Origin: Pseudomonas fluorescens
GTDB taxonomy: Bacteria > Pseudomonadota > Gammaproteobacteria > Pseudomonadales > Pseudomonadaceae
Assembly (NCBI RefSeq): GCF_001307275.1
Contig: NZ_CP012831.1
Span: 5,944,501 to 6,008,500 of the forward strand
Reading direction: 5' to 3'
DNA length: 64,000 nucleotides
The notes under the pieces were generated by a model, which worked only from the letters and a program-made list of their open reading frames with translations, was not told the origin of the DNA and made no database searches. Positions 1 through 64,000 of the stretch are shown in pieces (position 1 is the stretch's first letter; the number at the start of each line of letters is the position of its first letter). The translations under genes were made by a program, and so were the position numbers.

Positions 1-460
1 CACGCCGATTTTCCAGGCAGGCTTGCTGGCCTTCACTCAGCTTAACCAGCCCTCCTGTACGCCCGAGGTTGTGCTCGAAGGCGTCGAGCGTTCGCTACAG
101 GTAGCGATCAGCGAACAGGAAGTGCACTTGGAGAAAGGTTTGCAGTTTCTCGCCACCGTCGGCTCGGTCAGCCCTTACATCGGCTTGTTCGGCACGGTCT
201 GGGGGATCATGAATGCGTTCCTCGGCCTGTCCCAGGTGCAACAGGCCAGCCTTTCCACCGTGGCACCGGGCATCGCTGAAGCGCTGATCGCCACGGCCAT
301 CGGCTTGTTCGCGGCGATCCCGGCGGTGATTGCCTATAACCGTTTTGCCGCCCGCGGCCAGACCCTGCTGACCCGTTACTACGGGTTTGGCAACGAACTG
401 CAGGCGCGTCTGCACCGCAAGCTGCACGGCGCCCCGGTGAACCTGGCCTCGGCCGCTTGA
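1..460 (+). CDS. TolQ/ExbB-family proton channel protein (5' end outside window)
   Basis: This is a MotA/TolQ/ExbB-family inner-membrane protein that would couple the proton-motive force to TonB. The reading frame is open from the left edge, so the N-terminus is missing and about 152 residues are visible. The motif SPYIGLFGTVWGIMNAF followed by GIAEALIATAIGLFAAIPAV is the conserved TolQ/ExbB channel region with two transmembrane helices; the wording is closer to TolQ than to classical ExbB. The stop lies 13 bases before a TolR/ExbD gene, followed by a TonB gene, so this is the first gene of a three-gene energising operon. A FecI/FecR/receptor system lies about 7 kb downstream and is a plausible client. 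Family assignment is firm; ExbB versus TolQ role is inferred from the TonB partner. Confidence 0.93.
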   Translation, partial: TPIFQAGLLAFTQLNQPSCTPEVVLEGVERSLQVAISEQEVHLEKGLQFLATVGSVSPYIGLFGTVWGIMNAFLGLSQVQQASLSTVAPGIAEALIATAIGLFAAIPAVIAYNRFAARGQTLLTRYYGFGNELQARLHRKLHGAPVNLASAA

Positions 461-473
461 AAGGAGAGGACAG

Positions 474-920
474 ATGCTCGTCAAGCCCCAACGCAAGCAC
501 GGTCCCAAGGCCGAGATGAACGTGGTGCCGTACATCGACGTGATGTTGGTGCTGCTGGTGATTTTCATGGTCACCGCGCCGATGCTGACCCAGGGTGTGA
601 AGATCGAACTGCCCAAGGTCGCGAGCGAAGCGCTGGCCACCGACAGTCGCCAGCAAATCCTCACCCTGTCGGTAAAGGCCGAAGGCGGTTACTACTGGAA
701 CCTGGGCGGTGAGCTGGACACCCGCCACCAGACCGACAGCGCCGTGGACCTGGAGCAGATGCGCGCCAAGGTGGCGCAGGTCGTGGCTGAGCGCAGCGAC
801 ACCCAGGTGTACATCCGAGCCGATGATCATGCCGATTACGGCCGGGTCGTCGCGGCCATGGCCGCCCTGCAGCAGGGCGGCGTGAGTAACCTGGGGCTGG
901 TGACCGAGGCGCCGCAATGA
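474..920 (+). CDS. TolR/ExbD-family biopolymer transport protein
   Basis: A 148-residue protein with a short cytoplasmic N-terminus, one transmembrane helix (about residues 18-38, VVPYIDVMLVLLVIFMVTAP) and a periplasmic domain. The Asp in YIDVMLVLLVIF is the conserved proton-translocating residue of the ExbD/TolR family. A good ribosome binding site (AAAGGAGAGG) precedes the ATG. The stop codon overlaps the ATG of the following TonB gene by four bases (ATGA), indicating translational coupling. It should form a complex with the upstream TolQ/ExbB-like protein to power the TonB product. Confidence 0.94.
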   Translation: MLVKPQRKHGPKAEMNVVPYIDVMLVLLVIFMVTAPMLTQGVKIELPKVASEALATDSRQQILTLSVKAEGGYYWNLGGELDTRHQTDSAVDLEQMRAKVAQVVAERSDTQVYIRADDHADYGRVVAAMAALQQGGVSNLGLVTEAPQ

Positions 921-1738
921 CGGCGATGATCATGCACAGTCCCGCCTTGAGCGTACCCGCGTCGAGCCATCACGGTTTCTGGAGAAACAGCCTGGCGGCG
1001 GGACTGGCCGTGGCTCTGCACGCCGCAATAGCTGCGCTGTTGGTGTTGGGGTGGAGCGTGGAGAAGCCCGCCGCCGAAACGCCGCGGGTGTTGCGTACGC
1101 AACTGGTGATGCTGCCGGCCGCACCGCTGCCCGAGGCGCCTGCACTGGCGCCTGTCATCCCTGTTGCACCACCCGTGGCCGAACCCGTCCCGCCACCCGC
1201 GCAAGCGCCACTTCCTGTCCCCACCAAGCCGCTTGTCGACCCGCGAGCCGCGGCGCAGAAGCTGGAACAGGCGGCGCTGGCCCGCAAACGGGTCGAGGAG
1301 CAAAAACGCGAGCAACAGGTGCAACAGCAGCAGCGTGAACGCCTGGAAAGTGAGCGGCGCAGGCAAGACGCCGAGCAGCAAGCAGCCGAACAACAGCGCC
1401 AGGCCCGGCAGGCGCAAGCACTCGCCGAGCAACGCCACGCCGAGCAGGCGCGCCAGGCCGCCGCCGACAGCCGCAGCTATCAGCCCCTGAGCAAGCAAGC
1501 GCCGGACTATCCGCAACGGGCCCTGGACAAGGGCTTGGAGGGCGATTGCACCGTGGAATACAGCGTGATGCCGGACGGGCGGATCGACAGTCCCAAGGTG
1601 CTCGACGGCTGCCACCCGCTGTTCATCCGCCCGTCCCTCGCCGCCGCCCAGACGTTCCGTTATCAGCCGCGAATCATTGATGGCAAGGCGGTGACGGTGC
1701 CGGCGGTGCGCAATACCTTTCATTACCGGATCAAATGA
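917..1738 (+). CDS. TonB-family energy transducer
   Basis: A 273-residue TonB-like protein. It has a cytoplasmic N-terminus, one membrane anchor (about residues 26-46), a Pro-rich stretch (about 60-100), a long Gln/Arg/Glu-rich coiled-coil segment (about 110-180), and a C-terminal TonB domain (about 190-273) beginning near YPQRALDKGLEGDCTVEYSV. The charged, Gln-rich central rod resembles TolA more than the Pro/Lys rod of classical TonB, matching the TolQ/TolR-like character of the first two genes. It starts inside the stop codon of the preceding gene. The C-terminal domain would contact the TonB box of outer-membrane receptors such as the one at 10062-12485. Confidence 0.92.
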   Translation: MTAMIMHSPALSVPASSHHGFWRNSLAAGLAVALHAAIAALLVLGWSVEKPAAETPRVLRTQLVMLPAAPLPEAPALAPVIPVAPPVAEPVPPPAQAPLPVPTKPLVDPRAAAQKLEQAALARKRVEEQKREQQVQQQQRERLESERRRQDAEQQAAEQQRQARQAQALAEQRHAEQARQAAADSRSYQPLSKQAPDYPQRALDKGLEGDCTVEYSVMPDGRIDSPKVLDGCHPLFIRPSLAAAQTFRYQPRIIDGKAVTVPAVRNTFHYRIK

Positions 1739-1760
1739 ATACAGGCCTGGCAGCAAATAC

Positions 1761-1854
1761 CTGTGGGAGCGAGCTGGCTCGCGATAGCGGTGGAGCCGTT
1801 GCCATCAGTGTTGACGGGGCTGACGCCATCGCGAGCAAGCTCGCTCCCACAGGG
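1761..1854. repeat. REP/BIME inverted pair
   Basis: Two inverted copies of the Pseudomonas REP core (CTGTGGGAGCGAGC... and ...GCTCGCTCCCACAG) flank a short spacer, between the convergent tonB-like and AraC genes. It can fold into a long hairpin and may limit readthrough. Confidence 0.9.
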
Positions 1855-1888
1855 GTTGTGTGCGGCCACATTGTGGCGTCATCGGCTT

Positions 1889-2782
1889 TTACTTGCGGTA
1901 ATGACTCGGCGCCACGCCCACTTCGCGACGGAATATCTGGGAGAAATGACTGGCGCTGCCATAGCCGACCTCCAGGCCGATATCGATGACGCTGCGCTCG
2001 GTTTCGATCAGCAGTTGCCGGGCCCGGGCCATTCTCAACTGGATGAAGTACTGCGAGGGCGAACGCCCGGTGGCGCGCTTGAACAGGCGGCTGAAGTGGT
2101 ATTCGCTCAGGCCGATGGCCCGCGCCAAGTCACCGAGGTTGAAGGGAGCGGCCAGGTGTTGTTCCATTAACTGGATCACCCGCTTGAGCTTGAAGGCGGG
2201 CAGGGCGTTGCGGCCGGACATGTCCTCGGCCCCGGCATCCACATAATGCCGCGCCAGGTGCACCGCCACGCATTGCGCCACGCCCTGGACCAGCAAGGCA
2301 CTGGTTTCACCGCGTCGGGTCAGCTCCACTCGGATCTGTTCCAGCAAGGCCGAGAGCACTTCATCCCGCCCGCCTGAGACTTCCCGCAGTTGGATCGCGC
2401 CGCCGCCCGCTTCGGCGATGGCGCGCTCCAGCAACGCCAGGCCCAAATACACATGCATGACCACGAACGGCTCAGGGCTGGTCACTTGCCAGCGCATTTC
2501 ATAAGGCACAGGGGAGGTGGTCAGGAAAAAATCCCCGCGGCCCACCGTGTTCGCTTCCCACGGCTCATGAGCGGTGCGCTCCTCGACAATGGCTTGCCCG
2601 GACAACACCCAGACCAGCAACGGCTCGGCCACCGCTGGCACGACGATGTGGGCTTCGCAACGCTCACGGACAAAGATCTCCACCAGGATCTCCTTGCTCG
2701 ATACGCCGTCGGAGGTGGCCAGGCGTTCGCCGCGAATGTGTCCTTGCAGGCCGTTTGCCGATGTTCGTTCGGTGACTTCCAT
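1889..2782 (-). CDS. AraC-family transcriptional regulator
   Basis: A 297-residue regulator with an N-terminal cupin-like sensing domain (about residues 25-170) and a C-terminal double helix-turn-helix AraC domain (about 195-297). The second HTH shows the family signature (GLEVGYGSASHFSQIFRREV). It follows the stand-alone response regulator by 32 bases on the same strand, so it is probably the last gene of the signalling operon that starts at 7437. No effector can be read from the sequence. REP DNA lies just past its 3' end. Confidence 0.93.
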   Translation of the reverse strand: MEVTERTSANGLQGHIRGERLATSDGVSSKEILVEIFVRERCEAHIVVPAVAEPLLVWVLSGQAIVEERTAHEPWEANTVGRGDFFLTTSPVPYEMRWQVTSPEPFVVMHVYLGLALLERAIAEAGGGAIQLREVSGGRDEVLSALLEQIRVELTRRGETSALLVQGVAQCVAVHLARHYVDAGAEDMSGRNALPAFKLKRVIQLMEQHLAAPFNLGDLARAIGLSEYHFSRLFKRATGRSPSQYFIQLRMARARQLLIETERSVIDIGLEVGYGSASHFSQIFRREVGVAPSHYRK

Positions 2783-2814
2783 GCTTCGATGGCCTCGATG
2801 AAACGGCCGCCGGA

Positions 2815-3282
2815 CTAGACCGGGTCGGCGGCGGGACGGTGCTGGCGCAACAGTTCGATCTGCTGGGACGGGATCAACTCGCGCAACGATTTATAGAGTG
2901 CCCGGGTTTCCAGCAGGTTCCAGATGCGCAGCATCGTTTCCAGGGCATCCAGGGGTTTGCTGATGAAGTCCCGGGCGCCGAGGGCCAGGGCCCGCAGGCG
3001 GGTGTCACGGGTCGCGTCGGCGGTCAGGACCAGGATCGGCAAGTAGTCGTTGGCCGGGATGCGCCGGTTCAGTTGTTCCAGCACGGCAAAACCGTCGAAT
3101 GCCGGCATGTGCAGGTCGAGGATGACCAGGTCCGGCTCGAAGCTGTTGAACAGGTCGAGCGTACGCAAGGGCTCGGTGCTGCTCAGTACATTGTGCAGCC
3201 CTTCGCGGGCCAGCAGTTGCTCCATCAGGTCCAGGTTGGGGCGCTGATCGTCGACGATCAGAATGCGCAAGTCGCGATTCAT
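2815..3282 (-). CDS. Stand-alone response regulator receiver protein
   Basis: A 155-residue protein consisting of one CheY-like receiver domain plus a short tail. The acidic pocket (VDD near residues 10-12) and the phosphoacceptor D56 in VILDLHMPAFDG are present, as is the conserved Lys in the SKPLD motif. There is no DNA-binding or enzymatic output domain; the tail after residue 125 is about 30 residues. Its start overlaps the stop of the hybrid kinase by four bases, so the kinase is the likely phosphodonor. Output may be by protein interaction. Confidence 0.93.
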   Translation of the reverse strand: MNRDLRILIVDDQRPNLDLMEQLLAREGLHNVLSSTEPLRTLDLFNSFEPDLVILDLHMPAFDGFAVLEQLNRRIPANDYLPILVLTADATRDTRLRALALGARDFISKPLDALETMLRIWNLLETRALYKSLRELIPSQQIELLRQHRPAADPV

Positions 3283-5597
3283 GCGGGCTCCGGTAGATAG
3301 TGCTCGAGGTGGCCGAGAAAGGCCTGGATATGGATAGGTTTGGTCAGGATCGCCGTGGCCCCGGCGTCGCGCAGGGCGCGATGGGTCAGGTCGCTGGCAT
3401 CGGCAGTGATCATCAGTACCGGCGTGGCCGCAGTGGCCGGGGATTGGCGCAGGCGCCGCAAGACTTCCAGGCCTTCCAGGTCCGGCAAGGTGACGTCCAG
3501 CAGGATCAGTTGCGGCGAGTGCTGGCGGGCGAGGTCCAGGCCCATCTGGCCTTGCATGCTCGATAACAGCTGGATGCCGGGACGGCGCTGCATCAGGGTC
3601 TCGATCAGCGCGAGGCTCGACAGGTTGTCTTCAATGCAGAGGATTTTGCCGTGGTAATCCACGGGGGTGCGCGTCACGGCCAGGGCGGCAATGGGCGGCA
3701 AGTGCGTGCCGACCACCTGGGTGGCGGGCAGTTGCAGGGTAAAACAGCACCCGTGCCCGGGCTCACTGTGGACCTGCAGATTGCCCTGCATCATCTCCAG
3801 CAGGTTCTTGCTCAACGACAAGCCAAGGCCGGTGCCTTCGACCTGCGGATCGGCGCCCAGGCGTTCGAAGGGCTTGAACAGCTGGCCCAGTTGTTCAGGG
3901 GCGATGCCATGGCCGGTATCGTGGACGGCGATGCTCACCTGGTGGGCCTGGACGCTCACCTCGATGCGCACCTCGCCGCCGGGCCGGTTGTACTTGATGG
4001 CGTTGGACAACAGGTTGAGCAATACCTGCACCAGGCGTTGGCGGTCGGCAAGCACACCACTGTCGTCGGGCAGTGCAGGCAGGTCGATCAAGTGGATCCC
4101 GGCGTCGGCGGCCATGGGTGAAACCAGCGTCAAGGCTTCGTGCAGCACCGTCGCCAGGGGGATCGGCTCGATGTTCAGGGGTAGGCGCCCGGCCTCGATC
4201 CGGGCGATGTCCAACACCTCGTTGATCAATGCCAGTAAGTGCTGGCCGGCCCGCAGGATGTGGCTGACCTGGGGGCGCTGGCCGGCGGTGGAGTCCATGT
4301 CCAGCAGTTGAGCGAAACCCAGGATGGCGTTCAGTGGCGTGCGCAGTTCGTGGCTCATGCGCGAAAGGAATTCGCTCTTGGCCCGGCTGGCGCTTTCCGC
4401 TTCTTCGCGGGCGGTGCGCAGGGCGATTTCGGCGGCGCGCCGGTCGGTGATGTCGCGGGTGATTTTGGAGAAGCCGCGCAAGGCGCCCGTGCCATCGTAC
4501 TGGGCGGTGATGACCACGCTGGCCCAGAAACGGCTGCCGTCCTTGCGGCAACGCCAGCCTTCCTCCATGTAGTGGCCGTCGCGGGTGGCTTCGCGCAGGG
4601 CCATGTCCGGGTGCGCCGGGCATTCTTCGGGCAAGTAGAACAGGGAGAAGTGCTGGCCAAGGATTTCCTGCTCGGTGTAGCCCTTGATCCGCTGCGCGCC
4701 GGCGTTCCAGGTGGTGACGTAGCCCTGGGCATCCAGCGCGAAGATCCCGTAGTCCTTCACCCCGTCGATGATCAGCCGCAAGCGCTCCTCGTTATCGCGC
4801 AGGGCCCGCTCGCGTTCTGCGAGTAACTGCCCAGCCTCCACCAGCCGCGTGCCGAGCTGGCCGATTTCGTCCTGCTCTGGCGGTTGCGGCAACAACGGTT
4901 GGCCCAAGGCCAGGCGCTGGGCGTTGCCTTGCACCTGCTGGACCCGGGCGACGATGCCCTTGGATAGAAACAGCACCGCGACAATGGCTCCGAGCAAGCC
5001 GCACACCGCCGCCAGCAACGTGGCGAACAGCAGGCGCATGCGCGTGGCCGAGGCGGCGGCACTGCGCTCGGCGAGCAGGCCATCCTCGCGTATGCGCATC
5101 GCGCTGATCTGCTCGCGCAGCACATCCAGCACCTGCTTGTTTTCGATCAGGATCGCGGTGATGGCCTCGGGGTCGTCACGCTTGCCGTTGCGCAAGGCGA
5201 GTAAACCGTCGAGTTTGTCGGCGATCAGCGGGGTGATGGTCTTGAGGTGCTCGCGCATCCTGGCATCGCGAATGTTGTGGTCCAGGCGCTGCAACGCCGC
5301 ACGGATCAGCGGCGTGGCTTGTTCGTAGCTGGGCAGGAAATCTTCGCGCCGGGTCAGCAGGTAACCGCGCACGCTGGCCGCTGCCTCGGCCAGCAAGGTA
5401 TGGACCGTCTGGATATCACCCTGGACGAGCAGCACCCGGCGCACATCCTCCTCGGCCCGTGCGGTCTGCCGTTCGGTGATGTAGATCAGCACCAGCGACA
5501 GCAGCAGGACCACCAGGGGCAGGGAAATCACCACCAGGGCCTTGCCTCGCAACGGCAGGTCGGCCCAGCGGCGGGCGGCGAGAAACCTCATGGCCAT
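3279..5597 (-). CDS. Hybrid sensor histidine kinase (CHASE3-HAMP-PAS-HisKA-HATPase-receiver)
   Basis: A 772-residue membrane kinase. A transmembrane helix (about 20-40) is followed by a periplasmic CHASE3-like helical domain (about 42-185), a second transmembrane helix (about 187-212), HAMP (about 213-262), PAS (about 270-385), HisKA with phospho-acceptor H416 in [12 protein letters not shown], HATPase with N- and G-boxes ([22 protein letters not shown]), and a C-terminal receiver with D701 in [13 protein letters not shown]. The start overlaps the LuxR-type regulator by 10 bases and the stop overlaps the receiver protein by four. A second in-frame ATG two codons later is also possible. The signal is unknown. 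Confidence 0.95.
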
Positions 5598-6256
5598 TGC
5601 CCGGCGGGTTGCGCCACCAGCCCCAGGGCCACGCCGCGCACGGCGGCCTGGGTCCGGTCGGCGGCACCCAGTTTGCCGATGACGCGCTCGACGTGGGCCT
5701 TGGCCGTGCCGGGTGCGATGCCCAGCTTTTCACCGATTTCACGATTGCTGAAGCCGCCGGCCACCAACCCCAATACCTGGCGCTCACGGGCGGTCAAGGC
5801 CTGGACCTGAGGGGCGCCACTGGCACCGCGCTCGGCCATGCGGCGCAGCAGGCGCGCGCTGACTGAACTGTTCAGCGCCTCGTCGCCCTGGGCGACCCGT
5901 TTGAGGGCGTCGAGCACCTCATCGCGGCTGGCATCCTTGAGCAGGTAGCCGACCGCGCCCGCACCGATGGCGGCTTCGAGGTGGTCGGGGCTGTCATCCA
6001 TGGTGAAAATCACCACTTTGATCCCGGGCTGGCGCTGCTGCAGGATCCGCGCCGCGCCCAGGCCGTTGAGGACGGGCATGCGAATGTCGAGAATCGCGAT
6101 GTCCGGCTGTAGCCGCTCGCACAGGTCGAGGGCCTCCTGGCCGTCGCGGGCCTGGCCGACGACCTCGAACCCCGGGCTGTCGGCGAGCATGCTGATAAAC
6201 CCGGTGCGGGTGACTTCATGGTCATCGGCCAGCAGCAGGCGCAAAGGACGGTTCAT
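5588..6256 (-). CDS. NarL/FixJ-type response regulator
   Basis: A 222-residue two-domain regulator: receiver (about 4-120) with phosphoacceptor D57 in [13 protein letters not shown], and a C-terminal LuxR-type HTH (about 152-210, [20 protein letters not shown]). I start it at [14 protein letters not shown] because this is the receiver start and the ATG overlaps the kinase stop (ATGA); an upstream in-frame extension of 44 residues is low-complexity and not conserved-looking. It is the expected partner of the HisKA_3 kinase at 6253-7437. Confidence 0.94.
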
Positions 6257-7437
6257 GGCTGTACTCCAGCGGACGGTAGCGGCACGCTGGCCAGCAGGCG
6301 GGTGCCGCCGCCGGGCTGGCTGCAACAGGCCAGGTGGCCACCGAGCAGGTTGGCGCGCTCCTGCATGGCGGCCAGCCCCAGGTGGCAACTGCCGTTGGTC
6401 TCGATGGGTTGCTCCAGGGCAAAGCCACGGCCATCGTCTTCTACCCGCAGGCTGGCGTGGCCATCTTCCACCGCCAGCCCCAGGCCCACATGACGGGCCT
6501 GGGCATGCTTGAGAATGTTGTTGATGCCCTCCTGGGCAATGCGAAACAGGGCGATCTCGGTATTGCCCGGCAGGCGCGCGCTGCTGTGTTCGGCCCAGCT
6601 CACGGTCAGGCCCGCGTCACGCAGGCGATCGGCCTCCTTGTCGACGGCTTTGTACAGGCCGAAATCATCCAGTACGTGGGGGCGCAGGCCACCGATCAGT
6701 TGCCGGCCCTCGCCGACGCAGCCTTGGGCCAGGTCGAGGATGGCCTGCAACTCGCTCGCCAGCGCCGGCGCCAGCGACGGGCAACGACCGGCGAAACCCT
6801 GCAAGCGCTGGTGCAAACCGGCCAGGTTCTGCGCCAGACCGTCGTGCAGGTCGTAGGCCACGCGCTTGCGTTCGTCTTCCTGGGCGCTGAACAAGCGGTG
6901 GACCAGTTCGGACATGGTCCGCTCGCGGGCCTGTAGCGCTTCGACCAGGCGGCTGTTCTCCAGGTGCGCCGCCAGCAGCGTCGCCAGCAATTGCAGCGAC
7001 TCGATGTCTTCGTTGTCCGGCGCGCCGAGGGCGACGCTGTTGCCCAGCAACAACGCCCCGAACGTCACGCCATCGGAGGTGCGCAGTGGAATGCGCAAGA
7101 CCTGGGGCAGGGCGCTGCCGGGGGATTCCAGCCAATTCGGGCCGGGCGTTTGCGGCTGGGCCAGGTTGGCGAGGAAGTCGACCCGTTCCGCGCTCCCGTG
7201 GCTGGCGAGGGTGCGCAGCGTGTGGTCCGGCGCCCATTCCAGCAGCAGGCCGTGGTCCATCGCCATGAAGGCGCATGCCCGTTGCAGCGCACGCTGACGC
7301 ATGGCCGGCAGTGGCAACTGCGTCAGCTCGTGGCCGGTGCCCAGCAGCAGGCCCAGGCGCGCGGCACGGCTTTGCGACTGCCGATACTGACTGCGGATGG
7401 CCAGGGCACTGCCGGGATCATGGGGCGGGCTTTGCAT
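6253..7437 (-). CDS. NarL-type sensor histidine kinase with GAF domain
   Basis: A 394-residue soluble kinase with no convincing membrane helix. An N-terminal GAF-like domain (about 35-165) precedes a short coiled coil, a HisKA_3 domain with H198 in [14 protein letters not shown], and a HATPase domain ending at [17 protein letters not shown]. Gene order and the four-base overlap make it the cognate kinase of the NarL-type regulator. As the first gene it probably heads the operon 7437-1889. Because it is cytosolic, the GAF domain is the likely sensor of an intracellular cue. Confidence 0.94.
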
Positions 7438-7610
7438 GGGGATGCTCCAGCATGGAAAAAGATCGGACGGTTCGCGGTGACGCCATTAGACCGTGTCACC
7501 GGCACCGGGCCTATCTGCCGAATGGCATAGGCAATTGGCACCGGTTGGCCGATGGCGAGAGCCGGGAAGGTCGGCAAAGTGGGCTCATTGAAACCCAAAG
7601 GAGCTTTCCG

Positions 7611-8132
7611 ATGAAAATGAAAACCTGTGCCATCGCTGCTTTTTTCCTGCTGAGTGCGCCGCTTGTCCAGGCTGTCGAGGTCACACCCTATGTGTATCGC
7701 ACAGTGGCCGAGCAGCCCAAGAACGTGAATGACCGGGAAATCGCTGCCCTGTTCGATCGCTGGAACGCCGCGCTGCAAACCGGTAGCGCCACCGCCGTGA
7801 CCGGCCTCTATGCCCCGGATGCGATTTTGCAACCGACCGTCTCCAACAAGGTGCGCAACACGCCGGCGCAGATCCAGGACTACTTCGAGCATTTCCTGGC
7901 CGCCAAGCCGGTCGGACAAATCAACTACCGGGAAATCCGTCACCTGGGGCCCGACGCGGCGATGGACAGTGGTGTCTATACCTTCACACTCACCCAGGCC
8001 GATGGTTCCAAGCGTGAGGTCCAGGCGCGCTACACCTTCCTCTATGAGCGCCTCGATGGCCAGTGGAAGATCATCAACCACCACTCTTCGGCCATGCCGG
8101 AAGTGCCGAAGACCTTGCATGCCAGTCACTGA
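7611..8132 (+). CDS. Secreted SgcJ/EcaC-type NTF2-fold protein (DUF4440-like)
   Basis: A 173-residue protein with a cleavable signal peptide (about residues 1-23, ending PLVQA) and an NTF2-like alpha+beta domain (about 40-165) of the SgcJ/EcaC family, with a C-terminal strand WKIINHHSSAMPE. The start follows a strong ribosome binding site (AAAGGAG at 7597-7603). Family members are often annotated as oxidoreductases, but the fold is a binding cavity and no catalytic residue is certain. It stands alone, divergent from the signalling operon and followed by REP DNA. Confidence 0.88.
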   Translation: MKMKTCAIAAFFLLSAPLVQAVEVTPYVYRTVAEQPKNVNDREIAALFDRWNAALQTGSATAVTGLYAPDAILQPTVSNKVRNTPAQIQDYFEHFLAAKPVGQINYREIRHLGPDAAMDSGVYTFTLTQADGSKREVQARYTFLYERLDGQWKIINHHSSAMPEVPKTLHASH

Positions 8133-8154
8133 TCGCACTGCGTGCAAAGACCTG

Positions 8155-8262
8155 ACTGTGGGAGCGAGCTTTGTGGGAGCAAGGCTTGCCCGCGATAGCA
8201 GCGCCTCGGTAGCAACTTGCACCCCGAGTCGCCTGCATCGCGAGCAAGCTCGCTCCCACTGG
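8155..8262. repeat. REP/BIME element
   Basis: A degenerate, partly duplicated left arm (GTGGGAGC occurs twice, near 8158 and 8173) faces an inverted right arm ending GCTCGCTCCCAC. It lies between the NTF2-fold gene and the FecI-type sigma gene. Confidence 0.85.
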
Positions 8263-8329
8263 GGAGGGGGCTTGCATCCCGTTTCTAGACTCACTTTGCA
8301 TAAACAACTTGGATTCCCGCGCGAACATT

Positions 8330-8348
8330 AATTAGAATCAGTCTCATT
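8330..8348 (+). promoter_or_regulatory. Candidate Fur box upstream of the ECF sigma gene
   Basis: The 19-mer AATTAGAATCAGTCTCATT matches the common Fur-site form AATGAGAATGATTCTCATT at 16 of 19 positions when aligned by eye. It lies 25 bases before the ATG at 8374, as expected for iron repression of a FecI-type gene. No binding data are available here. Confidence 0.6.
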
Positions 8349-8373
8349 TAAGACTTTGCGCGGGCTTCTGGAC

Positions 8374-8883
8374 ATGTGTGATGCAGTTACGCCGACGGAG
8401 CAATCCCTCCATGCGTTGTACCGTGACCACGGGAGTTGGCTGGAAGGTTGGTTGCGACGGCGCCTGGGCAATGCCTGGGATGCGGCGGACCTGCGCCAGG
8501 ATACCTTCCTGCGGGTGCTGGCCAGCTCCCAGACCTTGACGGACCTGCAAGAGCCCCGGGCCTATTTGCTGACCGTCGGCAAACGCCTGTTGAGCAATTT
8601 CTATACCCGCCGCAATCTGGAACAGGCCTATCTAGACGCTTTGGCGAACCTGCCTGAAGCCTGCGCACCGTCTCCGGAACAGCGTTGGCTGCTGCTGGAA
8701 ACCCTGCAAGCCCTGGACGAATTGCTGGATGGCCTGCCGCCCTTGGTGCGGCGGGCTTTTTTATGGAGCCAGCTCGAAGGCCTGGGTTATCGCGAGATCG
8801 CCGAGCGCCTGCAAGTGTCCGAGCGCACCGTGAAGCGCTACATGGCCCAGGCCTATGAGCATTGCCTGTTGGTGGACTTCTGA
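8374..8883 (+). CDS. FecI-family ECF sigma factor
   Basis: A 169-residue extracytoplasmic-function sigma factor. Region 2 (about residues 10-80) includes DAADLRQDTFLRVLAS, and region 4 (about 105-165) includes GLGYREIAERLQVSERTVKRY. The family reads promoters of TonB-dependent receptor genes when released by a FecR partner. I use the ATG at 8374; a TTG 18 bases upstream is also in frame. The stop overlaps the next ATG by one base (TGATG). FecR and the receptor follow directly, so this is a complete cell-surface signalling set. Confidence 0.94.
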   Translation: MCDAVTPTEQSLHALYRDHGSWLEGWLRRRLGNAWDAADLRQDTFLRVLASSQTLTDLQEPRAYLLTVGKRLLSNFYTRRNLEQAYLDALANLPEACAPSPEQRWLLLETLQALDELLDGLPPLVRRAFLWSQLEGLGYREIAERLQVSERTVKRYMAQAYEHCLLVDF

Positions 8884-9827
8884 TGCCTTCGGCGCCATCA
8901 CCCGAGGCTCGTGAAGCGGCACGGGCGGCTGCCCGTTGGTTGACCCTGATGGAATTCGACGGGGATGCGTTCGACTCGGCGGCCCTGCAACGCTGGCGCG
9001 ACAGTAGCGTTCACCACGAGGCGGCCTGGCAGAAGGCCCAGCGATTGCGCCAGCGTTTTGCCGGGGTGCCCGCGTCCCTGGGCATGGCAACCCTGGACCG
9101 TCCGGCGCTGGCCCGGCGTGCTGTGCTCAAGCGTGCATTGGGCGTCGCCGCGTTGGTCCCGACCGCCTGGCTGCTGGGGCGGGAGCTGCCGCTGGAGGCC
9201 TGGCGCGCTGATTTGCACACCGCCACGGGCGAGCAACGGCGCTGGTCGCTGATCGATGGCAGTGTGCTGCAACTGAATACCGACAGCGCCATCGACCTGG
9301 ACCTCAAGGCCCGGCGCCTGGTGCTGCTGCGCGGTGAGATGGCCCTCAAACTCGCCGGGAGCACGCCGCTATCCGTTCAGTCACCCTATGGGCTCGTCAC
9401 GATCCATCGTGGCGAAGTCTGCTTGCACTTGGGCGAGGGCGATTGCCGGGTGTCGGTGGTCAGTGGTTCGGCGTACCTGCAACCCCTGCGCGGACCCTCG
9501 CTGAGTCTGGAAGAGGGCCAGCAGGTCAACGTCCAGGCCTCAGGCGCGGGGCCGGTGCGGGCGTTCGACGTGGCACAGCTGGGCTGGCTTGACGGGGTAC
9601 TGGTGGCGCAGGATCAGCCGCTGGGGCATTTCCTGCGGGAACTGAGCCGCTATCGCCCCGGCGTGCTGCGCTGGGACGAAACCCTGGAACCGCTGCGAAT
9701 CACCGGCAGCTTCCGCCTGGACGACACCGATCGAATCCTCGCGCTGCTGGCGGCCAGCCTGCCGCTGGACGTGCACATGCGCACCCGTTACTGGGTCACG
9801 TTGACGCTTCGCAAAAATCTGGCCTGA
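8883..9827 (+). CDS. FecR-family anti-sigma/sigma regulator
   Basis: A 314-residue protein with an N-terminal cytoplasmic DUF4880-type sigma-binding region (about 8-55), one transmembrane helix (about 88-107, including VAALVPTAWLLG), and a periplasmic FecR domain (about 115-215) followed by an STN-interacting C-terminal part. The ATG sits in the stop of the sigma gene, showing translational coupling. It would transmit the ligand-bound state of the downstream receptor to the sigma factor. The last codons overlap the left arm of a long inverted repeat (9821-9849). Confidence 0.94.
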   Translation: MPSAPSPEAREAARAAARWLTLMEFDGDAFDSAALQRWRDSSVHHEAAWQKAQRLRQRFAGVPASLGMATLDRPALARRAVLKRALGVAALVPTAWLLGRELPLEAWRADLHTATGEQRRWSLIDGSVLQLNTDSAIDLDLKARRLVLLRGEMALKLAGSTPLSVQSPYGLVTIHRGEVCLHLGEGDCRVSVVSGSAYLQPLRGPSLSLEEGQQVNVQASGAGPVRAFDVAQLGWLDGVLVAQDQPLGHFLRELSRYRPGVLRWDETLEPLRITGSFRLDDTDRILALLAASLPLDVHMRTRYWVTLTLRKNLA

Positions 9828-9998
9828 GGCCTAATGCCAGTCAGTTAAGGATCACACGACACAAAACCTGTGGGAGCAAAGCTTGCTCGCGATGGCGGCA
9901 GCCCCGTCAATGGCGTTGTCGACTGGCTCACCGCAATCGCGAGCAAGCTTTGCTCCCGCGGGTTAGAGGCTTGACTGACTGGCATTAGGCCTGAGGCC
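9821..9998. repeat. Long interrupted palindrome enclosing a REP pair
   Basis: Arms at 9821-9849 and 9970-9998 are inverted copies of each other (27 of 29 bases by eye). Nested between them is a REP pair at 9868-9962 (CTGTGGGAGCAAAGCTTGCT facing its complement). The element fills almost the entire fecR-receptor intergenic gap and its left arm covers the fecR stop codon. Confidence 0.85.
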
Positions 9999-10012
9999 TG
10001 TCCCCTTTTTTT
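9988..10012 (+). terminator. Weak hairpin plus T-run before the receptor gene
   Basis: AGGCC-TGA-GGCCT makes a short 5-bp stem and is followed after a short C-rich spacer by a run of seven T at about 10006-10012. It could attenuate readthrough from fecR into the receptor gene, but the stem is short and the T-run is not adjacent. Confidence 0.35.
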
Positions 10013-10061
10013 GTCTCGCTTGTCATTCAAGGCAACTGAACAAAAACGAGAGCGCTTTCCA

Positions 10062-12485
10062 ATGTCCGCAGTTGTACCTTTGCGTTTGCGCCCGGCCTTT
10101 GCCGGCCGGCGTCCGCTGTTGAACCTGAGCCTCATGTTGAGCCTGGGTGCCAGCCCATTTTTCATGTCATCAAGCCTGGCCGAAGAAGCCGCCCGGCGCA
10201 GTTATCAGGTGCCGGCCGGCAGCCTCGGCGCGGCGTTGACCCGGTTTGCCGGGTTGGCGGGGGTCAACCTGTCGGTGGATCCGGCCTTGGTGAGCGGGCG
10301 CGACAGCGCCGGGCTTTCGGGGGAGTTCGGGGTGGAAGAGGGGTTTGCCCGGCTGTTGCGGGGTTCGGGCCTGCAGTTGCAGCCGGTGGGGGAGCAGGCC
10401 TACACCCTGATGCCGGCGCCAGAAGGCGGCAGCTTGCAACTGGCGCCCACCTCGATTCTCGGCGCCACGGCGTCGACGGACAGCCCGGTGTACGCCGGCG
10501 GCCAGGTGGCGCGGCGTGGTTCGCAAGGCCTGCTGGGCTCGCGGGACTTCATGGAAACGCCGTTCAGCATGACCACCTACACCAGCCAGACGGTCAAGAA
10601 CCAGCAGGCGCGCACCCTCGGCGACCTGATCGCCAGCGACCCCTCGGTCCGCACCACCAACCCGGCGGGCGGACGCTTTGAGCAGTTCACCATCCGCGGT
10701 TTCAGCCTGTTCAACAGCGATGTCGCCTACAACGGTCTCTACGGCATCCTGCCGACGTACACGATCGACATGGAGATGGCCGAACGCGTCGACATCCTCA
10801 AGGGGCCGAGCCAGCTCATCAACGGCATCTCACCGCGGGGCAGCGTGGGGGGCGGGATCAACGTGGTGCCCAAACGCGCCACCGACAAGCCTATCACCTC
10901 GTTCACCGGCAGCTATGCCTCCAATAACCAGCTTGGCGGAGCGGTGGATGTCGGTCGGCGCTTTGGTGAAGACGACAAGTTCGGTATTCGTTTCAATGGT
11001 GTGAAGCAGGCGGGCGACACGGAATGGGATCACCAGAGCGTGGACCGCGAGATGGCGGTGCTGGGCCTGGATTTTCGCGGTGAACGCCTACGACTCTCGA
11101 CGGACATCGGCCACACCGAACGCAACACTGACGCGCCCCAGGAACGCGTGCAGGTCGGTGCCAATGCCCAGGTCCCCCACGCCAGCGACGTGCGCGACAA
11201 CTACGCCCAATCGTGGAGCAAGGCGCGCACCCAGGACACCTTCGGCACGGTGAACGCTGAGTTCGATGTCAGCGATTCGGTGATGCTGTATGGCGGTGTC
11301 GGCGCGCGCAAAAGCGACCACGACTTTCTTCGGCACAACGTTTCGGTCACCAACGACGCGGGCGACTTCACTGTCCAGCCCCGTGACTTTACCCGGGAGG
11401 AAAATGTCCGGACGGCCACGGCCGGAGTGCGCAACTGGTTCCATACCGGTCCGGTGAGCCATGAGGTCAACCTGGCGGCCAGTTATTTCTACATGGACTT
11501 CGAAAATGGCGGCGCTCGTTACGCCAACGGTCGCAGCAACCTGTATGACCCGGTACAGACCCCGACGCCGAGCAACCCGACCCGGCAGGACGACAAGGTC
11601 TACACCGAGAACCGCTTCAGCGGCGTGGCCTTGTCCGACACCCTGGGGCTGTTCGAGGATCGTTTGCTGCTGACCCTCGGTGCTCGCTGGCAACGGGTGA
11701 AGGTTGATGACTGGACGAATAACGTCAAGGGTGACACCGCCTACGATGAGGAAAAGATTTCGCCATCGGGCGGGATCCTGTTCAAGGCGACTGACAAGCT
11801 GTCGCTGTATGCCAACTACATGGAAGGCCTGAGCCAGGGCAAGATCGCGCCGTCGACATCCGTGAACGAGGATGAGATTTTCCCGCCGTTCATCAGCCGC
11901 CAGGTCGAAGTGGGCGCCAAGTATGACGCTGGCCCGTTTGCCGTCACTGCCGCCGTGTTCCGAATCAAGCAGCCTGCCTATGCGACCGACGCCACGACAC
12001 GTGTCTTCGGCCCGAACGGCAAGCGCGAAAACACCGGCGTGGAGTTGAGTGTGTTCGGCGAACCGCTGAAGGGAACCCGTTTGCTCGGCGGCGTGATGTT
12101 CATCGACAGTGAACTGACTGACACCACCGACGGCACCTTCGATGGCAACCGCGCACCGGCCACGCCGAAGTACAACGTCAACCTCGGCGCCGAATGGGAC
12201 GTGCCAACGGTACAGGGCCTGACCCTGACCAGTCGCGGCATCTATTCCAGCTCGCAGTACCTGGACCAGTCCAACACCAAGGAAATCGATGCCTGGACGC
12301 GTTTCGACGTAGGCGCTCGCTACGCGTTCAAAGTCGATGAAAAACACATCACCCTGCGGGCCAACATCGAAAACGTGGCCGACAAGCGCTACTGGAGTTC
12401 GGCCGGCGCATCGGATGACAGTGAGCCGGGCTTGACGTTGTCGACCCCGCGCACCTACCTGCTGTCCGCAACGGTGGATTTCTAG
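10062..12485 (+). CDS. TonB-dependent siderophore receptor with STN signalling domain
   Basis: An 807-residue outer-membrane receptor of the FecA/FpvA transducer type. A signal sequence (about 1-41) is followed by an STN domain (about 46-105, RSYQVPAGSLGAALTRFAGL), then the plug (about 155-260, containing IRGF and DILKGPSQLINGISPRG) and a 22-strand beta barrel ending in the terminal Phe of TYLLSATVDF. The STN domain means it signals through the adjacent FecR/FecI pair. The barrel style is that of ferric-siderophore receptors; the ligand cannot be named. I use the ATG at 10062; an in-frame TTG-type start 51 bases upstream adds residues that do not look like a signal peptide. Confidence 0.94.
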   Translation: MSAVVPLRLRPAFAGRRPLLNLSLMLSLGASPFFMSSSLAEEAARRSYQVPAGSLGAALTRFAGLAGVNLSVDPALVSGRDSAGLSGEFGVEEGFARLLRGSGLQLQPVGEQAYTLMPAPEGGSLQLAPTSILGATASTDSPVYAGGQVARRGSQGLLGSRDFMETPFSMTTYTSQTVKNQQARTLGDLIASDPSVRTTNPAGGRFEQFTIRGFSLFNSDVAYNGLYGILPTYTIDMEMAERVDILKGPSQLINGISPRGSVGGGINVVPKRATDKPITSFTGSYASNNQLGGAVDVGRRFGEDDKFGIRFNGVKQAGDTEWDHQSVDREMAVLGLDFRGERLRLSTDIGHTERNTDAPQERVQVGANAQVPHASDVRDNYAQSWSKARTQDTFGTVNAEFDVSDSVMLYGGVGARKSDHDFLRHNVSVTNDAGDFTVQPRDFTREENVRTATAGVRNWFHTGPVSHEVNLAASYFYMDFENGGARYANGRSNLYDPVQTPTPSNPTRQDDKVYTENRFSGVALSDTLGLFEDRLLLTLGARWQRVKVDDWTNNVKGDTAYDEEKISPSGGILFKATDKLSLYANYMEGLSQGKIAPSTSVNEDEIFPPFISRQVEVGAKYDAGPFAVTAAVFRIKQPAYATDATTRVFGPNGKRENTGVELSVFGEPLKGTRLLGGVMFIDSELTDTTDGTFDGNRAPATPKYNVNLGAEWDVPTVQGLTLTSRGIYSSSQYLDQSNTKEIDAWTRFDVGARYAFKVDEKHITLRANIENVADKRYWSSAGASDDSEPGLTLSTPRTYLLSATVDF

Positions 12486-12493
12486 GCCGATGT

Positions 12494-12515
12494 GCCGCTC
12501 CAGGGAAGGAGCGGC
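12494..12515. terminator. Hairpin between convergent genes
   Basis: GCCGCTCC and GGAGCGGC form a perfect 8-bp stem with a six-base loop just after the receptor stop and before the 3' end of the opposing gene. There is no T-tract on either strand, so termination is only suggested. Confidence 0.4.
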
Positions 12516-12521
12516 CCAGGT

Positions 12522-12923
12522 TCAGGTATCGCGAAACAGGTCGTGGGCATCCAGCAGTCGCCAGGCGATCTCGGGGCGTTTTTCCAGCCCGCGGCGGATG
12601 GCGGCGGGAATCGACTGGCGAATCTTGCGGCACAGGCCGGGCTGTTCCTGGAATTCGATGGCGATGCCGCGCATGGTCCGCACTTCGTTGTAGCCGGGCT
12701 CGACGCGTAGGCGGATCCCCAGGTTTTCATACAGGCGCTGTTGCAGGCGCTGGAGTTCGTCGAGGCTCTGGATATTCTCCAGGCGTTCGAGCAGGCGTTT
12801 TTCTTCCTGGCGATTCAGGCACAGGATGCGCAGGTCGCTGCCAGGCGCTTGCAACAAGGCATCACGTCCGCAATCGCAGACGCCGGGCGGGCAGGGGGGG
12901 CGGATTGGAATCGACGCGGTCAT
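12522..12923 (-). CDS. Conserved hypothetical protein with Cys-rich N-terminus
   Basis: A 133-residue protein. The N-terminus carries CPPGVCDCG followed by a later Cys (ILCLNRQEEK), which could bind a metal or Fe-S cluster, then a coiled-coil-like segment (about 45-75, EEKRLLERLENIQSLDELQR) and a basic C-terminal part. I start it at MTASIPIRPP; the frame stays open further upstream only because it runs into REP DNA. I recall similar uncharacterised proteins in other pseudomonads but assign no function. It is convergent with the receptor gene. Confidence 0.75.
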   Translation of the reverse strand: MTASIPIRPPCPPGVCDCGRDALLQAPGSDLRILCLNRQEEKRLLERLENIQSLDELQRLQQRLYENLGIRLRVEPGYNEVRTMRGIAIEFQEQPGLCRKIRQSIPAAIRRGLEKRPEIAWRLLDAHDLFRDT

Positions 12924-13041
12924 GGGCTCCACAAAGTCTGCTGCACAACGAAACAGCGAGCTTATCGCCGGCCCAGGCAATGTGATGCCTGGCGGCATGT
13001 GGGTCAAGCCTGTTGGAGGGGCCGCTGGTCTGGCGGCTGTA

Positions 13042-13620
13042 CTGTGGGAGCGAGCTTGCTCGCGATAGCGGTGGGTCAGTTTGCACACCCGTTGGATTTG
13101 CCGCCGTCATCGCGAGCAAGCTCGCTCCCACATTTGGATTTTCAGTGCACACAAATGCTCTGCCTTACCTCAATCCCCTGTGGGAGCGAGCTTGCTCGCG
13201 ATAGCGGTGGGTCAGTTTGCACACCCGTTGGATTTGCCGCCGTCATCGCGAGCAAGCTCGCTCCCACATTTGGATTTTCAGTGCACACAAATGCTCTGCC
13301 TTACCTCAATCCCCTGTGGGAGCGAGCTTGCTCGCGATAGCGGTGGGTCAGTTTGCACACCTGTTGGATTTGCTGCCGTCATCGCGAGCAAGCTCGCTCC
13401 CACATTTGGATTTTCAGCGCACACAAATGCTCTGCCTTACCTCAATCCCCTGTGGGAGCGAGCTTGCTCGCGATAGCGGTGGGTCAGTTTGCACACCTGT
13501 TGGATTTGCTGCCGTCATCGCGAGCAAGCTCGCTCCCACATTTGGATTTTCAGCGCACACAAATGCTGTGCCTTACCTCAATCCCCTGTGGGAGCGAGCT
13601 TGCTCGCGATAGCGGTGGTT
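13042..13620. repeat. Tandem array of a 136-bp REP/BIME unit (four copies plus a partial fifth)
   Basis: Unit starts (CTGTGGGAGCGAGC) fall at 13042, 13178, 13314, 13450 and 13586, exactly 136 bp apart. Each unit holds a REP arm, a spacer of about 35 bases, the inverted arm, and a unique spacer that includes GCCTTACCTCAATCCC. Copies 1-2 and copies 3-4 share spacer variants (CACCCGTTG versus CACCTGTTG). The array ends just before the DUF1348 gene stop. Apparent long reading frames through it are repeats, not genes. Confidence 0.96.
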
Positions 13621-13632
13621 CAGTCGAGAGCC

Positions 13633-14112
13633 TTACAACCCCAACTCGGACAACCCCGGATGATCATCCGGCCGGCGGCCCAGTGGCCAGTGGAACTTGC
13701 GCTCGCTTTCCTTGATCGGCATGTCGTTGATGCAAGCGTAGCGGTTGTACATCAGGCCTTGCTCGTCGAACTCCCAGTTTTCGTTGCCGTAGGAGCGGAA
13801 CCAGTTGCCCGAGTCGTCGTGCCATTCGTAGGCGTAGCGCACCGCGATGCGGTTATCGGTGAAGGCCCAGAGTTCCTTGATCAGCCGGTAATCCAACTCC
13901 TTGGCCCACTTGCGGGTCAGGAAAGCCTTGGCTTCTTCGCGGTTGTGCGCGAATTCGGCGCGGTTACGCCATTGGGTGTCCAGCGTGTAGGCCAGGGATA
14001 CTTTTTGCGGGTCGCGAGAGTTCCAGCCGTCTTCGGCCAGGCGAACTTTCTCGATCGCCGATTCACGGGTGAACGGCGGCAACGGCGGACGAACTTCAGA
14101 AGAGGCAGACAT
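13633..14112 (-). CDS. DUF1348 / NTF2-like protein
   Basis: A 159-residue protein of the DUF1348 family (NTF2-like fold). Most of the chain matches the family pattern, including [17 protein letters not shown] and [20 protein letters not shown]. No signal peptide is seen, so it is cytosolic. The function of the family is unknown. It lies 43 bases after the TetR gene on the same strand and is probably controlled by it. Confidence 0.92.
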
Positions 14113-14155
14113 GGCGAGTCTCCAATAAGTTGATGAATGAAGCAGGGTTCAACGG

Positions 14156-14719
14156 TCAGGTGTGTAGCAACATCTTCAGCATGTCCTGGGCGTGGTCAGC
14201 CGCGCTGTGGTCGCCCATGACCAGCGCCACGGTAATGGCGCCGTCGATCAGAATCAGTAGCTGGCGGGCCAGGGCGTCCGGATTTTCGACACCTTGTTCG
14301 ACGCACAACCGGGTCACGTAGTCGAGCAGCTTCTGTTTGTGCATCTTCGCCACCTGGCGGACCGGATCCTGTGGATCGCCGGTTTCGCCGCTGGTGTTGA
14401 TGAAGGCACAACCGCGAAAACCTTCGCTGTCGAACCAGCCCTTGAGCACGGTGAACAGGTTGAGCAGCCGCGCCGTCGGTGTGGGCGCCTTGTCCACTTC
14501 GCTGCTGAACCAGTGCATCCAGCGCTCGTCCCGCCGCTTGAGGGCGGCCACGATCAGGTCGTCCTTGTTGGCGAAGTAGCGATAGACACTTTTCCTGGAG
14601 ACGCCGGCGGTTTTCACCAGAAGGTCCATGCCGGTGGCGGCGATGCCACTTCTATAGATCAACTTTTCGGCGACATCGAGGATGATGTCTCGTGTTTCAT
14701 TACCAGTGATTTCGTTCAT
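14156..14719 (-). CDS. TetR-family repressor
   Basis: A 187-residue regulator with an N-terminal TetR HTH (about residues 8-55, GMDLLVKTAGVSRKSVYRYF) and a C-terminal ligand-binding domain. I start at MNEITGNETRD, just 12 bases from a palindromic site at 14731-14744. The frame is open far upstream but that part is antisense to pssA. It likely represses itself and the DUF1348 gene; inducer unknown. Confidence 0.93.
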   Translation of the reverse strand: MNEITGNETRDIILDVAEKLIYRSGIAATGMDLLVKTAGVSRKSVYRYFANKDDLIVAALKRRDERWMHWFSSEVDKAPTPTARLLNLFTVLKGWFDSEGFRGCAFINTSGETGDPQDPVRQVAKMHKQKLLDYVTRLCVEQGVENPDALARQLLILIDGAITVALVMGDHSAADHAQDMLKMLLHT

Positions 14720-14730
14720 GGGGTAAAAGT

Positions 14731-14744
14731 AGAATGATCGTTCT
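14731..14744. promoter_or_regulatory. Candidate TetR operator
   Basis: AGAATGATCGTTCT is a near-perfect palindrome (one mismatched pair) in the divergent gap between the TetR gene and pssA. Position and symmetry suggest an autoregulatory operator. Confidence 0.55.
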
Positions 14745-14842
14745 CCTTGGTCAAGTTGTTTTTTTCTTGACGACAGGAAGACCCGAACCCATCCATGGTG
14801 TAAGCTCATCCGTTCTTCGGAATCGACCTTTTTGCGAGCCCT

Positions 14843-16186
14843 ATGCCGTCGCTCTTCAAACGCTCCCTGCTGCCCAAGTTGCGCAGCTTTGCACTGACCG
14901 CCGATGCGGTGACCATCCTCGATGGCGCTGCCCAATTCCGCCGTTGCCTGCTGGAGAAAATCGCCCAGGCCACCCAGCGCATCTACATCGTCGCCCTGTA
15001 CCTGCAACAGGACGAGGCCGGCCAGGAAATTCTCGATGCCCTGCATGCCGCCAAAGCGGCGCGTCCGGAACTGGACGTGGTCGTGGTCGTGGACTGGTTG
15101 CGGGCCCAGCGCGGGCTGATTGGCGCCAAGAAGCAGCCGGGCAACTCGGCGTGGTACCAGGAACAGACCCGCACCCACGCCAGCGAAGTGCCGATCTACG
15201 GCGTGCCGGTGCAGACCCGCGAACTGTTCGGCGTGTTGCATTTGAAAGGTTTCGTGATCGATGACTGTGTGCTCTACAGCGGCGCGAGCCTGAATAACGT
15301 CTACCTGCACAAGTTCGACAAATACCGCTACGACCGCTATCACCTGCTGCAGAACACGGCACTGGCCGACTCGATGCATCACCTGGTGCAACATGGCCTG
15401 ATCACCTCCAGGGCCGTGCATCGCCTGGACCTGCCGAACCTGCCCAGCACCCGCAGTTTGCGCAAGGACATCGGTGACTTGCGCAGCCGTCTCAAATACG
15501 CGACCTATGACACCAGCGTCGGCAGCCTCGACAAGAGTGGCCTGTCGGTGAGCCCGTTGCTGGGCGTGGGCAAGAACAATCCCCTGAGCCGGGTGATCGG
15601 TGAACTGATCGCCAGCAGCCGCCAGCAACTGACCATCTGTACCCCGTATTTCAACCTGCCCCTGGCCGTGACCCGGGAGCTCAACCGCGCCCTGGCCCGC
15701 GGGGTCAAGATCGACATCATCGTCGGCGACAAGACCGCCAACGACTTCTACATTCCGCCAAGCGAACCGTTCAAGATCATCGCGGCGCTGCCATACCTCT
15801 ACGAAATCAGCCTGCGACGCTTCGCCAAACGGCATCAGCACGCGATCGACAGCGGTCAATTGAACCTGCACCTGTGGCGTGACGGGGACAACACCTATCA
15901 CCTCAAGGGCATGTGGGTCGACGAGCGCTACACCTTGTTGACCGGCAACAACCTCAACCCGCGGGCCTTTCGCCTGGACCTGGAAAACGCGCTGTTGCTG
16001 GACGACCCCAAGGGCGAGCTGCTGGCGCCGCGCCAGGCCGAGCTTGAGCGGATCTACCGCCACACCCGCCGGATCGAACGCTACCTGGACCTGGAAACCC
16101 TGCCGGATTATCCCGAGGCCGTGGCCAGGTTCCTGAAACGGGTCAGCCGGGTGCGGATAGAACGGCTGCTTTACCGGATCCTGTGA
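14843..16186 (+). CDS. pssA: CDP-diacylglycerol-serine O-phosphatidyltransferase (phosphatidylserine synthase)
   Basis: A 447-residue phospholipase-D-superfamily enzyme that makes phosphatidylserine from CDP-diacylglycerol and L-serine, the first step toward phosphatidylethanolamine. Both HKD motifs are present: H133-x-K135-x4-D140 (HLKGFVIDD) and H353-x-K355-x4-D360 (HLKGMWVDE). Length and motif spacing match the Gram-negative PssA type. It acts at the cytoplasmic membrane as a peripheral protein. The AraC gene starts at or just after its stop. Confidence 0.94.
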   Translation: MPSLFKRSLLPKLRSFALTADAVTILDGAAQFRRCLLEKIAQATQRIYIVALYLQQDEAGQEILDALHAAKAARPELDVVVVVDWLRAQRGLIGAKKQPGNSAWYQEQTRTHASEVPIYGVPVQTRELFGVLHLKGFVIDDCVLYSGASLNNVYLHKFDKYRYDRYHLLQNTALADSMHHLVQHGLITSRAVHRLDLPNLPSTRSLRKDIGDLRSRLKYATYDTSVGSLDKSGLSVSPLLGVGKNNPLSRVIGELIASSRQQLTICTPYFNLPLAVTRELNRALARGVKIDIIVGDKTANDFYIPPSEPFKIIAALPYLYEISLRRFAKRHQHAIDSGQLNLHLWRDGDNTYHLKGMWVDERYTLLTGNNLNPRAFRLDLENALLLDDPKGELLAPRQAELERIYRHTRRIERYLDLETLPDYPEAVARFLKRVSRVRIERLLYRIL

Positions 16187-16197
16187 ACACCCGCGCC

Positions 16198-17214
16198 ATG
16201 TCGGAAAAAGACACCATCTCCATCCAGCTGGTGCGTGAGGCGTTGCTGCAAAGCTGCGCACCCGGGGCTGCTACCGATGAGGTCTTGAGCAAGGTCGGCA
16301 TAGACCCGGCGCTGCTTGACGATCCCCTGGCGCGGGTCCCGGCCCATGCCTATGCGCGGCTCTGGCGTTTGCTGGCCCAGCGCCTGGATGACGAGTTTTT
16401 CGGCATGGACCCGCGCAAGCTCAAGTCCGGCAGCCTGGCGTTTCTCTGCCAGTGCGCCATGGCCCAGCCCACGCTGGCGAGCGGCTTGACGGCGGGACTG
16501 GGGTTTCTGTCGCTGATGCTCGAACACCTGCCGGCCCAGTGGGCGCGCCAGCAAAGCCTGGCGGAGATCGTGCTGCTGGAAGACGACCAGGCGCCGCGCC
16601 GGGCCTTTACCTACTTCACTTACTGGATGATCGTCCATGGCGTCGCCTGCTGGTTGGCCGGGCGGCGCATTCCCATCCTGTCTGTCGAACTGCGCTGCCC
16701 GGCGCCGGATTTCTGCGACGACTACCGGGTGATGTTCTCCCAGAACCTGCGCTTTGGCCGGCCGCGCACCCGGATGATTTTCGCCGCCGAATGCCTCGAC
16801 CTGCCCATCCGGCGCAACGCTGACGAGCTCAAGCGCTTCCTGGCCCGGGCCCCGGCCAACATCCTGGTCAAATACCGCGACCCGCAAAGCCTGGCCAGCC
16901 GTATCCGGCACGACCTGCGGCAACTGCCCGCCGAACGGTGGCCGGAAACCGAGGCCCTGGCCCAGCAGCTGTGCGTGTCCGCCTCGACCCTGCGCCGACG
17001 CCTGGCGGAGGAGGGCCAGACTTACCAAGGTCTCAAGGACAGCGTGCGCAAGGATCTGGCAATCACCTGGCTGGCCGAGCCGTCCATCAGTTTCGTCGAA
17101 ATCGCCTCGCGCCTGGGTTTTGCCGATGCCAGTTCCTTCTACAAGGCGTTTCGCAAATGGTCCGGGTCCAACCCGGGGCATTATCGCAGCCTGATTCTCA
17201 ACGACCCTGATTGA
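16198..17214 (+). CDS. AraC-family regulator with arabinose-binding-like N-terminal domain
   Basis: A 338-residue regulator. The N-terminal two thirds (about 15-205) match the Arabinose_bd-type domain seen in OruR/ArgR-like AraC proteins, and the C-terminal AraC HTH (about 230-335) includes SFVEIASRLGFADASSFYKA. I chose the ATG at 16198; a GTG at 16183 overlapping the pssA stop is equally in frame and would couple translation. No target gene is obvious. REP DNA follows. Confidence 0.9.
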   Translation: MSEKDTISIQLVREALLQSCAPGAATDEVLSKVGIDPALLDDPLARVPAHAYARLWRLLAQRLDDEFFGMDPRKLKSGSLAFLCQCAMAQPTLASGLTAGLGFLSLMLEHLPAQWARQQSLAEIVLLEDDQAPRRAFTYFTYWMIVHGVACWLAGRRIPILSVELRCPAPDFCDDYRVMFSQNLRFGRPRTRMIFAAECLDLPIRRNADELKRFLARAPANILVKYRDPQSLASRIRHDLRQLPAERWPETEALAQQLCVSASTLRRRLAEEGQTYQGLKDSVRKDLAITWLAEPSISFVEIASRLGFADASSFYKAFRKWSGSNPGHYRSLILNDPD

Positions 17215-17243
17215 TCCACCGGGTCTTGTGCCTACCCAAGCCC

Positions 17244-17334
17244 CTGTGGGAGCGAGCTTGCTCGCGATAGCGGTACTTCAGTCGCCTCGTCATTGACTGC
17301 CATACCCTCATCGCGAGCAAGCTCGCTCCCACAG
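17244..17334. repeat. REP/BIME inverted pair
   Basis: CTGTGGGAGCGAGCTTGCTC faces its exact complement ending CCCACAG across a roughly 40-base spacer, between the AraC gene and the epimerase gene. Confidence 0.92.
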
Positions 17335-17463
17335 GGACTTTCGCCTGGCAAGCTGACACGCTCATAAAACCGTCATTTTTCTTTGATACAAGCCTGTGCA
17401 GGCGCCGGAAAAGCCGGGCCATCCATCAGGGTAATGTATGCAAGTGACCGTTTTGGGCTGCGT

Positions 17464-18435
17464 ATGAGCGTACTGGTCACCGGTGCTGCTGGGTTCATCG
17501 GGTTTCATACCGCCAGGCGGTTGTGCAGCGAGGGCCATCAGGTTATCGGCATCGACAACCTCAACAGCTACTACAGCGTCGAACTGAAGCAGGCTCGGCT
17601 GGCGTTGTTGGCCGAATACCCCAACTTCCGCTTCCTGCGGCTGGACGTGGCCGACAAGCAGGCGCTGCTGGATGTATTTGCGAAAACCCCATTCGAGTAC
17701 GTCGTCCACTTGGCGGCCCAGGCTGGTGTGCGCTATTCCATCGATAATCCCGACCTGTACGCGCAAAGCAACCTGGTGGGGTTCCTCAACGTGTTGGAAG
17801 CCTGCCGTGCCCACCGGCCGGCGCACCTGGTGTTCGCCTCGAGCAGCTCGGTGTATGGCTTGAACGACCGTTTGCCGTATGCCACCACCGATCCGGTGGA
17901 TCAGCCCGTGTCTTTTTATGCGGCGACCAAGCGCGCCAATGAGCTGATGGCCCATGCTTACTCGCATCTCTACGGGATTCCCACCACCGGCCTGCGGTTT
18001 TTCACCGTGTATGGACCGTGGGGGCGGCCCGACATGGCGCCGTTCAAATTCACCGACGCCATCCTCAACGGTCGCGCCATTGACCTCTACAACGACGGCG
18101 CGATGTCGCGGGACTTCACCTACATCGACGACATCGTCGAAGGCCTGGTGCGGTTGTTGCCGCGGCCGCCGGCCAATGAAACAGGCGTGCGCCACAAGCT
18201 CTACAACATCGGCTTCGGCGCTCCGGTGAAGCTCTTGCAGTTCGTCGAGTGCCTGGAAGAGGCCCTGGGCATTCCCGCGATCAAGCATTTCTTGCCGTTG
18301 CAAGCGGGTGACGTGGTCGACACGTGGGCGGACACGCGGGAGCTGGAGGAACACATCGGTTTTCGCCCGCAGGTCGCGGTGCCCGTCGGCGTGCAATCGT
18401 TTGTCGATTGGTACCGCGCGTATTACCGCGTTTAA
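17464..18435 (+). CDS. NAD-dependent epimerase, UDP-glucuronate 4-epimerase-like
   Basis: A 323-residue extended short-chain dehydrogenase. The NAD-binding GAAGFIGFH motif is at residues about 8-16, and the catalytic YxxxK is YAATK in PVSFYAATKRANELMA. The stretch MSRDFTYIDDIVEGLVRLL is typical of UDP-glucuronate epimerases, which make UDP-galacturonate. Start at MSVLVTGAAG; an ATG 30 bases upstream is possible. It begins a four-gene run with GT2, LAB_N and ArnT-like genes, so the sugar nucleotide is probably for a lipid-linked uronic acid. Substrate is inferred, not shown. Confidence 0.87.
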   Translation: MSVLVTGAAGFIGFHTARRLCSEGHQVIGIDNLNSYYSVELKQARLALLAEYPNFRFLRLDVADKQALLDVFAKTPFEYVVHLAAQAGVRYSIDNPDLYAQSNLVGFLNVLEACRAHRPAHLVFASSSSVYGLNDRLPYATTDPVDQPVSFYAATKRANELMAHAYSHLYGIPTTGLRFFTVYGPWGRPDMAPFKFTDAILNGRAIDLYNDGAMSRDFTYIDDIVEGLVRLLPRPPANETGVRHKLYNIGFGAPVKLLQFVECLEEALGIPAIKHFLPLQAGDVVDTWADTRELEEHIGFRPQVAVPVGVQSFVDWYRAYYRV

Positions 18436-18462
18436 CCCCCTCAGCTTTTTTACTGGAGCGTC

Positions 18463-19206
18463 ATGCACGAAACCCTTTATGTGTCGGTCCTGATTCCGGC
18501 AAAGAACGAAGCCGGCAACCTCATTCCACTGCTGGAAGAAGTGCGGGCGGCGCTGGTGGACGAGGCCTTCGAAGTCATCGTGGTCGACGATGGCAGCACT
18601 GACGCCACTGCCGCGCAACTGCGGGCGTTGCAAGGCAGTGGCTATCGCCAGTTGCGGGTGCTCAGCCATGCCCGTTCCCTCGGGCAGAGCACGTCGATCT
18701 ACCACGCCGCTGAAGTGGCCCGCGGGCATTGGCTGGCAACCCTCGATGGCGACGGGCAGAACGACCCGGCCGACCTGCCAAAGATGCTCGACCTGGTGCG
18801 CGGTTCGGAGGGGACGCCCGCCGGTGTCAAGCTGGTGGCGGGGCATCGCGTCAACCGCCGGGACTCGGCGAGCAAGCGCTGGGCCTCGCGGTTCGCCAAC
18901 AAACTGCGGGCCAGCCTGCTCAAGGACCAGACGCCCGATACCGGTTGCGGCATCAAGTTGATCGAGCGCAAGGCGTTTCTGCGCCTGCCGTATTTCGATC
19001 ATATGCATCGCTTCGTTCCGGCGCTGATCCGTCGGCACAACGGCCGGATGCTGGTTCACCCGGTGAATCACCGTGAGCGCGGGGCCGGGGTGTCCAACTA
19101 CGGCAATCTCGACCGGGCGCTGGTGGGCATTGTCGATCTGTTCGGGGTGTGGTGGTTGATAAGACGCACCCGCCTGGATATCAACGCACAAGAAACCGAG
19201 GTGTGA
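18463..19206 (+). CDS. GT2 polyprenyl-phosphate glycosyltransferase (ArnC/DPM1-like)
   Basis: A 247-residue family-2 glycosyltransferase with DDGSTDATAA and LDGDGQNDP (DxD-type) motifs and the overall layout of dolichol-phosphate mannose synthase/ArnC. It lacks the two C-terminal transmembrane helices of ArnC, ending soon after VDLFGVWWLIRRTR. It would move a sugar from the nucleotide made by the upstream epimerase to a polyprenyl phosphate. It is followed one base later by the LAB_N gene. Confidence 0.9.
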   Translation: MHETLYVSVLIPAKNEAGNLIPLLEEVRAALVDEAFEVIVVDDGSTDATAAQLRALQGSGYRQLRVLSHARSLGQSTSIYHAAEVARGHWLATLDGDGQNDPADLPKMLDLVRGSEGTPAGVKLVAGHRVNRRDSASKRWASRFANKLRASLLKDQTPDTGCGIKLIERKAFLRLPYFDHMHRFVPALIRRHNGRMLVHPVNHRERGAGVSNYGNLDRALVGIVDLFGVWWLIRRTRLDINAQETEV

Positions 19207-19207
19207 C

Positions 19208-19501
19208 ATGGGCAGAGAATCGATATGGCTGGCCGTTGGCTTCGGCGGCCAGTTGGTATTCACTGGGCGTTTTGCCCTGCAATGGCTGTACAGCGAGTAC
19301 AAGAAGCGCAGCGTGATACCCGTGGGTTTCTGGTACTTGAGCATCGTCGGTAGCGCGCTGTTGCTGGCCTACGCCATCTACCGCGAAGACCCGGTGTTCA
19401 TTGTCGGCCAGTCCTTCGGCTTTATCGTTTACCTGCGCAATTTGCAGTTGATCGCCAAGCATCACGAGCAGGAAAACCGCGAACTGGCCGAGAAGGGCTG
19501 A
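19208..19501 (+). CDS. Small LAB_N-domain membrane protein
   Basis: A 97-residue protein matching the lipid A biosynthesis N-terminal (LAB_N) domain, also found fused to some LpxB proteins. It has three predicted helices and the family pattern FTGRFALQWLYSEYKKRSVIPVGFWYLS. Stand-alone copies are commonly found with GT2 and ArnT-like genes. Its exact job is not settled; it may present or flip lipid-linked sugar. The ArnT-like gene begins four bases after its stop. Confidence 0.9.
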   Translation: MGRESIWLAVGFGGQLVFTGRFALQWLYSEYKKRSVIPVGFWYLSIVGSALLLAYAIYREDPVFIVGQSFGFIVYLRNLQLIAKHHEQENRELAEKG

Positions 19502-19505
19502 GACG

Positions 19506-21026
19506 GTGCGGATACGATTGTCTTCCTCGCGACTGGAGCTTCTGGCGCTTGTGGCATTGGCCTTGATCATGGTGGGCGCCGGCCTGGGTTGGCGCCAACC
19601 GATGAACGTCGATGAAGAGCGCTTCCTCGGCGTTGCCCTGGAGATGCTGCAGAACGGCTCATGGTTCATTCCCCATCGCGCTGGGGAAATCTACGCCGAC
19701 AAACCGCCGTTGTTCATGTGGGCGGTGGCCTCGTTCGTGCAATTGACCCACCTGCCGAAAGTCGCCCTGTACCTGCCCGCGCTGTTGGCCGGCGCCGTCA
19801 CCACCGCATGCCTGTATGACCTGGGCCGGCGCTTGTGGGGGCGACGCGTGGGGAGGATCGCCGCGCTCTTGTTTCTCGCCACCTACCAGACCTACAGCAT
19901 CCTGCGCACCGGGCAGATCGATGGTTTTCTTGCACTCTGGACCATCCTGGGGATCTATGGCTTGTGCCGGCATTTGATGCTCGGCCCGGCGTGGCGCTGG
20001 TATTACGTGGCCTGTGCGGCGATGGGGCTGGGGGTCATCAGCAAAGGCGTGGGGTTTCTGCCGGTGTTGATGCTGATTCCCTACGCCTATGGGGTGCGTC
20101 GAGGGTGGAAAGGCCTGGTGTCCATGCCGGGCAAGGCGGGGGCCTGGTGGCTGGGGCTGGTCGTGGCGCTGGCCGCCATCGCGCTGTGGCTTGGGCCGTT
20201 GCTGCTGATCGTGTGGCTGGGCAGCCCCGACAGCCTGGCGTACGCCCAGGAAATCCTGCTCAAGCAGACGGCGGGGCGTTATGCCAATGCCTGGGAGCAC
20301 CGCGAACCCTTCTGGTATTTCTTCGTCCAGGTGATTCCGAAATACTGGTTGCCGATCTTTTTCATGCTGCCATGGCTGGTGCCGGCCTGGCGCAGGCAGT
20401 TGCTCAAGCAGGATGGTCGCGTGCTGGTACTGCTGGGGTGGGTGGTACTGGTGCTGTTGTTCTTCAGCCTGAGCAGTGGCAAGCGCAAGCTGTACATCTT
20501 TCCCGCGTTGCCGGCCTTGATCCTGCTGGTGGCACCGCTTGTGCCGTGGCTGCTGCACCGCTGGTTCAGCCGGCGTCCAAGGGGCAGGGTGATATTCGCT
20601 GCCTTGACGGTGGTGTGGTTGTGCGCCTGGTTTGTGCGCGGCTTCATCGAGCCCTACCGGGAAGGCATCAACCCCCACCAGACCTTGATGCGTGATGTCG
20701 CGGGGCTGACTTCAAATGCCGAGTTGGTGCTCGTCGGGTGGCGCGAGGGGCATTGGCTGTTCGCCCAGCAGCCCATCGTGCATTTTGGCTTTCATGACCG
20801 CCAGTCCCTGGAACGATCCGCCACCTGGCTACGCAGCCACCCGCAGGCCTTTGCCTTGGTTCCTGCGCGGGACCTGGCGCGTTGCTACGACCCGCAAAAG
20901 GCGCGCCGGGTCGGCGATACCTCGCGGGCCGAGTGGTTCCTGGTGGGGCCTGATGCGGACAACCAGCGCTGCCAGTCCCCGGCGCCGGAGAAGGTTTATT
21001 CGTTCACATGGGCGCATCCTTTGTAG
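19506..21026 (+). CDS. ArnT/PMT-like GT-C membrane glycosyltransferase
   Basis: A 506-residue polytopic protein with about 10-12 hydrophobic helices. The first periplasmic loop holds the catalytic Asp-Glu (NVDEERFLGVALEM) and YADKPPLFMW typical of ArnT. It starts with GTG. It would use a polyprenyl-phosphate sugar on the periplasmic side to decorate lipid A or another lipid. With the three genes upstream it suggests uronic-acid or aminosugar transfer; enzymes such as rhizobial RgtA-D are the best analogues I can name. REP-like DNA follows. Confidence 0.9.
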   Translation: MRIRLSSSRLELLALVALALIMVGAGLGWRQPMNVDEERFLGVALEMLQNGSWFIPHRAGEIYADKPPLFMWAVASFVQLTHLPKVALYLPALLAGAVTTACLYDLGRRLWGRRVGRIAALLFLATYQTYSILRTGQIDGFLALWTILGIYGLCRHLMLGPAWRWYYVACAAMGLGVISKGVGFLPVLMLIPYAYGVRRGWKGLVSMPGKAGAWWLGLVVALAAIALWLGPLLLIVWLGSPDSLAYAQEILLKQTAGRYANAWEHREPFWYFFVQVIPKYWLPIFFMLPWLVPAWRRQLLKQDGRVLVLLGWVVLVLLFFSLSSGKRKLYIFPALPALILLVAPLVPWLLHRWFSRRPRGRVIFAALTVVWLCAWFVRGFIEPYREGINPHQTLMRDVAGLTSNAELVLVGWREGHWLFAQQPIVHFGFHDRQSLERSATWLRSHPQAFALVPARDLARCYDPQKARRVGDTSRAEWFLVGPDADNQRCQSPAPEKVYSFTWAHPL

Positions 21027-21040
21027 TGGCTGAAAACTTC

Positions 21041-21175
21041 CTGTGGCGAGGGAGCTTGCTCCCGCTGGGGCGCGAAGCGGCCCCAGAACCGCACAACCTG
21101 GTGTGTCAGGCTAATTGAGTTGAATGCTTTGGGGCTGCTGTGCAGCCCAGCGGGAGCAAGCTCCCTCGCCACAGG
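21041..21175. repeat. Second-family palindromic repeat (CTGTGGCGAGGGAGCTTGCT type)
   Basis: CTGTGGCGAGGGAGCTTGCT at 21041 faces its complement ending at 21175, with inner complementary bits GGGGC...GCCCC. The core differs from the GTGGGAGCGAGC family elsewhere in the window. It lies past the ArnT-like gene; about 150 bases before the acyl-CoA synthetase hold nothing else I recognise. Confidence 0.88.
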
Positions 21176-21326
21176 GGCTCGACTGGCAATACATCCCTCG
21201 AACCATGGCCAAACCAGTCAAGCAACTTGATGGCTTTGACCATTGCCGCCACCGCCCTTCGGCGCGAGTATTTGCCTGCTCTTCACGGTTCCCCCAGCCA
21301 ATAAAAAGTACAGAGGGATTCTGGTC

Positions 21327-22991
21327 ATGCGCGATTATTCGTCCGCCACGTCACAGTTCGATTACCAGCACACCGTCAACACCGCGCTGCACGGCTCGCT
21401 CGAGGCGCTCAATGCCTGTGTCGAGTGTTGCGACCGGCATGCATTGCCGGGTCGCATCGCCTTGTTCTGGGAGGGCCGTGACGGCAGCGAAGCCACCTGG
21501 ACTTACCGCGACCTGCAGGACAATGCCGCACGGTTCGCCAACTTCCTGCGCGCCCAAGGCGTCGGTAAGGGCGACAAAGTGGCCGGCCTGCTGCCGCGCA
21601 CCGCGGAACTCTTGATCGTCGTACTCGCCACCTGGCGTATCGGTGCGGTGTATCAACCGCTGTTCACCGCGTTCGGACCCAAGGCCATCGAGCACCGCCT
21701 CGGCAGCTCGGGTGCGCGGATCGTCGTGACCGACGCCGTCAACCGTCCCAAGCTCAATGAAGTTGCCGGTTGCCCCACCATCGTCACGGTCGGCGGCGAA
21801 AAGGGCCAAGGCATCGTGCGGGGCGACTACAGTTTCTGGGCCGAAGTGGCGAACCAGTCCAGCCAGTGCGAACCGCTGATGCTCACTGGCGAAGACCCGT
21901 TCCTGCTGATGTTCACCTCCGGCACCACGGGACCTGCCAAGGCGCTGTCGGTGCCGCTCAAGGCCATCGTGGCGTTCCAGAGCTACACCCGTGACGCGGT
22001 GGACCTGCGCCCTGAAGACGCCTTCTGGAACGTCGCCGACCCCGGTTGGGCCTACGGCATTTATTTTGGCGTGACCGGGCCGCTGGCCATGGGGCATCCG
22101 ATTACCTTCTACGATGGCCCATTCACCCTGGAAAGCACCTGCCGGGTCATCAACAAGTACGGCATCACCAACCTGACTGGCTCGCCCACCGCGTATCGCC
22201 TGTTGATCGCCGGGGGCGAGCAGTTTGCCCGCTCGATCAAGGGTAAGCTGCGCATCGTCAGCAGCGCCGGTGAGCCATTGAACCCAGAGGTGATCCGCTG
22301 GTTCGCCGACAACTTGAACGTGGTGATCCACGACCATTACGGCCAGACCGAACTGGGCATGGTGCTGTGCAACCACCACGGGCTCGAACACCCGGTGCAC
22401 CTGGGTGCGGCCGGTTTCGCCTCGCCGGGACACCGGATCGTGGTATTGGATGAAGAGCAACGCGAGCTGGGCGTGGGCCAGCCGGGCATTCTCGCGGTGG
22501 ACCGCAGCCAGTCGCCCATGTGCTGGTTCGCCGGTTACGAAGGCGCGCCGACCAAGGCCTTCGTTGGCGACTACTACTTGAGCGGCGACACCGTGGAGCT
22601 GAATCCGGATGGCAGCATCAGCTTCGTTGGCCGCAGCGACGACGTGATCACCACTTCCGGCTACCGGGTCGGTCCGTTCGACGTGGAAAGCGCGCTGATC
22701 GAACACCCGGCCGTGGTGGAAACGGCGGTGATCGGCAAGCCTGATCCGGAGCGTACCGAGTTGGTGAAGGCCTTCGTGGTGCTCAGCAGCCAATATCGCG
22801 CCTCACCGGAGCTGGCCGAGGAATTGCGCCTGCATGTGCGCAAGCGCCTGGCGGCCCATGCCTATCCCCGTGAAATCGAGTTTGTCAGCGACTTGCCGAA
22901 AACCCCAAGTGGCAAGTTGCAGCGCTTTATCTTGCGCAACCAGGAAATCGCCAAGGCTCAAGAGGCTGCGGCGCAGAACGTTTCAGCTTGA
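21327..22991 (+). CDS. AMP-forming acyl-CoA synthetase
   Basis: A 554-residue AMP-binding enzyme of the medium-chain (ACSM-like) type that activates a carboxylic acid to its CoA thioester. The A3 P-loop [22 protein letters not shown] and the C-terminal Lys in TPSGKLQRF are intact. Start at [10 protein letters not shown]. It opens an operon with a hydroxyacyl-CoA dehydrogenase, thiolase, acyl-CoA dehydrogenase and enoyl-CoA hydratase, so a branched short acid such as 2-methylbutyrate is a plausible substrate; this is inference from neighbours. Confidence 0.9.
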
Positions 22992-23007
22992 CCCCAAGGA
23001 AACCATG

Positions 23008-23769
23008 ATGCAGATCGACAACAAGATTTTCCTCGTCAGCGGCGGTGCTTCCGGCCTCGGCGCGGCCACTGCTGACATGCTGGTCAAGGCCGGCGCCAAG
23101 GTGATGCTGGTGGACCTCAACGCCGACGCCGTGGCCGCCCAGGCGCAAAAGCTGGGTTGCCAGAGCGTGGTGGCCGATATCAGCAACGAAGCGGCGGCTG
23201 AAGCGGCAGTCAAGGCCACGGTCACGGCTTTCGGGGGTCTGAATGGCCTGGTGAATTGCGCCGGTATCGTGCGCGGCGAGAAAATTCTCGGCAAGAACGG
23301 CCCCCATAGGCTGGACAGCTTCAGCCAGGTGATCAACGTCAACCTGATCGGCAGCTTTAACCTGCTGCGCCTGGCGGCTGCGGCCATTGCCGAAACCGAG
23401 GCCAACGCCGACGGCGAACGTGGCGTGATCATCAATACAGCTTCGGTAGCGGCCTTCGACGGCCAGATCGGCCAGGCCGCCTACGCGGCCTCCAAAGGCG
23501 CCATCGCCAGCCTCACGCTGCCGGCCGCCCGTGAGCTGGCGCGTTTCGGTATCCGGGTGATGACCATTGCTCCGGGGATTTTCGAAACCCCGATGATGGC
23601 CGGCATGACGCCCGAGGTGCGGGATTCCCTGGCTGCCGGCGTGCCGTTTCCACCGCGCCTTGGGAAACCTTCCGAGTACGCGGCGCTGGTCAGGCATATC
23701 ATTGAGAACAGCATGCTCAACGGCGAGGTGATCCGTCTCGACGGCGCCTTGCGCATGGCAGCCAAATAA
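23008..23769 (+). CDS. SDR-family 3-hydroxyacyl-CoA dehydrogenase (HSD17B10-like)
   Basis: A 253-residue short-chain dehydrogenase. NAD-binding [10 protein letters not shown] is near residue 10, and the catalytic Ser/Tyr/Lys are in [20 protein letters not shown] and the following KG. The sequence is that of type-2 3-hydroxyacyl-CoA / 3-hydroxy-2-methylbutyryl-CoA dehydrogenase. AAGGA precedes two adjacent ATGs (23005 and 23008). It fits the NAD-dependent oxidation step of isoleucine degradation, before the thiolase encoded next. Confidence 0.91.
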
Positions 23770-23782
23770 GTAAGGAGGATTC

Positions 23783-24973
23783 ATGATGTCCAACGATCCT
23801 ATTGTCATCGTCAGCGCCGTCCGCACCCCCATGGGCGGTTTCCAGGGCGAACTGAAAAGCCTCACCGCCCCACAACTCGGTGCCGCCGCTATCAAGGCCG
23901 CCGTGGAGCGGGCCGGTATCGCGCCGGGTGCGGTTGAAGAAGTGCTGTTCGGTTGCGTGCTCGCCGCTGGCCAGGGCCAGGCACCGGCACGTCAGGCCGC
24001 GCTGGGCGCCGGGCTCGACAAGTCGACCCGCTGCACCACACTCAACAAGATGTGCGGTTCGGGCATGGAAGCGGCGATCCTGGCCCATGACATGCTCATC
24101 GCCGGCAGTGCCGAGGTGGTGGTGGCCGGCGGCATGGAGAGCATGTCCAACGCCCCGTACCTGCTGGACCGCGCCCGCGGCGGTTACCGCATGGGCCATG
24201 GCCGGGTGCTTGACCACATGTTCCTCGATGGCCTGGAAGACGCCTACGATAAAGGTCGGCTGATGGGCACCTTCGCCGAGGATTGCGCCGAGGCCAATGG
24301 CCTGGGTCGCGAGGCCCAGGACGCCTTTGCCATTGCGTCCACCACCCGCGCCCAGCAGGCGATCGAGGACGGCAGTTTCGACGCCGAGATCGTGCCGTTG
24401 CAGGTCATGGTCGGCAAGGAACAAGTGACCATTCGCCACGACGAGCAGCCACCCAAAGCGCGGATCGACAAGATTGCTTCGCTCAAGCCGGCGTTCCGCG
24501 AGGGCGGCACGGTGACGGCGGCCAACTCCAGCTCCATTTCCGATGGCGCCGCTGCCCTGGTGCTGATGCGCCAGAGCCAAGCGGTGCAGCGCGGGCTCAA
24601 GCCTTTGGCGGTGATCCATGGTCATGCAGCGTTCGCTGATACCCCGAGCCTGTTTCCCACCGCGCCGATTGGTGCCGTGAAGAAACTGATGCAAAAGACC
24701 GGTTGGACGCTGGACCAGGTCGACCTGTTCGAAGTCAACGAAGCCTTTGCCGTGGTGGGGCTGGTGACCATGGACAAGCTGGAAATCGCTCATGACAAGG
24801 TCAACGTTCACGGCGGCGCCTGTGCGCTGGGCCACCCGATTGGCGCGTCTGGCGCGCGGATCCTGGTGACCCTGCTGTCGGCCCTGCGCCAGAAAGGCTT
24901 GAAGCGCGGCGTCGCGGCCATTTGCATTGGCGGCGGCGAAGCCACGGCCATGGCCGTTGAATGCCTGTATTAA
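23783..24973 (+). CDS. Acetyl-CoA C-acyltransferase (thiolase)
   Basis: A 396-residue thiolase. Nucleophile C91 lies in NKMCGSGMEAAIL; the C-terminal HGGACALGHPIGASGARI and CIGGGEATAM carry the conserved His and second Cys. AAGGAGG precedes the start. It should cleave 2-methylacetoacetyl-CoA or a similar 3-ketoacyl-CoA. Same-strand neighbours on both sides, with gaps of 9-13 bases, indicate one transcript. Confidence 0.94.
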   Translation: MMSNDPIVIVSAVRTPMGGFQGELKSLTAPQLGAAAIKAAVERAGIAPGAVEEVLFGCVLAAGQGQAPARQAALGAGLDKSTRCTTLNKMCGSGMEAAILAHDMLIAGSAEVVVAGGMESMSNAPYLLDRARGGYRMGHGRVLDHMFLDGLEDAYDKGRLMGTFAEDCAEANGLGREAQDAFAIASTTRAQQAIEDGSFDAEIVPLQVMVGKEQVTIRHDEQPPKARIDKIASLKPAFREGGTVTAANSSSISDGAAALVLMRQSQAVQRGLKPLAVIHGHAAFADTPSLFPTAPIGAVKKLMQKTGWTLDQVDLFEVNEAFAVVGLVTMDKLEIAHDKVNVHGGACALGHPIGASGARILVTLLSALRQKGLKRGVAAICIGGGEATAMAVECLY

Positions 24974-24982
24974 GGAACCACC

Positions 24983-26110
24983 ATGCTCCCGACTGAAGAA
25001 CAGACCCAAATCCGCGACATGGCCCGGCAGTTCGCCCAGGAGCGCCTGAAACCGTTCGCGGCCGAATGGGACCGCGAGCACCGTTTCCCCCGGGAAGCCA
25101 TCGCTGAGATGGCCGAGCTGGGCTTTTTCGGCATGCTGGTGCCGGAACAGTGGGGCGGCTGTGACACCGGTTACCTGGCCTATGCGATGACCCTGGAGGA
25201 AATCGCCGCTGGCGATGGCGCCTGCTCGACCATCATGAGCGTGCACAACTCGGTGGGTTGCGTGCCGATCCTCAAGTTCGGCAACGATGAGCAGAAGGCG
25301 AAATTCCTCACGCCCCTGGCCAGCGGCGCAATGCTCGGCGCGTTTGCCCTGACCGAGCCCCAGGCTGGTTCGGACGCCAGCAGCCTGAAGACGCGGGCGC
25401 GTTTGGAGGGCGATCATTACGTGCTCAACGGTTGCAAGCAGTTCATCACCTCCGGGCAGAACGCCGGGGTGGTCATTGTGTTTGCGGTGACCGATCCGAG
25501 CGCCGGCAAGCGTGGCATCAGTGCATTCATCGTGCCGACCGATTCGCCGGGTTACAGCGTGGCGCGGGTCGAAGACAAACTCGGCCAGCATGCGTCCGAC
25601 ACCTGCCAGATCCTTTTCGAGGAGGTGAAGGTGCCGGTGGGCAATCGCCTGGGCGAGGAGGGTGAGGGCTACAAGATCGCCCTGGCGAACCTGGAAGGCG
25701 GACGGGTGGGCATCGCGGCGCAAGCGGTGGGCATGGCCCGCGCCGCGTTCGAAGCGGCCCGGGACTATGCCCGGGAGCGCTCCAGTTTCGGCAAGCCGAT
25801 CATCGAGCACCAGGCCGTGGCGTTCCGCCTGGCCGACATGGCGACCCAGATCGCCGTGGCCCGGCAAATGGTGCACTACGCCGCCGCCCTGCGGGACAGC
25901 GGCCAGCCGGCGTTGGTGGAGGCGTCCATGGCCAAGCTGTTCGCTTCGGAAATGGCTGAAAAAGTCTGCTCCATGGCGTTGCAAACCCTGGGCGGTTACG
26001 GTTACCTCAACGACTTCCCGCTGGAGCGCATCTACCGCGACGTGCGGGTCTGCCAGATCTACGAAGGCACCAGCGACATTCAGCGCATGGTCATTTCGCG
26101 CAATCTTTGA
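24983..26110 (+). CDS. Acyl-CoA dehydrogenase (short/branched-chain type)
   Basis: A 375-residue FAD enzyme of the acyl-CoA dehydrogenase family. FAD/substrate motifs are [16 protein letters not shown] and the catalytic Glu is E361 in [10 protein letters not shown], the position used by short-chain and 2-methyl-branched enzymes. Ten bases separate it from the thiolase. It would oxidise 2-methylbutyryl-CoA or a related acyl-CoA. A second acyl-CoA dehydrogenase is encoded on the opposite strand at 27157-28308. Confidence 0.94.
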
Positions 26111-26123
26111 ACAGGAGTCCTGC

Positions 26124-26897
26124 ATGAGCTATGAAACGATTTTATTGGAGATCAAGGACCGCGTCGGCCTGATCACCCTCAACCGTCCCCAGGCCTTGAA
26201 CGCCTTGAATGCGCAGATCGTCAGCGAGCTGAACCAGGCGCTGGATAGCCTGGAGGCGGATCCGAAGATTGGCTGCATCGTGCTGACGGGCTCGAAAAAA
26301 GCCTTCGCCGCCGGTGCCGACATCAAGGAAATGGCCGAGCTGACCTACCCGCAGATCTACTTGGACGACCTGTTCAGCGACAGCGACCGTGTGGCCAACC
26401 GTCGCAAGCCGATCATCGCGGCGGTGAACGGTTTTGCCTTGGGCGGTGGTTGCGAGCTGGCGTTGATGTGCGACTTCATTCTGGCCGGCGACAATGCCAA
26501 GTTCGGCCAGCCGGAAATCAACCTCGGCGTGCTGCCGGGCATGGGCGGCACCCAGCGCCTGACCCGGGCGGTGGGCAAGGCCAAGGCCATGGAAATGTGC
26601 CTGACCGGGCGCTTTATCGACGCGGTAGAAGCCGAGCGCTGCGGCATCGTTGCGCGGATCGTACCGGCCGATGAGCTGCTGGACGATGCGCTGAAAACCG
26701 CAGCGTTGATCGCCTCCAAGTCGGTGCCCATCAGCATGATGGTCAAGGAAAGCGTCAACCGCGCGTTTGAAGTCAGCCTGTCCGAAGGCGTACGTTTCGA
26801 GCGCCGGGTATTCCACGCGGCGTTCGCGACGCAGGATCAGAAAGAAGGCATGGCGGCATTCGTGGCCAAGCGCGCGGCGGAGTTTCAGGATAAGTAA
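26124..26897 (+). CDS. Enoyl-CoA hydratase
   Basis: A 257-residue crotonase-fold hydratase. Both catalytic Glu positions are present ([10 protein letters not shown] and [14 protein letters not shown]), and the oxyanion-hole [11 protein letters not shown] is intact. An AGGAG site precedes the ATG. It would hydrate tiglyl-CoA, or methacrylyl-CoA in the valine route. It ends the plus-strand operon; a REP cluster follows before the convergent valine genes. Confidence 0.94.
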
Positions 26898-26917
26898 GGC
26901 GGCGTTCCGACTGACGC

Positions 26918-27143
26918 CATCGCGAGCAAGCTCGCTCCCACAGTGGATTTGGGGTGTACGCGTCATCTGTGTACGCCATCAAACCCTGTGGGAGCGGGCT
27001 TGCCCGCGAAGACGTCGGCACATCCAGCATGGAAGTGACTGATCCACCGCCATCGCGAGCAAGCCCGCTCCCACACTGGATCTCAGGTGTACGCAGCATT
27101 TGCGTACGCCACCAGCCCCTGTGGGAGCGAGCTTGCTCGCGAT
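26918..27143. repeat. REP cluster, two units of about 133 bp
   Basis: Four REP arms alternate in orientation: 26918-26942, 26986-27011, 27051-27074 and 27119-27143. Corresponding arms are 133 bp apart and the spacers share GTGTACGC-type words, so this is a diverged two-copy tandem. It fills the gap between two convergent catabolic operons and probably separates their transcripts. Confidence 0.9.
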
Positions 27144-27156
27144 GCTTTTCCTGCTG

Positions 27157-28308
27157 TTACACCAGGTAGTGCTTGAGTTCCCGGGCGATGACCATCCGCT
27201 GTATCTCGCTCGATCCTTCGTAGATCTGGGTGATCCGCGCATCGCGGTAATAGCGTTCTACCGGGTAATCCTCGAGGTACCCGTACCCACCGTGAATCTG
27301 TATGGCCGAGGAGCAGACTTTCTCGGCCATTTCCGAGGCAAACAGCTTGGCCTGGGAGGCTTCCGACAGGCATGGCTTGCCGGCGCTGCGCAAGCGGGCG
27401 GCGTGGAGGATGAGCAGGCGGGTGGCGTTGATGCGGGTGTGCATGTCGGCCAGCAGGTTGGCGATGCTCTGGTGCTCGATGATCGGCTTGTCGAACTGGA
27501 CGCGATCGCGGGCGTAGGCGAGCGCCGCTTCGAATGCCGCGCGGGCAATACCCAAGGCTTGCGCCGCGATGCCGATGCGACCGCCTTCCAGATTGGACAA
27601 AGCGATGGCCAGGCCTTTGCCACGCGCGCCCAGCAGGTTGGCCTCGGGGACGGTGCAATTGCTCAAGGTGACCGCGCAGGTGTCTGAAGCGCGGATGCCC
27701 ATCTTGTGTTCGGTGCGATCAACGATGAACCCGGGCGTATCCGTGGGCACCAGGAACGCCGAAATGCCTTTTTTGCCCAGCTCCGGATCCGTCACCGCAA
27801 ACACGATGGCCAATTTCGCTCGCTTGCCGTTGCTGACGAACTGCTTGGCGCCGTTGATGACCCACTGGCCATCGCGCAGTTCGGCCCGGGTGCGCAGATT
27901 GTGGGCTTCGGAACCGGCCTGGGGCTCGGTCAGGCAGAAGCAGCCAATGGCCTGGCCGCTGGCGAGCTCGGCCAGCCAGGTCTGTTTCTGTTCATCGGTG
28001 CCAAAATTCAGGACCGGCCCGCAACCCACCGAGTTGTGGATGCTCATCAGCGCCCCGGTGGCACCGTCGCCCGCGGAGATTTCCTCCACCGCCAGGGCAT
28101 AGGCCACGTAATCGACGTAGGTGCCGCCCCATTCTTCCGGTACCACCATCCCCAACAGGCCCAGTTCACCCATATTTGCCACCAGGCCGTCGTCAATCCA
28201 GCCGGCCTTTTCCCACGCCTGGGCATGGGGAGCGATTTCACCACGGGCGAAGTCCCGGGCCATGTCGCGGATCATCACTTGTTCTTCGGTCAGTTCGAGG
28301 TCGTGCAT
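27157..28308 (-). CDS. Acyl-CoA dehydrogenase (isobutyryl-CoA dehydrogenase-like)
   Basis: A 383-residue acyl-CoA dehydrogenase with [16 protein letters not shown] and catalytic E364 in [10 protein letters not shown]. The gene lies three bases from the 3-hydroxyisobutyryl-CoA hydrolase-type gene, which points to isobutyryl-CoA as substrate. It shares clear family similarity with the enzyme at 24983-26110 but is a different paralogue. Confidence 0.93.
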
Positions 28309-28311
28309 GGC

Positions 28312-29418
<1,107 letters not shown>

Positions 29419-29551
29419 CGCTAACTCCCTGCTTTTATTGTTTTTTACGAATGGTGTCGCGCGTACCCGTTCAGATCGTACCAGTGCAAATTTGCCTTGC
29501 ACAACCGGGATACGTGCAGGTCCTGTCTGCATATTTATAGCAGCCACAGGC

Positions 29552-30259
29552 TCAACCGCGACCGGAAAGCACCTCCGCGATGCTGCGGCGCCTGGCGTTT
29601 CGCTCGCTGGCCTGGATCAATTGTTCGAGATCTTGCGGGGTGACGTCGAAGAAGGCCTCCATTTCCGCCAGGGCCAATTTAAGGTCTTCGGCGGTGATGG
29701 CCTGGCGGTCGACGGGAGGGTGGTCAGCCGGTATGACGGCCGCCGGTTCGCTGGCGCGCTTGGGATAGCGCACCCGCGTCAGGTTGTTGTAGGCCAGCGC
29801 ACAGGCGAGCAACCCGGAGCCGGCCAACATGGCCGCGCCGACCGCCTGCCAGTCCAAGGCAACGATGGACGGATCCGCCAGCACCAAGGTCGCCGCCAGG
29901 GCGCCTGCCGGTGGGTGCAGGCAACGCAGCCAGCACATCAACACCAGCGCCATGCCGGCCGCCAGGCAGGCGCTGCCCAGCGTCCGCCCCAATACATGGG
30001 CCACCAGCAGCGCCACGACCGACGCACACAGGTAACCACCGACAATCGACCAGGGCTGGGCGAGGGCACCCGAGGACACGGCAAACAACAACACGGCCGA
30101 AGCGCCGAGGGGGCCGATCAGGTGTTGCGCCACCTCAAGGCCAAAGACCTGGCCACATAGCCAGACACTGAACATCGTCCCCAGGGCCATGCCGAGGGCG
30201 GCGCGACTCCATTCGGTGGGGCGGGTATTGATAGCGGCGGGAAACCAGCGAGAAAGCAT
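29552..30259 (-). CDS. HPP-family membrane protein
   Basis: A 235-residue protein with four hydrophobic helices (about residues 18-150) carrying the family motif LHPPAGALAA, then a cytoplasmic tail rich in charged residues (about 165-235) with no CBS domain. HPP proteins are linked to nitrite or other anion transport in some organisms, but the substrate here is unknown. It appears to be a single-gene unit. Confidence 0.88.
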   Translation of the reverse strand: MLSRWFPAAINTRPTEWSRAALGMALGTMFSVWLCGQVFGLEVAQHLIGPLGASAVLLFAVSSGALAQPWSIVGGYLCASVVALLVAHVLGRTLGSACLAAGMALVLMCWLRCLHPPAGALAATLVLADPSIVALDWQAVGAAMLAGSGLLACALAYNNLTRVRYPKRASEPAAVIPADHPPVDRQAITAEDLKLALAEMEAFFDVTPQDLEQLIQASERNARRRSIAEVLSGRG

Positions 30260-30281
30260 TTAGCGAGAATCCAAAAAACGA

Positions 30282-30323
30282 ACAAAAAAAGGGGCTTACG
30301 GGAAAATCCCAGAAAGCCCTTTA
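30282..30323 (-). terminator. Rho-independent terminator downstream of ugd
   Basis: Read on the minus strand, GGGCTT and AAGCCC with inner GGG/CCC form a hairpin followed by a run of seven T and further T-rich sequence. It is correctly placed for transcription leaving the ugd gene, about 110 bases past its stop. Confidence 0.75.
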
Positions 30324-30435
30324 AGTGTTCCAACAGTTGGGGGAGGAACGGTGCACAGTGTGCCGGTCACAACCCTTGCTTACAAATTCATATTAATGCT
30401 GGTTGAGTGCATTAATTTTGAGGTAAAGGTCAGGC

Positions 30436-31815
30436 TCAAGCGCTTCTCGAGGCGGGGAACCACGTTTGCTGGGCAATGGGCAGGTTGCGTGACTGGCCGC
30501 GGCCCATCGGAAAATAGGTAAAGCCCTTGTCGGCCATGCGTTCGGGGTCGAACAGGTTGCGCCCGTCGAAAATCACCGGGGCCTTGAGTCGCTGCCGGAT
30601 CAGGTCGAAGTCCGGCGCCTTGAAGGGCTGCCATTCGGTGCAGATGACCAGCGCGTCGGCTCCCGGCAACACCGATTCCGGCGTGCCCATCAGCATGAGT
30701 CGGGTTTCGTCTGGATAGAGCAGTTGCGTCTGCTGCATCGCCTCGGGGTCAAAGGCGCGGACACTGGCTCCCGCAGCCCAGAGCGACTCCAGCAGGGTAC
30801 GGCTTGGAGCATCGCGCATGTCGTCGGTGTTGGGTTTGAAGGCCAGGCCCCACAGCGCGAAGGTCTTGCCGCGCAGGTCGCCCTGGTAGAACGCGTTGAT
30901 CCGCTCGAACAGCTTGTGTTTCTGCCGACCGTTGATGGCTTCCACCGCTTGCAGCAGGTCGCTGGAACAGTGCGCCTGCTCGGCGGTGTGGATCAGGGCG
31001 CGCATGTCCTTGGGGAAGCACGAGCCGCCGTAGCCGCATCCCGGGTAGATGAAGTGGTAACCGATGCGCGAGTCGGCACCGATGCCCAGGCGCACGGACT
31101 CGATGTCGGCCCCCAGGTGTTCGGCCAGTTCGGCGATCTGGTTGATAAAGCTGATCTTGGTCGCCAGCATGCCGTTGGCCGCGTATTTGGTCAGCTCGGC
31201 GCTGCGAAGGTCCATGAACAGGACCCGGTCGTGGTTGCGGTTGAACGGTGCGTACAGGTCGCGCATGGTTTCGCGCACTTCATCGCGCTCGCAGCCGATC
31301 ACGATGCGATCCGGACGCCGGCAATCGGCGACGGCCGAGCCTTCCTTGAGGAATTCGGGGTTGGAGACGATATCGAACTGCAGCAAGCGACTGGCCTTGA
31401 GCAGGCATTTGTCGATGTGCGCCCGCAGAACGTCACCGGTGCCCACCGGCACGGTGGACTTCTCAACCACAATGAGCGGTTGCTCGCGATAACGGGCGAC
31501 AGCGTCGCCAACGGCCAGCACCTGGCTTAGGTCGGCACTGCCATCGTCCCGGGAGGGCGTGCCCACGGCGATAAACAGTACCTGGCCGTGTTGCACGGCA
31601 AGCTGTTCGTCACAGGTGAAGTGCAAACGCCCGGCCTCCAGCCCTTCGCGCACCAGCGCGGCCAGGCCGGGTTCGAAAATACTCACCTGGCCTTGCCGAA
31701 GGCTGTCGACCTTGCGCTCGTCGATGTCCATGCACACCACGTCATGGCCCACCTCCGCCAACACGGCGGCTTGCACCAACCCTACGTAACCACTTCCGAA
31801 TACACTGATCTTCAT
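30436..31815 (-). CDS. ugd: UDP-glucose 6-dehydrogenase
   Basis: A 459-residue NAD-dependent enzyme that oxidises UDP-glucose to UDP-glucuronate. The N-terminal GxGxxG nucleotide fold (GSGYVGLVQAAVL), catalytic Cys in YPGCGYGGSCFPKDM and the UDP-binding C-terminal domain are all present; length is normal. It stands alone with its own terminator. It could feed the UDP-glucuronate epimerase encoded at 17464-18435, which has no dehydrogenase beside it. Confidence 0.96.
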   Translation of the reverse strand: MKISVFGSGYVGLVQAAVLAEVGHDVVCMDIDERKVDSLRQGQVSIFEPGLAALVREGLEAGRLHFTCDEQLAVQHGQVLFIAVGTPSRDDGSADLSQVLAVGDAVARYREQPLIVVEKSTVPVGTGDVLRAHIDKCLLKASRLLQFDIVSNPEFLKEGSAVADCRRPDRIVIGCERDEVRETMRDLYAPFNRNHDRVLFMDLRSAELTKYAANGMLATKISFINQIAELAEHLGADIESVRLGIGADSRIGYHFIYPGCGYGGSCFPKDMRALIHTAEQAHCSSDLLQAVEAINGRQKHKLFERINAFYQGDLRGKTFALWGLAFKPNTDDMRDAPSRTLLESLWAAGASVRAFDPEAMQQTQLLYPDETRLMLMGTPESVLPGADALVICTEWQPFKAPDFDLIRQRLKAPVIFDGRNLFDPERMADKGFTYFPMGRGQSRNLPIAQQTWFPASRSA

Positions 31816-31912
31816 GGCGGATTCCCTGGATCATTCCGAGCGAGCGACATGCACAACCAGCGTTCGCCGCAGTGCGCTTGGTCCAGAATAAGTCGGGGAT
31901 ATTGCAGTTCAC

Positions 31913-32848
31913 TTACAGTCCGCTGAAGTCTTGCCCCGCCAATCGGTACGCGGCTGGCAGTTGCGCGACAAACTCGCCGACCACCTCCCGGGTCAGGCTG
32001 ACGATGTCTTCCACTCGCTCCATTCCGGCGCCGGTCCGCCAACTGGCGACGATGTCCATGACCGATGGCAGCGGCACGCCGTCCACCAAGGTCAATGTGC
32101 CCTGGGCCAGTTCGCCGACCACCAGCGCCGCGGGCATGGCGCCGATGCCAAAGCCGTCGCGAACCAGGCGGGTGATGGCCGAGGCCGAGTTCACGCAGTT
32201 GATACGGGGCGAGACGATGTTGGCCGAGTGCAGCAGGTTGAGGATGTCCTGGTGGGGTCGTGAGTTGCGTGAAAATGTCACGATGCGTTCCTGGGACAGA
32301 TCTTCCAGTGACCCATAGGCTCGGTCATAGGCGGAGCCGGTGCGCACCACCCAGTGCATCGGATAACGGGTCAGCAAGGCATTGCGTACGCTGTCCAGGC
32401 GCAGGATGTCGGTCTGGAAAATGATGTCCTGGTAGCCTTTTTCCAGCTGTGAACAGAGGTTGCTCGCGGTGTCGGCCGACAGTTCGATTTCAAGGGCCGG
32501 GTAGCATTCCATCAGGCGTGTCACCAAGGGACTGAGCCAGGTGTGGATCACCGTATCCATCGCGCCGATACGGATCCGACCGCGCACCTGGCGCGGATCC
32601 TTGATCACGGCTTTCATGCTTTGCAGGGTGTCCATGATGCGCTCGGCGTATTCCAGCACGCGCTGGCCTTCGGAGGTCAGCGACACCCCTTTGGAATCGC
32701 GTACGAACAGGCGCACGCCCATTTCATCTTCCAGGGCGGCGATCCGGCTGGAAATGGAGGCCTGGGTGGTGAACAGCTTTTCCGCGGTGAGGCGGAAGCT
32801 CTTCAGGCGGGCAACCCAGACGAAGGTTTCGAGAAACTTGATGTTCAC
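31913..32848 (-). CDS. LysR-family transcriptional regulator (paralogue 1)
   Basis: A 311-residue LysR regulator with N-terminal wHTH (about 1-60, TAEKLFTTQASISSRIAALE) and a periplasmic-binding-like effector domain. It starts with GTG. Its sequence matches the regulator at 34510-35457 closely along the whole length (for example MDTVIHTWLSPL and the DGFGIGA/PAALV stretch), so the two arose by duplication. The genes between them are a DUF1445 and an NTF2-like gene. Effector unknown. Confidence 0.93.
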   Translation of the reverse strand: MNIKFLETFVWVARLKSFRLTAEKLFTTQASISSRIAALEDEMGVRLFVRDSKGVSLTSEGQRVLEYAERIMDTLQSMKAVIKDPRQVRGRIRIGAMDTVIHTWLSPLVTRLMECYPALEIELSADTASNLCSQLEKGYQDIIFQTDILRLDSVRNALLTRYPMHWVVRTGSAYDRAYGSLEDLSQERIVTFSRNSRPHQDILNLLHSANIVSPRINCVNSASAITRLVRDGFGIGAMPAALVVGELAQGTLTLVDGVPLPSVMDIVASWRTGAGMERVEDIVSLTREVVGEFVAQLPAAYRLAGQDFSGL

Positions 32849-32913
32849 TGGGGGCGGTTCCTTGGGACAGTCATGGGCGCATAGAAACAGTGGCGACGGG
32901 AGTAACCCAACCC

Positions 32914-33003
32914 GGTGGGAGCAAGGCTTGCCCGCGATGAAGATAACGCGGTCTCCCTAGGAACCGAGGCCTTTGCATCGCGAGCAAGCTTTGCTCCCAC
33001 AGA
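32914..33003. repeat. REP/BIME inverted pair
   Basis: GGTGGGAGCAAGGCTTGCCC faces a complementary arm ending GCTTTGCTCCCACAG, in the gap between the first LysR gene and the NTF2-like gene. It is the last REP element I find before the right edge of the window. Confidence 0.88.
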
Positions 33004-33025
33004 GAAATCCCCTCGTCACAATTGC

Positions 33026-33586
33026 CTAGGCGGGCTTCATTTTCTTCACTGCTCCGGTATTAGCCAAGCAGCGGACTACCTCTAGCAATTCGTCCAAATC
33101 CGGCGCGTTATCAATAATCGCCTCGGGCCGGCACCATGGATAGTCCAACCTTGATACCCAGGCCATGATCATCGGCAGATCGGTCGCCGGCAGGGTCTTC
33201 ATGTGTTCGATGGTGATGGTCAATCGCTTGACCCGTTGCGACTGCGGATCGAACTGCCAGTCGTACAGGCCGCAACCGACACGCGCCTCGCCGCTGTTCT
33301 TGTCTGACATCGCCACCAGCCATTTGCACTGGAACGCCTCGGCGTTTGCCGGCGGAGGGGCGGCCAGGCAGAACGTGTAGACGTTTTCGAAGGTCTGGCC
33401 GAAGCGACTGACCAGCACATCGCCAATGGCGGCACGGCCTTCAACGTGGTCGGGAAACGTGATGGCACCGGTGTGCACGACCATGTCCAGGATGGCAGCC
33501 GCTGTAAAGGCCTGGTCCAGCAGGTGCGGGCGGTTGCCGTCCTTGGCACGGATGTACTGTTGAATCGAGAACTGAGCAGTATTCAT
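33026..33586 (-). CDS. NTF2-like domain protein of unknown function
   Basis: A 186-residue protein with an NTF2-like fold suggested by AAAILDMVVHTGAITFPDHV and VYTFCLAAPPP. No signal peptide. I start at MNTAQFSIQQYI, preceded by GAAGGGA. It follows the DUF1445 gene by 40 bases and is probably co-transcribed with it. Function unknown; a small-molecule binding or isomerase-like role is possible for the fold. Confidence 0.82.
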   Translation of the reverse strand: MNTAQFSIQQYIRAKDGNRPHLLDQAFTAAAILDMVVHTGAITFPDHVEGRAAIGDVLVSRFGQTFENVYTFCLAAPPPANAEAFQCKWLVAMSDKNSGEARVGCGLYDWQFDPQSQRVKRLTITIEHMKTLPATDLPMIMAWVSRLDYPWCRPEAIIDNAPDLDELLEVVRCLANTGAVKKMKPA

Positions 33587-33626
33587 CGTGGATCCCTTCA
33601 AGTCGCAAAGCAGCCTCGTTCGAGGC

Positions 33627-34418
33627 CTACAAATCACTGTTCCATAAGTCCGTCACCAGCATGCAACCCGGGGCGTGGGTGATGCACAGCGGTGGACGCG
33701 AGGCCTGGACCACCGATTGAGGCGTCACGCCGCAGGCCCAGAACACCGGGATCTCGTCCGCTTCCACCGGTACGGCATCACCGTAGTCCGGCGTGTCCAG
33801 GGATTGAATGCCGATCAGTGACGGATCGCCGATGTGCACCGGGGCGCCGTGGACATTGGGCATGCGCCCGGTAATCTGGATCGCCTGGATGGCCGCGGCG
33901 GCCTTCATCGGCCGCATGGTCACCACCATCTTGCCAGACAGGCGGGCGGTGGGTCGCGTGTCGATGTTGGTCTGGAACATCGCGACATTGCGCCCCAGTT
34001 CAATGTGCCGCAAACGGATGCCGGCCTCCAGCAAGGGTTGTTCGAAGGAGAACGAGCAACCGAGGGCGAAGGCCACCAGGTCGTCCTGCCACAGGTGTTC
34101 GATGTCCAGCGGCGATTCGCTCAACTCGCCGTGGCGATAGACCCGGTATTGAGGCACTTCATGACGGATATCGATGGCCGCGCCCAGGTTGCGGAAGAAC
34201 GGATCCCCTGGCTCGGTCACGTCAAGCACCGGGCAGGCCTGGCGGTTGAGGGTGCAGTAGCGCAGGAATTCATTGGCCCAGTCGCCGGGCAGAATCACGA
34301 TATTGGCTTGCACGCGACCCTGGCCCAGGCCGCTGGTATGGCCCTGGTACTGGCCGGCGGCGATGCTTTGGCGCAGGACGAGAGGCGTGCATTGCTGCAG
34401 TTGTTCGAAGGACGTCAT
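33627..34418 (-). CDS. DUF1445 putative hydro-lyase
   Basis: A 263-residue protein of the DUF1445 (D-glutamate cyclase/hydro-lyase-like) family. Family words include [33 protein letters not shown] and [12 protein letters not shown]. Start at [10 protein letters not shown]. It sits between the upstream LysR (paralogue 2) and the NTF2-like gene on the same strand, so the LysR is the probable regulator. Substrate unknown. Confidence 0.9.
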
Positions 34419-34509
34419 CACGGGTTCTCCAAGTGTTCGTTCGCTACTTTGAGAACAGCGTGGTGAGGACGTCCAACAAGGAATATTGGTACCCCGCGAC
34501 AACTAAAAG

Positions 34510-35457
34510 TTATTCGAGAGGCGCCTGGCTGTTCAGGCCGGGGGCGGCCACCATGCGCAACGGCCCGACATCGACGGCGTACTGGCTGACCACCTGGCGG
34601 CTCATCTGGACGATGTTCTCGATCAACTCCAGGCCGACGCCAGCGCGCCAGGACGCAACGACGTCCAGTTGGGGCAGGGCGATACCGGGTTCGAGCGGGA
34701 TCAATTCGCCGCTGGCCAGGGGCTTGGCCACCAGCGCGGCCGGTAAGGCGCCGATGCCGAAACCGTCACGAATCAGCCGGGTCATGGCCGAGACCGAATT
34801 GACGCAACTGACCCGCGGCGCGCTCACGCCATGGGCGTACAGCAGGTTGAGCACGTCCTGATGCGGGCGCGAATGCTTGACGAAGGTGATGATGCGCTCG
34901 CTGGCCATCTCCGCCAACGACCCATAGGGTCGGGCATAGATCGACTGGCTGGCGGCGATCCAATGCATGGGGTAGTGCCCCAGTTCCAGATTGCGCACGC
35001 TTTCGTGGCGCACCAGATCGGTCTGGAACACGATGTCCAGGTAGCCTTTCTGCAATTGCTCACAGAGGTTGCGTGCGGCATCGGCGGTGATTTCGATTTC
35101 CACGGCGGGAAAGGCCTGCATCAGCATCGACATCAATGGGCTGAGCCAGGTGTGGATCACCGTATCCATCACGCCGATGCGCACCAGGCCTTGCTGGGGG
35201 CTGCTGGTGTCCAGTGATTGCTTCAGCGCCCGTTGGACGTCGAGCATCTGTTGCGCGTAGTCGAGCACCTTGAGGCCTTCGGGTGTCAGCGAGACGCCGC
35301 GCGAATCCCGCACGAACAGGCGCAGGCCCAGTTCCTCTTCCAGTGACGCGATCCGGCTGGAGATCGCCGCCTGGGTGCTGAACATCTTCTCAGCGGTGAG
35401 GCTGAAGCTTTGCAGCCGGGCGACCCAGACGAAGGTTTCGAGGAATTTGAGGTTCAT
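34510..35457 (-). CDS. LysR-family transcriptional regulator (paralogue 2)
   Basis: A 315-residue LysR regulator, start at MNLKFLETFVW. The wHTH (TAEKMFSTQAAISSRIASLE) and effector domain closely resemble the regulator at 31913-32848. It lies divergent to the OprD porin gene and upstream of the DUF1445 gene, so it may control both directions. Effector unknown. Confidence 0.93.
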   Translation of the reverse strand: MNLKFLETFVWVARLQSFSLTAEKMFSTQAAISSRIASLEEELGLRLFVRDSRGVSLTPEGLKVLDYAQQMLDVQRALKQSLDTSSPQQGLVRIGVMDTVIHTWLSPLMSMLMQAFPAVEIEITADAARNLCEQLQKGYLDIVFQTDLVRHESVRNLELGHYPMHWIAASQSIYARPYGSLAEMASERIITFVKHSRPHQDVLNLLYAHGVSAPRVSCVNSVSAMTRLIRDGFGIGALPAALVAKPLASGELIPLEPGIALPQLDVVASWRAGVGLELIENIVQMSRQVVSQYAVDVGPLRMVAAPGLNSQAPLE

Positions 35458-35508
35458 GAAGGCTCTCTGGGGACGTGTAGTTCTTATTGATTGCAATTGT
35501 TACTCCAG

Positions 35509-35558
35509 ATCGGGCCATCGGGCGCATCAAATTTTCTTATGCCCGATCCGGCTTTTTT
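35509..35558 (+). promoter_or_regulatory. Hairpin with T-run in the OprD leader
   Basis: ATCGGGC (35517-35523) pairs with GCCCGAT (35541-35547) and is followed by CCGGC then six T (35553-35558). There is no plus-strand gene upstream, so this may be an attenuator in the leader of the porin gene or chance. The remaining part of the 241-base gap shows nothing else clear. Confidence 0.35.
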
Positions 35559-35698
35559 CCCGTTTGACGCTGCGCGGATCCGGCACCAAGAATCCGCTCC
35601 ACGACGCAGGCCCATTGCGCCGGTATCCCCATGACAACAATAACGAGGCGTGCGCACAGCCCTGGCGGGTTCGCTCGCGCCCATAAAAGGAGCGCGCC

Positions 35699-36940
35699 AT
35701 GCAACATGCCACATTCCCTCGATGGACCTGCACCTCGGCGGGCACCTTGCTCGGCCTGAGCCTGATCGGCGTGCCGTGCGCCCAGGCTGACTTCATCGCC
35801 GACAGCAGAGGCAGCCTGGAGGCCCGCAACTTCTACTTCAACCGCGACTTTCGCCAGGAAGGGGCACGGGACAAGGCCGAGGAATGGGCCCAGGGTTTTC
35901 TGCTGCGGATGGAATCGGGATACACCGCCGGGACCGTGGGTTTCGGCCTCGATGCCTTGGGCATGGCCGGTTTCAAGCTGGACTCCGGCGGCGGAACGGC
36001 CGGTACCAATCTGTTGCCGGCGGATTTGTCTGGCGGTTCCCAGGACCGTTATGGCGAATTGGGCCTGACCGCCAAGGTGCGCCTGTCCAATAGCACCTTG
36101 AAACTGGGGACGTTGCAGATCAAGGACCCGGCGGTGAGTTCCAACGACACGCGCCTGTTGCCGGGAACGTTCAAGGGTGGGTTGCTGAGCGTGCAGGAAA
36201 TCGATCGTTTGAAGCTGACCGCCGGGCAACTCACGCAGATCAACTTTGTCGACTCCACCGACTACCAGGACATGACCGCCAACCGCATCGGTGGCAGCAG
36301 TGACAAGTTCCAGTTCGCCGGGGCGGACTATCAGTTCCTGCCGAACCTCACGGCGCAATACCGCTATAGCCAGTTGCAGGATATCTACCAGCAAAACTAT
36401 TTCGGGTTCGTCCACACCCTGGACCTGGGCGCAGGCCAGTCATTCAAGAGTGACGTGCGTTATTCCCGCAGCGCCGAAGACGGCAGTTTCCGCGATCTCG
36501 ACAACCAAGCCTTCGGCGCCTTGTTCACCTACAGCCTGGCGGGCCATGCCGTGGGCCTGGGCTACCAGCGCATGAGTGGCGACGATCCGTTCCCCTACAT
36601 CGGCCGCAGCGATCCGTACCTGGTCAACTTCGTGCAGATCGGCGACTTCGCCAACATCGACGAGCGTTCCTGGCAAGCGCGTTATGACTACAACTTCGCG
36701 GCCATTGGCGTGCCCGGGCTGACCTTCATGACTCGATACATCAGTGGCGACAACGTCCAGCGCAGCGCCGCAGGCGAAGGCAAGGAATGGGAGCGCAACA
36801 CGGACATTGCCTATGTGGTGCAAGACGGCACGTTGAAGGGGCTGGGCTTGAAATGGCGCAACGCGACGGTGCGCTCGAATTTTGGTAATGACCTGGATGA
36901 GAATCGGCTGATCGTCAGCTATACGGTGGCGCTGTGGTAA
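35699..36940 (+). CDS. OprD-family outer-membrane porin
   Basis: A 413-residue porin with a signal peptide (about 1-30, ending CAQA) and a beta-barrel of the OprD/OccD type, beginning DFIADSRGSLEARNFYFNRD. The C-terminus ends in a strand closing with W. AAAGGAG precedes the ATG. OprD-type porins take up small carboxylates or basic amino acids; the substrate here is not clear. It lies divergent from LysR paralogue 2. Confidence 0.93.
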   Translation: MQHATFPRWTCTSAGTLLGLSLIGVPCAQADFIADSRGSLEARNFYFNRDFRQEGARDKAEEWAQGFLLRMESGYTAGTVGFGLDALGMAGFKLDSGGGTAGTNLLPADLSGGSQDRYGELGLTAKVRLSNSTLKLGTLQIKDPAVSSNDTRLLPGTFKGGLLSVQEIDRLKLTAGQLTQINFVDSTDYQDMTANRIGGSSDKFQFAGADYQFLPNLTAQYRYSQLQDIYQQNYFGFVHTLDLGAGQSFKSDVRYSRSAEDGSFRDLDNQAFGALFTYSLAGHAVGLGYQRMSGDDPFPYIGRSDPYLVNFVQIGDFANIDERSWQARYDYNFAAIGVPGLTFMTRYISGDNVQRSAAGEGKEWERNTDIAYVVQDGTLKGLGLKWRNATVRSNFGNDLDENRLIVSYTVALW

Positions 36941-36978
36941 CGATATTCCGGTAACACCGAAGGGGGGCCGTCGAGTCG

Positions 36979-37659
36979 CTAACGCCATGACGGGGATTGT
37001 TCGGCCACCAGAAGCAGTGACTGCGGCACCGGGCTTTGCGGGTGCTGCGGCTCCTGCAGGCCCACCAGTCGAAAACCAGCCATGTCCAAGGCATTGAGCC
37101 AACTGGACAAGGTGCGGAAGTACCACGGCATCGGCTGCCATTGACCTTTGAACCCATCGAAGGTCTCTTCCCGCCAGCCGTCCTGATAATTGCCCGCCGC
37201 CACGGTCCAGGGATGCAACGTCTGGATCACCAGTGCACCGCCAGGGCTGAGTAAGGCGTTCATGGCGGCGAGCAGCGGGATGATCTCCTGATGCAACAGG
37301 GCGAAGTTGGCGCAGACCAGGTCGTAGGCGCTGCCGACGTCCACCTTCGCCTCTACCAGCGCGTCATAGCTTGCCAGATGCACCGGCGAGGATCCCGACG
37401 CCCGGGCCGATTCGACCAACGTCGCGTCACCATCCACACCCACCGCCTCGACGCCCCGTTCAGTCAGCGCCCGCAACAACCAACCTTCGCCACAACCCAG
37501 ATCCAGCACGCGCTCGGGCTGACGGCTCAGTACCGCCAGCAGCATGGCCTGGTCGGTGACCGTCTGACGGCTTTCGATGGCCCCCGTGCGGATGGCTTCT
37601 ATCCAGGCTTGGGCATTGTGCTGCCAGCTTTGGAGGAGGGTGGTTTCGGAGAGCGACAT
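36979..37659 (-). CDS. Class I SAM-dependent methyltransferase
   Basis: A 226-residue methyltransferase with SAM motif VLDLGCGEGWLLRAL (about residues 50-64), motif II-like FALLHQEIIPLLAAM and a Rossmann-type layout. I start at MSLSETTLLQSW, preceded by GGAGC; the frame stays open much further upstream without family-like sequence. The substrate cannot be deduced. It is convergent with the porin gene. Confidence 0.88.
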   Translation of the reverse strand: MSLSETTLLQSWQHNAQAWIEAIRTGAIESRQTVTDQAMLLAVLSRQPERVLDLGCGEGWLLRALTERGVEAVGVDGDATLVESARASGSSPVHLASYDALVEAKVDVGSAYDLVCANFALLHQEIIPLLAAMNALLSPGGALVIQTLHPWTVAAGNYQDGWREETFDGFKGQWQPMPWYFRTLSSWLNALDMAGFRLVGLQEPQHPQSPVPQSLLLVAEQSPSWR

Positions 37660-37723
37660 TGATCCAGCTCCGGCAATAGGTCGAGTAAGCATAGGACAAC
37701 GGCTGGCGCAGAGGCGCCGCAGG

Positions 37724-38353
37724 TCAAAGCGGTCGGTCAAGAAACAACAGGCGTGCCGCCAGCGCTGCCATGACCCCGGCAAAACCATAGGTGCCCAGGC
37801 GTCTTGAAATCCCACCGCTTGCCAGTTTTGCCCTGAGCTGTGCGGCGCCAACACCCAGCAGCGTATGGAAGACCAGTGCAATCAGTGCCAGCAAGGCGCC
37901 AAGGAAGATCAACTGCAAGCCCACGCCGCCGGCCTTGAGGTTGACGAACTGGGGCAGGAACACCATGAAGAACAGCAGCGCCTTGGGATTCAAGAGGCTG
38001 TTGAGGGCGCCTCGGCAGAAGATTTTCCACAGCGAAGCCGCCTGGAGCTGGCTATCCTGCGTCGCTGCCGGCGTTCTGAGTGCTTGCCAGGCCAGCCACA
38101 GCAGATAACCGGCCCCGGCCAGGCGCAGCACGTCGAACGCTGGCGCCCAGCTCATGACCAGCGCGCCAATGCCAGCGCTGACCATCAGCGTCATCAGCGC
38201 GTCCGAAAAGGCAATGCCGAGGGCGGCTGCGACGCCGGCACGCCAGCCGTGGGCCAACGCATGGCTGGTGACAAAGGCCATGTTGGGCCCCGGAACGATC
38301 AGCAGAAGTACGACAGCAACCACGAACAGGTAGAGATTGGCGGTATCCGGCAT
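37724..38353 (-). CDS. LysE-family amino-acid exporter
   Basis: A 209-residue membrane protein with five to six helices and the LysE/RhtB family start FVVAVVLLLIVPGPNMAFVTSHAL. It would export an amino acid or derivative. I start at MPDTANLYL, eight bases after GGAG; a GTG three codons upstream is in frame. It is 64 bases upstream of the methyltransferase on the same strand. Confidence 0.91.
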   Translation of the reverse strand: MPDTANLYLFVVAVVLLLIVPGPNMAFVTSHALAHGWRAGVAAALGIAFSDALMTLMVSAGIGALVMSWAPAFDVLRLAGAGYLLWLAWQALRTPAATQDSQLQAASLWKIFCRGALNSLLNPKALLFFMVFLPQFVNLKAGGVGLQLIFLGALLALIALVFHTLLGVGAAQLRAKLASGGISRRLGTYGFAGVMAALAARLLFLDRPL

Positions 38354-38505
38354 GGGGAACACTCCGTGGGATGAGCCACGACAGTAAGCGAAGGGCGAGG
38401 AGGGCGTCAGTTACAGTCCGGGCTTATCTGATAGCAACAGTCGTCTCGCGATGAATCACGGTTGTCGCTAAACTGCGGCCCCGAATTCAGCAAGGAAGTC
38501 GATGG

Positions 38506-39882
38506 ATGCGTTCGCTTGTCGGCAGTGTGCTTCTTTCCACGGCTCTGACGGCCTCGGTCATGGCCGAGCCGCGGGCGTTTTCGGTGAATGATCGCAGCGG
38601 TCAGTACCTGATCGAAGTGCTGTTCCCGGAGCCGCCGGAAGATCCACATCAGCTGGCACAAGCGTTCATTACCGTGCGCGACAGCAAAACCCTCGAAACC
38701 CTGCAGCAATTGCAGACGCCCGCCGGCAACGTGCCCGTGGACCGCAACGGTAAGGTCGATAACTGGCTACTTGGCCCCCAGAGCCTGCTGTACTTCGACG
38801 ACTTCAACTTCGACGGCCGCCAGGACTTGGCGATTCGCAACGGCAATGATCCCGAGGCGAGCTACAAACCGACATTCGACGTCTACCTGCAAGACCCGCA
38901 GAAAACCCAATGGGCCCTCAACCCGGCCCTGACGAACCTGGCAAAGGAGGACAGCAAAGGCATGTTCTCCGTCAGCCCGCTGGACGGCATCCTGCTTTCG
39001 CAAACCGACCGCGACTGTTGCTGGACGCGCGCCACCCACTGGAAAATGCGTGGCGACGAGTTGGTGCTGCTCTATTCGAGCACCGAAGAGCAAATCCAGC
39101 CTACCGAGCCAGGCGAAAACACCAGCATGCCCGGCGGCTACACGCTGCGCACCACGGGTGAATTGAAAGAAGGCCAGTGGCACGAACAGTCGCGCCTGGA
39201 AGGTCCGGAAAAGGAGGATCCGGTGATCCTTGCCGGCACCTTCGACGCCAAGACCCCGGTAGAGCTCTGGTATCAGGCGCAAGGCGCCGTGATCATTGGC
39301 GAAGTGCGCTATACCCAGGCGGACAATAGCGAACCGATCAAGCTGCTGGGCATTCGGGAAGACGCTGACGATGGCCTTGTCAGCCTCCATGAATATGCCG
39401 GCGACGGTGGTCAAACGGGTACCTGGCGGATCTCCCGGGAAAACGTCGAACCCTATTTTTTCACCGGCACATGGATCAGCGATGCCAAGGGCGACGACCG
39501 CCAACGGGCTGTCCTGCTGCATGATGAAGAACGGGAATTGGATGCCGATAAAATCGACGACGTCGACGCTGACCAGCGCAGCGGCCATTACCGGATGCGC
39601 CAGGATGCCCCGGGGCACGACGCGGATCTGGACTTGAAGATCCTCCCGGACCGCGACGCCAATGGGAAAGAAGTCGCTGAGTTCACCGTGACCACGAAGG
39701 ACAACGTGACCGAACATCACATCGTGCCGATGGACACCGACAACCTGATCATCGTGCGCGAGCCGCAAGCCAGCGAGAAGAACGGGCCGTATCACATTCA
39801 ATTGGTGAAAGGCTTTGCGGTCATTGGCTATAACGCGGATTCACAGGACGGATTGGCTGGGGTGTATTTGAAGCTGCGTTGA
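38506..39882 (+). CDS. Secreted XAC2610-like hypothetical protein
   Basis: A 458-residue protein with a signal peptide (about 1-20, ending SVMA). The region YFDDFNFDGRQDLAIRNGND resembles the FG-GAP/XAC2610-type beta-propeller calcium-loop motif. Acidic, no membrane helix beyond the signal. Function unknown; secreted or periplasmic. Stands alone between the LysE and TetR genes. Confidence 0.8.
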   Translation: MRSLVGSVLLSTALTASVMAEPRAFSVNDRSGQYLIEVLFPEPPEDPHQLAQAFITVRDSKTLETLQQLQTPAGNVPVDRNGKVDNWLLGPQSLLYFDDFNFDGRQDLAIRNGNDPEASYKPTFDVYLQDPQKTQWALNPALTNLAKEDSKGMFSVSPLDGILLSQTDRDCCWTRATHWKMRGDELVLLYSSTEEQIQPTEPGENTSMPGGYTLRTTGELKEGQWHEQSRLEGPEKEDPVILAGTFDAKTPVELWYQAQGAVIIGEVRYTQADNSEPIKLLGIREDADDGLVSLHEYAGDGGQTGTWRISRENVEPYFFTGTWISDAKGDDRQRAVLLHDEERELDADKIDDVDADQRSGHYRMRQDAPGHDADLDLKILPDRDANGKEVAEFTVTTKDNVTEHHIVPMDTDNLIIVREPQASEKNGPYHIQLVKGFAVIGYNADSQDGLAGVYLKLR

Positions 39883-39935
39883 GCACCACAGCAGCCAATC
39901 GGACAGTAAGCATCTCGGGGCCGTTAGGGCAGCGA

Positions 39936-40559
39936 CTAACGCTGCGTTCCTGTCGGTTCTACGACGCTTCGAATCAGTGAAGCGAACGTTCCGATGACCT
40001 CGTCTTCGCCATGCCTCCCCCGTACCAACGCGCCGGACAGGGCTTCTCCCGCGCCAACCAGGCCAATGCAGCATCGCTCGAGTTCGTCCGCTGACCACGT
40101 CGCATGAGGTTCGAGCACAGACATGAACATCTGCACACAGTTATCCAGAAGCTCTTGGAACACCGCCGCCTTCTCCTCGCTGCCTGCCAGGGCTGCACCC
40201 ACGGCATGGAATTCGTCGGTGTTATCGGCCGCGCAATGAATGTAGGCGCTGGCCAGGACTAGCGCCGTCTCTTCCAGGCTCCGCGCAGTCTTGGACATGG
40301 CGTCGCGGAAAGCGGTGACCCGCTCGGTATCGATCCACTTGTAGAGCTCGATCAACAGCCCCGAGCGAGTGCCGAAATGATCGTAGACCACCGGTTTCGA
40401 CACGCCGGCGCGCACGGCCAGATGCCCCAAGGTCAAGCGATCCGCGTCTTCCTCGCGCACGATCAATAACGCGGTGTCCAGCAACTGTCGCCGCCGTTCG
40501 GCTTTCGAAAGCCGGCGAGGAGGGGAACTGATAGCGCTTTGCTCAGTGTTGTTCTGCAC
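39936..40559 (-). CDS. TetR-family repressor
   Basis: A 207-residue regulator with a TetR HTH (about 20-65, LTLGHLAVRAGVSKPVVYDH) and a typical ligand domain. It diverges from the dehydrogenase-like gene at 40670; two palindromes built on ACCTAC/GTAGGT lie between them, so it probably represses both genes. Inducer unknown. Confidence 0.93.
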   Translation of the reverse strand: MQNNTEQSAISSPPRRLSKAERRRQLLDTALLIVREEDADRLTLGHLAVRAGVSKPVVYDHFGTRSGLLIELYKWIDTERVTAFRDAMSKTARSLEETALVLASAYIHCAADNTDEFHAVGAALAGSEEKAAVFQELLDNCVQMFMSVLEPHATWSADELERCCIGLVGAGEALSGALVRGRHGEDEVIGTFASLIRSVVEPTGTQR

Positions 40560-40581
40560 GTTTTCGTTCCTGGTCGATAAA

Positions 40582-40600
40582 AACCTACCAATGGTAGGTT
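40582..40600. promoter_or_regulatory. Candidate TetR operator 1
   Basis: AACCTACCAATGGTAGGTT has perfect 8-bp inverted arms around a 3-base centre, 22 bases from the TetR start codon. Confidence 0.75.
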
Positions 40601-40625
40601 GAGGTGCGTGATGTTGTGTTAGCTT

Positions 40626-40642
40626 ACCTACTGAAAGTAGGT
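40626..40642. promoter_or_regulatory. Candidate TetR operator 2
   Basis: ACCTACTGAAAGTAGGT is a perfect 7-bp-arm palindrome sharing ACCTAC/GTAGGT with the site at 40582-40600, centre-to-centre 43 bases away and 27 bases before the ATG at 40670. Confidence 0.75.
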
Positions 40643-40669
40643 TTAAACCAGAGACAAGGAGAACACACT

Positions 40670-41677
40670 ATGTCACTTGATCCTATCTTGCTAATGGGCG
40701 GTTCTGGCGCCATTGGCCACCACACCGCCCGGGCGCTGCGCGCCGCTCATCCCGACGTACCCCTGTTGATCGGTGGTCGCGACCTTGCCAAGGCTCAGCG
40801 TGCCGCGGAGCACATTGGCCGGGCGCAGGGCGTGGTGATTGAGTCCGCCGCAGACGACCTGGGCCTCGGCGATCGCCCGATCAGCGCCGTCGTGGTCTTT
40901 TATATGGACCACGCTATTGCCGGGTTGCGGTTTGCGCAGAAGCGCGGCGTGCCGCACCTCAGCATTTCCTCCGGTGTTTTCGAGATCGCGCCGGAAATCG
41001 CGACGTACATGCACAGGCCTGACGCCTCGCCCATTGTCCTGGGTTACGAATGGATGGCAGGCGCGACAACAGTGTCGACACTGAGCATTGCCCGGGCATT
41101 CAGCCGAGTCCACGATATCCGTATCAACGCGCTGGTCGATGAGCAGGACACCGGCGGCCCGACCGTCGCCACCGACTTTGAACACTTGAACAACATGCTG
41201 CCCGCCGCACTGACACGACGCGACGGTGTGTTCGTCTGGCGCGAAGGAGAGGAGTCCAAGGCCAGATTCCATGCGGTGGATGGTACGCAAATCGAGGCTG
41301 GGGGCTTTTCGTCCATTGATGTCGTTGGCCTGGCGACGGCGACGGGGGCACCGAATGTCCAGTTCAACATGGCCACCGCGGTGAGCTCAAGCCGACGCCA
41401 GGGTAGGCCGATGTCCACCGAGATCATCATCGAACTGGTTGGCGATGATCTCAAGGGCGAACCGCTGCATACACGTCATGCGGTCATCCACCCGGCAGGC
41501 GCTGCGCCCTTGACCGGCCTCAGCGTCGCCATGACGCTGGAACGGCTGCTCGGGTTGGACGGCCAGCCACCGACTCCGCCAGGGCTTTATTTCCCTTATC
41601 AATTGTTGGATGCCCGCACGTATCTGGAGCGTCTGAAGGCGGAGGGCGGTGAGTTGCGCAAGCTGCAGGAGTCATGA
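40670..41677 (+). CDS. Saccharopine-dehydrogenase-like NAD(P)-binding protein
   Basis: A 335-residue protein with an N-terminal Rossmann motif GGSGAIGHHTARAL and a C-terminal catalytic-like domain of the saccharopine dehydrogenase/short-chain type. CAAGGAG precedes the ATG; an in-frame start 66 bases upstream would pass through operator 2. It is likely induced when the TetR protein is released. Substrate unknown, possibly an oxo or imino compound. Confidence 0.85.
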   Translation: MSLDPILLMGGSGAIGHHTARALRAAHPDVPLLIGGRDLAKAQRAAEHIGRAQGVVIESAADDLGLGDRPISAVVVFYMDHAIAGLRFAQKRGVPHLSISSGVFEIAPEIATYMHRPDASPIVLGYEWMAGATTVSTLSIARAFSRVHDIRINALVDEQDTGGPTVATDFEHLNNMLPAALTRRDGVFVWREGEESKARFHAVDGTQIEAGGFSSIDVVGLATATGAPNVQFNMATAVSSSRRQGRPMSTEIIIELVGDDLKGEPLHTRHAVIHPAGAAPLTGLSVAMTLERLLGLDGQPPTPPGLYFPYQLLDARTYLERLKAEGGELRKLQES

Positions 41678-41766
41678 CCTGCGCAATCCCGTGTGCTGAG
41701 CGTTTTCTCGGCGGCTCTAAAAGGTCAGATCGGCTAGCCGGCCAATGCTGAGGGATACCCACCGGG

Positions 41767-43203
41767 CTACAGCTTTCCAGCCCAAACCTCAGGTTTGCGT
41801 GCTGCCCAAGGCAAGGCTCGCTCCAACTGACCTGCCAGACGCAGCAGTGAGTCCTCTCGACCAAAGCCCGCTGAGAACTGCATGCCTATAGGTAGGCCAC
41901 TTGCTGGATCAAACGCCAATGGCATGGACATAGAAGGGGACCCCGTGACATTCGCTAACGCGGTGAAAGGGGAGTGGGTGAATACGCGATCTATCCAGCC
42001 TCTGCCATCCAGATGCTGCTGCCCATCGTTATAGCTGCCTATTGCAGGGGGCAGTGCTGGCAGCGTCGGACTCAACAGGACGTCGTATTTGCAGAAGAAG
42101 TGACCCATGCTACGGGTCACAAGATTTCTCGAATGCATGGCCTCAAGCAAATCGATGGCGGTGAGTCGACTCCCCATCTGATGCAGCGAAAGCGTGGCAG
42201 GTTCAAGCGTGGTGGCATCAATGGGGCGGCCTGTTCCCGCAGCGATGGCATTGATCCAGGCAGCGGTATTGGCTGACCAGAACCGTGCATTCATTTCAAT
42301 AAAGCCGTCCCAGCTCAGACCAATGTCCAGACGGACTTCTTCCACGCTATGACCCAGGCCTTGGAGCTGGACCGCAACATTGCAGGTCGCTTCTGCGATC
42401 GGTTCGGCGCAACGAGTGGCGTTTAGCGGATGCAGGAGAAGGCCAATCCGTAGGGATCCCGGCTCGCGAGTCGTTTCCGCCAGATAGGAATGTTGCGTCT
42501 TAACAATCTCAAAGGGATCACCAACAGCAGCCCCTTTGGTTGCGTCCAGTAAAGCGGCACTGTCGCGCACGGTTCGACTGACGACACCGTGCACGGCAAG
42601 CCCGGCCCATACCTCGTCCACCGCAGGCCCCATTGAAATTCTGCCCCGGCTGGACTTGAGTCCGAATAGTCCGGTAGCGGCTGATGGTACGCGGATAGAA
42701 CCACCGCCATCGGTGGCATGCGCCGCAGGTACCAGGCCGGCGGCTACGGCAGCGGCCGAGCCACCACTCGATCCACCCGCGCTGCGACTCAAATCCCATG
42801 GGTTGCGCGTAGGGCCCGAAAATACGGATTCAGTGGTTGTACTGGCAGCCAATTCCGGAGTGGTGGTTCTGCCGATGGTCACGAGGCCTGCCTGTCGCAA
42901 GCGGATCATCAGGTTAGAGTCCTCAACGGCAATGCACCCGGTCGCCAAGCGACTGCCCAGCTCATTCAGGTGCCCCTTGGCAGTCAGCCCTAAGTCCTTG
43001 ACCAGAAACGGCACGCCCTTGAATGGCCCGGTAGCTGCCTGAGGTTCATTTCCCCAAACCTCAACCACCGCATTGATCCTTGGATTGAGCTGCTCAATGG
43101 CGGACAGGGCCGCAGCGCTGACTTCGGCTTGAGTGACTTGACCGCTGCTGATCAGCTCAGCAAGACCCATCGCATCGTATTCGGCGTATTCAGTGGTTCT
43201 CAT
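41767..43203 (-). CDS. Amidase-signature (AS) family amidase
   Basis: A 478-residue amidase. The Ser-cisSer-Lys machinery is visible: K69 in [16 protein letters not shown] at about 143-150, and nucleophile S169 in [10 protein letters not shown]. No signal peptide, so cytosolic. A divergent TetR gene with a GTATC/GATAC-rich operator region lies upstream. Local G+C looks lower than in neighbouring genes. Substrate unknown. Confidence 0.93.
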
Positions 43204-43251
43204 CGCGTTCTCCGAGCCATCTACCTGGCAAAAGCGGTATGATTACTTATC

Positions 43252-43297
43252 AGTATCGAGCGATACTCATTGGTATAGTAAGATACCGTTAAGTATC
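43252..43297. promoter_or_regulatory. GTATC/GATAC operator array between amidase and TetR genes
   Basis: AGTATCGAGCGATACT (43252-43267) is a perfect palindrome; GGTATAGTAAGATACC (43272-43287) has 5-bp arms; another GTATC follows at 43293-43297. Repeated sites of this kind in a divergent gap are typical of TetR-type autoregulation. Confidence 0.65.
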
Positions 43298-43317
43298 GAT
43301 GTCAAGCGGAGAACACC

Positions 43318-43890
43318 ATGCGGCCCGAACGAATTCCACAGTTAGCTCCCCGAGAAAGGATTCTCGATGCAGCCGAGGAGCTGTTTTTCAATGAAGGCAT
43401 TAGTCGAGTGACGGTGGACGCCATCGCGGCAAAGGCCAAGTCGACCAAGATGACCGTCTACCGGCATTTCGACTCGAAAGACGCGCTGGTGCTGGAGTGG
43501 CTAAGGCTGCTCGTCGATAAATATTCCGAGATATTCGACGCGCTTTCGGCGCAGTACGCCGACGATGCAAAGGCGCAGATTCTCGGGTTTGCCGAGTTCA
43601 TCGCCAAGGATCTTTCGGCAGCGTCTTATAGGGGCTGTCCGTTTACCAATTCACTGGCGGAGCTACCCGAGCCAGGAAATCCCGCCCGCCAACTCATCGA
43701 AGCGCATAAAAAGCGGCAGTTCCTCCGACTGGTGGATCTCTGTGTCGCGGCCGATTTGCCCGAATCGAACGAAGCTGCGATGGAACTCACTTATCTGATG
43801 GAGGGGGCCCAGGTCGTTTCGCAGAACAAAAGCATCGAGGGTGTCGGTGAAAATCTGATGAAGATGGTTCGGAAAAAAATCAGCGGCTAG
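43318..43890 (+). CDS. TetR-family repressor
   Basis: A 190-residue regulator with a TetR HTH (about 14-62, [20 protein letters not shown]) and ligand domain. Divergent from the amidase; the gap holds the GTATC/GATAC palindromes. Its 3' end overlaps the convergent flavoprotein gene by four bases. Confidence 0.93.
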
Positions 43891-44999
43891 CGCTCAAGCA
43901 GCCCCCGAACCCGCTTGGCAATGGCAAGGCAAGCGGTCAACCCGGGCGATTCGATCCCGAACAGATTGATCAATCCCGGAACGTTGTGCAGCCGTTCACT
44001 GCTGATGAGAAAGTCGCTGGCAGGTTCGCCAGGTGCGGAAATTTTCGGGCGAATCCCGCTGTACCCGGGTTGCAAACTGTTGTCCGGCAAATCGGGCCAA
44101 TAGCTGCGAATCGCTGCATAGAAGGCATTGGCCCGTGATGGATCGACCCGATAGTCCTCGGCCTCGACCCATTCGGTGTCCGGGCCGAAACGCGCTTGGC
44201 CGCCCAGGTCCAAGGTCATGTGAACCCCGAGGCCGGCGGCCTCCGGCGCGGGGTAGATGAGATGTGTGAAGGGCGCGCGCTTGGCCAGGCTGAAGTAGCT
44301 GCCTTTGCACAGGTAATCCCGGGGTACCGTTTGTTGCGCCAAGCCCTCCATGCGCCTGGCTAATGCAGGCGCTTTAAGGCCGGCCGCGTTGATCAGCAGG
44401 CGGCAGGACAACACCATCGGTGCCGCCCCTCCGACATCGAGAAGGAAACCGTCAGCGGTGACCCGGGCGCTGATCAGGGGTGAGTAGAACGCGATGGTGG
44501 TGCCTGCCGCTTCAGCATCGCCCTGCAACGCCAACATCAACCCATGGGAATCCACGATGCCGGTCGACGGCGAATACAAAGCGGCAATGCATTCAAGCGC
44601 AGGTTCCAGCGCGAGGGCCTGCTCACGATCGAGCAGGCGTAGATCCTCCACGCCATTCACCAGTCCTCGCTCGAGCAAGACCTGCAGTTGGCGAACTTGC
44701 GCTTCATCCTTGGCGACGATCAGCTTTCCAGTTTTACGTGTGCTGACCCCATGGCTATCGCAGTAGGCATAAAGTGCATGCCTGCCCTCGACGCACAACT
44801 GGGCCTTGAGGCTGCCGGGCGGGTAGTAGATCCCGGCATGGATCACCTCCGAATTACGCGAGCTTGTGCCGATACCAATCGCTTCTCCGGCTTCAATCAC
44901 CAGCACTTCATGACCTGCCAGGGCCATTTCCCGCGCGACGGCAAGACCGACGACACCCGCACCCACGACTACGCAATCGATATCGACACTCACCGTCAT
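43887..44999 (-). CDS. LhgO-like FAD-dependent oxidoreductase
   Basis: A 370-residue flavoprotein. FAD motif [20 protein letters not shown] is near the start; [17 protein letters not shown] matches the L-2-hydroxyglutarate oxidase/DadA-like group. The ATG at 44999 is only two bases from an AGGAG, so an in-frame GTG at 44993 is also plausible. Soluble or membrane associated. Substrate uncertain; 2-hydroxy acid oxidation is the family's usual reaction. Confidence 0.87.
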
Positions 45000-45025
45000 G
45001 GCTCCTTTCAATTGCATCTCTGTGC

Positions 45026-46573
45026 TTATTCCTGACGCAACAGCACCCTGGTCACTCGACGTTCTTCAACCTCCATCACGGTCATGTTCCATCCTTGGCA
45101 ACTGAGCGTGTCGCCAATGATCGGTAAGCGATCCAGCAGGCTCATCACCAAACCAGCCAGCGTCTGGTAATCCTCTGTCGCTTTCGCCTGGAAGCCGATG
45201 TGTTCGCGGACCTGACTGAGATTCAGGGCGCCGCTGACCAGGAAACCGTCTTGCTGGGGAACAATATTCGGGCCTTCGATTTCACTGGCATCCGGCAGTT
45301 CACCTGCAATGGATTCCAGGATGTCAGTCATGGTGAGGAGGCCGACGAAGTCACCGAACTCGTTCACCACGAACGCGATGTGGGTCGACTCTTTACGCAT
45401 TTGCTCCAGTGCATTGAGGATCGTGAAGCTGTCGAGCAGGTTGATGGCTTTGCGCGCCATGACTTCCAGGTTCGGCTGATTGCCCGCCAGTATTTCCTTG
45501 AGCAGTTCTTTCTTATGGACAAAGCCTAGCGGCTCATCCACGCGTCCTTCGCGGATCAGCGGCAAGCGCGAGTAAGAAGAGTGCATCAGCGCCGTACGGA
45601 TGTCTTGCGTGGTGTCTGCCAAGTCGAGGTGGTCAATTTGCGCACGAGGCGTCATCACGCTGCGTATCGGGCGTTCGGCCAATTGCAGCACGCCACTGAT
45701 CATGACCCGTTCGCGCCGATGGAAAACCTGCTCCGGTTCGTCGCCTTCCAGCATGTCGGCGATTTCCTCGCCGACTTCATCGGCCCCCAGCTTTTGGCCA
45801 CCCAGCAGGCGCAACACCGCATGGGCGGTACGCTCGCGCATCGGTCGAAGACCTTGCAGGCTTTTCTTGCGGCGCGAGCGCGCCAACTGGTTGAACAGTT
45901 CGATCAGGATCGAGAAACCAATCGCGGCGTACAAGTAGCCTTTCGGAATGTGGAAGCCCAGGCCTTCAGCCGTGAGGCTGAAGCCGATCATCATCAGGAA
46001 GCCCAAGCACAGCATGATGACGGTAGGGTGGCCGTTGACGAATTTTGTCAGCGGCTTGCTCGCGACCATCATCAAGCCGATCGAGAACATCACCGCGATC
46101 ATCATGACCGACAGGTGCTCCACCATCCCCACGGCCGTGATCACCGCATCCAGGGAAAAGACCGCGTCGAGCACCACAATCTGCGCAACGATAGGCCAGA
46201 ACATCGCATAGGCGGCATTGCCGGAACGTTGCGCCACGTGGCCCTCGAGTCGCTCATGCAACTCCATGGTCGCCTTGAACAACAGGAACACACCACCGAA
46301 CAGCATGATCAAATCCCGGCCCGAGAACGTCTTGCCGAAGACCTCGAACAGCGGGTTGGTCAACGTCACCATCCAGGAGATGCTGGCGAGGAGGCCAAGG
46401 CGCATCAACAACGCCAGGGACAGGCCGATGATACGGGCACGGTCGCGCTGCTCGGGCGGAAGTTTGTCGGCCAGGATGGCGATGAATACCAGGTTATCGA
46501 TGCCGAGCACCAGCTCCAGCACGATCAACGTCAGCAGGCCCAGCCATGCCGTAGGGTCAACGATCCATTCCAT
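45026..46573 (-). CDS. TerC-family membrane protein fused to CBS and CorC/HlyC domains
   Basis: A 515-residue protein: an N-terminal TerC membrane domain of about seven helices (about 10-235, with [16 protein letters not shown] and [14 protein letters not shown]), two CBS domains (about 300-425, [28 protein letters not shown]), and a C-terminal CorC_HlyC transporter-associated domain (about 435-510). Members are linked to metal-ion homeostasis. It is 26 bases upstream of the LhgO-like gene on the same strand. Confidence 0.92.
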
Positions 46574-46951
46574 GGATTATTCGCTCCCTCGGACGGTCAA
46601 TGCGAGGGAAGGGGGCTGCAACGAGCGTATGCAGGCCGCTGGAGCGCAGGAGAGAAAACGATTCTTTGAAAGGCGACTGGGAGGTTCCTGGAGGGTGTTC
46701 ATACAGACCTGGAAATGATTGGGGAAGAAATCCTACAACGGTTTCCAGTACTTCATACGAGACTATTTATTACAGGATCTGACAGGGAGGCGATCGATGA
46801 GAAAACCGTGCATCGCATCCGCTGCGGAGTGGAAGGTGCCGGGGGCAGCCCAGCGCTGCGCCGTCGGCCTGGACAATCAGTTGTTCCGGCAGCAGGCGAG
46901 CGCGGGCACTTTCAACATCAGAAGTGTTGTCCCTGGCAACCCTGAGACTTT
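46574..46951. other. Intergenic gap without convincing gene
   Basis: About 380 bases between the TerC gene and the 3' end of the flavoprotein gene that closes the NRPS operon. Short open frames on the plus strand (from about 46715) show no recognisable family, ribosome binding site or signal. It marks the left boundary of the biosynthetic cluster as visible here. Confidence 0.5.
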
Positions 46952-48262
46952 CTAGACCAACGGATCACCGGGGCCAAATAGCTGTCGCGTGAGCGTTTGA
47001 AACCAGTCCTCGGAAAACAACGCTTCCCGTGACAGGTCATCCTGCGACGCCTCTAGCGCCGTCAGCCCTCCAGACATCTGGATAATACGATTGTTGGACC
47101 TGTCCAGCCCGTATTGGTGGGCGATCGAGATGCCGTAGCCGGGCTCCAGCAGGCTGAAGCAAGCGTTCATGTAATGGGGGGATGGCGATGGATTGCCCGC
47201 GGCTTCGGTCGCGATTGCAAATGCGCAGACTTTGGCTTGGGACGTCGCAGAGAAAGCGGATTTCGGCATGGTTGCGGCATCGCAAGCGTCGCCGACAACG
47301 TACACGTGCTTCATCAGTGTCGACTCCATGGTGGCCTTGTCCACTGGGCACCATCCGCTCTCATTTGTCAGGTTTGAGCGTGTCAGCATGGTCCCTGCAT
47401 GCTGGGGTGGGATCAGGTTGCAAATGTCGGCGGCAATGGTGTCGCCGCTTTCGAGCTTAACGTGTCTGCGCTGCACATCGACGCTGACAACTTTGCCGCC
47501 ATGGGCGCCACTGATCCGTTCGATCAGGCTGTTCGACGTGCCGAAGCCGTAGAGACGCTCCCAGCCCTGCTGGAAGAGCGGCTGCTTGGAGAAACTCTCG
47601 TTGGCGTCCGCGATGATGAGTTTTGCCTTGGGCTTGTGGGTGCGCAGATAGTGCGCCACGAGACTCGCACGTTCATAGGGACCGGGTGGGCACTTATAAG
47701 TGCCGGCAGGCGGCGTGATCACGACCACGCCGTTGTCCGGGATGTTGCTGAGCTGTGACTTGAGGGCCGTAAACTGCGGCTCGCCGCCCCAGGCGTGGGG
47801 AACCTTCAGGGAATTCTCTTCGGATAAGCCCTCGATCTCCTCGTAGCGGAACTGCACACCGGTGGCGATGATGATTTTATCGAAGGCCTGCGTGCCATTG
47901 CGCTGCGTGAGTATCTTGCCAGGTTCGATGCCAGTGACCTTGTCCTGAATCCAGCGCACGCGGTTCGCCCAGTTCGCATAATCGAAGCGCAAGTCACTTT
48001 CGGGCCGCAGGCCCGCCAGGGCCTCGTTCGACTTGAAGCAAGCGTGGTAGTCCCGACCGCTTTCCAACACGGTGATGTTTACGTTGGGCATGAGCTCCAG
48101 CAAGTAGCGCGCGGCCATCAGGCCGCTGACGCCGGCACCGACAATTCCCACCCGCATGCCGGCACCCGTGAGCGGCGTGCTGGCATAGGCAAAGTTGGCC
48201 GCGATGCTGCCGAGGATCGAGGCGAGAAAGGTACGGCGACTGAAGTGCAATGATGTGGTCAT
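46952..48262 (-). CDS. Tat-exported FAD flavoprotein, flavocytochrome c sulfide dehydrogenase-like
   Basis: A 436-residue NAD(P)/FAD-type oxidoreductase. A twin-arginine signal (SRRTFLAS at residues 8-15) predicts Tat export to the periplasm. The FAD motif GIVGAGVSGLMAARYL starts at residue 39. C191 in YKCPPGPYERAS and C305 in GWCPVDKATMES match the two redox-active Cys positions of flavocytochrome c sulfide dehydrogenase flavoprotein subunits. No cytochrome c partner is encoded nearby. It begins 15 bases after the NRPS stop, so it is part of the NRPS operon; a role in maturing or oxidising the exported product is inferred. No strong ribosome binding site is seen. Confidence 0.88.
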   Translation of the reverse strand: MTTSLHFSRRTFLASILGSIAANFAYASTPLTGAGMRVGIVGAGVSGLMAARYLLELMPNVNITVLESGRDYHACFKSNEALAGLRPESDLRFDYANWANRVRWIQDKVTGIEPGKILTQRNGTQAFDKIIIATGVQFRYEEIEGLSEENSLKVPHAWGGEPQFTALKSQLSNIPDNGVVVITPPAGTYKCPPGPYERASLVAHYLRTHKPKAKLIIADANESFSKQPLFQQGWERLYGFGTSNSLIERISGAHGGKVVSVDVQRRHVKLESGDTIAADICNLIPPQHAGTMLTRSNLTNESGWCPVDKATMESTLMKHVYVVGDACDAATMPKSAFSATSQAKVCAFAIATEAAGNPSPSPHYMNACFSLLEPGYGISIAHQYGLDRSNNRIIQMSGGLTALEASQDDLSREALFSEDWFQTLTRQLFGPGDPLV

Positions 48263-48277
48263 GTTCGGTTGGAAGAC

Positions 48278-51200
48278 TCAGAGAATGGAAAGAAGAATCT
48301 CGGCCTTGGCCTCGAGCTGTGCTGACGCTGGAGCGTCGTCCTGTAACTGTTGCGCGAGTTGGCGGATGGTCGGTGTTTTGAAGAGTGCCGATGCACCGAT
48401 TTGTACATCGAACAACTCGCGGACTTGCGCAATGATGCGGATGGACGTCAGCGAATAGCCGCCCAGCTCAATGAAACTGTCGTCCACGCCGATTTGATCG
48501 ACCTTCAGGACCTTGCACCAGATACGTTGCAGCACCTGCTCGAGCGGGTTTTCAGGCGCGGCATAACGCGCGCTCAGGGTCGGTCGCCCCTGGGACGGCG
48601 CAGGCAGCGCACGGCGGTCGAGTTTGCCGTTGAGGGTGCGCGGCAGCTCCTTCAACCATAGGTAGGCGCGCGGTAGCGCATAGGGCGGCAGATGTGCGGA
48701 CAACCAGTTCCGCAGCTCGAGATCCGGGATGTTGTCCTCGCCGCCGTGGCTCACGAGATAAGCCACCAGCCGCTCGTCGAGTGCCGGATGCTGGACCACG
48801 ACGGCTTCGGCGATGTCCGGATGGGCCAATAGCCGCGCCTCCACTTCCTCCAACTCCAGCCGGTGTCCGGCGATCTTGATTTGACGATCGTTGCGCCCGA
48901 GAAAGACCAGCGCGCCCGTTTCATCGAGCAAGGCGTTGTCTCCAGTACAGTACATGCGCGCACCGGCCTCATCGGGCAGGAAGGTCAACGCCGTCATGGC
49001 TGGTGCGCCTGCATAGCCCAGGCTTACGCCAGCGCCACCAATGTAAAGTAGGCCAACGCTCCCTTGTGGTACGGGATCCAACTGGTCATCCAGCAGGTAG
49101 CAGCGTGTCGCTGCGATCGGCGTGCCAATGGTGTGCTTGTCCGGTTCCAGGCGTGCCGCCGTCGACCAGATGGTGGTTTCAGTGGGGCCATAGACGTTCC
49201 ATGCCTCGTCTGCTACCTCGCATAGCCAGTTGCCGAGATGAGCGGGCAGCGCCTCTCCACCCACCAGCACTTGGCTCCGTGGTGTGCGCGGCCATCCTCG
49301 CAGGCGAAGTGCGGACCAAAGTGACGGTGTTGCTTGAATGACGGTATTGCCCGTGGTGTGTTCCGCCATCTGGTAAGCGTTGGGGTCCAGCGCTTGTTCA
49401 CGGGTCAGCACGTGCAGCATCGCACCGCTCGCGAGGGGAAGGCCAAGTTCGAGCAGGCTGATGTCGAAGCTGAGCGCGGACGTGAGCATGACTCTGTCAC
49501 CTGGCCTGGTGCGTAGCAGGTCTCGGAAATGCCTGAGTACGTTTGCATAGCTGGCATGGCTAATCTCGACACACTTGGGCGTACCCGTTGATCCGGATGT
49601 GTACATGCGGTAGGCGGGAAGCGCCGGATCAATCCTTATGCCCAAAGGCCCAGGTGACGATGGGGCCTGCTCTTCAAGTGTGCGCAGGCTTACCCAGGCT
49701 TGTGAGGGGATCAGGTGGGCACTGGCTTCGCTGCAAACGACAAGTGCTGTGTCTGCGAGCACGTGGGCGAAGCGGGCCGGTGGATCGTCTGCATCCAGCA
49801 CGACAAAGCAGGCGCCTGCCCGCAGCACGCCAAGTATCGCCAAGGGCAGGTCAGCGGTACGTGGCAGCATGATCCCCACCACACTGCCAGGCCCCATTCC
49901 CCTCGCCGAAAATGCCGATGCCAGTGTCATGGACCGCAGACCCAGCTCTCGGTAGCTGAGAATGCCGTCCTTGTCGCGTACGGCTGTTGCGTTGGGGCCA
50001 AGTCGGACTTGCTCGTCGAAAAGCTCCAGCACGTTTGCCGCCTGGCTTGCGGTGGTCATCTCACGGGCGATCAGCACCGAGCTTCGCAACTGCGGCAGTT
50101 TGTGCAGGGTGGGTAGCGGCGCGTCGATGTCGTTGGCGAGCGCGTCCAGGGCCGCTTGGTAGCACTGCGCAGCCTGGTCCGCGCGTGCCTGGCTGAAACG
50201 ACGTGCGTCGAAGGCAAGGTTGTAGGAAATCAAGCCGGTTGTTGGCTCAATGTTAAAGCTTGCGGTCAATGGGAAGCTCGTGACTTCGTGGGCGAATCGG
50301 TCGTGCTGCACGAGCGTGGAGGTGGCCGGGATACGGTTGTGGAAGTTGGTGAAATAGAACAGCGACTCGGACAGCCGTTCCACACCCGCTTCCCGTTGGA
50401 TCTCGGAGAACGGCAGCCGTCGGAAGCCGAAGGCCTCGCGCTGTTGTTGGCCGATACGGCAGACCAGTGTGCGCCAGGTCTCGTTGCCGATGGTGGCGCG
50501 CACCGGCAGGGTGTTGATGTAGAGACCGACTGTGCGCTCTGCGGCTTCCTCGTCCAAACGCACGTTGGCGACGCTGCAGGAGAGGATCTCCCGATGGCCT
50601 GTAAGCAGGCGCAGTGCCACCAGGTGGGCACCGTTCAGCAGTACGGCCATGGGCTCGCTGGATTGGCGCGCCGCGGCCTGCAGTTGTGTGCAGAGTCGCT
50701 CCGGCAAGGTCACCGAATGGTTCCAGTGGGAATCCCGTGTTCCTGTCTCCAACCTTGCGACAGCCACCGGTGCCAACCGCGTGGGGCTGGCGCCGGACAG
50801 GTAGTCGCGCCAGAAAGCGCGCGTCTGTTGGGAGTGCAGGGCGGCCAGTTCGGCTGCGATGAAGTCGCGGTACCGTCCGGGCGGAGGCTCGATGGTGTCC
50901 TGTCGTTTCTCGACCAGGGCACGATAGTCGGCGAAAAGCTCCGCATGGATCTGTTGGTCACTCCAGCCATCCATGATCGCGTGATGGAAACTGACGGTGA
51001 ATTGGATCGTCTGGTCATCCAGTCGATGCACCTGCAGGCGCAGCAATGGCAGTTTACGCACGTCGAAGCCGCGTTCACGCTCCAGGTCTATCCATTGTGC
51101 AATTGTGCGCTGCTGCTCGTCTGGCGAACGTGTCGACAGGTCCTCGCAGTGGAGCACATCCGGGCCCTGTGACCAGACGTGCTGCACGGCGCTGCCGTCG

Positions 51201-54200
51201 CGGGCAATGTCGAAGCTGGTGCGCAGGCCCGGATGTCGCGCGACGAGACGCCGCGCGGCCTCCAGCAGGCAGTGTTCGTCCAGTTGCATGCCGAGCCGGT
51301 AGCTGAAGATGTCGTGGTAGCGACCGTCCAGCTCATTCTGGAAGATCATGCCCATCTGCAGGTAAGAGATCGGGAACGTATCTTCGATGCCGGGAGGCAG
51401 CGCATCGTGGTGCGGTACCGCGGCTGGGAGCGGCGGCACGTGCGACACCTCCAGGACGGCCGCCGCCACGGCAAGATCCCGCAACACCGGATGCTCGAAC
51501 AGGTGTTCCACCGAGAGCATCACCCCTTGCTTGCGCGCCTCCACGGCAACAGTGATGGCACGGATCGAGTCGCCACCCTCGGCGAAGAAATGGCTCGATG
51601 GAGCCAGGTCCGGCACGCCGAGGACTTTGCTCCAGATGGCACCCAGTTTCGACTCGAGCCCTTCGGCGAGGCGTTCGTTGTCGGCGCTGTTCTCTTGGCA
51701 GAGACCGGCCAGCAACTGCCGTTCATCGACCTTGCCCTGTGGCGTGCACGGCAATTTTTCGATCGTTATGATTCGGTTGGGAAGCATGAGCGCCGGTAAT
51801 TGGGTCGCCAGCCAGGCGTGCAGCGAGCGCGTCTCGACCGCAGCGCTGAGGGTGACCGCACAGATGATGGCCGGCTGTATCTGGCCTGGGCCCTGCTGGG
51901 CGAAAGTGTGGCAACCAGAGACGGCAGGATGTCGCAGCATCTGTGCGCTGATATGACCGGGCTCAATGCGCACGCCGTTGCGCTTGATCATGTCGTCGAG
52001 TCGGCCGAGGAATACATAATGGGAATGATCGGTGCGCCGTACTCTGTCCCCGGTCCGATAGATTCGCTCTCCGGGGTGATCCGCGTGGGGATGGGGCAGG
52101 AAGCGTTGGGCCGTCTCGCGCGGGTTGCCCACGTAGCCCATGGCCAGTTGCGCACCGGCGATATAAAGCTCGCCGTCTTCGCCTGGCGCAACCTGCCGCA
52201 AGTGTGCATCGAGAGCGAATAGCGCAGTTTGCGGTGTTGCCGAGCCAATGGATACGGGCCCCTGTGACAGCACGTCTGCAGGTTCGCTGTGTACGCAGCA
52301 ACCGACCGTCGCTTCCGTCGGTCCGTATTCGTTGTGCACGATTGACGGCGAGCGGCACAGCGAACCGGGCAACATGCCGCCGGACAGCGCCGCGCCCCCG
52401 ACGACTACATGGTCAGGCCAGCGCAGTGGCCGTGGCACCAGTGACTCCAGCGCTGCGATGCCTTGCAGGTGGGCTGGCGTCAGCTTGATGAACGACAAGG
52501 TGGGCTCGGTCAGCAGCATGCTGTACAGCTTGTCCAGCGATAGGGGCTCCGGTGCGAAGCGGATCGTTTCTCCTGCGAGCAGTGGCAGCCAGAGGCAGGT
52601 CTGGGTGAAGTCGAAGCCGAGTTCTGAATGCACCAGGGTGCCGCCTCGTTTGTCGCTGGCGTAGCGTGGACTTGCCCAGCCGAGATAGGCAGCCAGTGCG
52701 CCGTGGCTGATGGCCGAAGCCTTGGGTGCTCCAGTCGAGCCCGAAGTGAAAAGGATGTAGGCGGGCTCGGACGGATGCGGGACGTACGCGCTGCCGGTAT
52801 CGTCGTCCGAAGCCAGGGCTGGTTGTGGGGGCGGCACCAGCACGGGGGGCAGGTCTGCGGCCATTTCGGGTTTCTGGATGGTTGAGACAAGCAGGTAAAC
52901 GCCCGCACGTCGGCACCAGTCGGCCGTGCGTTCGGGAGGAGATTCGGCCGTGAGGGGCAGCAACGTACCACCCACCCGCCAGACGGCGAGCCACCATATG
53001 ATCCAGGCTGGCCCCCGCGGGGTTTGCAGCGCCACCGTGTGCCCTGGGCTGACACCGCGGGCACGCAGTGAAGCAGCGGCTGCGCGGATGGAGTGCTCCA
53101 GCTCGGCATACGATAACGTTGCATCCTGGCCAATCAGTGCCGGCCGCTGTGGGTATTGAGATGCCCATCGGCCCACCGCTGCGCCGATATCAGCGCCACC
53201 GGTCAACGGGGCGTGGGTGAGTGCACTCCACTGGCGTGCGCCGAAGTGGGTGTTCGCCTGAGGGTCGGGAAACCGAAAGAGCTGGTTCAGATCGCTTATC
53301 ACGGCTTCGAATTGTGCAGGGGGCAGGCCTCGCCCGGTCAGGCGAAGCCTACCGGGGGCGGTCACCTCAAGCTGTAGCGTGGCGGCTGATGGGGGCGGGG
53401 CAAGCACGGCTTTTTCCACGGCCATGCCGGCGAAAACGTGGGGGAGTGCGCAGGTCGGCACGAACAGGAAGCGTGGAGCGCCTTTCGCGTGCTCGGTGGA
53501 TCCATCGAAATGATCTGTGTATGACAAATCCATCTCGGTCTGTTCGGCTATGGCGGCGGTTGCCTTCTCGGAGTCGATGGTCCAATCGACATTGAACGCC
53601 AGTCTAAGCATGCGGCCGATGGGGCCGATCAGATCGGCTTCCTGGGTAAAGCGAGCGCCGGGTGCCAGGTAGTCTGTCACGACACGTCCATGGCGCGTCC
53701 AACGGGACAGGAACAACACCCAGCGTGCGAACAGCCAGGTGTCGTTCGCTGCCGAGGCGCAGTGCAGTGTGGCGCTTTGCTCGGTTTCCCTGGGGGTGGC
53801 CGGTGGCGCTTCGTCGGGGGCGCCAATCCCTCTGCCTGCCCAGTAGCGGCTGCCTTGTGAGTCAGACAGCAGCCCACGGTAGCCCTCGGACAAATCCGCG
53901 TATTGGAGCACGAGGCTTGAATCTGGCAGGGCCACGTTCAGATAACTGTCAGAGAGCCGGTCGAGCACGCTCGTCATCGACCAATGATCCACGCTCCAGG
54001 CGCTGACGCCCAGTTCGAGCACGCAGCCGCCATCCGTGTCGCGCATGGCGATACAGAAGGGCTGCTGCGCGAGCGTCGGCAGGTGTTCCGGCAAGGCTGA
54101 AAGCGGCTCGTGCGCGCAAACCTGTTGTACCGGCTCGGCTCCCTCTGCCGGTACAGGCAGTACCGTGCGCAGAATTTCATATCGCTGCGCCACGTGGTTG

Positions 54201-54373
54201 AACGCCTCGAGCAAGCGCTCACGGTTCAACTTTCCGCACAGCTGCAGGCTGGCAACGTAGCGTTGCGGTTGCCGTTCTCGCGTCCAGGTCGCTTGTTGTT
54301 GCGGCGACAGCGGATAACCCTGCGATACGTCTTCGAGAACGCTCTTAACATCATTGGCGATCACATTGTTCAT
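48278..54373 (-). CDS. Nonribosomal peptide synthetase, degenerate C-A-T-C-A-T
   Basis: A 2031-residue NRPS. Domains: degenerate condensation (about 16-370; the HHxxxDG site reads VSAWSVDHWS near 123-132), A1 (about 395-890; A3 LFTSGSTGAPK, YGPTEATVG, Lys881), T1 (S936 in GGDSIRAI), C2 (about 995-1425; HHAIMDG at 1130-1136), A2 (about 1445-1925; YTSGSTGTPK, YGPTETTIW, Lys1917) and T2 (S1974 in GGYSLTSI). By hand alignment to GrsA the A1 code is roughly DFTKVVEVGK (Asn/Asp-like) and A2 DILQVVVIWK (Gly-like). No epimerase or thioesterase. Twelve bases separate it from the upstream NRPS gene, so the two are co-transcribed. The free T2 needs an unseen release or transfer partner. Confidence 0.95.
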   Translation of the reverse strand: MNNVIANDVKSVLEDVSQGYPLSPQQQATWTRERQPQRYVASLQLCGKLNRERLLEAFNHVAQRYEILRTVLPVPAEGAEPVQQVCAHEPLSALPEHLPTLAQQPFCIAMRDTDGGCVLELGVSAWSVDHWSMTSVLDRLSDSYLNVALPDSSLVLQYADLSEGYRGLLSDSQGSRYWAGRGIGAPDEAPPATPRETEQSATLHCASAANDTWLFARWVLFLSRWTRHGRVVTDYLAPGARFTQEADLIGPIGRMLRLAFNVDWTIDSEKATAAIAEQTEMDLSYTDHFDGSTEHAKGAPRFLFVPTCALPHVFAGMAVEKAVLAPPPSAATLQLEVTAPGRLRLTGRGLPPAQFEAVISDLNQLFRFPDPQANTHFGARQWSALTHAPLTGGADIGAAVGRWASQYPQRPALIGQDATLSYAELEHSIRAAAASLRARGVSPGHTVALQTPRGPAWIIWWLAVWRVGGTLLPLTAESPPERTADWCRRAGVYLLVSTIQKPEMAADLPPVLVPPPQPALASDDDTGSAYVPHPSEPAYILFTSGSTGAPKASAISHGALAAYLGWASPRYASDKRGGTLVHSELGFDFTQTCLWLPLLAGETIRFAPEPLSLDKLYSMLLTEPTLSFIKLTPAHLQGIAALESLVPRPLRWPDHVVVGGAALSGGMLPGSLCRSPSIVHNEYGPTEATVGCCVHSEPADVLSQGPVSIGSATPQTALFALDAHLRQVAPGEDGELYIAGAQLAMGYVGNPRETAQRFLPHPHADHPGERIYRTGDRVRRTDHSHYVFLGRLDDMIKRNGVRIEPGHISAQMLRHPAVSGCHTFAQQGPGQIQPAIICAVTLSAAVETRSLHAWLATQLPALMLPNRIITIEKLPCTPQGKVDERQLLAGLCQENSADNERLAEGLESKLGAIWSKVLGVPDLAPSSHFFAEGGDSIRAITVAVEARKQGVMLSVEHLFEHPVLRDLAVAAAVLEVSHVPPLPAAVPHHDALPPGIEDTFPISYLQMGMIFQNELDGRYHDIFSYRLGMQLDEHCLLEAARRLVARHPGLRTSFDIARDGSAVQHVWSQGPDVLHCEDLSTRSPDEQQRTIAQWIDLERERGFDVRKLPLLRLQVHRLDDQTIQFTVSFHHAIMDGWSDQQIHAELFADYRALVEKRQDTIEPPPGRYRDFIAAELAALHSQQTRAFWRDYLSGASPTRLAPVAVARLETGTRDSHWNHSVTLPERLCTQLQAAARQSSEPMAVLLNGAHLVALRLLTGHREILSCSVANVRLDEEAAERTVGLYINTLPVRATIGNETWRTLVCRIGQQQREAFGFRRLPFSEIQREAGVERLSESLFYFTNFHNRIPATSTLVQHDRFAHEVTSFPLTASFNIEPTTGLISYNLAFDARRFSQARADQAAQCYQAALDALANDIDAPLPTLHKLPQLRSSVLIAREMTTASQAANVLELFDEQVRLGPNATAVRDKDGILSYRELGLRSMTLASAFSARGMGPGSVVGIMLPRTADLPLAILGVLRAGACFVVLDADDPPARFAHVLADTALVVCSEASAHLIPSQAWVSLRTLEEQAPSSPGPLGIRIDPALPAYRMYTSGSTGTPKCVEISHASYANVLRHFRDLLRTRPGDRVMLTSALSFDISLLELGLPLASGAMLHVLTREQALDPNAYQMAEHTTGNTVIQATPSLWSALRLRGWPRTPRSQVLVGGEALPAHLGNWLCEVADEAWNVYGPTETTIWSTAARLEPDKHTIGTPIAATRCYLLDDQLDPVPQGSVGLLYIGGAGVSLGYAGAPAMTALTFLPDEAGARMYCTGDNALLDETGALVFLGRNDRQIKIAGHRLELEEVEARLLAHPDIAEAVVVQHPALDERLVAYLVSHGGEDNIPDLELRNWLSAHLPPYALPRAYLWLKELPRTLNGKLDRRALPAPSQGRPTLSARYAAPENPLEQVLQRIWCKVLKVDQIGVDDSFIELGGYSLTSIRIIAQVRELFDVQIGASALFKTPTIRQLAQQLQDDAPASAQLEAKAEILLSIL
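53264..54328 (-). other. Degenerate N-terminal condensation domain of the C-A-T-C-A-T synthetase
   Basis: Residues 16-370 keep the overall C-domain length and the C1-like start GYPLSPQQQATW, but the catalytic HHxxxDG is replaced by SAWSVDHW and the second half is poorly conserved. It is likely structural or used for docking. Confidence 0.75.
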
Positions 54374-54385
54374 TGAAGCTCCGTG

Positions 54386-57300
54386 CTAGCGGATCGTTTG
54401 CCCCATCATCAGCCTGACATCGCGAGTCCCCTCGTAGGCGCAACGTCCGTGCGCCATCAGTAGGTTGTCGACGATCAGGACATCGTCCTTTTCGAGCAGC
54501 AGCTGGCGTTCGCATTGTGCGTAAGCGGCGCGTAGCTGCGTGAGTTCGTCATTTCCAATCGGTGAGCCGTCGCCGAAAAAAGAGCGGTTTGGCAGGTAGC
54601 CATCGCCGTACAAGTCTCGGATTGAACGGCGCACCGCGTTGTCCAGGCTGGTTTCGTGGAAGAACAGCGCATGGTTGAACCAAGAGGCCTCGCCCGTGAC
54701 GGGGTGCTTGCTGACGGCGTCGGCGACGCGCGACAGGCTCAGGTTCGCTTCCGAATGCCAGTTGACCCGGTAACCTGCGTCTCGGCAGATGGCATCGACT
54801 TCTTCGCGTTGCTCGCACTGGAACACGTACTGCCATGGCATGCCCAACGGCGGACCGAGTTCACGCTGGTAAAGTACGCCGTGCTTTTCGAATCTTTCCC
54901 GTAGTGTGTGCGGCAACCGGGCCAGTACTGCACGCGAATCCGCGAGCAGATTTTCTCCGCCCGATGGCGCGGGGGATACACACCAGAAGAACAGCGTGCC
55001 CGGCCATTGGTGGGCGTAGGAATTCTCGTTGTGCAGGTCGATGCGCTGGTGTCCCGGGTGCTCGGTTGCGCTGTAGAGATTTTCGCTGAGCCTCGTACGC
55101 GGCGTGGAGCGTTCCGTGTAGCTGACAAGTTCGCCGCACAGCCCCGTCGCCAGACGGCCCAGTTCTTGTGCGCAAAGCCCTGCAAAACCCTTGGCCAACA
55201 CCGCGCCGTAACGCCGCAGCTGCGCAGTCAACTCCGTGCGTGCTTGGATCGCTGCCGTGGCGAGCGAGACGTTGCGCCGAAGTGGCTCGATACGCGGTAC
55301 CGGGCAGTGCGCATCGGGCGCAATGAAATGCAGCGCTGCACTCGACGCCCCGGCCGGCTTGCGGCGCGCATTCTGCAGCTGCGCGAGCAGCGCGCTCGCT
55401 TGTGCTGGCGATGGCGCCCGTACCGCCGGTGCGATGCCCATCGCGTCATTCCTCGGTTCCAAGCGTTCGGCTCGCCTCGCGACCAGTGCCAGCCGTTCCT
55501 CTTGGATATCATCCATTCGTGCAAGCCGCGCGAGTACCGTGACGAAATCATCCCAAAGCCGCTGCATGGCTTGCTCTGAATGGCGAGCTGTATTGAATGC
55601 CAGGCTGCCTGAGTAGCTGTCTGCATCGCGCTGCAGATTGATCAGGATGTCAAATTTGGCCACGCTGGGTGGGAGCACCTGCTCATGGATGACAAGCATG
55701 GATTCATCTTCGAAGGGCGCGCGCTTATCGTTGAGAACGAATTTCACATCGAAGTGTGGCGGCAGATGGGTCTGCCTCGACTTGCGCCACGCCGCCACGA
55801 ACCATTCGTAGGGATATGCCTGATGGCTGAACGCATCGGTCAATTGGCGCTGGCAGGCTTGAATCATGTCATCGACGTCACCCCTGTCAGGCAGGCGAAT
55901 CGGCAGTATCAATTGATTCACCATCATCCCGGCGACCTGCTCGAATTCGGGGCGCTCACGGTTGCGCGCGTCAGTGGCGACGGTCACCGGCCGGTGGGTG
56001 GTGGGGTCCTCCATCGCCAGGCACAACGCGGCGATCAATACACTCAGCTCGCCGACACGGTGGCGTGCGGTCAGGAGGTCGACCACCTGGGCTGGCGCGC
56101 CCGCAATGGAGATGCGCATATGACCCGCCGGCGGCGCGTTCCGCGGCAACGTTTTGGCAGGGACATCGTCGTCAGATGCGGCGCGGCAGTGGATCGCCTG
56201 TTCGTGCCAGAAGGCGGCCAGGACCTCACGGCGTGCAGCCAGATGTCGGGACTGCCAGTCGGAGAAGTCCACGTATTGCCACTTCGCCTCAGTCGGTTGG
56301 ATCTTTTCTCCCGCCTGGATACGTCTGTAGTCCCGCAGCAATTCGCCCAGCACCAGACGCAAGGTCGTGCCATCGCTGACGATATGGTGCAAGACAAGAC
56401 AGAAACTGTGTGCATTGGCTTGCGTACGCAGCAGCAATGCGCGGATGACCCGACCGCTTTCGAGGTCAAAGGCTTCGTCGGCGAAGGCTCGCAGCAAGGG
56501 CTCCATCGGTTCGTCATTTATCACTGCGGTACGGAAATCCGCAGCGATGTCCTCACGCCAACGCTGCAGGTAGTCGCCTTGCTGGAAGCGGTATGCCGTA
56601 GTGAAAATGCGGTGGCGCTGCAAGAGTGCTTCGAAGGCCTGTTTCAAGGCGTGGGCCGAGAGGGGGCCTTGGATAGTCAATACGATGTGATCGTGGTAGG
56701 CCTGTGTTTCGCCACGGTCATGCAGGATCAGCATCGCCCGCTGTGCGGATGAGACCGGATATTCCTTCTCGCGAGGAACGCGCACCAACGCCGTTCCCTG
56801 TGGACCGGCCTTGGCTGCATGCAGCGCGCGGTAGTGGCCAGCGAGCGTGGGCGCACTATAAAAATCGCGCAGCGTGATTTCGACGCCGAAGTGCGCATTG
56901 GCCCGTCCCAACAGTTGCAAGGCGATCAGCGAATTACCGCCGGCGTCATGGAAGTTCCCATGGCCATCGAACCGGGGTAGAGCCTCGTGCCACAGGCCGA
57001 GCAGCGTTTCGAAGCCTGCGCGTTCAGCCGCACTGGCTAATACAGGGTGCCGAGAAGACATCTCCTGGGCCCGCACTTCACGCAGGAGCGCTTCGAGTCG
57101 CAGGGCATCCACTTTCTGGCTCGACGTCAACGGGATTTCGGGAATGCAGATGATGTCGCGGGGCAGGGTGCCGACCTCCCATTGGTCTGCCAGGTGGGCC
57201 AGTAACCTCTGGTCGAGCGTGTCGTCGACTTCGCCGCGGGGTACCACGAAGGCGGCGATGGTCGGCGCCGCTTGCGTCCCGTCCAGTCTGCATGCGAGTA

Positions 57301-60300
57301 CGTACGCATCGGTGATCGCCGTATGCCGTACGAGCGCATCGCGCATCGCCGACAGTTCGACTCGGTGCCCGTTGATCTTGAATTGCGTGTCTTGACGTCC
57401 CATGAACACCAGTTGGCCGGCAGTATCGATGCGGGCACGGTCGCCGGTGGCGTAGAGCCTGCCGCCTACCGGTCCGAAAGGATCGGGGACAAAGGACGTC
57501 GCGGTCTGTACCGGCTTGCGCCAATAGCCCTGTGCGATGCCGACGCCGGCAATGTACACCTGACCTTCGACACCATGGGGTACCGGGCAGAGCCTGTCAT
57601 CCAGTACGTAGACCTGGACGCCAACCAAAGGCGTGCCGATGCTCACCGGGCCGCTGCGCCGCGCGGCAATGCTGGCACAGGTGGCCCAGATTGTTGCTTC
57701 GGTGGGGCCATAGAGGTTTGCCAATGGGGCATTGCAAGCCATGCGCATTTGCCGTAACAGACCATCGTCCAACGCTTCGCCGCCGACTGCCCAGAAGGCC
57801 AGCCGCTCAAGAGCGGGCGGCAACCGCCCGCCACGTTGAAGCAGCAGCCGGGCGGCTGACGGTGTGCATTGCAGATGCGTTGCTGGCGGGCTTGGCGCAA
57901 GGTCTGTAGGCGGATGGTGGTTCGCGTTGCGCGCCGCCGCGAGTTGCTCCAGGCCGGTGTTGACGACGTCGAGGGGTAGTCCGAAATCGATCAGGCAGGC
58001 CACCTCGTCCACGCCAAGGCGATGCAGACGCTGCAATCGCTGCATGGCCGTGCATGGGCCGCAGACCAGACTCCGGTCGGCGATGAGTCGCCGTGTGGCG
58101 GTCTCGATCAGTGGGTCTTGTGCGTGCACCTCCAGGTCGGGAGCCAGACTGCGCAGTGCATCACGTGCGCCGGCGAGGTAGCGTGCAAGCAGCGGTTGCG
58201 CCACCGCGACAGCCTCGGCGTCGTTCACGCCAACATACGTGTGCAGCATCAGTACGACCCGACCTGGTGGTCCGTCATCGCCGTGGAACGCGTGCCATGC
58301 CCGCCGGTAGCATTCGATATTGCGGGCCAGTTGCTCAATGTCCTGCTCCAGCAGGTGTGTAAGGACATCCAGGCCTTGTTCGGCCGCCGCCTCGAACTGA
58401 TCGGGGCGGTTCGATACCGTCATCGACAGCGGGATGTCGGCCAGTGGCGCTAGCGCAATGCGGGCTTCGAAGTAGCGGCCCTCGGGATCATGGAACGGGA
58501 CCGATTGGCTTTTCCATAACCTGCGTAAATCGTGCAATTGTTCAAAGCGCGTATCCGCGCGTTGCGAAATAGGGCGGTGGGCGAGAACGAAGTCGGCCGG
58601 GTTCCACCCGGATGCGAGCGAGAGGCCCGCGCGACCGCCTGAAAAACGGGAAACCGCGGCCCAGTCCTCGGCCAGTCGGACAGTATGCTGCAGCGGCCCT
58701 ATCACGCTGCCCGCCCGGATCGCGATACGCTGCGTCAGGGCGGCAAGGTGGGTGGCTGTCAGCGCGGGATTGGAGAAGAAGCCTCCAAATGCGGTGAAGT
58801 GTCGTTCCGGTGTCCACAGGGTGTCGAAACCGTTGCGGTCGCCCCACTGTGCGGTCTGCTGTAGCAGCGCCAGATGATCGGACGGCGTGTAGTCGTCGGT
58901 CGAGCCAAAATAGAACAGGCCCAGTGCGGGCAATGGACCTGTTCCGTCGGGTATGGAGTGCGGTGGAGCATTGCACAGCTCGGCGAGCGATCCGATCCTG
59001 ACCAGGAAGCCGCGGCTCATGGACCACAGCAGTTCCAGGATCGAGATATCGAAGGAAAGGCTGGAAACCGCAAGCCACACATCGCAGGACGTGCGTGGCA
59101 CGAGCTGGTCCATCGCGCTGCAGAAGGCCTCCAGATTACCACGTGTCACGAGTACGCCCTTGGGGTTTCCCGTTGAGCCGGAGGTATAAAGCAGGTAGGC
59201 CGGCAGGCCGGCGTCAAGAGGCAGTGGAGCCGAGTCATACGGTGGCAATGAGTAGGCGTCGGCCAGCCAGAGCGAGAGATCTTGCCATTCGCCTGGAAGA
59301 TTTCGGGCCGTGTCATCGGCAAGCCGCCAATGGGCCGCCGCGTCGTCGAGAATGAATCTCAGCTTGGCGGGAGGGAGGTCTGGCGCCAGTGGCACGTACG
59401 TCAGGCCGCGCGCGAGGCAAGCCCAGATTGCGCACAGTGTCGCCTGGTTGCGGTCGCCCAGGATGACGACCCGATCACCTGGGCGGGCGCCCAGGCGATC
59501 GAGACCGATCGCGATCGCTCGGATGCCGCCAAGCATCTGCGAGAACGTAAGCGTCGTCCCGTTACCAGCGTCCAGTGCCAGGTCATCGGGCCTTAGTGTG
59601 GCCTGATCAAGCAGTGCATCCAGTGGCGATGCGCAGTCGCCCGCACTCGGACCCGGTCCTTCGAGCACGGCCAGAGGCACGTTGTCGGGCATCAGTTGGC
59701 CGATGGGGGTGGTCGGGTCGTCAAGTGCTTGGCATAGCTGTATGAGCATACTGCCCAGGCCCTCGGCGAACGATTCGATGGCCGCCTCGTTGTAGAGTCC
59801 GCTGTCGTACTCGATCCAGAGGTCGATGCCGTCGGAATCTTCGGCGAGATAGACGCTCAGATCGAATTTAGCGATGCCAGTGTCCACATCCAGCATGGCC
59901 ATTTCCACTTCGCCAAGTTGCAAGGGTGGCAGCGGATTGTTCTGCAGTGCGAACAATATTGACGGCGACTCACTGACCGTTTGCGGCGCTTCGTGGGCGA
60001 TGCTGTAGAGCGACACCTCGCCGTGGCGCATCAGGTCGCGCAAAGTCGCCACGACGCTTGTGACGAAGTCGGCTACCGTTTCATCCGCTGCGCAGCGGTG
60101 GCGCACGATCACGGTATTGGCGAGATAGCCGACAAGGCGTTGCCGCTGTCGTTCGTTGCGGTTGGCGAGCAGGGTGGCAATGGCGATGTCGTTGTCGCCG
60201 CTGCGGCACGCAAGAAATCGCAGGAATGCGGCGAGCATCAGTTGGTAGCGCGTGACGCGCAGTGCGCGGGCCGAGGCATCGAGCGAGGCCATGATGCCGT

Positions 60301-61054
60301 CGAAGCGGTGCTTGAGCGTGCGTCCGCGCCGCGACTGCGGCCGAAGACGGTACGCCTCGCCGTTGGACGGAAGACGTGTCCACCGTAGCCCGTCCAGATG
60401 CTTCTTCCAATAGGCCAGCGATGCCAGATAGGCGGGCTGTCTCGTCGCATCCAATGCGTCAGCGACATAGTCGCCGATGCGATAGGGTGGTGCTGCTGGC
60501 GTAGCCTGTGGCGATCCGGTTTCGCCCGAAGTGTATGCGACATAGGCGGCCGCGATCTCTGTAATCAGGATGCCCAACGACCAACCGTCCATCACCATGT
60601 GGTGGAAAACCAGCAGCAGGATGGCGTTTCCCGGTTCCAGCGTGAGCAGGCTGGCTCGCATCAGTGGGCCATGCTCAAGATCGAAAGGACGGCGCGCTTC
60701 CTGCCGAGCGCACCGTGTCACGGCGAACTGCCGCGCGCGGACGCCCAGCGCGCTCAGGTCATGCCGCTGCCATGCCAGCTCGGCGTTGGGTTCTATGCGT
60801 GCGACCGGCTTGCCGTCTACGCAGGGGAAACGCATGCGCAGACTGTCGTGCCGAGCCATGGCCTGCCGCAGGCAGACCGCAAGCGCTGTCTCGTCGAGTG
60901 GGCCCGATAGCCGTAACGCACTGAGATGGTGATAGGCGGGATCAAGCGGATACCGTTGCGTCAGCCCCCAAAGCCGGCGTTGCCCCAGGGTCAGGGGTAA
61001 TGTTTCCACGGTGCGCGCATCCAGCGCTTCGGTGTGCATGTCCGGTATCGCCAT
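54386..61054 (-). CDS. Nonribosomal peptide synthetase C-A(luciferase-like monooxygenase insert)-T-C-TauD
   Basis: A 2222-residue multidomain enzyme. C1 (about 15-455; HHMVMDG at 151-157) precedes an adenylation domain (about 475-1325) interrupted between A4 (LSFDISILELLW) and A5 by a flavin-dependent luciferase-like monooxygenase (708-1045). A motifs are intact on both sides: LYTSGSTGNPKG, LYGPTEATIW, YATGDRAR, Lys1314. T1 has S1375 in GGNSLIALQ. A second condensation domain (about 1430-1860; HHIVSDG at 1556-1562) leads to a C-terminal TauD/SyrP-like dioxygenase (about 1925-2222). The hand-read A code is near DILQWVLIWK, closest to the Gly code DILQLGLIWK. No strong ribosome binding site precedes the ATG. 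First megasynthase gene of the minus-strand operon. Confidence 0.94.
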   Translation of the reverse strand: MAIPDMHTEALDARTVETLPLTLGQRRLWGLTQRYPLDPAYHHLSALRLSGPLDETALAVCLRQAMARHDSLRMRFPCVDGKPVARIEPNAELAWQRHDLSALGVRARQFAVTRCARQEARRPFDLEHGPLMRASLLTLEPGNAILLLVFHHMVMDGWSLGILITEIAAAYVAYTSGETGSPQATPAAPPYRIGDYVADALDATRQPAYLASLAYWKKHLDGLRWTRLPSNGEAYRLRPQSRRGRTLKHRFDGIMASLDASARALRVTRYQLMLAAFLRFLACRSGDNDIAIATLLANRNERQRQRLVGYLANTVIVRHRCAADETVADFVTSVVATLRDLMRHGEVSLYSIAHEAPQTVSESPSILFALQNNPLPPLQLGEVEMAMLDVDTGIAKFDLSVYLAEDSDGIDLWIEYDSGLYNEAAIESFAEGLGSMLIQLCQALDDPTTPIGQLMPDNVPLAVLEGPGPSAGDCASPLDALLDQATLRPDDLALDAGNGTTLTFSQMLGGIRAIAIGLDRLGARPGDRVVILGDRNQATLCAIWACLARGLTYVPLAPDLPPAKLRFILDDAAAHWRLADDTARNLPGEWQDLSLWLADAYSLPPYDSAPLPLDAGLPAYLLYTSGSTGNPKGVLVTRGNLEAFCSAMDQLVPRTSCDVWLAVSSLSFDISILELLWSMSRGFLVRIGSLAELCNAPPHSIPDGTGPLPALGLFYFGSTDDYTPSDHLALLQQTAQWGDRNGFDTLWTPERHFTAFGGFFSNPALTATHLAALTQRIAIRAGSVIGPLQHTVRLAEDWAAVSRFSGGRAGLSLASGWNPADFVLAHRPISQRADTRFEQLHDLRRLWKSQSVPFHDPEGRYFEARIALAPLADIPLSMTVSNRPDQFEAAAEQGLDVLTHLLEQDIEQLARNIECYRRAWHAFHGDDGPPGRVVLMLHTYVGVNDAEAVAVAQPLLARYLAGARDALRSLAPDLEVHAQDPLIETATRRLIADRSLVCGPCTAMQRLQRLHRLGVDEVACLIDFGLPLDVVNTGLEQLAAARNANHHPPTDLAPSPPATHLQCTPSAARLLLQRGGRLPPALERLAFWAVGGEALDDGLLRQMRMACNAPLANLYGPTEATIWATCASIAARRSGPVSIGTPLVGVQVYVLDDRLCPVPHGVEGQVYIAGVGIAQGYWRKPVQTATSFVPDPFGPVGGRLYATGDRARIDTAGQLVFMGRQDTQFKINGHRVELSAMRDALVRHTAITDAYVLACRLDGTQAAPTIAAFVVPRGEVDDTLDQRLLAHLADQWEVGTLPRDIICIPEIPLTSSQKVDALRLEALLREVRAQEMSSRHPVLASAAERAGFETLLGLWHEALPRFDGHGNFHDAGGNSLIALQLLGRANAHFGVEITLRDFYSAPTLAGHYRALHAAKAGPQGTALVRVPREKEYPVSSAQRAMLILHDRGETQAYHDHIVLTIQGPLSAHALKQAFEALLQRHRIFTTAYRFQQGDYLQRWREDIAADFRTAVINDEPMEPLLRAFADEAFDLESGRVIRALLLRTQANAHSFCLVLHHIVSDGTTLRLVLGELLRDYRRIQAGEKIQPTEAKWQYVDFSDWQSRHLAARREVLAAFWHEQAIHCRAASDDDVPAKTLPRNAPPAGHMRISIAGAPAQVVDLLTARHRVGELSVLIAALCLAMEDPTTHRPVTVATDARNRERPEFEQVAGMMVNQLILPIRLPDRGDVDDMIQACQRQLTDAFSHQAYPYEWFVAAWRKSRQTHLPPHFDVKFVLNDKRAPFEDESMLVIHEQVLPPSVAKFDILINLQRDADSYSGSLAFNTARHSEQAMQRLWDDFVTVLARLARMDDIQEERLALVARRAERLEPRNDAMGIAPAVRAPSPAQASALLAQLQNARRKPAGASSAALHFIAPDAHCPVPRIEPLRRNVSLATAAIQARTELTAQLRRYGAVLAKGFAGLCAQELGRLATGLCGELVSYTERSTPRTRLSENLYSATEHPGHQRIDLHNENSYAHQWPGTLFFWCVSPAPSGGENLLADSRAVLARLPHTLRERFEKHGVLYQRELGPPLGMPWQYVFQCEQREEVDAICRDAGYRVNWHSEANLSLSRVADAVSKHPVTGEASWFNHALFFHETSLDNAVRRSIRDLYGDGYLPNRSFFGDGSPIGNDELTQLRAAYAQCERQLLLEKDDVLIVDNLLMAHGRCAYEGTRDVRLMMGQTIR
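54389..55282 (-). other. SyrP/TauD-like Fe(II)/2-oxoglutarate dioxygenase domain
   Basis: Residues about 1925-2222. Metal ligands H2008 and E2010 are in DLHNENSYAHQWPG, the distal His H2202 is in LMAHGRCAYEG, and R2211 is placed to hold 2-oxoglutarate. SyrP-type enzymes beta-hydroxylate carrier-bound Asp. Confidence 0.88.
57920..58933 (-). other. Luciferase-like monooxygenase domain inserted in the adenylation domain
   Basis: Residues 708-1045 match the MupA/Atu3671-type natural-product LLM family: LGLFYFGSTDD at the start, GFDTLWTPERHFTAFGGFFS, and SLASGWNPADFVLA. Such domains use FMNH2 and oxygen. The boundaries fall between adenylation motifs A4 and A5. Confidence 0.9.
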
Positions 61055-61119
61055 ACCTAGCTGAGGCGGTCGCTGACGACCTGGAGCGTGCAGCTTCTGT
61101 CTGCCGCCAGTACGTTCAT

Positions 61120-61497
61120 TCAGTCGAGCTGCATGACTTGAAAGATGTTGCCCTCGGGGTCGGCGCCGTCGTACATCGAATAGGCGAATCCGTCATAGCG
61201 CTTGAGCGCCTGCACGGCAACACCGGCGGCGGCAAGCGTCTCCCGATGTTTTTCCAGATTGGCAGGGACTGTGAAGACGATCTTCGTATTGGGCCCGCAA
61301 TGGTCTTGCGAGGGCGGCGTGCGAAAGGCGGGGCCGACGAGGTGCAGCGCCAGCTCCACGCCGCCCGCATCGAAGACGACCCACTCGTTCTCGATTTCCT
61401 CGGTGATGATGGAAAGCCCGAAGTGCTGCTGGTAAAAAGCCTTGAGCAGCGCGACATCCCGCACATAGATAATCAACCGAGACATTCTGGCTGTCAT
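61120..61497 (-). CDS. VOC-family (glyoxalase/bleomycin-resistance-like) protein
   Basis: A 125-residue protein with paired beta-alpha-beta-beta-beta modules of the vicinal oxygen chelate fold: MSRLIIYVRDVALLKAFYQQ and the C-terminal YDGADPEGNIFQVMQL. AAGGA lies seven bases before the ATG. It is the first gene of the minus-strand NRPS operon, 65 bases upstream of the large synthetase. In such clusters VOC proteins serve as self-resistance binders or small tailoring enzymes; which applies is unknown. Confidence 0.88.
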   Translation of the reverse strand: MTARMSRLIIYVRDVALLKAFYQQHFGLSIITEEIENEWVVFDAGGVELALHLVGPAFRTPPSQDHCGPNTKIVFTVPANLEKHRETLAAAGVAVQALKRYDGFAYSMYDGADPEGNIFQVMQLD

Positions 61498-61708
61498 GGT
61501 ATTTTCCTTGAACGAAGAGAAGATAAGCTGAGTCGGGAAGCGCTCGAAGAAGTGCTTGACCGACTATCAGTCTTCAGTTGAACCATTCCATTTGATCCAA
61601 GAATTCGCATTGGCGTGCCGCTCGTTGCTCAGATCAGACCCAAGCTTGCGTGTGTGTCACAGGGCAAAGCATGGATCATCACGTCCTTCCGTACAAGAGG
61701 TGGATCGG

Positions 61709-61737
61709 AGTATCTTTAAGACGGAGTCGTCATGCAA
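61709..61737 (-). promoter_or_regulatory. Candidate sigma-70 promoter for the VOC-NRPS operon
   Basis: On the minus strand TTGCAT (61737-61732), a 17-base spacer, then GATACT (61714-61709) make a reasonable -35/-10 pair. The predicted transcript would have a leader of about 200 bases before the VOC start. Confidence 0.5.
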
Positions 61738-61754
61738 TTACCATTATCGTTATC
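61736..61754 (-). promoter_or_regulatory. Candidate Fur box in the divergent NRPS/PKS promoter region
   Basis: Minus-strand GATAACGATAATGGTAATT matches the Fur consensus GATAATGATAATCATTATC at 14 of 19 positions, with two adjacent GATAAY hexamers and another GATAAT close by at 61766-61771. It touches the -35 hexamer of the candidate minus promoter. The other part of the 363-base gap (61498-61860) holds nothing else I recognise. Confidence 0.6.
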
Positions 61755-61860
61755 ATTTGGAATAGGATAATGTCGTATTGAAATGACAGCATGCCGTCCC
61801 GCTTGTGCGGGGGCAATGTTGCGCTGAACTGCCAGGGAAAGGATTTCAGAAGGGTGGGGA

Positions 61861-64000
61861 ATGGTGAGTGCCAGGGACGACGATTCACTTGACGATAAGG
61901 GTGCCATCGCAATTGTTGGCATGGCTTGTCGTTTTTCTGGTGCCGCCGGCCTTCAAGCGTTCTGGCAGATGCTGCTCGAGCAACGCTGCGGTGTGCGCAT
62001 GCTATCGGACGAAGCCTTGCTGGCGGCCGGCGTGCCATCCGACACATTGCTCGATCACGCCTATGTGAAAGCGAATGGCAGCCTTGAAGATGCCTTGGGT
62101 TTCGATGCCGGCTTCTTCGGTTACGCACCCCAAGAGGCTGCCCTGATCGATCCGCAGCACCGCGTCTTTCTCGAGGCTTGTTGGCACGCACGCGAGGATG
62201 CGATTGGCCAGCGTTCGGCGGATGAGCGCATCGGCGTCTACGCCGGGTCTGGTTTCAACACCTATCTGCTAACCCATGTGCACGCCGACTCCAAGTCATG
62301 GCAAGGTCCGGACCGCTGGCGCGCCGGCCTGGCGAACGATAAGGACACGCTGACCTCCAGGGTCGCGTACAAACTCGGTTTGACCGGGCCGGCCGTTACC
62401 GTGCAAACGGCGTGTTCCACCTCGTTGGTGGCCGTTCACCTTGCCTGCCAGGCCATTCTCGACGGTGATTGCGAAATGGCGCTGGCCGGCGGCGCAAGCG
62501 TGCACTTCCCGCTGGGCCACGGCTATCGTCACCATGCTGAAAGCGTTGAGGCCCAGGATGGCGTTTGCCGGCCTTTCAGTCCCGATGCGACGGGTACGGT
62601 CTTCACCGACGGTGTCGGGGTGGTCTTGCTGCGCCGGTACGAGGATGCGCAGCGTGCAGGTGATCGAATCTATGCGGTAATACGTGGTTCCGCCATCAAC
62701 AACGATGGAGCCGACAAGGTCGGTTTCACGGCTCCAGGCATGCGTGGACAGGTCGACGTGATCCGCATGGCCCATGCCGTCGCCGGCATGACGGGAGAGA
62801 CGGTCGATTATGTAGAGGCACATGGCACTGGGACGACCGTCGGCGACAGCATCGAGCTGCAGGCCCTGGAGCAAGCGTTCGAAACGCCCGGTTCCAGGAC
62901 CTCAACCTGCCTGTTGGGGGCTGTCAAAGGTAACCTTGGGCATACCGACAATGCGGCGGGCATCGCGGGCCTGATCAAGGTGGCGCTCAGCTTGTTTCAT
63001 CGCCAGTGGCCAGCGACCTTGCATGCCACTGCGCAAACGGCGACGCGACCTGGCTCGAGATTTTCCATTTGTCACCGGCCGATGTCTTGGGCTGACTGCG
63101 AGCGACTCCGGTATGCGGGCGTCAGCTCGTTCGGTATCGGTGGCACCAACGCGCACGTGGTTGTCCAGCAAACCCCTCGGCTCGAAGCGCGCAAGCACGA
63201 GCATGGCGGGAATCCTCTGGAAACGGGTTGGGGGGCGGCAGGCCACCCGTTTCAGCGAGCGCACCTCGAATACCGATCGTCAGGGCGAACGCCGCGCGAA
63301 GACGACTCAGGCGTACGTATCAACCATCTGCAATGGAGCGCCGAGGCTCAGCGACGCCACCCTTCGGAGGGCACGCTCGGCAGCATTCTCCTGGTCGCCG
63401 AAGTGGCGCCTCCCGCAGAACTGCTGCGCCGCCTCAGTACTCACGGCCAAGTCGAGCTCTGGTTGCATGCCGGGGCGAAAATCACGGGCACGCTGGCACA
63501 CCCGGTATTCGACCGCTTTGACTTTACAGACAATGCACAGTGGGATCGCGCCTGGAGGCGTCGTGTGCATCAGCCTCCTTCGACGATTATCTACCTGGGT
63601 GCCCTGGAGGGCATGCCCGCGGCATTCGACGTAACGCTTGCCTGTGCGCTCGGTTTCGGCGGTGGGATTGCACGTGCGCGCAACGGGAGTTGGCCGCCAG
63701 TCGGGGTTCACTGGGTCACGGCCGGGTTGTTTGACGCTGGCGGTGTGGCACCGTCGCCAGCCCATCTGGCTATTTGGGGGCCTGCGCGCGTGCTTGCGCA
63801 GGAAGTGACAGGCTTGGGCTGTCGGGTGTATGACGTCCGCGCAGGCGTGCGGCAACGCGACGTGGATGCATGGTCGACGTTGCTCACGTTGATCGCCACC
63901 GAGTCAGTTGGCGACCCGATGGCCGGATCGTTTGCCGCCTATGCGTTGCGTGGCGAACGGATTTTCGTGCCGCACGTTTCCTCGATCGTCCAACCGCCTG
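61861..64000 (+). CDS. Polyketide synthase, KS then KR-like region (3' end outside window)
   Basis: The frame is open from the ATG at 61861 to the right edge, 713 codons. A ketosynthase (about residues 13-440) has the full triad: C185 in TACSTSLVAV, H321 in HGTGTTVGDS, and H361 in KGNLGHTDNAAG. After a linker of about 60-80 residues, the chain matches the N-terminal half of a PKS ketoreductase (AHLAIWGPARVLAQEV, AYALRGERIFVPHV) instead of an acyltransferase. It diverges from the NRPS operon across the candidate Fur site. A GGGGA-type ribosome binding site precedes the ATG; a GTG at the next codon is also possible. It probably builds or extends a short polyketide used by the NRPS line. Confidence 0.93.
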   Translation, partial: MVSARDDDSLDDKGAIAIVGMACRFSGAAGLQAFWQMLLEQRCGVRMLSDEALLAAGVPSDTLLDHAYVKANGSLEDALGFDAGFFGYAPQEAALIDPQHRVFLEACWHAREDAIGQRSADERIGVYAGSGFNTYLLTHVHADSKSWQGPDRWRAGLANDKDTLTSRVAYKLGLTGPAVTVQTACSTSLVAVHLACQAILDGDCEMALAGGASVHFPLGHGYRHHAESVEAQDGVCRPFSPDATGTVFTDGVGVVLLRRYEDAQRAGDRIYAVIRGSAINNDGADKVGFTAPGMRGQVDVIRMAHAVAGMTGETVDYVEAHGTGTTVGDSIELQALEQAFETPGSRTSTCLLGAVKGNLGHTDNAAGIAGLIKVALSLFHRQWPATLHATAQTATRPGSRFSICHRPMSWADCERLRYAGVSSFGIGGTNAHVVVQQTPRLEARKHEHGGNPLETGWGAAGHPFQRAHLEYRSSGRTPREDDSGVRINHLQWSAEAQRRHPSEGTLGSILLVAEVAPPAELLRRLSTHGQVELWLHAGAKITGTLAHPVFDRFDFTDNAQWDRAWRRRVHQPPSTIIYLGALEGMPAAFDVTLACALGFGGGIARARNGSWPPVGVHWVTAGLFDAGGVAPSPAHLAIWGPARVLAQEVTGLGCRVYDVRAGVRQRDVDAWSTLLTLIATESVGDPMAGSFAAYALRGERIFVPHVSSIVQPP

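Follow-up and report, generated by a model that had tools for sequence, protein, structure and literature searches.

The proteins concerned in the myxothiazol and melithiazol pathways are MtaG and MelG. The terminal modules of both pathways have a flavin monooxygenase (FMO or MOX) between motifs A4 and A5 of a glycine-activating adenylation (A) domain, and this enzyme is described as hydroxylating Cα of the glycyl unit, after which the carbinolamide cleaves (PMC10204066). Both the Cα reaction of such A4-A5 glycine modules and the cleavage in these two pathways are also described in PMC11342130, and PMC9396620 describes the release of myxothiazol likewise. In SolF, from the solanimycin pathway, the FMO is placed between A8 and A9 and the hydroxyglycine is kept: solanimycin B retains α-hydroxyglycine, and a skipped FMO step leads to solanimycin A (PMC10204066). 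A MOx within the glycine A domain (A2) is reported for 38 corallorazine-like pathways of Pseudomonas and Serratia (PMC11342130). Finally, the OX domain of PuwE, together with an aminotransferase, was assigned to the step that yields a 3-amino-2-hydroxy acyl chain (PMC4219810).

Here, we describe a module of this kind from Pseudomonas fluorescens, in a window of 64,000 nucleotides (the whole stretch of DNA that was analysed). It is a diverged example of the A4-A5 arrangement, which is already published and common, so the novelty implied by an earlier sequence-only reading of this DNA is not supported. What is of interest here is the internal position of the module, the divergence of its oxygenase, and the TauD domain that adjoins it.

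The module is part of P0001 (54386..61054, reverse strand), a nonribosomal peptide synthetase (NRPS) of 2222 amino acids whose domain order in Pfam/NCBIfam hmmscan is C-A[LLM]-T-C-TauD; LLM stands for the luciferase-like FMN monooxygenase domain. All of its domains are on the reverse strand. The first condensation (C) domain (aa 18-448, 59711..61003; hmmscan and motif) has an intact active site, HHMVMDG. The A domain is in two parts, N-terminal (aa 475-711, 58922..59632; bounds by eye) and C-terminal (aa 1052-1325, 57080..57901; end by eye), and between them is the LLM domain (aa 712-1040, 57935..58921; TIGR04020), in agreement with the span of 57920-58933 that was first proposed. Then come a carrier (T) domain with GGNS (aa 1350-1405, 56840..57007), a second C domain with HHIVSDG at aa 1556 (55445..56761; bounds approximate, by eye), and a TauD dioxygenase domain (aa 1924-2216, 54407..55285) with H-x-E and the distal H present, which we take to resemble SyrP. 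The next gene, P0002 (48278..54373, reverse strand), encodes another NRPS, with a degenerate C domain followed by A-T-C-A-T (hmmscan; motif read by hand). Its hand-read codes are DFTKVGEVGK for the first A domain, which is presumably Asn-like, and DILQLGVIWK for the second, which lacks an LLM and is presumably glycine-like. Thus, the LLM-bearing module is internal: a C and a TauD domain follow it, and then the Asn-type module of P0002.

The AMP-binding match to P0001 is split into two stretches, the better of which covers aa 483-684 (hmmscan), and TIGR01733 places the C-terminal half of the A domain at aa 1052-1252. Motifs A3 (aa 622) and A4 (FDIS, within FDISILEL; aa 668) come before the LLM domain, and A5 (NLYGPTE; aa 1113) and A7 (YATGD; aa 1201) come after it. 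These positions, along with the TIGR04020 match (310.4 bits), confirm that the oxygenase is inserted between A4 and A5; being upstream of A5, it is not of the A8-A9 type found in SolF. The sequence-only reading had also called all of the flanking A motifs intact, which is true of A3, A4, A5, A7, and the A10 lysine but not of GEIE on the A8 side, which is SAMR, or of A10 as a whole, which reads SSQKVD instead of xNGKxD. We reject the specificity code that this reading gave, DILQWVLIWK, in which the residues taken for GrsA positions 299 and 301 are shifted by one (we take 301 to be the first G of GGE); motif-based extraction gives DILQAGLIWK, which is nearer to the glycine code. With the correction, the A domain appears to carry the glycine-type code of A4-A5 MOX modules, and the idea of a glycine-type A domain with an oxygenase inside it, which this code supports well, is on firmer ground than when it was put forward.

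The oxygenase belongs to the MupA/Atu3671 family of LLMs: TIGR04020 matches P0001 with 310.4 bits in hmmscan (E 1.4e-92), which exceeds the curated cut-off (244.45) by 66 bits, and PF00296 matches aa 718-1016 (E 1.2e-32). In the genome search, the window LLM scored 314.1 bits with TIGR04020, as compared to 466-493 bits for the three relatives above the cut-off. Both folds that the sequence-only reading expected are predicted with good confidence. An AlphaFold model of aa 454-1331 (pLDDT 86.3, pTM 0.69) aligns by VIA-align to the A domain of FscH (6ea3, Z 49.4) and to 1AMU (Z 46.5); the alignments to solved A domains cover both halves across the insert, and Z ranges from 44.9 to 49.4 in the 50 structural matches listed. 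Modelled alone, the LLM domain (pLDDT 91.1, pTM 0.90) has a predicted luciferase-like TIM-barrel fold. It matches the PuwE OX domain (6KET) with Z 42.0 over 334 residues at 34% identity and a luciferase-flavin complex (3FGC) with Z 34.2, and its fold neighbors include luciferase and sulfonate and Baeyer-Villiger monooxygenases.

LLM insertions between A4 and A5 are widespread, across many phyla. A scan of GTDB genomes with the LLM alignment found at least 566 relatives among at least 589 stretches, and the best 80 of these come from many phyla, at 34-43% identity (records near the source genome may be left out). Within the order, 20 of 390 genomes, including the source genome, match at E 1e-45 or better. 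From 112 LLM rows (one per locus, near-copies included; loci L002-L011, L015-L031, and L117, a copy of the window, are omitted), motifs show 78, including the window, to be embedded in the A domain at A4-A5. When the flanks of the other 34 were read by eye, eight more were judged to be so embedded, either with both sides seen (L056, L063, L085, L109, L130, and L135) or at contig ends (L073, with the A4 side cut off, and L090, with the A5 side cut off). Another three (L082, L120, and L137) are apparent A8-A9 insertions. The insertion site was considered as a candidate for something unusual, and we rejected it on these counts. Close relatives are another matter: no ortholog or close relative of the window module was found among 397 other congeners or among the best 80 of the at least 566 GTDB relatives. 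With the A-LLM query, 6 of 398 congeners reached E 1e-60 or better, one of these being the source genome. The remaining five (5 of 397, two candidates scored per genome) are at 36-37% identity, and in one of them, G129, only the LLM part matches, outside any A domain. (In that congener, the LLM at locus L036 comes after the carrier domain of a PKS-like protein, and the match contains one TGA.) For P0010, 30 of the other 397 congeners have matches, at only 34-43%, so these two queries did not find a conserved equivalent of the cluster in the 397 congeners searched.

Neither of two trees settles the origin of the window insertion. In a quick tree of 104 LLM domains, no starred set encloses the window, whose branch is long (1.15). 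Explaining the embedded label on this tree takes 18 changes, of which starred branches force 8; this is not a fair count of origins because the regex labels miss the eight rows that were found by eye. In a tree of 73 A domains with the LLM removed, the window is again on a long branch (1.56) and groups with 65 LLM-bearing rows, with an SH-aLRT of 88 (below the level for a star). Outside this group are the glycine-type A domain of P0002, which lacks an LLM, and also L035, which has one.

We favor, with some reserve, the explanation that the P0001 module makes an α-hydroxyglycyl unit, which goes through the C domain to the Asn-type module, and that the TauD domain probably β-hydroxylates Asn. 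The A domain would load glycine on its T domain, and the built-in LLM, using reduced FMN and O2, would hydroxylate Cα of the glycyl or acyl-glycyl thioester, with the hydroxyl being retained. Because the module is internal and because hmmscan found no thioesterase (TE) in P0001 or P0002, the α-hydroxyglycyl unit would be passed on by the following C domain to P0002, where Asn, rather than glycine, would be the probable substrate of TauD. The TIGR04020 score above the cut-off, the A4-A5 placement, the glycine-type code, and the published Cα chemistry argue for this account, as do the 3-amino-2-hydroxy acyl step assigned to PuwE, whose OX domain is the closest solved relative, and the relatives in which an LLM module is likewise internal. 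What can be read from the protein against it is the divergence of the LLM and A domains, the low TIGR04020 score, SAMR, and Ala299; also, no flavin reductase was named among the cluster genes scanned (a subset of the ORFs). A more elaborate version, in which an N-acyl-α-hydroxyglycyl N-terminus is built at the start of the line and later sheds the acyl amide to expose an N-terminal glyoxylyl (aldehyde) on the mature compound, strikes us as far-fetched.

First, the LLM could be inactive or act rarely, as a degenerate passenger, so that the module incorporates plain glycine. We consider this unlikely but worth weighing. Among 83 columns conserved at ≥90% in the 101 rows compared, the window LLM departs at 17 (including D802S, N803R, H789Q, and W877S), which is the highest count (the next rows have 15 and 14); however, the count omitted the remote stand-alone LLMs L136, L138, and L140 and loci with lower LLM scores (L015-L030, for example), so it is the most diverged within the compared set only. 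There is also a precedent for a skipped FMO step in solanimycin A (PMC10204066). On the other hand, the domain is read in frame without a stop codon, it keeps the other 66 conserved columns, its model is confident, and it scores well above the family cut-off. Furthermore, the A domain is diverged as well: in the A-LLM alignment, the window differs at 19 of 88 LLM columns (9 in the next row) and at 19 of 97 A columns (18 of 99 in the next row, L035). This fits a fast-evolving gene better than the decay of one domain. The window LLM keeps E-R-H-F, R-x-G-S, and G-W...D-F, and it also keeps the residues that are invariant over 54 rows, among them E51, R52, H53, F54, G83, S84, G117, D122, and F123 (LLM numbering). 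Given these residues and the 66 columns, the LLM is likely, but not certain, to be active. The sequence-only reading had named loss of FMN-site residues as a result that would count against it; the conserved oxygenase core is not lost, although 17 columns are gone.

Second, the module could work as in myxothiazol: the hydroxylated glycine would collapse, so that the upstream acyl or peptidyl chain comes off as a primary amide and the carrier is left with a glyoxylyl thioester. The LLM modules in the myxothiazol and melithiazol pathways are reported to end in this way (PMC10204066, PMC11342130; for myxothiazol also PMC9396620), but we think it quite improbable here. The known cases use a TE to remove the glyoxylate, whereas the T domain of P0001 precedes C-TauD and is not terminal, and no TE was found in P0001 or P0002. 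If P0001 is the first enzyme, as we suspect, then its own starter would be shed. The relatives give some context. Without near-copies, there are 72 embedded rows; 16 have no visible ORF end, and of the other 56, 44 stop within 370 aa of A5 (approximately after T) and 12 are longer. Motifs indicate T-TE in L039, L066, L067, L071, and L114, and a Pfam scan of one of them, L066, confirms it there. Eight relatives chosen for their long tails continue with T-C-A (seven scanned as 700-aa pieces and L149 whole, with its T domain found by motif); the window is therefore not alone in having an internal LLM module. No TauD domain was found in the scanned stretches of these eight.

The surroundings of P0001 suggest what might happen after the LLM step. 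The first C domain of P0002, which has SAWSVDH instead of HHxxxDG, comes directly after the TauD domain of P0001 and before the Asn-type A domain. The order of TauD, degenerate C, and Asn-type A suggests β-hydroxylation of Asn, and TauD and the degenerate C domain are possibly an interface-domain/hydroxylase pair for β-hydroxyasparagine; the role of interface domains is reportedly the subject of a 2019 paper by Reitz. As no TE was found in either protein, P0001 probably starts or feeds an assembly line that ends at P0014. P0003 (46952..48262, reverse strand), whose gene comes immediately after those of the NRPSs, is a flavoprotein like flavocytochrome-c sulfide dehydrogenase (hmmscan) with a Tat-like signal (SRRTFLAS, read by eye); it possibly performs periplasmic tailoring. 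The divergent strand begins at 61861 and is mostly beyond the window. It encodes P0008 (61861..63999 in the window, forward strand), a T-Ox protein (SagB family, TIGR03605), C-A-T proteins, an asparagine synthase, an A protein, a weakly PhyH-like protein, and a protein that has three C, two A, and three T domains and terminates in GWSFGG, a TE-like motif at which Pfam named no thioesterase. P0008 is a PKS-NRPS hybrid of 3344 aa that continues beyond the window, with the order KS-KR-DH-ACP-C-A-T-C-A. Its hand-read codes (final K not checked) are VDWVSSVADK and DLFNMSLIWK, which we take to be β-alanine-like and Cys-like. The latter A domain is behind a cyclisation-type C domain (DLLYADAWS), and the SagB-type T-Ox protein follows, so the Cys-like module and the T-Ox protein likely make a thiazole unit (L009:861-14511). 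The cluster also has a class C β-lactamase-fold protein (L009:11265-12989; PF00144, E 4.5e-21), possibly a peptidase or for self-protection, and a small VOC-fold ORF (61120-61497; PF00903) between the divergent NRPS genes. We considered bleomycin-like self-resistance for this ORF and set it aside, as beyond PF00903 it is only weakly FosA-like.

Third, the oxygenase could act elsewhere, by N-hydroxylating glycine or by oxidizing the upstream acyl chain. The fold family is catalytically broad, and PuwE was assigned to acyl-chain oxidation (PMC4219810). Nevertheless, this is very unlikely, as the A4-A5 LLM modules that have been described act on Cα of glycine (PMC10204066, PMC11342130); for the same reason, the N-oxidation of the glycyl unit that the sequence-only reading had suggested is unsupported.

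The codes of other embedded domains bear on the substrate. We extracted 78 A4-A5-embedded LLM domains by motif (the window and near-copies included), and nearly all of their A domains read DILQ-x-G-x-[I/V]-W. Position 2 is I and position 9 is W in all 78; position 3 is L in 76 and V in 2; position 4 is Q in 77 (one was not read); position 8 is I in 59 and V in 19; and K was read at position 10 in only 51. Positions 1 (D) and 6 (G) carry no evidence because the search motifs fix them. The full code DILQLGMIWK occurs in 13 of the 78, and 9 more have it with the lysine unread. This is the code given for four MOX-bearing glycine domains in a survey of 93 glycine-activating domains (PMC12283262), so our mapping of code positions has external support. 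The nearly constant signature should also make such A domains easy to recognize in other genomes. DILQLGLIWK is a glycine code, and DILQAGLIWK differs from it at one position. A substrate other than glycine is thus most improbable: in the diverged A domain of the window, Ala at 299, in place of Leu or Met, and Leu at 322 each occur once in the 78 domains, but the other eight positions are identical to those of DILQLGMIWK (PMC12283262).

How, then, does the P0001 module compare with the known systems? A4-A5 glycine-module oxygenases have been described as terminators that cut the glycine to leave an amide, and an internal LLM module beside an ordinary glycine-type module (the LLM-free second A domain of P0002 is a natural comparison from this cluster) would help to reveal what controls whether α-hydroxyglycine is retained or cleaved. 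The PuwE OX domain is from the same LLM family and is the best solved relative by sequence (E 1.7e-65), but its place is outside any A domain, next to an aminotransferase and between the PKS and NRPS modules (PMC4219810), whereas the P0001 LLM is inside one. The corallorazine-like clusters share with P0001 a MOx inside the glycine A domain (PMC11342130). The congener loci L013 and L032-L034 are probably of this kind, but they are only about 37% identical to the window module, and what follows downstream is a methyltransferase-like motif in L012, L013, and L032 but T-C-TauD in P0001. The modules of myxothiazol and melithiazol share the insertion type, but they are terminal, with a TE, and give an amide by cleavage (PMC10204066), while the P0001 module, with C and TauD next, is not an amide-releasing terminator. 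In SolF, as we propose for P0001, an FMO in a glycine module leaves a hydroxyglycine that is retained while the chain is later extended (PMC10204066), although the insertion is at A8-A9 in SolF and at A4-A5 in P0001.
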